Shown: in pieces, positions 1 through 33,700 of the stretch
How positions within the stretch are numbered: the first letter of the stretch is position 1
How the letters are laid out: every line of letters begins with the position of its first letter
Source: an uncultured Oscillochloris sp.
GTDB taxonomy: Bacteria > Chloroflexota > Chloroflexia > Chloroflexales > Chloroflexaceae
Assembly: GCA_903920315.1 (NCBI GenBank)
Contig: CAIXLU010000328.1
Span: 1 to 33,700, forward strand
Length of the DNA: 33,700 nt
Reading direction: 5' to 3'
Notes under the pieces: model-generated
Database searches by the model: none
Told to the model about the DNA's origin: nothing
Seen by the model: the letters and a program-made list of their open reading frames with translations, nothing else
Position numbers and translations under genes: made by a program

Positions 1-130
1 GGAAATTTTTAAGTATCCCGGCGTCACATGTCATGCTGAGCGCAGCGAAGCATCTTTCCCGGCTTCCTGCAAGACCCTTCGCTTCGCTCAGGGTGACATG
101 GTGTTCGCGATGGGACGATTAAAAACTTCC
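1..130. repeat. Nested palindromic intergenic repeat (MITE/REP-like)
   Basis: Two nested inverted repeats are visible. The inner arms, 27-55 and 72-100, match at 24 of 29 positions and carry the core CTGAGCG(C/A)AGCGAAG. The outer arms, 1-12 and 119-130, match at 11 of 12 positions (GGAA(A/G)TTTTTAA). The element could therefore fold into one long hairpin of about 130 nt. It may extend left of the window. No gene is seen before the ATG at 163. It looks like a dispersed non-coding palindrome; whether it is mobile is not shown by this window. Confidence 0.6.
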
Positions 131-162
131 ACGTCCCTTACCCTATCTCACCGAGGCATAGT

Positions 163-774
163 ATGAGCATTGAAACACCCAGCCTGCCCGAGATCGTCAC
201 TCGCTCGCTTGATGCAACCTGGAGCTACCCGCGCTGGTCTCACCTGCCCGACGATGGCAACCGCTACGAGGTGATTGACGGAGTATTGTATATGACCACC
301 GCGCCGAGCTACTTCCACCAGTGGATTATTCGCCAGATGGTACGTGCGCTGCTCATCCAGATTGATGATGTTGGCATCGGACTGACCGCCTGGTCGCCCA
401 TTGGCCTGCTGATGCCGGGTTGTGACCCGGTGCAGCCCGATATTGTGGTGGTGCGAAGCGAGGATCGTGGCATCATCTACGACCGGCGGATCAATGGCGT
501 ACCGGCACTGATTGTGGAAGTTCTGTCGCCCTCGAACGCGGAAAAGGACACCGAGATCAAGCGCGGAGCCTACGCACGGGCGGGCCTGCCCGAATACTGG
601 ATTGTGCGCCCCGCCGAGCGGGACGTGATCGTGTTGAGCCAACCCGACCCGGCCAGCGGGCTGTTCCTCCATTCGGTCACTATTCCGCCAGACGGCAGAC
701 TGCACGCAGCAACCCTGCCGTTTCAGGCTGAAATCGCCAACTTCTTCGCCGGGTCGCCGGATGAGACGCTGTAG
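163..774 (+). CDS. Uma2 family PD-(D/E)xK nuclease-fold protein (copy 1)
   Basis: A 203-residue protein of the Uma2 (DUF820) family, a restriction-endonuclease-like fold that is abundant in Cyanobacteria and Chloroflexota. The pattern expected for a PD-(D/E)xK active site is present: QPDIVV with Asp93, LIVEVLSPS with Glu119 and EIKR with Lys133, followed by the family signature AGLPEYWIV. The N-terminal LPDDGNRYEVIDG stretch is also typical. GAGG lies 7 nt before the ATG, so this start is preferred. It is followed 13 nt later by a paralogue, so the two are probably co-transcribed. Uma2 function is poorly established; roles as orphan nucleases or in mobile elements have been suggested. The family call is firm, the biological role is not. 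Confidence 0.88.
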   Translation: MSIETPSLPEIVTRSLDATWSYPRWSHLPDDGNRYEVIDGVLYMTTAPSYFHQWIIRQMVRALLIQIDDVGIGLTAWSPIGLLMPGCDPVQPDIVVVRSEDRGIIYDRRINGVPALIVEVLSPSNAEKDTEIKRGAYARAGLPEYWIVRPAERDVIVLSQPDPASGLFLHSVTIPPDGRLHAATLPFQAEIANFFAGSPDETL

Positions 775-787
775 GAGGAAAGATACC

Positions 788-1381
788 ATGAGTACAGATA
801 TTCTCCCCGTTGCCGGACCCGCCAATCATCTTCACCCACCATCCGGCGGGCGCTGGCTGGTTGCCGACTACGAACACCTTCCCGACGACGGGCCGCGCTA
901 CGAGTTGATGCATGGAGAACTGAGGATGACCCCCGCGCCAAATATCGGACATCAGACCGCAGTTGTGCGAATTGTCCATTATTTCTTCACCTACATTGAG
1001 GAACAGGGATACGGTCGTGTCTTCACCGCTCCGATTGATGTTGAACTGAGCTTCGACACGCTGGTGCAGCCCGACCTTGTGGTTATCCTAAACGGCGGTG
1101 CCGCCATGATCACTGAGCAGCGCATCATCGGCCCGCCCGATCTGGTGGTTGAAGTCGCATCACCCAGCACCGCCAGCTACGACCGGCGCGAGAAGCGCGA
1201 TGCCTACGCCGCAGCCGGGGTACGTGAGTACTGGATCGCCGACCCGGCCAGCCGGACGATTGAACTGCTGACCCTGGACGGCAGCGAATACCGCTCATCC
1301 CACGTCTATCGAGGCCAGGCCGCGCTGCCTAGTACGGTTATTGTTGGCTGGGATGTGGCGACGGAGCGGTTATTTGGGTAG
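788..1381 (+). CDS. Uma2 family PD-(D/E)xK nuclease-fold protein (copy 2)
   Basis: A 197-residue Uma2 paralogue of the preceding gene. It shares LPDDG.RYEL near residue 31, QPDLVV with Asp96, LVVEVASPS with Glu122, REKRDAY with Lys136 and AGVREYWIADP. The frame is open from an ATG at 761, but that codon lies inside the upstream gene. GGAGG at 774-778 sits correctly before the ATG at 788, so that start is chosen. The active-site pattern looks intact. The stop codon overlaps the 3' end of the convergent gene by 12 nt. The tandem arrangement suggests local duplication followed by divergence. Confidence 0.88.
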   Translation: MSTDILPVAGPANHLHPPSGGRWLVADYEHLPDDGPRYELMHGELRMTPAPNIGHQTAVVRIVHYFFTYIEEQGYGRVFTAPIDVELSFDTLVQPDLVVILNGGAAMITEQRIIGPPDLVVEVASPSTASYDRREKRDAYAAAGVREYWIADPASRTIELLTLDGSEYRSSHVYRGQAALPSTVIVGWDVATERLFG

Positions 1382-2458
1382 GGGGTAGCTGTTGCGTAGC
1401 ACCGTCTCTCGCGAGCCGGTCTGCGCGTAAGCAGCGATCAGGGTGTGGGCGAGGGTGATCGGTTGCTCGATCATCGTCGCAAGAGGTATGAGGAGGGTGA
1501 CTTCGGCATCGTCGGCGAGCGATTGTGTGGCTGCCGCCAGCACCTGCCGTGCGCCGTTCGCAATCACGGCATCGGCGAAACCGCTGCGGGCAGCCTGCTG
1601 ATGCTTCGCCGTGTCGGGAACTTCGGCACGATCCATCAGCGTCCGGTCGAGCGCAATCCCTTTAAGCAGCGCCAGTAATGCCCCGTAGAGTCCGAAATCG
1701 GCACAGCTATCGAATGCCTTAAACTCGATCCGCCCGACCTCGCGCTGGTTACGGGCCAGTCTGCCGGGTGGGTCACTCGCGGTGGCGACGAAGACATAGG
1801 CTGCGGGCCGCTGCCCCGTCCGGTAGAAGGTACGCGCCGAGAGTCCGTCCCACATGTGACCATCATAAAAGGGCGAGCTAAAGCTGAATGGCACAATATA
1901 CGGACTATAGGCCGTTAGTTTGCGCCCAATATCGAGTGCTTCGGCATCGTCCATCCCGTCCATTGAGATGTTGAGATCAGGGCCATACGTAAGCATCGCC
2001 AGGGCTTCGGTCTGATAGTCCGGATCGGCCTGGTGCAAACGCTGCTCAAAGGCATTAAGCGGCGGATCGTAACGAAAGATTGTGGCGGTCGGATTGAAGC
2101 TGATCAACACCGGGTGCAATCCCTCGGCGGCGGCAGCGTCCCGCAAATGGGCGAAACTCGTGCGCAACTCATCAACTGCACCAGCAATGGTGAGGGACGG
2201 AGTGGTACGGATTTCAATGCCTTTCGGCACCACCGCTCGCATCCGGCCCTCCTCATCGAATCGCTCCAGTCCCTCAATGTACCACCGCTTGACGCGCACA
2301 CCTGCGTCGCCGATATGCAGCACCTCCGCATCATCCGGGTAGAGCGGCAGTGCCGCAATAATGCGCTGAAAAATCGTATAGCTTGCTTCCGTCCATGCGA
2401 CAAGAACATTACTCTGATCGACGAAGGCGACTTCGTGTTCAATACCGAAGTGAAACAT
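1370..2458 (-). CDS. Glutamate-cysteine ligase-like protein (GCS2/ATP-grasp-like carboxylate-amine ligase superfamily)
   Basis: A 362-residue protein resembling the GCS2 group of glutamate-cysteine ligases, which share the glutamine synthetase fold and couple ATP hydrolysis to amide formation between glutamate and an amine such as cysteine. Signs are the N-terminal FGIEHEVAF, the central GPDLNISMDG and the later RIEFKAFDS. The frame is open to 2545, but the first 29 residues look unrelated to the family and the conserved core begins right at the ATG at 2458, with a weak AAGG 5 nt ahead. No signal peptide or membrane segment is seen, so it should be cytosolic. The exact substrate cannot be read from sequence. 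It is convergent with the Uma2 pair. Confidence 0.6.
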   Translation of the reverse strand: MFHFGIEHEVAFVDQSNVLVAWTEASYTIFQRIIAALPLYPDDAEVLHIGDAGVRVKRWYIEGLERFDEEGRMRAVVPKGIEIRTTPSLTIAGAVDELRTSFAHLRDAAAAEGLHPVLISFNPTATIFRYDPPLNAFEQRLHQADPDYQTEALAMLTYGPDLNISMDGMDDAEALDIGRKLTAYSPYIVPFSFSSPFYDGHMWDGLSARTFYRTGQRPAAYVFVATASDPPGRLARNQREVGRIEFKAFDSCADFGLYGALLALLKGIALDRTLMDRAEVPDTAKHQQAARSGFADAVIANGARQVLAAATQSLADDAEVTLLIPLATMIEQPITLAHTLIAAYAQTGSRETVLRNSYPLPK

Positions 2459-2586
2459 CAGTGCCTTATTTTGCACGAGACAAGGTTTCAGAGGCCAGGT
2501 TTCGGGTTTCAGACGAAGTGCATCACAACGCTCTGCGTGGGCCAAAATTGTAAAGTAACCGCGAACCTTGTCCTACCGCACGCGGT

Positions 2587-2651
2587 GTTCGTCGTGCGGG
2601 TTTCCAGCCTGTCAGATGCACGTCGACAGACTGGATGCTCGCACGACGAAC
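2587..2651. repeat. Long imperfect hairpin (27-nt arms)
   Basis: The arms 2587-2613 and 2625-2651 are complementary at 23 of 27 positions around an 11-nt loop. The outer 12 bp (GTTCGTCGTGCG) are perfect. It lies downstream of the secA stop on the secA-coding strand. No T-run follows on either strand, so it is not a classical intrinsic terminator. It may be a dispersed palindrome or act in 3'-end processing. Confidence 0.65.
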
Positions 2652-2658
2652 TGTAAAT

Positions 2659-2729
2659 CTGACCCCTGACCCCTGACCCCTGACCCCTGACCCCTGACCC
2701 CTGACCCCTGACCCCTGACCCCTGACCCC
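2659..2729. repeat. Heptanucleotide tandem repeat, CTGACCC x 10
   Basis: Ten perfect copies of CTGACCC plus one base stand head to tail, starting 13 nt beyond the secA stop codon. The period is 7 nt with no interruption. Such uniform short repeats change length by slipped-strand mispairing. It is outside any gene. Confidence 0.95.
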
Positions 2730-2742
2730 ATATCTATTGCCC

Positions 2743-5700
2743 TTATTTCTTTTTTCCGCGTGGCACAGCGGATGGGCTGCGCCCGGGTGGCGGCAGTGAC
2801 TCTACAGATTTGGACGCCCTCTGCTGGGCCTGAAGAATCTTGGCGGCCTCGGCGGCAATGTTCGGGTTCTCGCGGCGCATGACCTGCGGCGGAGCGATGG
2901 GACGGGATGGCGGGGTGTTCTGTCCGGCTGCCGCAGCCTGGATGATCAGCGGCATAATCTCGTCCTCACGCCCGATATGGCAGTTCTTGAACTTTTTGCC
3001 GCTGCCGCACGGACATACGTCGTTGCGGCCTGGCATCTCCACCTGTTTATGGATGATCTTCGCCTGCTCGATCTCTTCCTCTTCGCTGCTGCCGCCGACA
3101 CGCTGGGCGGTGGCGAGGCGCTGCTGCTGTTCGGCCTCGATCTGCCGCATGTACGCCTCGTACTGAAACGAAGCGGCCATCAGGTTGAAGACAATGTCGC
3201 GGGTGATGTTCTCCTTCAGTTCGTCGAACATCGAGAACGAGGCTCGCTTGAACTCGGTGAGCGGATCTTTCTGTGCGTACGCCTGGAGGTTGATGGACTG
3301 GCGCAGTTCATCCATCGCTGTCAGGTAATCAATCCATTGGCGGTCAATCGCGCCCAGCATCAGGCGGCGCTCCACGATCCGCATCTTGTCTGTCCCGATC
3401 ACCCGCTCGCGCTCAACGTAGGCCACCTCCATCTGGTCTACCAGCCCGTTCTCGATCTCGTCGCGGCTCTTCTCCTGGAGGCTGGCCGGTGCGGTGCTGG
3501 GCGGAAGCAGCGGGTTGATCTTGCGGTACTGGCGCAGCAGATCCTCAACATCCCAGTCGTCGCGATCATCATCGGGCAGATTAGTATCCACCAGGGCGGC
3601 GATTTCTTCGCCTACCAGTTCCAGCACACGCTCGCGCATGTCGGCACCGGCGAGGATGGCCTGTCGGTCGGCGTAGATGATATGGCGCTGCTTGTTCATT
3701 ACATCGTCGAACTCGACGGTGTGTTTGCGGATGTCGAAATTAAAGCCCTCGACACGGGTCTGTGCACCCTCAATGGTGCGGTCAAGGATACCCGCCTCCA
3801 GAGGCAGATCGTCCTCCACCAAGCGACTCATAATGCTACGGATACGCTCCACCGGGCCGAAGCGTCGCATCAACTCGTCCTCAAGCGAGAGAAAAAACCG
3901 CGATGAGCCGGGGTCGCCCTGGCGACCGGCGCGACCGCGCAACTGGTTGTCAATCCGGCGGGCCTCGTGACGCTCGGTGCCGATGATGTGCAGGCCGCCC
4001 AGCTCGCGCACCTGCCCGCCCTCAATGGCAGTGAGGCGAATCGCCTCGGCACGGGCCACTTGAAGTTGATCGGGGTTAGCGGCATCGAACGTGATTCCCT
4101 GAACCGCCAGCAGATCATCCACCAGACCATCAGGATTCCCGCCGAGCAGGATGTCGGTGCCGCGACCAGCCATGTTAGTGGCGACTGTCACCACGCTCGT
4201 GCGCCCAGCCTGAGAGACGACGCGGGCCTCACGCTCGTGCTGCTTGGCATTCAGCACGCTGTGCGTTACCCCCGAGCGATGCAGAAGATCGCTGACTCGC
4301 TCGGATGTCTCCACCGAGGTGGTGCCGATCAGCACCGGTCGTCCGATTTCGACCATCTCCTGCACCTCGCGCACCACCGCCTCAAACTTCGCCTCCTCGC
4401 TGCGGTAAATCTGATCGGGCAGATCCTTGCGCACCATCGGTTTGTTGGTCGGGATGATCACCACATCTAGGTTGTAGATCTTGCCAAACTCCTCGCGCTC
4501 GGTGTAGGCCGTGCCGGTCATGCCCGCCAGCTTATCGTACATGCGGAAGTAGTTCTGAAAAGTGATCGTGGCCAGAGTCACGTTCTCGTTCTTGATCTGC
4601 ATACCCTCTTTGGCCTCAACCGCCTGATGCAGTCCATCGCTCCAGCGGCGACCGGGCATGGCTCGGCCCGTGAACTCATCAATAATGATCACCTCGCCCT
4701 CGGGTGTGATCATGTAATCTTTGTCGCGGTGGAAGATGAAGTTCGCTTTGAGGGCATTCTCAACGTAGTGGGTCTTCTCGTAGTGGGCCGGGTCGTACAG
4801 GCTCTCGCCGTCAGGAATACGCAGCAGCCGCTCAAGTTTCTCAATCCCCTGCTCAGTGAGCGTGATACCCTTGCTGCGCTCATCAATCAGGAAATCGCCG
4901 TCGGGCTCCAGACCCTCATCCTTGATCTGCTTAATCGTCACACTGCTGCGCTTGAGGTTGCGCACCAGCACGGCCAACTGCCGATAGAGGTCGCTGCTCT
5001 TCTGGGCCGGGCCAGAAATGATCAGCGGAGTGCGCGCCTCATCAATCAGGATGTTATCAACCTCGTCCACAATCGCAAAGTGCAGCGGCTGCTGAACCAT
5101 CTGCTCCAGCTCGTAGGCCATGTTATCGCGCAGATAATCGAAGCCGAATTCATTATTGGTGCCGTAGGTAATATCGGCATAATACGCCTCGCGGCGCTGG
5201 CAGGGCCGCCAGTGAACAAGGCGCTGATCCTCGGGGTTGGCGCTCGGGTCGGTGTACTCGGGGTCGTAGCGGGCACTCGTGTCGTGGGCAATAAAGCCAA
5301 CGCTCAGGCCGAGGAAATGGTAGAGCGGAGCCATCCAGCCCGCACCGACTTTCGCCAGATAATCGTTCACCGTCACCAGATGCGCGCCCTGGCCTTCTAG
5401 GGCGTTCAGGTAAAGCGGCAGGGTGGCCACCAACGTCTTACCCTCGCCGGTCTTCATCTCGGCAATCTTACCCTGATGCAGCACAATCCCGCCGATGAGT
5501 TGCACATCAAAGTGGCGCATGCCCAGCGTGCGACCGGCGGCCTCACGCACAGCGGCAAAGGCATCGGGCAGGATGTCATCAAGCTCCTCGCCCGCCTCTA
5601 GCCGAGCGCGTAGCTCCGGCGTCTTCCCTCGCAGAGCCTCATCAGAAAGCGCCTTGTAGACATCCTCAAGGTTGTTAATCTCCTCAACAATCGGGAGGAT

Positions 5701-5757
5701 CTGGCGCACTGCGCGATCATTCCCATTGCCGACAACCTTCTTCAGCCACTTGAGCAT
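2743..5757 (-). CDS. secA: Preprotein translocase ATPase SecA
   Basis: A 1004-residue SecA, the cytosolic motor ATPase that pushes unfolded secretory proteins through SecYEG. Visible landmarks are Walker A MKTGEGKT (101-108), the DEAD-like VDEVDNILIDEART, the second nucleotide-fold motifs TNMAGRGTDI and GRAGRQGDPG, and a C-terminal SEC-C zinc site with Cys915, Cys917, Cys926 and His927, which normally binds SecB or ribosomes. A 77-residue Pro/Ala/Lys-rich tail follows the zinc site, which is unusual because this site commonly ends the protein. The frame opens at 5781, but the ATG at 5757 has GGAG 6 nt ahead and gives the family N-terminus MLKWLKK. A TTGCCC/TATAAT promoter lies about 75 nt upstream. 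The gene looks intact. Confidence 0.97.
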   Translation of the reverse strand: MLKWLKKVVGNGNDRAVRQILPIVEEINNLEDVYKALSDEALRGKTPELRARLEAGEELDDILPDAFAAVREAAGRTLGMRHFDVQLIGGIVLHQGKIAEMKTGEGKTLVATLPLYLNALEGQGAHLVTVNDYLAKVGAGWMAPLYHFLGLSVGFIAHDTSARYDPEYTDPSANPEDQRLVHWRPCQRREAYYADITYGTNNEFGFDYLRDNMAYELEQMVQQPLHFAIVDEVDNILIDEARTPLIISGPAQKSSDLYRQLAVLVRNLKRSSVTIKQIKDEGLEPDGDFLIDERSKGITLTEQGIEKLERLLRIPDGESLYDPAHYEKTHYVENALKANFIFHRDKDYMITPEGEVIIIDEFTGRAMPGRRWSDGLHQAVEAKEGMQIKNENVTLATITFQNYFRMYDKLAGMTGTAYTEREEFGKIYNLDVVIIPTNKPMVRKDLPDQIYRSEEAKFEAVVREVQEMVEIGRPVLIGTTSVETSERVSDLLHRSGVTHSVLNAKQHEREARVVSQAGRTSVVTVATNMAGRGTDILLGGNPDGLVDDLLAVQGITFDAANPDQLQVARAEAIRLTAIEGGQVRELGGLHIIGTERHEARRIDNQLRGRAGRQGDPGSSRFFLSLEDELMRRFGPVERIRSIMSRLVEDDLPLEAGILDRTIEGAQTRVEGFNFDIRKHTVEFDDVMNKQRHIIYADRQAILAGADMRERVLELVGEEIAALVDTNLPDDDRDDWDVEDLLRQYRKINPLLPPSTAPASLQEKSRDEIENGLVDQMEVAYVERERVIGTDKMRIVERRLMLGAIDRQWIDYLTAMDELRQSINLQAYAQKDPLTEFKRASFSMFDELKENITRDIVFNLMAASFQYEAYMRQIEAEQQQRLATAQRVGGSSEEEEIEQAKIIHKQVEMPGRNDVCPCGSGKKFKNCHIGREDEIMPLIIQAAAAGQNTPPSRPIAPPQVMRRENPNIAAEAAKILQAQQRASKSVESLPPPGRSPSAVPRGKKK

Positions 5758-5830
5758 CGGTATCTCCATCACGAGGCGCAACGATCAGCTCACGCCCCAC
5801 GCATTTAGGTGTCACTATCCATCGGGGCGC

Positions 5831-5860
5831 ATTATACCCGACGCCAATGGCCTGGGGCAA
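5831..5860 (-). promoter_or_regulatory. Probable sigma-70-type promoter of secA
   Basis: On the minus strand TTGCCC (5855-5860) and a perfect TATAAT (5831-5836) are separated by 18 nt. They lie between the stop codon of the DUF5671 gene and secA, so secA probably has its own start of transcription. The -35 box is the same as that proposed for the bactofilin gene. Confidence 0.6.
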
Positions 5861-5864
5861 GAGT

Positions 5865-7766
5865 TTAGGTCGCCACCCCCATTACGAACAGTGCCAGTTG
5901 AAGGACGCCGATGAGCAGCAGGAGCAGCAGGATGACGCCCACGGCCACGCCGCCAATCGTGGCGGCGCTGAGAGAGCGCGATGGCCGGATCGGCTCACCG
6001 GCGAGGAATTGGCGCACGGCGGCGATGATCTGGGTGACGCCAGCCGTTGTGCCGTAGGGTTCAACACCAGCCCACTCCCAGCCTGGGCCAGACAATGGCA
6101 GCAGCAGTTTACGCGCCGAACTGGCTGCCAGCGCCCCGGCCAACGGATCGCTGCTGTCCGGCACCCACGGGCCGACGATTAGGTCGGCCTGGGCTAACTG
6201 GCCTACGAGATCGGCGCTGCGGTCGAGTGGGGTTAGTCCGAGGTCGGGTAGCGCGCTGCGCAGGCCAACAAGCAGGGCCACACCAATCTCACCATCGGCG
6301 AGGACCACCACGCGCAGGGCCGCCTGCTGCGCAACCCCGACGGCCTGCCGGGCGCGTCCATCGCGGCGCAGTGTGGAGCCGTGCGCCAGCAGCACAGTCG
6401 TTGCTATTAGGCTGTAGGCGATGGCTTGGGCCAGATCCGTGACCAGATCGCCAACAAAGGGTTCGCCGAGCGCCATGCTGATGAGTCGGTAGAGAATGTA
6501 GAGCATGCCGCCGAGGACGGTGAGGGTCGCAATGAAGACGAAAAAGAAGAGGTAGATCCGCCGCACCAGCGAGGTGCGCTCCGCTTCACCAGTGGGGCCT
6601 TCTGCTGTTGCAGCGATTTGGGCGCGCCGCCAGAAGATCAGCCAGGGCGGCAGACCGGCGATGAGGGTTGCCGTGAACCAGGCCAGTGGTTCACGGAGAT
6701 CGGTCAGCGGCGCAGCACCACCCAGCATACGGATCAGCACGCTCAGCAGGCCACCAAAACCGATTAGGCTCGCCATAAGACCAATGGCGGCCACCAAATA
6801 CCAGGCCAGCCGACGTACCCCCGCCTGACGTGGTGCCTCGCCAATGGCGGCAACATCCGTGCGCAGCACATTGGCGTGGAATCCCCAGATCACCCCCCCG
6901 ATCAGGATCGTCGGCAGCGCGTCGCGGAAGTCGCCCTCGGGTATCAGGCCAAGCGCGACCCGAAACACGCCAGCCAGCAGGGCCGTCGCGTTGATCACCA
7001 CGCTGAGCGCGCCGATCACAATCAGCGCGTAGAGATAGAACTTACGCAGCGCCGAGGCCCGCTCGTCGGCGTCAGTTCCAGCGAAGAGCCGCTCGGCGCG
7101 TAGCCAGTGACCAAGCCAGAGCGCCAGACCAACCAGCACCGCCACAACCGGCGCAGCAAACCCGCCCCGGTCGCCCATGCCGCCAATCTGGAAGAGCAGC
7201 CAGTGCAGCAGATTCATCGCGCCGTTGCTCAGTATGGCCACGCCCAGCGCCGCTACACCCAGCAGGTAGATCCGGCGCACCAAGGCACCAGCGCCGACCG
7301 GCGGGGCGGCGCGGACATCGCTGCGAGCGACCAGGGCGTGGTAGGCGTAGAACCCGCCAAGAACCGGCAGCGCGATCATGCCACGGAGGATTGCCGGGCC
7401 TGGAGTGCGATCCAGCCCCAGTTGCGGCAGCCCTAGCCCAAGCTGTAGCAGGGCAAGCAGAATATCCCAGACATTGGCTGCCAGCGGGAGCAGCAGGCCC
7501 GCTAGGTTGCCGTAGAGATAGAGCCGACGCAGGGCCGATGCCCGTTCGTCCGCATCAGCCCGCGCCAGCCGCTCGGCCCACAGCCAATGGACGATCCATA
7601 GCGGCAGACAGACCAGCACCAGCGCGATCTGAAAGGCGGTTGTCGCCACCGGCGGCTGGCCATCGGCGGCGAACACGCCGCGCAGGAGCGCGATCAGCGC
7701 CCAGGCCAACCCGTGCAGGCCAATCGTCGCCGTGACAAAAAGATACCAGCGTCGCACAGTTGCCAT
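5865..7766 (-). CDS. Multi-spanning membrane protein with repeated DUF5671-like modules
   Basis: A 633-residue integral membrane protein made of several repeated modules of three to four hydrophobic helices. The modules recur around the motifs VRRIYL and the charged loop DADERASALR(R/K)(L/F)YLY, which is typical of DUF5671 proteins of Chloroflexota. After the last module a soluble stretch follows (roughly residues 470-590; ALRVVVLADGEIGVALLVGL, then LIVGPWVPDSSDPLAGALAAS) that resembles an alpha/beta receptor-like domain. A final membrane segment ends the protein. The ATG at 7766 shares its A with the stop of the preceding gene (TGATG), which implies translational coupling. Function is unknown. 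The architecture suggests a membrane sensor or transport accessory, but this is inference. Confidence 0.75.
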   Translation of the reverse strand: MATVRRWYLFVTATIGLHGLAWALIALLRGVFAADGQPPVATTAFQIALVLVCLPLWIVHWLWAERLARADADERASALRRLYLYGNLAGLLLPLAANVWDILLALLQLGLGLPQLGLDRTPGPAILRGMIALPVLGGFYAYHALVARSDVRAAPPVGAGALVRRIYLLGVAALGVAILSNGAMNLLHWLLFQIGGMGDRGGFAAPVVAVLVGLALWLGHWLRAERLFAGTDADERASALRKFYLYALIVIGALSVVINATALLAGVFRVALGLIPEGDFRDALPTILIGGVIWGFHANVLRTDVAAIGEAPRQAGVRRLAWYLVAAIGLMASLIGFGGLLSVLIRMLGGAAPLTDLREPLAWFTATLIAGLPPWLIFWRRAQIAATAEGPTGEAERTSLVRRIYLFFFVFIATLTVLGGMLYILYRLISMALGEPFVGDLVTDLAQAIAYSLIATTVLLAHGSTLRRDGRARQAVGVAQQAALRVVVLADGEIGVALLVGLRSALPDLGLTPLDRSADLVGQLAQADLIVGPWVPDSSDPLAGALAASSARKLLLPLSGPGWEWAGVEPYGTTAGVTQIIAAVRQFLAGEPIRPSRSLSAATIGGVAVGVILLLLLLIGVLQLALFVMGVAT

Positions 7767-8248
7767 CAGCAGCCTTTTCGTGTATCCCAGCAATCACGCC
7801 AGACCGTCCAGTCACTACTGTCAACAAGTCGCCACACGCCCGACTCATCAGCCAGTGTGATGGTGAAGGTACGGCTCGACTGGCCGCTGCTAAGCACATC
7901 GCCCTGAGAGAAGCTCGTTGCGCGCACAGTAACAACCGCCCGCGCATCACTTATGGTGGTATCGAGAACCTCATAGGTGCCGGAGGTCACCGTGTCCATA
8001 TTTGGCATGTCCGCAACAAAGTCGGCGGCGCTCGGCGGGTAGCCGCGCAGGGTTGGTGAGAGGTAGCCGTAGGCGCGGGCAGAATCGCGGCGCTGGAGGG
8101 CGAGCAGGTAATTGGAGACAACGTCGGCGGGGGACGTTTCCGTGCGGTAGCTTGGCGAGGGCCGAACCATCACCACAACAACCGCGATGACGACGAGGAG
8201 AATCGCCCCGGCAACAATTGCCAGCAGGGCGCGGTCGGTACGACGCAT
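7766..8248 (-). CDS. Membrane-anchored protein with NTF2-like (DUF4878-type) outer domain
   Basis: A 160-residue protein with one N-terminal membrane segment (residues 6-28, rich in Val/Ile/Ala) and an outer domain of about 120 residues. The outer part, with SPADVVSNYLLALQRRDSARAYGYLSP near its start, has the helical beginning seen in NTF2-like/DUF4878 domains, which often bind small ligands or wall components. The longest frame starts at 8281, but GGAGG sits 6 nt ahead of the ATG at 8248, so that start is used. The stop overlaps the next start as TGATG. It sits in a run with bactofilin and FtsB-like genes, so a part in envelope or division is possible. Confidence 0.6.
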   Translation of the reverse strand: MRRTDRALLAIVAGAILLVVIAVVVVMVRPSPSYRTETSPADVVSNYLLALQRRDSARAYGYLSPTLRGYPPSAADFVADMPNMDTVTSGTYEVLDTTISDARAVVTVRATSFSQGDVLSSGQSSRTFTITLADESGVWRLVDSSDWTVWRDCWDTRKGC

Positions 8249-8312
8249 ATGACCCTCCGGGAAGGCGGGTACACGTGCCACATTTCGACGTATCGCCCGC
8301 TAAGGGACTACG

Positions 8313-8867
8313 CTAACGCTGTTGGGAGTCCGCCCCTGAAGGAGAAGAATCAGTGGCCTCTGCGGTCGTGCGAAAAAACGCATCCCACCAGCGCTGGGCA
8401 TTTGAGGGTTGAGGGGGGGCGGCGGGAGGGGCAAGGGCGGGTGCAGGATCGGGCGCGGGTGTCGGCGCGATTATCTGCGGCAGAATCACGATATCACCAT
8501 CGCGGGCATAGCCAAGTTGCTCGCGAGCAATCCGTTCAACGTTCACTTTAGACTCAGCGTAGTCAACGGCACCTATCAGCACACGCTCTTCGTCCCTGAG
8601 TTGATCAACCTCGGCCTGGATTGCAACCCGACTGGACTCGAGACTAGCGCTCTGCATCACCTGTCCAATGAAGTTTGCGATCAGCAGCCCGATCAAAGCA
8701 ACCATGATTGCGCCGAGGACGATTGAGATCAGCCCACGTCCTCCCGAGCGTGCGAGCGCAGCAATCCGTCCGACAAGCATGCCCTCAATCGCCGCAATGG
8801 ATGGGCGACGAGTTGGGATCGGCAGCACCTTGCGCCGTGCGTGGTGACGTATACGCTTCATCGTCAT
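8313..8867 (-). CDS. Septum formation initiator family protein (FtsB/DivIC-like)
   Basis: A 184-residue bitopic protein with the FtsB/DivIC layout: a basic cytosolic N-terminus, one membrane helix (about 46-68), a coiled coil (about 75-105) and the hallmark tail ERIAREQLGYARDGD (111-125). This family joins FtsL and FtsQ/DivIB in the divisome and licenses septal wall synthesis. A Pro/Ala-rich C-terminus of about 50 residues is longer than in classic FtsB. The gene starts 9 nt after the bactofilin gene ends and has only a weak GGG ahead of the ATG, so coupled translation is likely. A second ATG two codons later is an alternative. Confidence 0.85.
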   Translation of the reverse strand: MTMKRIRHHARRKVLPIPTRRPSIAAIEGMLVGRIAALARSGGRGLISIVLGAIMVALIGLLIANFIGQVMQSASLESSRVAIQAEVDQLRDEERVLIGAVDYAESKVNVERIAREQLGYARDGDIVILPQIIAPTPAPDPAPALAPPAAPPQPSNAQRWWDAFFRTTAEATDSSPSGADSQQR

Positions 8868-8876
8868 GAGATTACC

Positions 8877-9290
8877 CTACACATCACCGCCACGGGGAGC
8901 CTCTAGCAGCAGCGGTTCATCAATTGTCGTCGTCATGGCGCTTTGGCCACGGAAGAGGCCACCTGGCTCAATATGCAGGGCCGCCGCCGTAATGTCGCCC
9001 CAGACCTTGCCGGTCGGCGATATTTCAAGCTGCTCGACTGCCGTGATCTCGCCCTTAACCGCCCCAGAGACATGGACATTCTGCGCCTTCACCGTCGCTA
9101 TCACCCGGCCCGTTTCGCCGACGATCAAGTTACCAAGAACCTCAATGTCACCCTCAACCGATCCATCAATCCGCATATTGCCATCTGAGGTCATTGACCC
9201 CTGAAACCGAGTATTTGCGCCTATGACCGTCTCAGCCTTGCCATTCATTGTGGGTAGGGCTGTTTGGGACTTCTTGTGGGAGCCAAACAT
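8877..9290 (-). CDS. Bactofilin (polymer-forming cytoskeletal protein)
   Basis: A 137-residue bactofilin. The core (about residues 20-115) is a run of short beta strands with repeated Gly turns, such as NMRIDGSVEGDIEVLGNLIVGETG and AVKGEITAVEQLEISPTG (fragments quoted to show the right-handed beta-helix pattern). Bactofilins polymerise without nucleotide, often at the membrane, and position wall-modifying or division proteins. The frame opens at 9329, but AAGGA precedes the ATG at 9290 by 7 nt and the start MFGSHKK suits the family. It is the first gene of a probable four-gene operon with the FtsB-like gene directly after it. Confidence 0.9.
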   Translation of the reverse strand: MFGSHKKSQTALPTMNGKAETVIGANTRFQGSMTSDGNMRIDGSVEGDIEVLGNLIVGETGRVIATVKAQNVHVSGAVKGEITAVEQLEISPTGKVWGDITAAALHIEPGGLFRGQSAMTTTIDEPLLLEAPRGGDV

Positions 9291-9393
9291 GCTACGATCC
9301 TTCCTCGGCATGCACGCACATACCAACACAAACGACCTCTTTCGGTGACTTTACCGACAAGAGTGCCTGGTTTCTGCGGCGTGCGGTGCTTTG

Positions 9394-9422
9394 ATTATAA
9401 ACGACCCCGGCGCTTCGGGCAA
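9394..9422 (-). promoter_or_regulatory. Probable promoter of the bactofilin operon
   Basis: On the minus strand TTGCCC (9417-9422) is followed after 17 nt by a perfect TATAAT (9394-9399). The predicted transcript would start near 9387 and have a leader of roughly 95 nt before the bactofilin ATG. The -35 box equals the one upstream of secA. Confidence 0.6.
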
Positions 9423-9448
9423 CCCTTTGCCCCGCACTACCTCACCGT

Positions 9449-9490
9449 GCGTCTTTGTGTCAAACCATATGCAGTTTGACGCAAAGGCGC
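9449..9490. repeat. Palindrome with 17-bp arms
   Basis: The arms 9449-9465 and 9474-9490 match at 15 of 17 positions around the 8-nt loop CATATGCA. The element lies between two divergent genes, about 150 bp before the MFS start. It may be an operator, but its GCAAAG-rich sequence also fits a dispersed palindrome. Confidence 0.65.
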
Positions 9491-9640
9491 AAAGACGTAA
9501 AGTGTTACCCTGTTATCTGTTGGTTGATGTGGGCCAATACCCGCGTTTGACAGGCCCGATGGGCGCTCGTAGAATCAGCACTGTCCCCCACCCGGTGCTG
9601 TCCATGCTGTGAACCGTGGCAAAACAGGAACACCCTCGAC

Positions 9641-11014
9641 ATGATCGCTGATGCGAGCGCCCCTCAGTTTGATGCATCATCTCGCCGTCGGATTTTGACC
9701 GTTCTCTTCGTGGGAGTATTTATGGCGGCTCTGGATGCTGCCATTATTGCCCCAGCCATCCCGGCCCTGCGCGCCGCCTTCGGCGTTGATAACAGTCAGA
9801 TCGGCCTTGTGACAATTGTCTTCGGCCTGTGTTCACTGAGCAGCACGGCCCTGATGGCTAATCTGAGCGACCGCTACGGGCACCGACCGATCTATCTGAT
9901 CAACGTCAGCGGGTTCGCTCTCGGCTCACTGCTGATCGCCCTCTCGCCAAACTTCGGCATGGTGCTGGTGGGTCGGGCCATCCAGGGCATCAGCGCGGGC
10001 GGGATCACGCCCACAGCCAGCGCGGTCGTTGGTGACGCATTCCCGCCAGCCGAACGCGGCAAGATCCTCGGACTGATCGGGGCCACTTTCGGTATGGCCT
10101 TCCTGATCGGCCCGGTGGTGGCCTCCCTGATGCTGATCGTCCTGAGTTGGCAGTGGATCTTTCTGATCAACCTGCCCATCGCCGTAGTTATCCTGGTGAT
10201 GGGTGCGCGGGTTCTGCCGGTCTCCGCTCCCATCACCAACCAGCCGCCCTTCGATTATGCAGGGATCGCGGTGGTGACGGTGATGCTCACCAGTCTGATG
10301 ATGGGGATCAACCGAGTCCTCGACAGCGCTCTGAGCATGACCATCTGGCCGGGGCTGCTGGGATTGTCCGCCTTGTGCGTCCCGCTGCTGATCTGGATCG
10401 AGGGGCGGGCGGCTCAGCCGATTGTGCCGCTCAACCTGTTTGGGACACGTCAACTCGTAACGACCTACATCCTCTGCGTGGGAGCAGGCTTTGGCATGGG
10501 CAGCGTCATGTTTATCTCCTCCGTGGCAGTGGCCGCGTTTAACACACCCTCGAAGCAGGCGGGCCTGCTGCTGCTCCCGATGGTCGTCTGCTCGTCGGCA
10601 GCCTCAATGGGTTTTGGCCGGATCCAAAACCGGATGGGCGCACGGGCGGTGATGCTCTGGGGCTTTGGGACGCTGGTGGCTGGCTCTGCGCTGCTGGGGC
10701 TGGAGGCGGCGCATTTCTGGCTCTATATGCTCTCTACCCTGCTGATTGGCGCGGGCGTAGGGATTGTCGTGGGCGGTACGTTACGCACGGTTGTGCTGGA
10801 TGAGGTGCAATCCCACGAGCGCGGCGTGGCCCAGGGTCTGGTGAATATCGGCATCGCGATGGGCAACCTGCTGGTGGTGGCCATTCTCAGCGCCCTGGCC
10901 GACCAAGCCGGCGGCGGGCTGTCTGGCCTGAGCGTGGCCTATCTGGCCGCCGCCGGGGTGATGGTGGTCATGATGGTGACGAGTTTTGGGCTGCGCCCAC
11001 GTCGGCGGGATTAG
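9641..11014 (+). CDS. Major facilitator superfamily drug/metabolite exporter (EmrB/QacA-like)
   Basis: A 457-residue polytopic MFS transporter. The first helix carries AALDAAIIAPAIPAL, typical of drug:H+ antiporters. The loop between helices 2 and 3 has the motif-A-like LSDRYGHRP. The stretch VGRAIQGISAGGITPTASAV and GATFGMAFLIGPVVAS (motif C, shared by exporters) follow. About 12 to 14 hydrophobic helices are visible. The substrate cannot be told. The ATG at 9641 has only AGGA 11 nt away, so the start is moderately sure. It has no nearby regulator gene, and its 3' end overlaps the convergent DUF4349 gene by 4 nt. Confidence 0.88.
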   Translation: MIADASAPQFDASSRRRILTVLFVGVFMAALDAAIIAPAIPALRAAFGVDNSQIGLVTIVFGLCSLSSTALMANLSDRYGHRPIYLINVSGFALGSLLIALSPNFGMVLVGRAIQGISAGGITPTASAVVGDAFPPAERGKILGLIGATFGMAFLIGPVVASLMLIVLSWQWIFLINLPIAVVILVMGARVLPVSAPITNQPPFDYAGIAVVTVMLTSLMMGINRVLDSALSMTIWPGLLGLSALCVPLLIWIEGRAAQPIVPLNLFGTRQLVTTYILCVGAGFGMGSVMFISSVAVAAFNTPSKQAGLLLLPMVVCSSAASMGFGRIQNRMGARAVMLWGFGTLVAGSALLGLEAAHFWLYMLSTLLIGAGVGIVVGGTLRTVVLDEVQSHERGVAQGLVNIGIAMGNLLVVAILSALADQAGGGLSGLSVAYLAAAGVMVVMMVTSFGLRPRRRD

Positions 11015-11910
11015 ACGGCGGGCGGGGCTTTGCGCCCACCACGGGCGCGGCGACGCCAGCCCCAGCGGATCAGCAACCCCAGCGGCAGCCACACCGGTAT
11101 CCACACAAACAGGATGATGCCAAGCTCGATCAGACCCTGCCCGAACCCGATCAGGGAGCCGATGGAACTGCTCACAACCCGCATCGGCTGCCATCCCGAC
11201 TCCGGAATGATTGCCGGGGTCGGTGGTACCGGCTGCAGATCAGCCGTAATCGTGGCCATGGCGGCGCTATCCTTGAGGTACTTCATACGCCCTTGGATCT
11301 GCTCGATCTGGCCCTGGACATCGGTAAGAGCGGAGTTCACCTGTAGGGCGTCCTCAACCTTGTCGGCCTTGGCAAGCAGGGCCAGCAACCGGTCGCGGGT
11401 GGCTCCCAGGTTACGCATGCGCGAGTCGAGATCAACAAACTCGGCGGTGACATCATCGCCACCGACGCTGCGCGAGAGGACTCTGCGCGCCAGACCCTCG
11501 ACATCGGAGAGGGCGGAACCAAACGAGTCGGAGGGCACGCGAAAGGTGATCGTAGAGGTTTGTGAGTCACCGCTACCGTTCGTCTGCACGCTTACCACAT
11601 AGCCGCCGAGCTGATCAACGCGGGCGCGGATGCTGGCCTCGGCGTCGGAGACACGCTCAACCTGAAGCGTGACCGTGGCGGTCTTGATCACCATACGCTG
11701 AGCAGTCTGGCTCGCGGTGTCGCTCTGCGCGCTACCACCGGAGGCGGAGGATGAACTCTCCAGCGCGGCGGGTGCCCCTGGGGACGCAGGGGCAGACCTC
11801 TCCATCTGCGGGGAAGGCATGGGCACAGGTGCCGACGATCCCGCACTCGCACATGCAGTCAGCATCAGGGCGGCGAACAAGGTTGCGGTAAGAATCTTGA
11901 GTGTTTGCAT
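11011..11910 (-). CDS. DUF4349 domain lipoprotein
   Basis: A 299-residue envelope protein. It has a lipoprotein signal ending in LTAC with the lipidated Cys20, then a Ser/Ala/Pro-rich linker, then the DUF4349 core beginning RMVIKTATVTLQVERVSDAE. The core contains a helical, probably coiled-coil part (DSRMRNLGATRDRLLALL). A C-terminal membrane helix follows (about 262-284), ending in a basic tail. DUF4349 proteins are found in many bacteria; their role is not established. The frame begins at 11940, but GGAG 6 nt before the ATG at 11910 fixes the start. Having both a lipid anchor and a C-terminal helix is common for this family. Confidence 0.88.
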   Translation of the reverse strand: MQTLKILTATLFAALMLTACASAGSSAPVPMPSPQMERSAPASPGAPAALESSSSASGGSAQSDTASQTAQRMVIKTATVTLQVERVSDAEASIRARVDQLGGYVVSVQTNGSGDSQTSTITFRVPSDSFGSALSDVEGLARRVLSRSVGGDDVTAEFVDLDSRMRNLGATRDRLLALLAKADKVEDALQVNSALTDVQGQIEQIQGRMKYLKDSAAMATITADLQPVPPTPAIIPESGWQPMRVVSSSIGSLIGFGQGLIELGIILFVWIPVWLPLGLLIRWGWRRRARGGRKAPPAV

Positions 11911-12214
11911 CGTCTTCTCCAGGGGATTGCGCTCATACATTTAGGGCTGATGCAAAGTCCTGCCGCTGTATCGCCGTGGGGCTAAAGCCAATACTTTTCA
12001 GATAAGCCGTCAGATGCCGACCACGAATAGGTCACGAATACGCGAATAAGGCTCTGCACCGGGCTATTCGTATATTCGCGTCCTCTTCGTGGTCGGCGCG
12101 GCATGGCCTTATTCGAAAAGTATTGGGACTAAAGCCCTCGGCTCTCGACGGCCTTCGTAGATCTCGCCGGACGACCAGGTGCCTGAAGATTTTGCACGAG
12201 CTCTTCCCATGACG
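11911..12214. other. Spacer with inverted-repeat element
   Basis: This 304-bp spacer between two minus-strand lipoprotein genes is mostly taken up by the long inverted repeat at 11989-12126. No ORF with a plausible ribosome-binding site is seen. No clear promoter for the DUF4349 gene could be placed. Confidence 0.5.
11989..12126. repeat. Long inverted-repeat element (MITE-like)
   Basis: The terminal 12 nt are a perfect inverted repeat (CCAATACTTTTC, 11989-12000 against 12115-12126). Complementarity continues inward with small gaps through CCGACCACGAA (left near 12016, right near 12085-12095) and through CACGAATACGCGAATA-type sequence, so the whole 138 bp can fold into one long stem. CTAAAGCC occurs as a direct repeat on both sides (11983-11990 and 12129-12136), though not exactly abutting the ends on the right. 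The element has no coding capacity. Confidence 0.75.
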
Positions 12215-13768
12215 CTACATCCTCCCCAACAGTTCCTGCCATGTCGCGCAGTCGAGTGAATCCCGCAGCGGGAGACCTTGGCTTGTCTGGAACTGGTGCA
12301 GGGCCGTGCGGGTCTGATCGCCGAAGAATCCGTCTGGCGTGCCCGCATTCTGCCCGCTGGCGTTCAGACGACCCTGGAGGTCGGCTACGCCCGCTGAAAA
12401 CACCCGTGATTGCGCAGGCTGCCACGCGATCTGCGGTAGATGGGAGCAGTCGCCCGCGTAGAGCGGGCGCACGCTGTCGGCCCAGCGCGGAGAGAAACCG
12501 ACCGCGCTGGTAACTACCGCCGGCGACCCGCTCGCATCGAGCCAGTGCATCATCTCGGTCTGGGCCTCGCCATTGGTGCTGCCCGCCCCAACAATCAGTG
12601 CGCCGCTGGCATCCTCGCGCCATAGCACATCGCTCACCGGGTAGCTGTCCTGGCGCAGCGAGGTAATCTTCCCGTCGGCGGCAACGCGCACCATATGCGG
12701 GGTGAAGGGGTACTCCCAACTGAAAACATCGCTCGAAACCTCTTGGTAAAAGGCGTAGGTCGTGCCATCAAGAAACTGGCGGGCACCCGTGACCAGCGGA
12801 TAGCTCGTGTCGGCCTGGGCAATCAGTGCCTTTTTTGCACCCGTAGCTGCGTCAATCCGGTAGAGTCCATAGGGTTGATCAGGGCCAGGGCCACCGGCGG
12901 TGATCGTGATCGCCGAACCATCCACACTCCAGACGGGAACTTCGCAGCAGGCGCTCGTGCGGATGGGCGCGGTTCCCTTCTGATTAAGAATTACCAACTC
13001 GCCGCCGGGGAAGCCGGACATGGCGATGTTATAGGCTCCGAGCAGCAGCCGCTGGCCGTCTTTGTCGTAGCTGATGGGCGTATAGCTCCATGCGGTGGTG
13101 TCTTGGGGAGCCAAACCCTCCAGGCTATCGTCGGCGATTACAAGGCTTGGGGTTCCCCCGCTGGTCGGGATTGACCAGACTCCGTTGCCAAATGCCCTTG
13201 TCGCTGCGGTTTGCCCATCAATGCGAAAAACAACAGTTCGACCGTCGGGGCTGATCGTGGGTACACTGACATTGCCGACAAACAACTCGCGCCGCCCGCC
13301 GCCGTCGAGAGCCACCAGAGTGGCCCCCGCCCCCTCGCCCGTCACATAGGTCATCGTTCCCGCATCGGCAGCCACATTGAAGCCTTGCAGCCGCCAGGAC
13401 TCAAACGTAATCTGTGAGATCGTCTTCCCGTCGCGCTCCATACGCATAACCTGGCCCGTACCGACGGCGCTAAAGTAGACTGCGGCTGGCAGTGAGGTCT
13501 CCCCGGCGATAGTGGCGGTAGGCGGCAGCGGGATTGCCGTCGCCGTAGGCGGGATCGGAGTCGGGCTTGACATAACGGCAACTTCCGCTGGCGTAGGTGA
13601 CGCAGCAGGAGATGGCGTAGCACCGATCTGGGCGGTGCGGGGGGATGTTCCGACGAGACCCTGAGAGGCACGAGGAACATTCCCGCCGCACGCGGCGAGG
13701 GTAAGGGCAAGCGGGAGCAGGATCGCGGCGCAGGCCGCATGTCGCCAGGTATGACGGGAATAGGTCAT
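12215..13768 (-). CDS. Lipoprotein with TolB-like beta-propeller and C-terminal peptidoglycan-binding domain
   Basis: A 517-residue lipoprotein with a signal ending in LAAC (Cys27) and a Pro/Thr-rich linker to about residue 85. Propeller-like repeats follow. They are visible as SPDGRTVVFRIDG, YDKDGQRLLLGAYN and VWSVDGSAITITAGG, as in TolB/WD40-like beta-propellers. The last 75 residues, starting near LQGRLNASGQNAG and containing PDGFFGDQTRTALHQFQ, fit the PG_binding_1 fold that holds proteins to the cell wall. The frame opens at 13888, but GAGGTG 6 nt ahead marks the ATG at 13768. It starts 46 nt after the histidine kinase stop, so the two are probably one operon. It could sense or report wall state to the kinase. 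Confidence 0.85.
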   Translation of the reverse strand: MTYSRHTWRHAACAAILLPLALTLAACGGNVPRASQGLVGTSPRTAQIGATPSPAASPTPAEVAVMSSPTPIPPTATAIPLPPTATIAGETSLPAAVYFSAVGTGQVMRMERDGKTISQITFESWRLQGFNVAADAGTMTYVTGEGAGATLVALDGGGRRELFVGNVSVPTISPDGRTVVFRIDGQTAATRAFGNGVWSIPTSGGTPSLVIADDSLEGLAPQDTTAWSYTPISYDKDGQRLLLGAYNIAMSGFPGGELVILNQKGTAPIRTSACCEVPVWSVDGSAITITAGGPGPDQPYGLYRIDAATGAKKALIAQADTSYPLVTGARQFLDGTTYAFYQEVSSDVFSWEYPFTPHMVRVAADGKITSLRQDSYPVSDVLWREDASGALIVGAGSTNGEAQTEMMHWLDASGSPAVVTSAVGFSPRWADSVRPLYAGDCSHLPQIAWQPAQSRVFSAGVADLQGRLNASGQNAGTPDGFFGDQTRTALHQFQTSQGLPLRDSLDCATWQELLGRM

Positions 13769-13814
13769 AAGGATCACCTCACTCATTGATGGGGGAAGGG
13801 TATCGTTGAAGACC

Positions 13815-15884
13815 CTACGCATGTCCTCGCTCGCCCAGGGGCAGGCTGACCGTGAAGCGGCTCCCTTGCCCTGGCGTACTGGTGACATCCACGCGCCCGC
13901 CGTGGGCCTCCGCCAACCGCCGCACCAGCACCAGCCCCAGGCCCGTACCTTCGTACGACCGGCTCAGTCGGCTGTCGAGTTGGGTGAACGGCTGAAAGAG
14001 CCGTCCCAGATCCGCCTCGGTGATGCCGATGCCAGTGTCCCAGACCACAAACTGGATACGCTCCTGCTCCGCATCCGTCGTCACATCGAGGCCAACCGCC
14101 CCGCCTGACGGCGTGAATGTGATCGCGTTGGTAAGCAGGTTGGTGAGGATCTGGATCAATCGGCGCTCGTCGGCACACAGCTCTGCGTTGCCGTGCTCCT
14201 GGCGGTAATGCAGGTGAACGTCCTTCTGTTGCGCGGCGGTCTGCACGATCTGGAATGCCAATGCGCAGATGCTGTCCACATCAACTGGCTGACGATCCAT
14301 ATGCGCCTGGTCGGCCCCAATGCGGGCCAGGTCGAGGATGTCGGAGAGGATCGCGAGCAGGTGTTTCCCACTCTCTCGCACCGTGGCGAGCGCGTGGCGC
14401 TGCGGCGCGCTGACCGGCCCGTAGTCGCCCTCGTCAAGGCATTCGCCGATCCCCAGGATACCGTTGAGCGGGGTGCACAACTCGTGGCTTATCATAGCCA
14501 GAAACTCATCCTTGACCCGCAGCGCACGGGTCAATTCGGCATTCGTGCGGCTCAGTGCATCGGCCTGGGCCTGCACGACATCCTCCGCACGCTTGCGCGA
14601 GGTGATGTCCTGTCCGGTGATGACCCCCAGCACCAGCGTGCCATCGGCAACAGACACCGAACCCCCGCTGAACGAAAACCAGCGCACATCGTCTGCGTCG
14701 CGCCCCCGCAGACTCAGTTCCAGATCGCGGAACCGCTCGCCGCGCAATACGCGCGCAATGGGAGTCTGTGTGGACGGCACGGACAACCCATCAGAACCGC
14801 AGAGTGTGAGCGAGGAGTCCCGCACCATATCCCGAATCGTCGCATGGGCAACCGGCGAATGGATCCGCAGATGCTCGTGGGCGGCGCGGTTGATCGCCGT
14901 GATCCTGCCGTCCGATGTGAGAACCGCCACCCCCACATCCAGTGTCTGCAAAATGGCCTCGCGCTGCTGATATTCGGCGTCGCGTGCCTGCTCAGCCTGC
15001 CGCTGCGCAGTGACGTCCATAACGATAGTTCCGACGCCGAGCAACGTGCCATCGGCGGCGTGTACCGGGAAGTAGCTGATGTGCCAGATGTGAAACACAC
15101 CGGGACCCGCCAGGGTCTTCCCGCAGATCTCGCTGTTGAGGATCGACTCGCTGGTCGTCATCACATGAAGGAAGGGGGGCTCCACCACTGACGCCAATGC
15201 GGGCATCACCTCGCGGACGGTGCGGCCCAGGTGCGCCTCCGGCGCCATCCTGTTTATGGCGGCGAGTGTGGCGTTAATGTGCTGGTAGCGCAGTTCCGTA
15301 TCCAGCAAGGCGATGCCAATCGGTGCGTGCGCGAGCAAGCTGTCGAGGCGGGCCGCGTGTTCGATGGCGCGGCGCGTGTGGGCCTCGATCTGGGCGGAGG
15401 CGGTACGCAGCGCGGCCTCGGCGTGTACCCGTGCGGTGACATCACGATGAATGCCAACGTAGCGAATGATCGTACCCTGGTTGTCGGTGATCTGATGCAC
15501 CGACGACTCGATCACCACCTCATGCCCGTCGCGGGTGCGATGGAACGCCTCGCCACGCCAGGAGCCAGTGGTCATAAGAGTGTTCAGCACAGACACGCCG
15601 CTCTCACCACTGACGTAGCGCACGACCGTGATCACCTCGGTGATTGGTCGCCCCATCGCCTCCGCACGCGACCAGCCGTAGATCTGCTCGACGGCCCGGT
15701 TCCAGTGGACGATCTGGTACCGCTCATCCGTGACAAAGATCGCATCGCTTACGACATCAAGCCAGATCGGGGGGGCGGATGAGATGTCGATTGCGGCTGC
15801 ACGCTCCAGTGCGGCGATACGGGCACGCAGGCGCTGATTCTCGGCGTGGAGTTGCTCAATGGTTTTGGACGAAGAGGTGTTCAT
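13815..15884 (-). CDS. Cytosolic multi-PAS sensor histidine kinase
   Basis: A 689-residue sensor kinase without membrane helices. It begins with a short coiled coil (8-31), then three PAS domains (about 40-160, 185-300 and 308-440), a HisKA dimerisation domain and an HATPase_c domain (about 570-685). The H-box reads SHELCTPLN with the phospho-accepting His467; the usual Arg after EL is replaced by Cys470. The N-box (LTNLLTNAITF), G1 (DTGIGI), F-box (LFQPF) and G2 (GTGLGL) look intact. No receiver domain or response regulator gene is adjacent, so the partner is elsewhere. No clear SD precedes the ATG at 15884. The lipoprotein gene downstream is probably co-transcribed. Confidence 0.92.
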   Translation of the reverse strand: MNTSSSKTIEQLHAENQRLRARIAALERAAAIDISSAPPIWLDVVSDAIFVTDERYQIVHWNRAVEQIYGWSRAEAMGRPITEVITVVRYVSGESGVSVLNTLMTTGSWRGEAFHRTRDGHEVVIESSVHQITDNQGTIIRYVGIHRDVTARVHAEAALRTASAQIEAHTRRAIEHAARLDSLLAHAPIGIALLDTELRYQHINATLAAINRMAPEAHLGRTVREVMPALASVVEPPFLHVMTTSESILNSEICGKTLAGPGVFHIWHISYFPVHAADGTLLGVGTIVMDVTAQRQAEQARDAEYQQREAILQTLDVGVAVLTSDGRITAINRAAHEHLRIHSPVAHATIRDMVRDSSLTLCGSDGLSVPSTQTPIARVLRGERFRDLELSLRGRDADDVRWFSFSGGSVSVADGTLVLGVITGQDITSRKRAEDVVQAQADALSRTNAELTRALRVKDEFLAMISHELCTPLNGILGIGECLDEGDYGPVSAPQRHALATVRESGKHLLAILSDILDLARIGADQAHMDRQPVDVDSICALAFQIVQTAAQQKDVHLHYRQEHGNAELCADERRLIQILTNLLTNAITFTPSGGAVGLDVTTDAEQERIQFVVWDTGIGITEADLGRLFQPFTQLDSRLSRSYEGTGLGLVLVRRLAEAHGGRVDVTSTPGQGSRFTVSLPLGERGHA

Positions 15885-16248
15885 TGGCGTTTGTCAATAC
15901 CTTCGCCACAACTAACCGTGAAGTCGCGGTCACAGAGCTTGGACGTATACATCCGCTCTCCGCTGAACTATCACCCGGATAATTAAGGAAAAATATGTGG
16001 GTAGTATGTGTGCATTGTACCATCCAATAGTGTGGAATAAATCACACCTCAACCGCTTGCTCGACCGATTGGCCTATGCGGCCCACGAGCGCAGGGTGAT
16101 CGGCGATGGCGAGCAGGGAGATGATCTGCCGAGTACGGTGACGATCCAGACACGCTCCCCTTTCCCGCGATCAAGAGTAGGCAACAAGCCATGCTATACT
16201 CAGCGAAGTGTTCTGCAGTAGTACTCCCCCTCATTGAGGAGCTGGGTT
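15885..16248. other. Divergent intergenic region
   Basis: This 364-bp region separates the sensor kinase from the AAR-like gene. A TATACT hexamer (16195-16200, +) could be the -10 of the AAR-like gene but has no good -35 partner. A stretch at about 16055-16175 reads like old coding sequence on the minus strand, with no start codon and no recognisable family. Nothing else can be supported. Confidence 0.4.
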
Positions 16249-18315
16249 ATGAAGCGCGTTGTCAGCATTAGCCTGGGCTCGTCAGCCCGCGACTATCGGT
16301 TTACCACGACCATCCTTGGTCAGCACATCGAGATTCAGCGCATCGGCACCAACGGCGACATCGCCTGGGCGGGCAAGCTTATTCACGAGTATGACGGCAC
16401 GGTGGACGCGATCAGTCTGGGCGGGCTAACGCCGGTGTTTCGGGTGGGCGCGGCACGCTACCCGCACCAGGAGGCCATTCATATCGCCAGCAAGGCTCAG
16501 CATACGCCGGTGGTAGACGGTGGCGTGCTGAAGAAGACACTTGAGCGTTGGGCGGTGGCCCAGGCCGCCCGCAAAATGCCCGACCTCTTCCGTTATAAGC
16601 GAATCTTGCTCACCAGCGGAATCGAGCGCTACCAGTTGGCCGCCGCTCTGGCCCAGCACGACGCCAAGTTACGCTTTGCCGACCCAATTATCCATAGCGG
16701 GCTGCGGTTCCTGGCACCGCCGCGTAGTCTGGCTCAGCTTGAGCTGTATGCCGCTACTACCCTGCCGATCACTGCCCTGCTGCCTTATCGCCTGCTCCAC
16801 CCCGTTGCCCTCGGTCAAGAGGGGCACGATCCGCGTGCGGAAAAGCATTTCAACTGGGCCCATGTGATCGCCGGCGATTTCGCCTTTATCCGCCGCTTTG
16901 CCCCCGAGAACCTCGCGGGTAAGGTGATTTTTACCGACGACCCGTCGCCTGAGGAGATTGAGGATCTGCGCCGCCGTGGGGTGACAACCCTGATAACCAT
17001 GCATCCGCCTCTGGTCAGCGCCGATGGCAGCCCCTGCCCACGACCCTTTGTGTCAACCGATATGCTGGAGGCCATCGTCGTCGCGATCCAGGAGACGAAC
17101 AGCCAGCCCGGTGAGGCCGAGGCTCTCGATTTTATCGCCGCTGCCAACTGGGGGCCGACGGTGCAGGATCTCAACCCGCGCCCCAAGCCCAAGTTCGCCT
17201 TTGTGATCCACCCGCTGCGCACTAGTATGATCGCCAAAGATGCCCGCTTCCGCTGGACACGCTACGTGCCGCAGCGTCTGGTGGAGGTGGTGGCCGCACA
17301 GTTTCCGCCGCTCTACCTCTCAAAGATCCGTGGCATCCGCTCTACCGCCACGGGCGAGGAGACCGAGGGTATCTTGCTGACGCTGGGGGCTACTCCACGT
17401 GAGATGATGCGCCATCCGCCGTCCTTCACCTACCGCCGTCTGATCAAGGCAGCGCACATCGCCGAGCGTAAGGGCGCACGGCTGATGGGCCTGGGTGCCT
17501 TCACCTCGGTGGTTGGCGATGCCGGGATCACCGTGGCGCAAAAGGTAGATATTGGCATCACGTCGGGGAATTCGTTGACGGTGGCGGCTACTCTGGAAGC
17601 AGCCAAGCAGGCGGTGATGCTGATGAAGGGCGGTCGCCCCGAACATGTCCGCGCCGTGGTGATTGGGGCCACCGGATCGATTGGCGCGGTCTGTGCGCGT
17701 CTGCTGGCCCAGGCCGTACGCGATGTCGTGCTGATCGCGCCCCGCGCCGAGCGTCTGCTGGCCCTCAAGAAGCAGATCGAGCAGGAAACCCCCGGCGCAC
17801 GGGTGATCGCCGCAACTCACCCCGATGCCTATATCGGCGACGCCGACCTGATTATCACCACCACCAGCGCCCTTACCGGCAAAGTGATCAATGTAGATAA
17901 GCTCAAACCCGGCGCAGTGGTCTGCGATGTAGCCCGACCGCCCGATGTGAAGAAGGCGGACGCGGCCCGCCGCCCCGATGTGCTGATCGTGGAGAGCGGC
18001 GAGATCATGCTACCGGGCGAACCCGACTTCGGCTTCGATATTGATATGCCCCCCGGCACCGCCTACGCCTGTCTCTCGGAGACGGCCCTGCTGGCGATGG
18101 ATGGCAAGTATGGCGACTACACTCTGGGCCGTACCATTGAGATGGAACGTGTTAAGGAGATGTACCGGCTCTGGCAGAAGCACGGCTTGAAGCTGGCCGG
18201 GCTGCGTTCCTTCGGGGTCTACGTCACCGATGAGATGATTGCCGAAAAGCGTCGTCTGGCCGACGAGCGACGGAAGAAGCTGGGCCTGCCGACCGAACAC
18301 CCCCTTGTGAAGTAA
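16249..18315 (+). CDS. Large NAD(P)-binding protein with C-terminal acyl-ACP-reductase-like domain
   Basis: A 688-residue protein. The C-terminal 310 residues line up, from memory of the family, with cyanobacterial long-chain acyl-ACP reductase (AAR). Shared points are GLGAFTSVV, the Rossmann motif GATGSIG (473-479), YACLSETALL with Cys608 at the place of the AAR catalytic cysteine, and the ending LGRTIEMERV...HGLKLAGL. AAR reduces fatty acyl-ACP to aldehyde. The N-terminal 340 residues are not part of AAR and are not recognised; automatic annotation may call the whole a shikimate/quinate dehydrogenase. A TTG at 16234 is in frame, but the ATG at 16249 has AGGAG 7 nt ahead. No signal peptide or membrane helix is seen. 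No aldehyde decarbonylase gene is adjacent. Confidence 0.72.
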   Translation: MKRVVSISLGSSARDYRFTTTILGQHIEIQRIGTNGDIAWAGKLIHEYDGTVDAISLGGLTPVFRVGAARYPHQEAIHIASKAQHTPVVDGGVLKKTLERWAVAQAARKMPDLFRYKRILLTSGIERYQLAAALAQHDAKLRFADPIIHSGLRFLAPPRSLAQLELYAATTLPITALLPYRLLHPVALGQEGHDPRAEKHFNWAHVIAGDFAFIRRFAPENLAGKVIFTDDPSPEEIEDLRRRGVTTLITMHPPLVSADGSPCPRPFVSTDMLEAIVVAIQETNSQPGEAEALDFIAAANWGPTVQDLNPRPKPKFAFVIHPLRTSMIAKDARFRWTRYVPQRLVEVVAAQFPPLYLSKIRGIRSTATGEETEGILLTLGATPREMMRHPPSFTYRRLIKAAHIAERKGARLMGLGAFTSVVGDAGITVAQKVDIGITSGNSLTVAATLEAAKQAVMLMKGGRPEHVRAVVIGATGSIGAVCARLLAQAVRDVVLIAPRAERLLALKKQIEQETPGARVIAATHPDAYIGDADLIITTTSALTGKVINVDKLKPGAVVCDVARPPDVKKADAARRPDVLIVESGEIMLPGEPDFGFDIDMPPGTAYACLSETALLAMDGKYGDYTLGRTIEMERVKEMYRLWQKHGLKLAGLRSFGVYVTDEMIAEKRRLADERRKKLGLPTEHPLVK

Positions 18316-18408
18316 GGCGTATTTCAGATTGCAGATTTTAGATTGCAGATTTGCCGCAACAGGACGCGGTACATGTGTCCAAACTGTCAAGTTGGTTTGA
18401 AACACGCC
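18316..18408. repeat. Short direct and inverted repeats after the AAR-like gene
   Basis: AGATTGCAGATTT occurs twice (18326-18338 and 18340-18352), one base apart. An 11-nt inverted repeat (18316-18326 against 18398-18408, 10 of 11 matching) brackets the region. No T-rich terminator tail follows. It may be a small palindromic element or weak transcript end. Confidence 0.45.
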
Positions 18409-18427
18409 TAATTTGGATATATCTGGG

Positions 18428-19195
18428 ATGATTCAGCTAGAACACATTATCGCTCGTCCATCTCGCCGACTTCACCGCGCCCCGTTGCTGCTGATCCACG
18501 GAGCTTGGCACGGGGCGTGGTGCTGGGAGCAGGCGATGGCTGGCTTTGCGGCGCACGGGTTTGAGGCCCACGCCGTGAGCATACGCGGCCACGGGGACAG
18601 CCCGCGCCCACCCGGCTACGCCCGCAGCACAATTGTCCAGTACGCCAGCGATGTCTGCTCCGCCATTGCCGCCGTCGGGTCGCGTCCGGTGGTGGTGGGC
18701 CATAGCCTGGGCGGTTTGCTCGTCCAGCTCCTGATCACGGGAGCCGTCGGCCCCACGCCCGCCATTGCCGGGGCCGTACTTCTGTGCAGCTCGCCGGTCA
18801 GTATGCGCGCCTACTTTACCCGCGACCCCGCCGCCGAGCCGATCTCCCTGCCCGCCATGCTCCGGCTTGAGCCACAGGCCATGCGTGCGGCCCTCTTTCG
18901 CCACGATATTGACGAGGCGGATCTGGCCCGCCATGTGGCGCGTATGGTGTCTGAGCCGCCCCTGGTGACGCCCAGCAGTATGCTGCTGCGCCCGCGCCCC
19001 TCCGCGTGCCGCACCCCGCTGCTGGCCATCGCCGCCGAGCGCGACTCGGTGTACGGCCCAGATGCCCAGCGGGCCACCGCCGCTGCCTACGGCTGTGATC
19101 TGCTGATGGTTCCCAACGCGACCCACGACCTGATGCTTGACCCGGCATGGCCCATCGCTGCCGAAGCGATTGAACACTTTGCGGCACGCCTGTAA
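18428..19195 (+). CDS. Alpha/beta hydrolase
   Basis: A 255-residue alpha/beta-hydrolase fold protein. The oxyanion-hole motif HGAWHGAW begins at His24, the nucleophile elbow GHSLGG has Ser93, and a likely acid Asp206 (AERDSVY) and base His233 (NATHDLML) complete the catalytic triad. This HGAW type includes esterases and methylesterase-like enzymes; the substrate is unknown. No signal peptide is seen. The ATG at 18428 has no clear SD; a TTG 15 nt upstream is in frame and is the alternative. It follows the AAR-like gene on the same strand after 112 nt, and a strong hairpin lies 20 nt beyond its stop. A joint role in lipid metabolism is possible but unproven. Confidence 0.87.
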   Translation: MIQLEHIIARPSRRLHRAPLLLIHGAWHGAWCWEQAMAGFAAHGFEAHAVSIRGHGDSPRPPGYARSTIVQYASDVCSAIAAVGSRPVVVGHSLGGLLVQLLITGAVGPTPAIAGAVLLCSSPVSMRAYFTRDPAAEPISLPAMLRLEPQAMRAALFRHDIDEADLARHVARMVSEPPLVTPSSMLLRPRPSACRTPLLAIAAERDSVYGPDAQRATAAAYGCDLLMVPNATHDLMLDPAWPIAAEAIEHFAARL

Positions 19196-19215
19196 TCGTG
19201 GATGGGGGAAGATCA

Positions 19216-19255
19216 AAACGGGGCGACAAGAGATTGATCTCTTATCGCCCCGTTT
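19216..19255. terminator. Bidirectional terminator between the hydrolase and tRNA genes
   Basis: The arms 19216-19233 and 19238-19255 match at 17 of 18 positions around the loop TTGA, with a GGGGCG core. The minus-strand side ends in GTTTT, fitting the end of the tRNA transcript. The plus-strand side has a shorter GTTTACG tail for the hydrolase gene. Confidence 0.85.
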
Positions 19256-19265
19256 ACGTCTCTGT

Positions 19266-19340
19266 TGGTAGCGGCGGCAGGATTCGAACCTGCGACCTTC
19301 GGGTTATGAGCCCGACGAGCTGCCACTGCTCCACGCCGCG
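19266..19340 (-). tRNA. Initiator tRNA-fMet (anticodon CAT)
   Basis: A 75-nt tRNA with the CCA end encoded (19266-19268 on the plus strand as TGG). The anticodon loop is CTCATAA. The initiator signs are present: the first base C1 faces U72 and does not pair, and three consecutive G-C pairs (GGG/CCC) close the anticodon stem. The T-arm is GCAGG-TTCGAAT-CCTGC. The gene stands alone, with its own promoter upstream and the hairpin terminator downstream. Confidence 0.95.
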
Positions 19341-19360
19341 CCACTTCTCTCCCTGCACTC

Positions 19361-19389
19361 AGGGTACCAGAGTATGGAATAGCTGTCAA
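19361..19389 (-). promoter_or_regulatory. Promoter of the initiator tRNA
   Basis: On the minus strand a perfect TTGACA (19384-19389) and TACCCT (19361-19366) stand 17 nt apart. Transcription would start about 10-15 nt before the mature tRNA 5' end, a usual distance. Confidence 0.6.
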
Positions 19390-19474
19390 GGCGCATTACC
19401 AGGGCACAAGTACGTCTGCCCCGCGCTTTTCCGCAAGAAACCGCAACCTTTGCCCCAATCCTGCATACGTTTCC

Positions 19475-19503
19475 TTCTCACAAACTATCTTGGTCAGTAT
19501 AAT
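19475..19503 (+). promoter_or_regulatory. Probable promoter of the hybrid histidine kinase
   Basis: TTCTCA (19475-19480) and a perfect TATAAT (19498-19503) are 17 nt apart, giving a leader of about 75 nt before the ATG at 19586. A small perfect palindrome, CTATATC-AA-GATATAG (19561-19576), lies in this leader just before the start codon and could influence translation. Confidence 0.5.
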
Positions 19504-19585
19504 GTAGTCTTTCAGACGTGGATGCCTCACAATGATCAGGTGTCACTGATTCACCTCGTCCTATATCAAGATATAGTACTCTGAT

Positions 19586-22500
19586 ATGCATACAGTTCCT
19601 CACCCAAAGTACCGCCTCAGCCAGTTTCTTTCGGATCCATTGGTCTGGCTGTTCGTTGGTTTCATGGTTGGGCTGGCGCTGCTCACCTTCACGCTCTCCT
19701 GGAATGATCAGAGCCGGCAACTGGATGTGCGCCTCGTGGCTAAAGTCCGTGGCTGGAATGTCTGGGTTCACGTTTTGGTTGAGATGCTAGCGGCGGTGAT
19801 CTTTCTCGTGCGTCTTTACACACGCCGATGCGCTGAAGAGATACTGCGCCAGAGCGAGGCTCATTATCGTCTGATCTCCGAGAATGCCGCCGATGTGATC
19901 TGGGTTCTTGATCTCGAATCTCAGAGCTTCACATATGTCAGCCCATCAGTGCAAAAGTTGCGTGGCTATACCCCGCACGAGGCGATGCAGCAGACAATGG
20001 ATCAGACTCTCACACCCGCCTCGCTCACCAAAGTTCGGACGCTACTGGTCGAGCGACCACCAGCCATCGGACTGCCACCGCACACCGATGAACTGGAGCA
20101 GATCTGCAAGGATGGCAGCATCGTCACTACCGAAGTGACGACCAACTATGTACTGAACGACGCGGGCAAGATACAGGTGGTCGGCGTCTCGCGTGACATC
20201 ACCGTACGCAAACAGGCGGAGGTGCGCCTGAATAACCTCAACCGCACCTATGCCTTACTCAGCGCAATCAACCAGATGATTGTGCGCGTGCGTGAACCCG
20301 ATAAGCTGTTTGAGGAGGCGTGCCGGATCGCTGTTTCCCAGGGTGGGTTTCGCATGGCATGGATTGGGTTGCTCGACCCGCAGACTAAACTGGTGGTTCC
20401 GGTGGCTCATGCGGGTGAGGTGGGTACGTACACTGCCATCGCCCTGCTCACAGGTCAGTATGTCGTGGTGAATGATATTGCCACCGACCCGCGTATGGCC
20501 CCGTGGCGAACCGACGTCCTGCGCTTGGGCTACCGCTCGGCAGCCTTTCTTCCGTTCATCGTCGCAGGCGAACTGCGGGGAACACTCAACCTCTACGCAT
20601 CCGAACCTCATTTTTTCGACGAGGATGATCTCAAGCTGTTTACCGAAATGGCGATGGATATCGCCTTTGCAATCGAGTTCATTGAGCAAGAGCAGCAGCG
20701 CCAGCAGGCGGAGGCGCAGGTTCTCCAGCTCTCCCGTGTTATTGAGCAGACGGACGATTTGGTGATTATTACCAACGTGTCGGGGATCATTGGGTACGTC
20801 AATCCATCCTTTGAGCGTCGGGTTGGCTATACCAGCGCCGAGGCGATCGGCCAGACGCCACGAATCCTCAAGTCGGGATTAGAGAAACCAGAACTCTATA
20901 CCGCCGTGTGGGCCACAATCCTGCGCGGCGAATCGTACCAGAGCGAGATCCGCAATCGTAAGAAAAATGGCGACATCTATTATGAATCGAAGACAATTTC
21001 TCCTATCCGCGACAAACATGGCGTCATCACCCATTTTGTCTCCACCGGCAAGGATATTACCGCCTACAAACAGGCTGAGGCCGCGCTGAAAGAGAGTGAG
21101 GTGCGCTACCAGGTGATCTTCGAGGGAGCGAACGAAGGTATCCTCGCCGCACGTATCGCGGATCGCTCATTTCAGTACGTCAATCCGACCCTCTGTGCCA
21201 TGTTCGGCTACACTCGCGATGAGTTCCTGCGGCTTGGCATTAATGATATGTATCCGAACGAAGCCCAGCCCAGGGTGTTTGCCGAGTTTCAGGCGATGGT
21301 GCGCGGTGAAAAGGCGATCGTCTCCAATATCCGCTGTCGCCGTAAGGATGGAAGCATTTTTTATGCTGACATCAAAGCGTCGCGAACGCGCATGGATGGC
21401 CAGGAATTTATGATCAGCTTTATCAGCGATGTCACTGAGCGCCAACGTGCAGAGGAGTCGCTGATCGAGGAGCGTAATTTACTGGCCCGCCGAGTAGACG
21501 AACGCACCGCCGATCTGAGCCGTGTCAACACCAACCTGACGCGAGCGATACGTGCCAAGGATGAGTTTCTGGCCAACATGAGCCACGAGTTGCGCACGCC
21601 GCTCAACGCGATCTTGGCCTTTAGCGAGAGCCTGCTGGAGCAGATTCGTGGCCCGCTCAACGAGCGCCAGCAGGCGTCGTTGCGCAACATCGAAACCAGT
21701 GGTCGCCATCTGCTTGCGCTGATCAACGACGTCCTCGACATCGCGAAGGTCGAGTCCGGGCGGATGGAGTTACAGCGCGAAATCTTTTCGATTGCCGATG
21801 TCTGCGAGTTCAGCCTCTTATTTGTCAAGGAGCTGGCACTCAAAAAGCAACTCCGGCAAGAGTTCCATCTGCAGGATCGGCAAGCCAAGGTGTATGCCGA
21901 CCCCAAGCGCCTGAAGCAGATGCTGGTGAACCTGCTGAGCAACGCGGTTAAGTTCACGGAGAAAGGCGGACGAATCAGCTTTGAGGTCACCACCGATGCT
22001 GAGGAGGGTGTCGTCCGCTTTACCGTCGAGGACACCGGTATCGGTATGTCGTCGGAGGGCATAGCTCGCCTGTTTCAGCCCTTTATCCAGCTCGACTCGA
22101 GCCTGAGTCGCCAGCACGATGGCACCGGGCTGGGGCTAGCCCTCGTGCGCCGTCTGGCAGAACTGCACGGCGGCAGTATTTCAGTGGAAAGCGAACCGGG
22201 CAAAGGCAGCCGCTTTACCATCGCTCTGCCCTACCCCCCGCCGAAGGAGGCGGAACTCCTCCCGTTGGCCTTCCCACGTGTGGGGAGCAACCCGCTCCAC
22301 TCAGCAGTTATCATCGAGGACTCAGAGACGGTGGGGGAGCAACTCGCACGCTACCTCCAGGAGTTAGACATTCGCGCCATTATCTATCCCGAAGGCGAGG
22401 GTGCCCTAGAGTACGTGGCTACATTCCACCCCGATGTGATCTTCCTTGATTTGCAGATCCCGGGCCAGTCGGGGTGGGACGTGTTGGCGCGTCTCAAAGC

Positions 22501-23080
22501 TGAACCACACCTACAGGACGTTCCCGTGATCATTATTTCTGCAGTGGATGATCGCGCACGGGGGCTGGATGCTGGCGCGGCTGAGTATGTGGTCAAGCCC
22601 ATCTCCCGCGAGACACTCCGGCATGCGCTGAGGATCGTCGTCGCTGAGTCGGACGTTGCCTGTGAGGCGCTGATCATCGCTTCACAGATCACACCCCCTC
22701 CCACCACTGTACGCATCTTGCTAGTTGAGGATAACGAGGTCAATATCATCGCTATCAACGATTACTTGCTCGATCGCGGCTACCATATGGTCGTTGCCCG
22801 CAATGGCCGCGAGGCTCTCGACATGGTTGCAGAGGCTCGTCCAGATGTGATTTTGATGGACATTCAGATGCCCGAGATGGATGGCCTAGAGGCGACCCGT
22901 CGCTTGCGGGACATTCCCGACTATAAGACGACGCCGATCATCGCACTGACCGCCCTGGCCATGCCCGGCGACCGCGAGCGGTGTATTGCTGCCGGTGCAA
23001 CCGAATACCTAACCAAGCCTGTCAGTCTGAAGGGGCTAGTAGACACGATTCAGCGATTGCTGAGACCCGGCCATGCGTAA
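19586..23080 (+). CDS. Membrane hybrid histidine kinase with PAS, GAF and two receiver domains
   Basis: An 1164-residue hybrid sensor kinase. Two membrane helices (about 18-38 and 57-79) enclose a very short outer loop, so the sensing is probably intracellular. Then come PAS (about 90-212), GAF (230-370), PAS (375-500), PAS (505-628), a coiled coil, HisKA with SHELRTPLN and His667, HATPase_c with DTGIGM and GTGLGL, and two receiver domains with phosphorylatable Asp955 (IFLDLQ) and Asp1092 (ILMDIQMPEMDG). Both receivers keep the acidic pocket (IIEDSE, LVEDNE) and the conserved Lys (VVKP, LTKP). No output domain or Hpt domain is fused, so a separate Hpt protein is expected. No strong SD precedes the ATG. 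It is monocistronic as far as can be seen. Confidence 0.95.
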   Translation: MHTVPHPKYRLSQFLSDPLVWLFVGFMVGLALLTFTLSWNDQSRQLDVRLVAKVRGWNVWVHVLVEMLAAVIFLVRLYTRRCAEEILRQSEAHYRLISENAADVIWVLDLESQSFTYVSPSVQKLRGYTPHEAMQQTMDQTLTPASLTKVRTLLVERPPAIGLPPHTDELEQICKDGSIVTTEVTTNYVLNDAGKIQVVGVSRDITVRKQAEVRLNNLNRTYALLSAINQMIVRVREPDKLFEEACRIAVSQGGFRMAWIGLLDPQTKLVVPVAHAGEVGTYTAIALLTGQYVVVNDIATDPRMAPWRTDVLRLGYRSAAFLPFIVAGELRGTLNLYASEPHFFDEDDLKLFTEMAMDIAFAIEFIEQEQQRQQAEAQVLQLSRVIEQTDDLVIITNVSGIIGYVNPSFERRVGYTSAEAIGQTPRILKSGLEKPELYTAVWATILRGESYQSEIRNRKKNGDIYYESKTISPIRDKHGVITHFVSTGKDITAYKQAEAALKESEVRYQVIFEGANEGILAARIADRSFQYVNPTLCAMFGYTRDEFLRLGINDMYPNEAQPRVFAEFQAMVRGEKAIVSNIRCRRKDGSIFYADIKASRTRMDGQEFMISFISDVTERQRAEESLIEERNLLARRVDERTADLSRVNTNLTRAIRAKDEFLANMSHELRTPLNAILAFSESLLEQIRGPLNERQQASLRNIETSGRHLLALINDVLDIAKVESGRMELQREIFSIADVCEFSLLFVKELALKKQLRQEFHLQDRQAKVYADPKRLKQMLVNLLSNAVKFTEKGGRISFEVTTDAEEGVVRFTVEDTGIGMSSEGIARLFQPFIQLDSSLSRQHDGTGLGLALVRRLAELHGGSISVESEPGKGSRFTIALPYPPPKEAELLPLAFPRVGSNPLHSAVIIEDSETVGEQLARYLQELDIRAIIYPEGEGALEYVATFHPDVIFLDLQIPGQSGWDVLARLKAEPHLQDVPVIIISAVDDRARGLDAGAAEYVVKPISRETLRHALRIVVAESDVACEALIIASQITPPPTTVRILLVEDNEVNIIAINDYLLDRGYHMVVARNGREALDMVAEARPDVILMDIQMPEMDGLEATRRLRDIPDYKTTPIIALTALAMPGDRERCIAAGATEYLTKPVSLKGLVDTIQRLLRPGHA

Positions 23081-23152
23081 ATTCACCCAGCAAACTAGTA
23101 TTGCACAATAGAGCAAAAGTCACCCTGTTGGGAATACCCAAATCGCAGTCTG

Positions 23153-23344
23153 GTGAAGGCCGCGCAGTTCATCCAAAAGCACGCCTTCCACGTGGCGAGC
23201 AGTCTCTGGTCGCAACGTGCCCTGGAGGACGCACTGAACGTCATCCGCGATGGATTGCGGGCCTGCTGTCGCATGAATACCCGGAAGGAGCATCCCTATA
23301 CCTATCAGTTGCTCATGAATCCGGAGCTATGGTGCTTAGCTTAA
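23153..23344 (+). pseudogene. Small frame, probable 3' remnant of an unrecognised gene
   Basis: A 63-codon frame opening with GTG and ending in TAA. The codons prefer G or C at the third position as true genes here do, and the peptide looks like a helical domain (HAFHVASSLW, ALEDALNVIRDGLRACC). There is no SD, and the same frame is open upstream only to a stop at 23096, so a 5'-truncated relic is more likely than an intact gene. I do not recognise the family. The rest of the 355-bp gap (23081-23435) shows only a minor TTGGG-AATA-CCCAA hairpin (23128-23141) and no clear terminator for either neighbour. Confidence 0.3.
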
Positions 23345-23435
23345 TGCGTATAGGGGTAGGCGTTGAGGGCCGCTGCGATACCATGCGATGGCGCGAGACC
23401 CTGTTCGAAAACGGAGAAAATTACGGAGACCCCCC

Positions 23436-24935
23436 TCAGCGCCAGGACGCGGCCATAATCGCGCTCCCCTTCGATGGAATCCCCGTGCCACCCGGGACCC
23501 CCCCACCGTCGGGATAGTGAACGGTGATTGTCACTTCCTGGCCGTTCCCGATCCCACATGCCCGTGCGTTGCCGCCGGTATCAAAGCTCCCGGATACGTG
23601 TAGTCCATCAACCGTAAAGTACCAGCCGCCGGTATTGATCCCACCGATCCCGATTGAAATGCAGTTCGGGGCATCGTTGTAGTTCAGCACGCCAAAGCGT
23701 AGGCGCGAAGGTTGCGCGGGCTTTGCGGTCGGCGCGGTCGGCTTTGCGGTCGGCTTTGGCGCCGGGGTGGGGAGTAGCGCAGTGACAGCCGAGACGCCCT
23801 GATCCGCCACGCTCCGATCTGAGACATCGAGCTTCGCAGCCTCATTGTAGAGAGTCAGGGCGTATTGTAGGTTTTGCGTTCCCCCCTCCGCTAGGATCGC
23901 CGAAGCACGTGCGATCATGGCGTCGTAGAGTCGCGCCGTCCCATCGGCGTAGTCTGACTGGAGCTTGAGCAGCGCACGAAACTTCTCGATGGCTCCCACC
24001 ATATCGCCGGAAGCGGCGGCTGTCTGTGCATCCAGGTAGGTCTGCGCTTTCTCTTGTTCAGCCAGCGCAAGCTGGTGATTGGGCATAATTTGCAGCGCTG
24101 CGGCAAAATGCTCCTTAGCCACGGCGATGTCGCCCGTATCGCGCACCGCCATGCCCCAGTTGTAGTATGCGGCAGAGAGAACGTCGGTGATGTTCAGATA
24201 GCTTGGGTTGTAGTCGTACACCTGCTGAAGCAGACCGCTCGCCGCCTCCCAATCACGCTTGTCGTAGGCGATCAGTCCGCTCTGGTAGTTTGCTGCTGCT
24301 TGAACCGCCGGTTCAGGTGTGGATGTGGCTCGCAAGCGCGTCGGGGTCGCTTGTATGATTGGCTCGGCGGTATTGGTGACGCGCAATGGGACGCCTGTTG
24401 GTTGAGCCGCCGGTGTTGGATTGGCCGCCTGACTTGGCTCAATCGTGCTATCGCGTGGCCAGAGCGTCCATGTCACCCAGAATAGCAAGACGACGACGAT
24501 ACCAACAAGGGCAATCGTACGCGGAGACAGCAGATGGATTGCGGTGGTACTCGTTGGTGCTGGTACGGCCCACCCAGCCGTATCATGCGCGCTCGTATCG
24601 GACTGCAACGTTGGGTGCCACCATGGTGCATAGTTCTGCGCGAGGTACAGGTCGCCCCCCTGCGCATAGTACGTCTGCGCAAGCGTGAACTGGCGGAACA
24701 GCGCTTGCCGCTCTACCCCGACAAAGAAGGTGTACTCGTCATACTTTCCAGGTAGCCCATGCTGTTGGGCTAAGGCACCCGCCACCTGGAAGATCGGCTG
24801 GCTTGTGTCAATATCAACCTCAATGGTCTTCTGCTCATCGAGATAGATACGGTAGCGGACGGAGGTGGTGTTTGATGATGTACTCATAAACTTGGCTGAT
24901 TGATATGGCATGGGAGCGTTAGCGTACGTAGACAT
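23436..24935 (-). CDS. Ubiquitin-fold-like / TM / TPR protein of the kinase-FHA cluster
   Basis: A 499-residue protein with four parts. Residues 25-100 (RYRIYLDEQKTIEVDID, then DEYTFFVG and GGDLYLAQNY) look like a beta-grasp, ubiquitin-like domain of the YukD/EsaB kind. One membrane helix follows (139-159). A Pro/Thr-rich linker leads to an outer TPR-like helical region (about 210-370; SGLIAYDKRDWEAASGLLQQ). A further low-complexity linker (PTAKPTAPTAKP) joins a small C-terminal domain with GGINTGGWYFTVDG. The cytosolic ubiquitin-like part and the outer TPR part suggest a membrane scaffold. The start at 24935 is the first ATG after an in-frame stop, but no SD is seen; ATG at 24887 is possible. 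It is the last gene of the cluster. The fold call rests on pattern reading only. Confidence 0.65.
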   Translation of the reverse strand: MSTYANAPMPYQSAKFMSTSSNTTSVRYRIYLDEQKTIEVDIDTSQPIFQVAGALAQQHGLPGKYDEYTFFVGVERQALFRQFTLAQTYYAQGGDLYLAQNYAPWWHPTLQSDTSAHDTAGWAVPAPTSTTAIHLLSPRTIALVGIVVVLLFWVTWTLWPRDSTIEPSQAANPTPAAQPTGVPLRVTNTAEPIIQATPTRLRATSTPEPAVQAAANYQSGLIAYDKRDWEAASGLLQQVYDYNPSYLNITDVLSAAYYNWGMAVRDTGDIAVAKEHFAAALQIMPNHQLALAEQEKAQTYLDAQTAAASGDMVGAIEKFRALLKLQSDYADGTARLYDAMIARASAILAEGGTQNLQYALTLYNEAAKLDVSDRSVADQGVSAVTALLPTPAPKPTAKPTAPTAKPAQPSRLRFGVLNYNDAPNCISIGIGGINTGGWYFTVDGLHVSGSFDTGGNARACGIGNGQEVTITVHYPDGGGVPGGTGIPSKGSAIMAASWR

Positions 24936-24973
24936 CGCCGGCGCGGATTCTGATGCTGATCACATTCCTGTCG

Positions 24974-25993
24974 TCATGGTGTAAATCTGACTCCTGGTGT
25001 CACCGCCTGAGTCATAACGATGACGGCCAAGAGAAAGATAAGCAGCACGGTCGCTCCGCCCACCCCGATGATCATTGCCCATGGTATGGATGGATGTCTG
25101 CCACCCATAGCTTCGCGATCTGGCCCAGGTAACTGGTAGCCGTGCCGCTCCGCCACGTGCCGTAGATCGGTCGCAACCGCATGCATGGAGTCGTAGCGCT
25201 GGGCGCGTCCTGGCTGTAGGCAGCGATGTACCACCGCTGCAAGGTCAGGGCTCACGTGGGGCGCGGCCCGTAAGAGCGATGGGAACGGCTGCTGCTGGAT
25301 CATCTGCACAACCACGACATCGAGCAGATCAGGGTTATTGCGCGGCTGGTGGCCGCTAAGCATTTCGTAGAGTACTACTCCGAAGGAATAAATATCGCTG
25401 CCTCGGCGCACCAAGTCGCGGTCACCTAGAGTCTGCTCCGGCGACATATAGGCCAGGGTACCTAGCACGGTGTTGCCGCGCGTGATCGTCTGCTCGGCGA
25501 ATGAGCGTGCGATCCCGAAGTCGGCCAGTACGGCGAAGGTAGGGCTGCGCAGCAGCAGGTTGCTCGGCTTGATGTCGCGGTGGATTACCCCGTGGTCGTG
25601 GGCGTAGGCCAGTGCGTCGGCAATCTGCACCGCTAGGGGCATTACGTGCCGCTCCGGTAGGCGACCGCCGCTGCGCGCCAGGAGATCGGATAGGGCACCG
25701 TCGGGCAGGTACTCGGTAGCGATGAAGTACTGGGTCTGTCCGTCGCCTAGTCGTATGATGCCCGTCTCAAACAGGTGCAGGATGTTCGGGTGCCGCAACC
25801 GCTTCAGCATCCGCGCCTCGCTCTGAAAGCGCCGCGTCAGATCGCGGCGTTGCTCCACCATCGGCAGTGGCAGCTTTAGCGCCACTTGGCCATGGGTAGG
25901 GTGGCGTGCCAGATAGACGCGCGCCAGCCCACCCGCGCCAATCTGGCGAATCAGGCGGTAGCGGCCCAGTTGAGGTGGCGGCGTCTTGTACAT
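24974..25993 (-). CDS. Membrane Ser/Thr protein kinase with short outer tail
   Basis: A 339-residue PknB-type (Hanks) kinase. The glycine loop is IGAGGLARV (18-26), the ATP lysine is Lys40 in VALK, the catalytic loop is HRDIKPSN (138-145), the metal-binding motif is DFG (158-160) and the activation segment ends with MSPEQ. A single membrane helix (about 306-329) leaves only about ten residues outside, so there is no PASTA or other outer sensor. The frame starts at a TTG (26011), but the ATG at 25993 is preferred; neither has a strong SD. The ATG is 7 nt after the zinc-ribbon gene stop. It should phosphorylate Thr residues that neighbouring FHA domains read. Confidence 0.93.
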   Translation of the reverse strand: MYKTPPPQLGRYRLIRQIGAGGLARVYLARHPTHGQVALKLPLPMVEQRRDLTRRFQSEARMLKRLRHPNILHLFETGIIRLGDGQTQYFIATEYLPDGALSDLLARSGGRLPERHVMPLAVQIADALAYAHDHGVIHRDIKPSNLLLRSPTFAVLADFGIARSFAEQTITRGNTVLGTLAYMSPEQTLGDRDLVRRGSDIYSFGVVLYEMLSGHQPRNNPDLLDVVVVQMIQQQPFPSLLRAAPHVSPDLAAVVHRCLQPGRAQRYDSMHAVATDLRHVAERHGYQLPGPDREAMGGRHPSIPWAMIIGVGGATVLLIFLLAVIVMTQAVTPGVRFTP

Positions 25994-26000
25994 GCGTGGG

Positions 26001-26522
26001 CTATTGTACAAAGCGGATGGTCAGCGGGTATCGGTAGCGCTCGCCGTTACTCGCCTTGATCGCGGCGATGATCGTCACGGTGATGTCGAAGATGGTCAGG
26101 GCGGCCAGCATGACAAATCCGATCAGAACGAAGGTTAGGATTAGCGAGATGATTGCGTAAATGTAGTAGCTGATCTGGTAGTTCAGCGCCTCCGCGCCGT
26201 GTTCCCTGACGAAAGCCGACTGATCTTTCTTTGATGACCAAATGATGATCGTGGCAACAAGATCGCCAAAGGGGATGAGGTAGCCGAGAAAGGAGACTAG
26301 GTGACAGGCCATGGCCGTGTTGCGCTCATCGGCTGTCGTCGTGCCGAGTTGGTAGGTCTGCCCGTAGGCGGGCTGGCGGGCCGGGTACGACGGCTGCTGT
26401 GGGTAGGGCTGTTGCGGCGGGCGGGGCTGCTGATCCACCACTCGCCCGCAGGTCGGGCAGAAGCGGGCGTCCGGGGCGATACGATGACCACACGAGGGAC
26501 AGTGGGTTGTGACGGGTTGCAT
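26001..26522 (-). CDS. Zinc-ribbon DUF4870 membrane protein
   Basis: A 173-residue protein. The N-terminus is a zinc ribbon with two CxxC pairs (CPSCGHRIAPDARFCPTCG), then a Pro/Gln/Tyr-rich linker (about 33-60). The rest is a DUF4870 domain, with HLVSFLGYLIPFG, HGAEALNYQISYYIY and a further helix pair. The strong GGAGGT 6 nt before the ATG supports the start. DUF4870 function is unknown; zinc-ribbon fusions of this type often sit beside kinases. Sandwiched between two kinase genes in the same direction, it is probably part of the same membrane signalling unit. Confidence 0.88.
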   Translation of the reverse strand: MQPVTTHCPSCGHRIAPDARFCPTCGRVVDQQPRPPQQPYPQQPSYPARQPAYGQTYQLGTTTADERNTAMACHLVSFLGYLIPFGDLVATIIIWSSKKDQSAFVREHGAEALNYQISYYIYAIISLILTFVLIGFVMLAALTIFDITVTIIAAIKASNGERYRYPLTIRFVQ

Positions 26523-26590
26523 AGGGACCTCCAGTGCTTAACGGGCTTTTGTTCGGTTGATCGGTATCTTTGTGTAGATGGGCTATACCT

Positions 26591-28231
26591 CTAGCGCTCT
26601 GGTAGCGGCTTCTCTTTGCCACCACCACCACCACCACCGCCACCACCGCCACCACCGCCACCGCCGCCACCGCTATCTGGCGGGAGTACGTCCGTCGGTG
26701 TGGGCGGCACTTCCGTCGGTGGCCAAGACACGTCTGAGGGTGGGACGGTTGCCGGGGGGGCGACCGGGGGGGCGACCGAGCCGTCGTGTTTCTCGGCGGG
26801 CGCATCTGGCCAAGACACGTCTGAGGGTGGGACGGTTGCCGGGGGCACCTCAGCTGGTGGACCGCCCATTGTCGGCACGTCTGTCGCCCACGGCGGCACG
26901 TCCGTCAGTGTGACGGTCGGTGGCGACACGGCTGACTTTGCCGTCGGTGCCGGTTTCCTGGTTGGCGGCACGGGTACCCGCGTTGGCTGGGGCTTAGGCG
27001 TATTTGTCGGCGGCAGTGTTAGCGTTGCAGGGAGTGAAGTCGAGGTCGCTCGGCGGGTCGGCTCGCCCGGTCGCAAGGTCGGCTCTTCTGTTGGAAGAGT
27101 TAGCGCCGTCGAGGTCGCTCGGCGGGTCGGCTCGCCCGGTCGCAACGTTGGCTCTTCAATTGTCCTGAGGAGTACCAATGTTGGAATTAATACCGTCGTC
27201 GAAACAGGTGCCAAAGTGACGGCTACACGTGTAGCTGTGGTGGTAAGGGAATCTGCGGGCGCTTGCATACCGCCCATGGCCATACCAACACCCACAGCGA
27301 GGGTCAGGGCCAGGGCACCGCCGCCGCCTACGGCGGGTAGCATCCAGGCTGGCCAGCCGGGGCCACCTTGGCCTACAGGGCGCGGGCGTGGTGTGCTGGC
27401 CTGAACTGCCGCACGGAGGGCACTGCGCAGATCGAAGGCGCTCGCGTAGCGGTCGCTCGGGTTGAGGGCCATTGCTCGCAGCAGGACGGCATCCACCGCC
27501 GCAGGCACACGCGGGTTCAGTTCGTGGGCACCGGGCTGCGGATCGGGCCGCCGCACCGCCAAGTTCGTCGCCCTGGTCATCGCATCCACCGGGGGCTGTC
27601 CGGTCATCAGGGCGTGCAGCGTGGCCGCCAGGGCGTAGATGTCGCTGTAGGGGCCAGTGGTGCTGCCCTGCACCTGCTCGGGCGGCGCATACTGGAGCGT
27701 GAAGGCGAAGAGGCTACGCCCGGCGGTCGTCACCGCCGCGCCCGGCCCGCCGAGTCCTTTGGCCAGCCCAAAGTCAAGCAGGATGATCTGGCCGTCGGGT
27801 GTCAGCTTGAGGTTCTGCGGCTTGATGTCGCGGTGGATAATTGGCGGGCGCTGGCCGTGCATATACTCCAACGCGGTGAGAACCTGGTCGGCCCAGGCCA
27901 GCACCTGAGCGGGAGGGAACGCGCCACCGTTGCGATCAAGCAGCGTCGCCAGATCCTCGCCGGGGATATACTCCATCACCAGGAACTGCCCGCCCCCGTC
28001 CATAAAATGGTCAATCACCTTAGGCAGTGCGGGGTGGCGCAGCCCGGCCAAGATCTGGGCCTCACGCTCAAAGGCCCGGCTAAGTTGCTCGCCGCTCACC
28101 AGGGTCTGCTTGAGCGCAACGGTGGTGCGTAGCCGCAGATCCAATGCCTCGTAGACGGCACCCATACCACCCTGGCCAACGATGCGGACCACTTGGTAGC
28201 GCTGGAGGATAACGGTGTTTGGTGTGAGCAT
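26591..28231 (-). CDS. Membrane Ser/Thr protein kinase with Pro/Thr stalk and poly-glycine tail
   Basis: A 546-residue PknB-type kinase. The N-terminal kinase domain has VGQGGMGAV (19-27), Lys41, HRDIKPQN (133-140) and DFG (153-155), and ends near residue 275. A membrane helix (about 295-321) leads to an outer segment of about 225 residues that is rich in Pro, Thr and Val. It contains two copies of a 23-residue unit with TLRPGEPTRRATST and two of PPATVPPSDVSWP. The protein finishes with eighteen consecutive glycines and a basic KEKPLPER end. The stalk could cross the wall. The glycine run is encoded by a GGT/GGC tract that may change length. No strong SD precedes the ATG at 28231, so translation may depend on the upstream PP2C gene. 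Confidence 0.93.
   Translation of the reverse strand: MLTPNTVILQRYQVVRIVGQGGMGAVYEALDLRLRTTVALKQTLVSGEQLSRAFEREAQILAGLRHPALPKVIDHFMDGGGQFLVMEYIPGEDLATLLDRNGGAFPPAQVLAWADQVLTALEYMHGQRPPIIHRDIKPQNLKLTPDGQIILLDFGLAKGLGGPGAAVTTAGRSLFAFTLQYAPPEQVQGSTTGPYSDIYALAATLHALMTGQPPVDAMTRATNLAVRRPDPQPGAHELNPRVPAAVDAVLLRAMALNPSDRYASAFDLRSALRAAVQASTPRPRPVGQGGPGWPAWMLPAVGGGGALALTLAVGVGMAMGGMQAPADSLTTTATRVAVTLAPVSTTVLIPTLVLLRTIEEPTLRPGEPTRRATSTALTLPTEEPTLRPGEPTRRATSTSLPATLTLPPTNTPKPQPTRVPVPPTRKPAPTAKSAVSPPTVTLTDVPPWATDVPTMGGPPAEVPPATVPPSDVSWPDAPAEKHDGSVAPPVAPPATVPPSDVSWPPTEVPPTPTDVLPPDSGGGGGGGGGGGGGGGGGGKEKPLPER
26618..26671. repeat. Trinucleotide repeat coding 18 glycines
   Basis: On the coding (minus) strand these 54 bases are eighteen GGT or GGC codons, including six identical GGT codons in a row (26621-26638). 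Slippage in units of three would lengthen or shorten the glycine tail of the kinase without a frameshift. Confidence 0.95.
26720..26845. repeat. Perfect 38-nt direct repeats in the kinase stalk
   Basis: Positions 26721-26758 and 26808-26845 are identical over 38 nt and code for the repeated PPATVPPSDVSWP segment of the kinase stalk. Identity at all codon positions points to recent duplication or gene conversion. Confidence 0.9.
27039..27157. repeat. 50-nt direct repeats (69-nt unit) in the kinase stalk
   Basis: Positions 27039-27088 and 27108-27157 are nearly identical (48 of 50). They code for the duplicated EEPTLRPGEPTRRATST segment. The offset of 69 nt equals 23 codons, so duplication keeps the frame. 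Confidence 0.88.
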
Positions 28232-28271
28232 TGTTGGTTGCGAAGGGGCAGGTCCCTTCTGCGCCTCTCTG

Positions 28272-29744
28272 CTAGTTGCCGCTGCCGGGTGGGTAGTATT
28301 TCACGAGATAGATTTTTTGTGCGTTGAATGAATAGGATACAGGAAGCATATTCTTCACACCATTACCAGATACAGAAACCGTACCATTACCTGGAAATAT
28401 AGAAGAACATTTGTAGTCACCATCTCGAAGCCTCTTTCCTGGGTCTATTCCCTGTGGCTCTCCCAATGTAGTTGAGAATAGAAACTGAATTGACTCATTT
28501 GTAGATGCTTGCTCAGAGCGAGTGACGATAACACCAGCTTGATCCTTGTACGTATCACGATTATCAAGACAAGCATCGTACACAGCTTTTTCGTCTTCCG
28601 ATGTCAAGTCCTCTCGTCGTAAAACTTCAGTGATTTGTAGGGGTTGTGTAGTGGAATCCAATGGTGTTTGAGTTGAAGGAGTTGGCAACGACGTGGTTAT
28701 TTGCATTGTTGCCGTCGGTGTCGGCACCTGTGTCGGTGTTGCCATTGGCTCAGATTCCGACACTGGCATTGTTGTCACAGAAATGGTGGTTGAGGTTGGG
28801 GGGAGGGCCGTTGAGGAAATTGTCGCTGTGATTATGCCAGGGTGGGCGCTGATTGCGACCGAGCTTGTGCCTTGGCGCCACATGCTGATGCCAAGCACTG
28901 CTGAGATGGCAATGGTAAGCAAGACGGCCAGGGTGGCAACTGCAATCAGCCAGACTGGACTGTAGTGCGGGCGCGGCTGTGGTGGGCCATAGACACCCAC
29001 TGCCACCGTCACGTTGTCGGGGGCACCTCGGCGCAACGCCAGATTGACCAGCAGTTGTGGCACGCGCCCGGGCGGGGCTGTGCCTAAGGTGTGGACGATC
29101 TCCTCGTCGCTCACAAGCTCAAAGAGGCCATCGGTACAGAGCAGCAGCACATCCCCTGGCTGGAGCGCAACCTCGGCTAGGTGCGGCACGACCGGCTCGG
29201 TGCTACCGAGGTTCTGCGTGAGTACGTTGCGGTACATGTGGTTGCGCGCCTGCTCCTCAGTCAATACGCGCTCACGCACCTGCGCCGCAACCCAGCGGTC
29301 ATCAACCGAGATCATCTGGAGCCGCCCGGCGCTCCAGTGATAGGCCCGGCTGTCGCCCACATTCGCGATGTGGGCGATATTGCCCTCGTCTGTCGCCAAC
29401 ACCACCGTGGTACCCATCCGCTCAAGGGCCGGGTCGCTCTGCCCCTGGAGCAGAATCTCGCGGCTGGTCTGCTGAATGGCCACTGCCAGAGCATCGCCGG
29501 GGCGCTGGCCCTGCTGGTTGTAGTAGACCATGGCGATGCGCCGCACCGCCATGGTGCTGGCCTCGCGCCCGCCCCGGTGCCCGCCCATACCGTCGGCTAC
29601 CACGCAGAGCCGCCCACCTACCGGCACAAGGTTCGGCTGCCGAGCCAAATCCTCAGCAATCGGATAGGCCATCACGCTATCCTCATTCGCCTCGCGAACC
29701 CGGCCACGGTCGGTGGCGATGAACCACTGCAACAGGTGGGGCAT
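28272..29744 (-). CDS. PP2C-type Ser/Thr phosphatase with membrane helix and outer domain
   Basis: A 490-residue metal-dependent phosphatase. The first 250 residues are a PP2C domain with REANED (17-22), DGMGGH (51-56), NVGDSRAY and CTDGLFE, so the metal-binding aspartates are present. A membrane helix follows (about 265-290), then a Thr/Pro-rich linker (about 310-375) and an outer domain of about 110 residues that is not recognised. DNA for the outer domain is clearly richer in A+T than the phosphatase part (48 G/C of 120 in 28321-28440 against 36 of 60 in 29101-29160). The ATG lies 3 nt after the VWA-FHA stop, preceded by AAGGG. It should reverse the action of the cluster kinases. Confidence 0.93.
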   Translation of the reverse strand: MPHLLQWFIATDRGRVREANEDSVMAYPIAEDLARQPNLVPVGGRLCVVADGMGGHRGGREASTMAVRRIAMVYYNQQGQRPGDALAVAIQQTSREILLQGQSDPALERMGTTVVLATDEGNIAHIANVGDSRAYHWSAGRLQMISVDDRWVAAQVRERVLTEEQARNHMYRNVLTQNLGSTEPVVPHLAEVALQPGDVLLLCTDGLFELVSDEEIVHTLGTAPPGRVPQLLVNLALRRGAPDNVTVAVGVYGPPQPRPHYSPVWLIAVATLAVLLTIAISAVLGISMWRQGTSSVAISAHPGIITATISSTALPPTSTTISVTTMPVSESEPMATPTQVPTPTATMQITTSLPTPSTQTPLDSTTQPLQITEVLRREDLTSEDEKAVYDACLDNRDTYKDQAGVIVTRSEQASTNESIQFLFSTTLGEPQGIDPGKRLRDGDYKCSSIFPGNGTVSVSGNGVKNMLPVSYSFNAQKIYLVKYYPPGSGN

Positions 29745-29747
29745 AGT

Positions 29748-31310
29748 CTATCCCTTCCCCCGCACCTGCTTGAAAACGAGCGTCACCCCAGCGATGGCGA
29801 TCCGGTCGTTGTCCTGGAGGCGTACGCGCTCGACACGATGCCCGTTGACAAACATGCCGTTGGTGCTGTTATTGTCGGCGATGGTAAATCCACCCTCCAG
29901 AAAGCGGATGCGAGCATGCTGGGCGGAGGCGAGATTATCGTTGATGACCAAATCGGCGTCCGGCTGCCGCCCGATCAGTACATCCTTGCCAGCCTTCAAA
30001 TGAATTTTGGGTGGCGTGGCATCGCCCTGCTCAACCACCAAGCTCGCGTGGTTCGGGTCAATCACGGCGGTGCGATCAACTTGAGTTCTATCGAGGCGGT
30101 TGGGATCGGGTCTCACGTTGACGCGGCTTTCTTTGATGCTTGATACCGGCCTTTGCTCGCTGGACAACGGCTGATACGAGTCCGTTATGCCAACTGACAG
30201 ATGTTCAATTGTCGAAGCAACCGCCTCGCGTCGGTGGCGGAGCAGCAGCACCGCACTGATCGAGATAAGCAGGATGACCAGGGCGGCGATAGCCAACCAG
30301 ACCCAGAGCGGAATGTCTGGCCCGGTCGTTGCCGTTCCATTCGAGAGTGGCGTAGGTACAATCTGATTCGTTGGCGCTTGTGCTGTCGGCAGCGTTGCAC
30401 GTAGGTTCGTTGTCGCCTGAGCAGTACCCGCGTCCGGCACATTCACGCTCAGGTCGAACGGATACGTACTCCCATCGGCGGGAAGCTGTGAGGTGTAGCT
30501 GATCAGATATTGCTGACGCAGTTGTCCAGCGATATCTGCGTAGGCGGCGGCAAGCTGTCCAGGCTGGTCAACCCGTAGAAAACTCCCGTCGGTGGCAATA
30601 ATCCGTAGCTCCTGATCCGAGAGCTGCGAGCCGACGGCGATCACATGGACTGGTACACGTCGCTCACTGGCTCCGCGCTGCACATCAGTAAGCGCCAGAC
30701 TATCGCTGCCTGATGGAGTGGTGTTCTTGCCATCAGTCAGCACCACCACCGCCCGCCGTCCGCTGCTCGCGCCATCGGCGGCAAGGCGAACGCCCTCGAA
30801 CACGCCGTTATAGAGGGCGGTGTAGTCTTCGAGTTGAGCAGGCCCGATGCTGAGGATGCTGTTGATTACCGCGCCATGGTCGGCGGTAAAGGGTTGGACA
30901 ACGCGGGCAGTGTTGCCGAAAACCACCAGGGCCACTTGGTCGCTCGCCGTAAGGGATTTCACAAAGCCAGTGGCGGCGGTTCGGATCTGGTCGAGGGATG
31001 GCTCAATGCTCTTGCTGATGTCAATGGCCAGCACGACGCGCAGTTCTATCTCGTTGGCAGGGACGGAGGCCACGCTTGTCAGAGGAACGCTCTTGCCGCC
31101 CTCACGCAGCACAAAACTGTCGGGCTTGAGTCCGGGCAGGGCGTGTCCCTGGGAATCGGTAACGGTAGTGAAGAGCCGAACCTTAGGGAATGCGCTGTCG
31201 TCCACCCGATCAATCCGTAGGTTTATCTCAGCTTGTGCATAGGCCAGCGACGTGGCTAACAGAGCCGTTAGGCCCAGAAGGGTGCCGAGTGTGCGAAGTA
31301 GTCTACGCAT
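29748..31310 (-). CDS. Secreted-VWA / TM / cytosolic FHA receptor-like protein
   Basis: A 520-residue type I membrane protein. A signal peptide (cleavage near AYA-QA, residue 25) is followed by a small beta domain, then a von Willebrand A domain with the metal-ion site DISKS (97-101) and later VVVLTDGKN. A membrane helix (about 330-355) leads to a basic linker and a C-terminal FHA domain with IGRQPDADL, SAQHARI and NSTNGMFVNG, all phosphothreonine-binding signs. The VWA part is thus outside and the FHA part inside, so an outer ligand could be linked to phospho-Thr proteins. The frame starts at 31382, but GGAG 6 nt before the ATG at 31310 and the signal peptide fix the start. Confidence 0.93.
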   Translation of the reverse strand: MRRLLRTLGTLLGLTALLATSLAYAQAEINLRIDRVDDSAFPKVRLFTTVTDSQGHALPGLKPDSFVLREGGKSVPLTSVASVPANEIELRVVLAIDISKSIEPSLDQIRTAATGFVKSLTASDQVALVVFGNTARVVQPFTADHGAVINSILSIGPAQLEDYTALYNGVFEGVRLAADGASSGRRAVVVLTDGKNTTPSGSDSLALTDVQRGASERRVPVHVIAVGSQLSDQELRIIATDGSFLRVDQPGQLAAAYADIAGQLRQQYLISYTSQLPADGSTYPFDLSVNVPDAGTAQATTNLRATLPTAQAPTNQIVPTPLSNGTATTGPDIPLWVWLAIAALVILLISISAVLLLRHRREAVASTIEHLSVGITDSYQPLSSEQRPVSSIKESRVNVRPDPNRLDRTQVDRTAVIDPNHASLVVEQGDATPPKIHLKAGKDVLIGRQPDADLVINDNLASAQHARIRFLEGGFTIADNNSTNGMFVNGHRVERVRLQDNDRIAIAGVTLVFKQVRGKG

Positions 31311-31326
31311 CAGGTTCTCCTCGCAC

Positions 31327-31353
31327 GGGCGCGCAAGCCTTGCTTGCGCGCCC
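31327..31353. promoter_or_regulatory. Perfect 12-bp hairpin ahead of the VWA-FHA ribosome-binding site
   Basis: GGGCGCGCAAGC (31327-31338) and its exact complement (31342-31353) enclose a 3-nt loop. On the transcript the stem ends about 4 nt before the GAGGAG of the VWA-FHA gene, in a 49-nt gap inside the cluster. No T-run follows. It may adjust translation or mRNA decay between the two genes. Confidence 0.7.
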
Positions 31354-31359
31354 ACGCTG

Positions 31360-32277
31360 CTACGGTCGGCCAGCCTGCACAAAGGTCATCTGGACGTTCG
31401 GGCCAAGGCGAACCTGGTCGCCATCCTGAAGCACGTGCTTCTGGATCTCCTGATTGTTCACATAGGTGTGGTTGGTGCTGGCTAGATCAAAGAGGACGTA
31501 GCGGCCCTGCTCGAAGCGGATGCGTGCGTGCTCGCTGGAGATCTTGCCTTCGTCAAGCACAATCTCACAGCGACCGGGGTCACGCCCGACGGTGATCTGG
31601 TTATCAAGACGATGCTCTTTACCGGCGCGTGGGCCGTTGCGCTCGACTAGCCACGCGACGATCTGCGGCCCCTTCTGGCCAGCCACCTCGGTACGGGCCA
31701 CGCCGGCTGGTCGGGGCTGGGCGTAGGCGCTGGTTGCGTTCACGGCGGGCGCAGTCTGGATGGGGGTAGGCGCGGCCTGGGTTGGTGCCTGATAGCCGCC
31801 GTAGTTCATCGCTGGCGCAATCTGGGTCTGACGGCCCACCATCCCCCCCATACTGTAGCCGGCGTAGGCGTCGGCAGTACTGCGTAACAGCAACCCGACC
31901 GACATCACGACGTTTGCGATAAAGAGCGTCACAAACATCAGCGATAGCCCGATCAGATCAGCACGGATCAGCAGTACCGCGAGGGTCAAATTCCAGAGTC
32001 CGAAAATAATGTGGATAACGACTGCTGTAATCCGACTCCAGCCGCGTATGGTTATGAGTCCGAAACCCACTACACAGCGCAGCACACCAAACAGCAGATA
32101 GGACACACCGAAGATCATCGGAAGAATCGCAATGACGCTCATGTCGGGCAATGCTCGTCTAAGGAGGTCAAGAAAGAACCCTGAGACGAGGATGATGTAC
32201 AAGCCAACGAGGATACCAAGAACGCCAGCGATCCAGTTGTAGATTGAAGCTGCGATACCCCATCCCGAACGATTCAT
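31360..32277 (-). CDS. Four-helix membrane protein with C-terminal FHA domain
   Basis: A 305-residue protein. The N-terminal 125 residues hold about four membrane helices (for example VLGILVGLYIILVSGFFL and FVTLFIANVVMSVGLLL). A Tyr/Pro/Ala/Gln-rich linker (about 135-200) follows. The C-terminus is a FHA domain with TVGRDPGRCEI, ISSEHARIRF and STNHTYVNN. The sequence WLVERNGPRAGKEHRL just before the domain is shared in style with the next FHA gene. GGAG 8 nt before the ATG supports the start. It should recruit phosphothreonine proteins to the membrane. The membrane part is not recognised. Confidence 0.9.
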   Translation of the reverse strand: MNRSGWGIAASIYNWIAGVLGILVGLYIILVSGFFLDLLRRALPDMSVIAILPMIFGVSYLLFGVLRCVVGFGLITIRGWSRITAVVIHIIFGLWNLTLAVLLIRADLIGLSLMFVTLFIANVVMSVGLLLRSTADAYAGYSMGGMVGRQTQIAPAMNYGGYQAPTQAAPTPIQTAPAVNATSAYAQPRPAGVARTEVAGQKGPQIVAWLVERNGPRAGKEHRLDNQITVGRDPGRCEIVLDEGKISSEHARIRFEQGRYVLFDLASTNHTYVNNQEIQKHVLQDGDQVRLGPNVQMTFVQAGRP

Positions 32278-32288
32278 TGTCGTACTCC

Positions 32289-32732
32289 CTAAATTCGCTT
32301 GAACATTAGCTCAGTTCGCCCAAGGCGGATCATGTCGCCGTTCTGTAACTCGACCGGCAGGTTGCGGCTGCCATTCACAAAGGTTCCATTATCCGTCGCA
32401 AGATCGTGGATGACGTAGCGGGTTGCGGTACCGCTGCCCTCAATCCGGATCTTGCTGTGCTGGCGCGAGATCGCCCGGTCATCAAGCTGGATCTCGCAGT
32501 CTTCGGCGCGCCCGAGCATGATAGATGCGCCTATTAGCCGAACCATCTGGCCGTGGCGAGGACCTTCATCCATGAAGATGAGCCACGCCATAACGTCAGG
32601 CGGGGCGTCGTCACCAAGCAGTTCGGTGCGCTCCTGGGGCCGGGCCGGGCCGGGCCGACTGTAGAGGGCTTGATCGAGCATGGTCTTCGGGGCCATCGGC
32701 ACATCATTGCCCTGGTCTTGGGGATCACTCAT
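32289..32732 (-). CDS. Small soluble FHA-domain protein
   Basis: A 147-residue protein with a short acidic N-terminal part and one FHA domain. Visible motifs are MLGRAEDCEI, ISRQHSKIRI and TDNGTFVNG, with the pThr-contacting Arg, Ser and Asn positions kept. No membrane helix is present. The frame opens at 32759, but AAGGAG 6 nt before the ATG at 32732 is decisive. MAPKTMLDQAL in the N-terminal part may itself hold a phosphorylation site, which is inference. It lies between two other FHA genes with gaps of 10 and 11 nt. GarA/FhaA-like adaptors from other phyla are a possible analogy. Confidence 0.92.
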   Translation of the reverse strand: MSDPQDQGNDVPMAPKTMLDQALYSRPGPARPQERTELLGDDAPPDVMAWLIFMDEGPRHGQMVRLIGASIMLGRAEDCEIQLDDRAISRQHSKIRIEGSGTATRYVIHDLATDNGTFVNGSRNLPVELQNGDMIRLGRTELMFKRI

Positions 32733-32742
32733 GACCATCTCC

Positions 32743-33700
32743 TTAGCTGTGGTTTTCATAGATCAGAACCGTTTGTCCAACCTGAATCTGAGCACCCGGC
32801 TGAATTCGTAATGGCACACCAGTTTGTAAGCGTACTCCGTTGACGACAATGCCATAGGTCGAGCTATCGCAGATGACATAGGCACTTTGCTGCTGCTCCA
32901 TGCGGAAGTGCTGGCGCGAAATAGTGCCGTCGGAAGGGTCAATCTCCATGCGCCCGATGACCTGAATGGCGGCCAGGGTGATAATCTGCCCACGGCGTGG
33001 CCCGCTCTCTACCCGTAGCACGGCCCGACCGACGCTCGGAACTTGGGGCACTGCGGGTGCCCGTGTGGGTAAATCTACCGCGTTGCTGCGCTCATTGGCG
33101 ATAGGTGGCGTCAGTCGGCTCACATCGGCGGCGACATCTTGGGGCAGGGACTTACCGAGGGGGCAGCCAAGGGCGGTAGAGAACTCGATGGCGCTGCGGA
33201 ATCGCGCACTCTGCTCCTTCTCCAGGGCCTTCAGGATGGCCGCCTCCACTGAGGCCGGGATCGCTGGGTTGATCCGAGCAGGTGGCAGGGGGCGCGCAGT
33301 CTGGTGCATCTGGACGATCTCGACCGCGTTATCCGAACTGAATGGCACATTTGCGGTGAGCATCTCGTAGAGAACAATCGCGGTTGTATAGATGTCGCTC
33401 GCGGGAGTGACCGTCTGACCCATTGCCTGCTCGTACGACATGTATTGTGGCGTGCCGATCATCATGCCGTCGCGCGTGCGCGTCACGGTCGAGAGTATCT
33501 TGGCGATACCGAAGTCAATAATCTTCACCCCGTGCTGCGCCGAAATCATCACGTTCTCAGGCTTGATGTCGCGGTGGATGATCTGATTGCGGTGGGCGTA
33601 CTCTAGAGCGATGAGTACCTGTCCGATAATAATGAGAGCGGTCTCCAGTGTCATCGGACGTTCATCAAGCAACTTGCGTAGGTTCACACCATCCACATAC
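32743..33700 (-). CDS. Ser/Thr protein kinase with C-terminal FHA domain (5' end cut by the window)
   Basis: At least 319 residues are in the window; the reading frame continues past 33700. It begins at the kinase hinge (YVDGVNLRKLL), so the glycine loop and ATP lysine are missing only because of the edge. The catalytic loop HRDIKPEN, DFGIAK and the MSYEQ end of the activation segment are present. A linker of about 50 residues leads to a C-terminal FHA-like domain with IGRMEIDPSDG and ISRQHFRM. The usual STNG is changed to STYG, so phosphothreonine binding may be altered. No membrane helix is seen in this part. A kinase joined to its own reader may dock on its product. Confidence 0.92.
   Translation of the reverse strand, partial: YVDGVNLRKLLDERPMTLETALIIIGQVLIALEYAHRNQIIHRDIKPENVMISAQHGVKIIDFGIAKILSTVTRTRDGMMIGTPQYMSYEQAMGQTVTPASDIYTTAIVLYEMLTANVPFSSDNAVEIVQMHQTARPLPPARINPAIPASVEAAILKALEKEQSARFRSAIEFSTALGCPLGKSLPQDVAADVSRLTPPIANERSNAVDLPTRAPAVPQVPSVGRAVLRVESGPRRGQIITLAAIQVIGRMEIDPSDGTISRQHFRMEQQQSAYVICDSSTYGIVVNGVRLQTGVPLRIQPGAQIQVGQTVLIYENHS

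Follow-up and report, generated by a model that had tools for sequence, protein, structure and literature searches.

An acyl-ACP-reductase-like domain and a putative companion of related predicted fold, joined in one protein of an uncultured Oscillochloris sp.

Introduction

Cyanobacterial acyl-ACP reductase (AAR; family model TIGR04058, PDB 6JZQ, 6JZU and 6JZY) is about 340 residues long, and the two-domain, alcohol-forming fatty acyl reductase of Marinobacter belongs to a different reductase family of the SDR type. In AAR, Cys294 takes the acyl group and NADPH reduces the thioester; the same residue is found in PigE and TamH, whose reductase domains act on carrier thioesters (PMC8341465, PMC9594044). 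PigE (prodigiosin) and TamH (tambjamine) are fusion proteins in which the partner is a class III aminotransferase. A further reductase domain, the carmabin 'TAD' (PDB 9E4S and 9E4U, the entry titles of which name an active cysteine and an NADH complex), is part of an amino acid adenylation (NRPS) protein.

Here we describe a 688-residue protein encoded in a 33,700-nucleotide stretch of DNA from an uncultured Oscillochloris sp. (hereafter the window). Its C-terminal half resembles AAR in its fold, its Gly-rich loop and its catalytic cysteine, shares the same cysteine and loop with PigE and TamH, and resembles the carmabin domain in fold. Unlike AAR, however, the protein is fused to an additional N-terminal domain, and unlike PigE and TamH, this partner is not an aminotransferase but is predicted to have an AAR-like fold that lacks the motifs of the reductases. 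We know of no such partner of the carmabin domain.

Results

The fused gene and its surroundings

The reading frame begins with ATG, at the same Met where its relatives begin, and the features discussed below are as follows.

16236..16241, + strand: Shine-Dalgarno-like GAGGAG 5' of the ATG, from the sequence
16249..18315, + strand: fused protein of 688 residues (N domain and AAR-like C domain), stop included
16249..17184, + strand: N domain, residues 1-312, predicted divergent AAR-like fold (AlphaFold2 and fold search)
16615..16632, + strand: SGIERY, residues 123-128, conserved loop of the form S/C-[AG]-[IV]-[DE]-R-[FY]
17188..18312, + strand: C domain, residues 314-688, AAR/PigE thioester-reductase-like in sequence and fold
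17560..17580, + strand: TSGNSLT, residues 438-444, T-x-G-N-x-x-T motif of the C family
17665..17685, + strand: GATGSIG, residues 473-479, dinucleotide loop, of the GA/S-x-G-x-x-G type in 35/35 relatives
18070..18072, + strand: Cys608, predicted acyl-thioester nucleophile, aligned with the AAR active-site Cys
18413..19195, + strand: alpha/beta hydrolase of 260 residues (PF12697, E 4e-26), 97 nt downstream of the fused frame

Cysteines occur at residues 263, 482, 559 and 608. Full-length orthologues were found in most of 60 related genomes (~61-94% identity), and the N half is 93% identical to the nearest named record, 'uncultured Oscillochloris sp.'. The preliminary description of this DNA had noted GATGSIG and Cys608 in a protein about twice as long as AAR; the length was judged rightly, and both features were confirmed in the ORF and are kept in all 35 relatives. 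Because many genomes of the set are draft or metagenome assemblies, the absences reported below are weak evidence.

Relatives of the alpha/beta hydrolase lie near the fusion gene at 17 of 33 loci, and in Chloroflexus such a relative abuts or overlaps the stop of the fusion gene; the hydrolase of the window is 50% identical to this Chloroflexus neighbour. By sequence, the large ORFs flanking the locus (13815-15884 on the minus strand and 19586-23080 on the plus strand) resemble (hybrid) histidine kinases of the PAS type, and a DUF4349 protein (E 9e-54) is encoded at 11014-11940 on the minus strand. In the Herpetosiphonaceae assembly KatS3mg057 (L048, L076), the fused gene is split into several frames, reflecting either assembly errors or a pseudogene.

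The C-terminal half

A search with the single sequence of the C half matched PigE with E 1e-27 (PDB 4PPM) and AAR with E 3e-10, and a profile of its relatives gave 7e-49 and 7e-30, respectively; with these values the likeness cannot be attributed to chance. The nearest family model is that of PigE (NF053554), which scored 182.7 bits over residues 361-675 and did not reach its cut-off of 850 bits, while the AAR equivalog TIGR04058 scored 56 bits, far under its cut-off of 449.7. The Pfam search detected no class III aminotransferase (PF00202) in the 688-residue protein. By these family models, the protein belongs neither to the AARs proper nor to the PigE family.

In the AlphaFold2 model of the full-length protein (pLDDT 89.6, pTM 0.79), the C half matched AAR 6JZQ with Z 34.8 (22% identity over 326 residues) and the carmabin reductase domain with Z 34.4, and the next unrelated fold followed only at Z 14.4, that is, 20 Z units below AAR. 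Cys608 pairs with the active-site Cys of the solved AARs in pairwise alignment and is invariant in 35/35 diverse relatives; the T, G, N and T of the T-x-G-N-x-x-T motif are likewise invariant in the alignment of C-family relatives. Fold, motif and cysteine together give good support to the prediction that the C half has AAR-like chemistry. The earlier view of this half as acyl-ACP-reductase-like, with Cys608 corresponding to the AAR nucleophile, therefore stands with the aligned cysteine, the fold and the kept motif behind it, and the unrelated dehydrogenase family that had been named as its refutation did not appear, AAR being so far ahead in the fold search.

The N-terminal half

The N half alone gave nothing significant against Pfam, NCBIfam or PDB sequences. 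When 84,980 genomes were scanned with an alignment of the domain, 123 relatives were obtained and 80 were kept, including those of Moorella, Pelosinus, Orenia, Natroniella, Caldanaerobacter, Armatimonadota and Wallbacteria. In Firmicutes, Armatimonadota and other phyla, the domain occurs as a separate gene. These standalone proteins are homologous to the N half over all 300 residues (~34-42% identity) and differ from it in that they are encoded separately, usually directly upstream of a C gene. In databases they often carry the name 'quinate 5-dehydrogenase', and we know of no experimental function for them.

The AlphaFold2 model of the N half, built on 65 sequences, was of high confidence (pLDDT 93.3, pTM 0.90). 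Its best solved match was again AAR, with Z 14.1, 10% identity and an rmsd of 4.6 over 249 residues (3..307 on 1..341), a weaker match than that of the C half. AAR or the AAR-like carmabin domain accounted for each of the nine best solved matches (Z 11.9-14.1), followed by glutamate dehydrogenase at Z 10.4, and Foldseek placed AAR at the top for this model too. A Gly-rich motif was found in 0/65 relatives and a conserved Cys also in 0/65, and there was no conserved His; the conserved polar residues of the domain are Ser, Arg, Asp, Lys, Thr and Glu. From the order of the secondary-structure elements (DSSP), the SGIERY loop probably lies at the place of the Rossmann Gly-rich loop. A profile comparison of the two halves (hhalign) returned a probability of 0.4%, and no likeness in sequence was found.

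On the predicted structure, the N half would be best called a divergent AAR-like fold without known redox parts, and the folds make a common descent of the N and C halves likely. The preliminary description had called the N-terminal half unknown, which is right in that it belongs to no Pfam or NCBIfam family; its fold, however, is no longer unknown, and the structure model it had suggested as a check, which we ran on residues 1-312, predicts a second, divergent AAR-like fold, without an NAD(P)-loop motif or a conserved Cys. The second activity or substrate-delivery role proposed there for this half may each apply. The N domain is a protein family without a model that spans several phyla and is conserved enough to matter, and its pairing with an AAR-like reductase gives the family a testable partner.

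Partnership of the N and C domains

At 30 loci, the N gene lies directly upstream of the C gene, usually in the order dusB, (HTH gene), N, C, greA, lysS. The two are separate adjacent genes in Firmicutes and Armatimonadota and one ORF in Chloroflexales and Wallbacteria. In both the N and the C tree, one branch is enough to set the fused sequences apart, as expected of one fusion event; in the N tree this split holds only when the tree is unrooted, the midpoint root falling inside the fused group. The pairwise distances in the N and C trees are correlated (r = 0.78, 0/1000 permutations). In Chloroflexota, in a comparison across 251 genomes, 41 of the 43 genomes with N also have C (p 4e-38, a value uncorrected for kinship and inflated by it), and in one family (f10) the two genes lie far apart yet co-occur.

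The partnership is not strict, because two genomes (G019 and G029) carry a C half that is not joined to N, and in a few genomes with N the C matches are only weak. The N domain was not found in G019. A C-only version of 432 residues sits inside the fused clade (L037 and L047, at G019:C56:83912-84988 and G029:C50:9345-10415), and this one genus seems to have lost the N domain. In five N genomes (those behind L079, L080, L081, L098 and L125), the C domain is found in a longer ORF of ~670-870 residues; for two of these (L178, L180), and for L131 from a Chloroflexota genome without N, the Pfam search confirmed a class III aminotransferase ahead of the C domain.

A second copy and wax ester synthesis

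Chloroflexales have a second copy of the fused gene, ~50% identical, which has a hydrophobic C-terminal stretch. WS/DGAT (PF03007) was detected in 18 of 61 genomes; the paralogue is present in all 18, and four genomes have the paralogue without WS/DGAT (p 6e-12, not corrected for phylogeny, so that kinship inflates it). In eight genomes (G009, G016, G024, G027, G031, G033, G034 and G036), the paralogue lies directly upstream of WS/DGAT on the same strand, the identity of WS/DGAT being confirmed on the whole ORF for two of the eight neighbours. Given this link, the paralogue is a candidate enzyme for the step that yields the aldehyde or the alcohol for wax esters of the Roseiflexus type, which are used as biomarkers of hot-spring mats.

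The gene in the window is the other copy. Its genome yielded neither the hydrophobic-tail paralogue nor a WS/DGAT match, and WS/DGAT was found in 0/6 searched genomes of its genus. The proposal that the protein makes fatty aldehydes for wax esters is therefore favoured by gene order for the paralogue in the eight genomes, but not for the gene of the window. It had also been noted that no decarbonylase is nearby, which is correct and extends further: PF11266 was found in 0/37 Chloroflexales genomes, with a positive Synechococcus control.

WS/DGAT is also absent from the complete genomes of g9, a genus that is probably Chloroflexus to judge from the named records, although Chloroflexus has been reported to make wax esters (PMC4400912), and another synthase may thus exist. 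That the alpha/beta hydrolase beside the window gene takes part in wax ester synthesis is speculation. LuxC (PF05893) was detected in a different family of the order but not in the searched Oscillochloris and Chloroflexus-type genomes, and we rejected it as an explanation of the window for that reason. A search of the open-access literature returned no paper on AAR in Chloroflexus or on an acyl-CoA reductase with Roseiflexus wax esters.

Discussion

The reading we prefer, and consider fairly probable, is that of a two-part reductase: a Cys-dependent, aldehyde-giving domain with an AAR-fold companion, an old pair that was fused and then duplicated. By analogy with AAR and PigE, we infer that Cys608 of the C half would accept the acyl group of a phosphopantetheine carrier, either acyl-ACP or acyl-CoA, and that the resulting enzyme thioester would be reduced to the aldehyde by NAD(P)H bound in the GATGSIG loop. 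The N half would be an ancient partner of related fold, formerly a separate gene, without an NAD(P)-loop motif or conserved Cys, and its most likely role is that of a companion without redox activity, which would bind the reductase and deal with either the carrier or the aldehyde. The cross-phylum gene pair would have been fused, probably once, in the lineage of Chloroflexales and Wallbacteria, and the fused gene duplicated later in Chloroflexales, where the hydrophobic-tail copy may serve wax ester synthesis and the window copy may supply aldehyde to another sink, possibly with the neighbouring alpha/beta hydrolase. Several points count against this reading: the polar conservation of the N domain seems to exceed the needs of a passive scaffold; the relation between the two halves rests on predicted structure, with no sequence likeness in the profile comparison; N and C do not always go together; and in one family of Chloroflexota the N gene lies away from C, beside an NTP-transferase-like and a PAP2 gene.

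The same polar conservation, together with the two-lobed AAR-like fold, could instead point to the N half as a second reductase, one converting the aldehyde to the alcohol, so that the whole would be a four-electron alcohol-forming reductase of the Marinobacter two-domain type. The Marinobacter enzyme is about as long, also has two domains and, as far as the paralogue is concerned, shares the context of wax ester synthesis; fatty alcohol is what a wax ester synthase requires, and the gene of such a synthase directly follows the paralogue. However, a dinucleotide motif is found in none of the 65 N domains, and the N domain is kept in genomes where a class III aminotransferase is joined to C or encoded close to it, an enzyme that requires the aldehyde rather than the alcohol. 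The cut-off of the Marinobacter-type model (NF005539 as a stand-in) was reached in 0/61 genomes, implying that the protein is not of that family; the matches mostly look like ordinary short-chain dehydrogenases, and NF005539 was not among the 25 best models for the 688-residue protein. We consider an alcohol-forming enzyme of this kind quite unlikely. Unlikely as well, but deserving somewhat more credit, is the possibility that the substrate of the C half, like that of PigE, is a thioester other than a fatty one (short-chain, amino- or peptidyl-), and that the lipid reading is wrong for the window gene: the PigE model outscores that of AAR (182.7 against 56 bits), relatives are fused to class III aminotransferases, and the genome of the window has neither a WS/DGAT match nor a decarbonylase. 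On the other hand, the ~50% identical paralogue is linked to a wax ester synthase, and AAR, which has the same fold, acts on long-chain thioesters.

Two further assignments deserve hardly any credence. PF01488 slightly exceeds its gathering score at residues 465-570 (25.8 vs 24.3) and would point to a shikimate/quinate dehydrogenase, but this match covers the Rossmann part only, the full models fall far short (NF001312, 24.4 vs 295; NF009201, 22.4 vs 235), and the fold search favours AAR by 20 Z units. An AAR of the cyanobacterial type, feeding alkane synthesis, would account for the common fold and cysteine, yet it is hard to reconcile with a score so far beneath the family cut-off and with a decarbonylase missing from all 37 genomes searched, and is just as improbable.

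Beyond the two-part reductase itself, we tentatively raise a broader possibility, which we regard as rather doubtful at present: an AAR-type reductase and an AAR-fold partner whose redox function was lost may form a two-component system, widespread but not yet described, in which the partner delivers the acyl carrier or takes the aldehyde and the reductase works only, or best, together with it. Such a system would be encoded beside dusB-greA-lysS in many Firmicutes, fused in Chloroflexales and Wallbacteria, and recruited there to wax ester synthesis.

Some occurrences of the two domains depart from these arrangements. Aminotransferase-reductase fusions in a TamH-like order are found in Chloroflexota and in unclassified genomes or Firmicutes (L131:3018-5564; L178:4867-7416 and L180:42-2627, both on the minus strand), and these are not among the organisms that we know to produce prodiginines or tambjamines. 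Standalone C genes occur in a row with DUF4388, small GTPase-like, alpha/beta hydrolase, hexapeptide-repeat, response-regulator and GAF genes (L133, L136, L145, L147, L149). Away from C, standalone N genes in one family of Chloroflexota form a conserved row with genes for a MobA-like NTP-transferase and a PAP2 phosphatase (L111, L116, L135, L137, L138, L139, L144, L146, L148), which suggests a role of the N domain beyond the reductase, linked to nucleotides or phospholipids.
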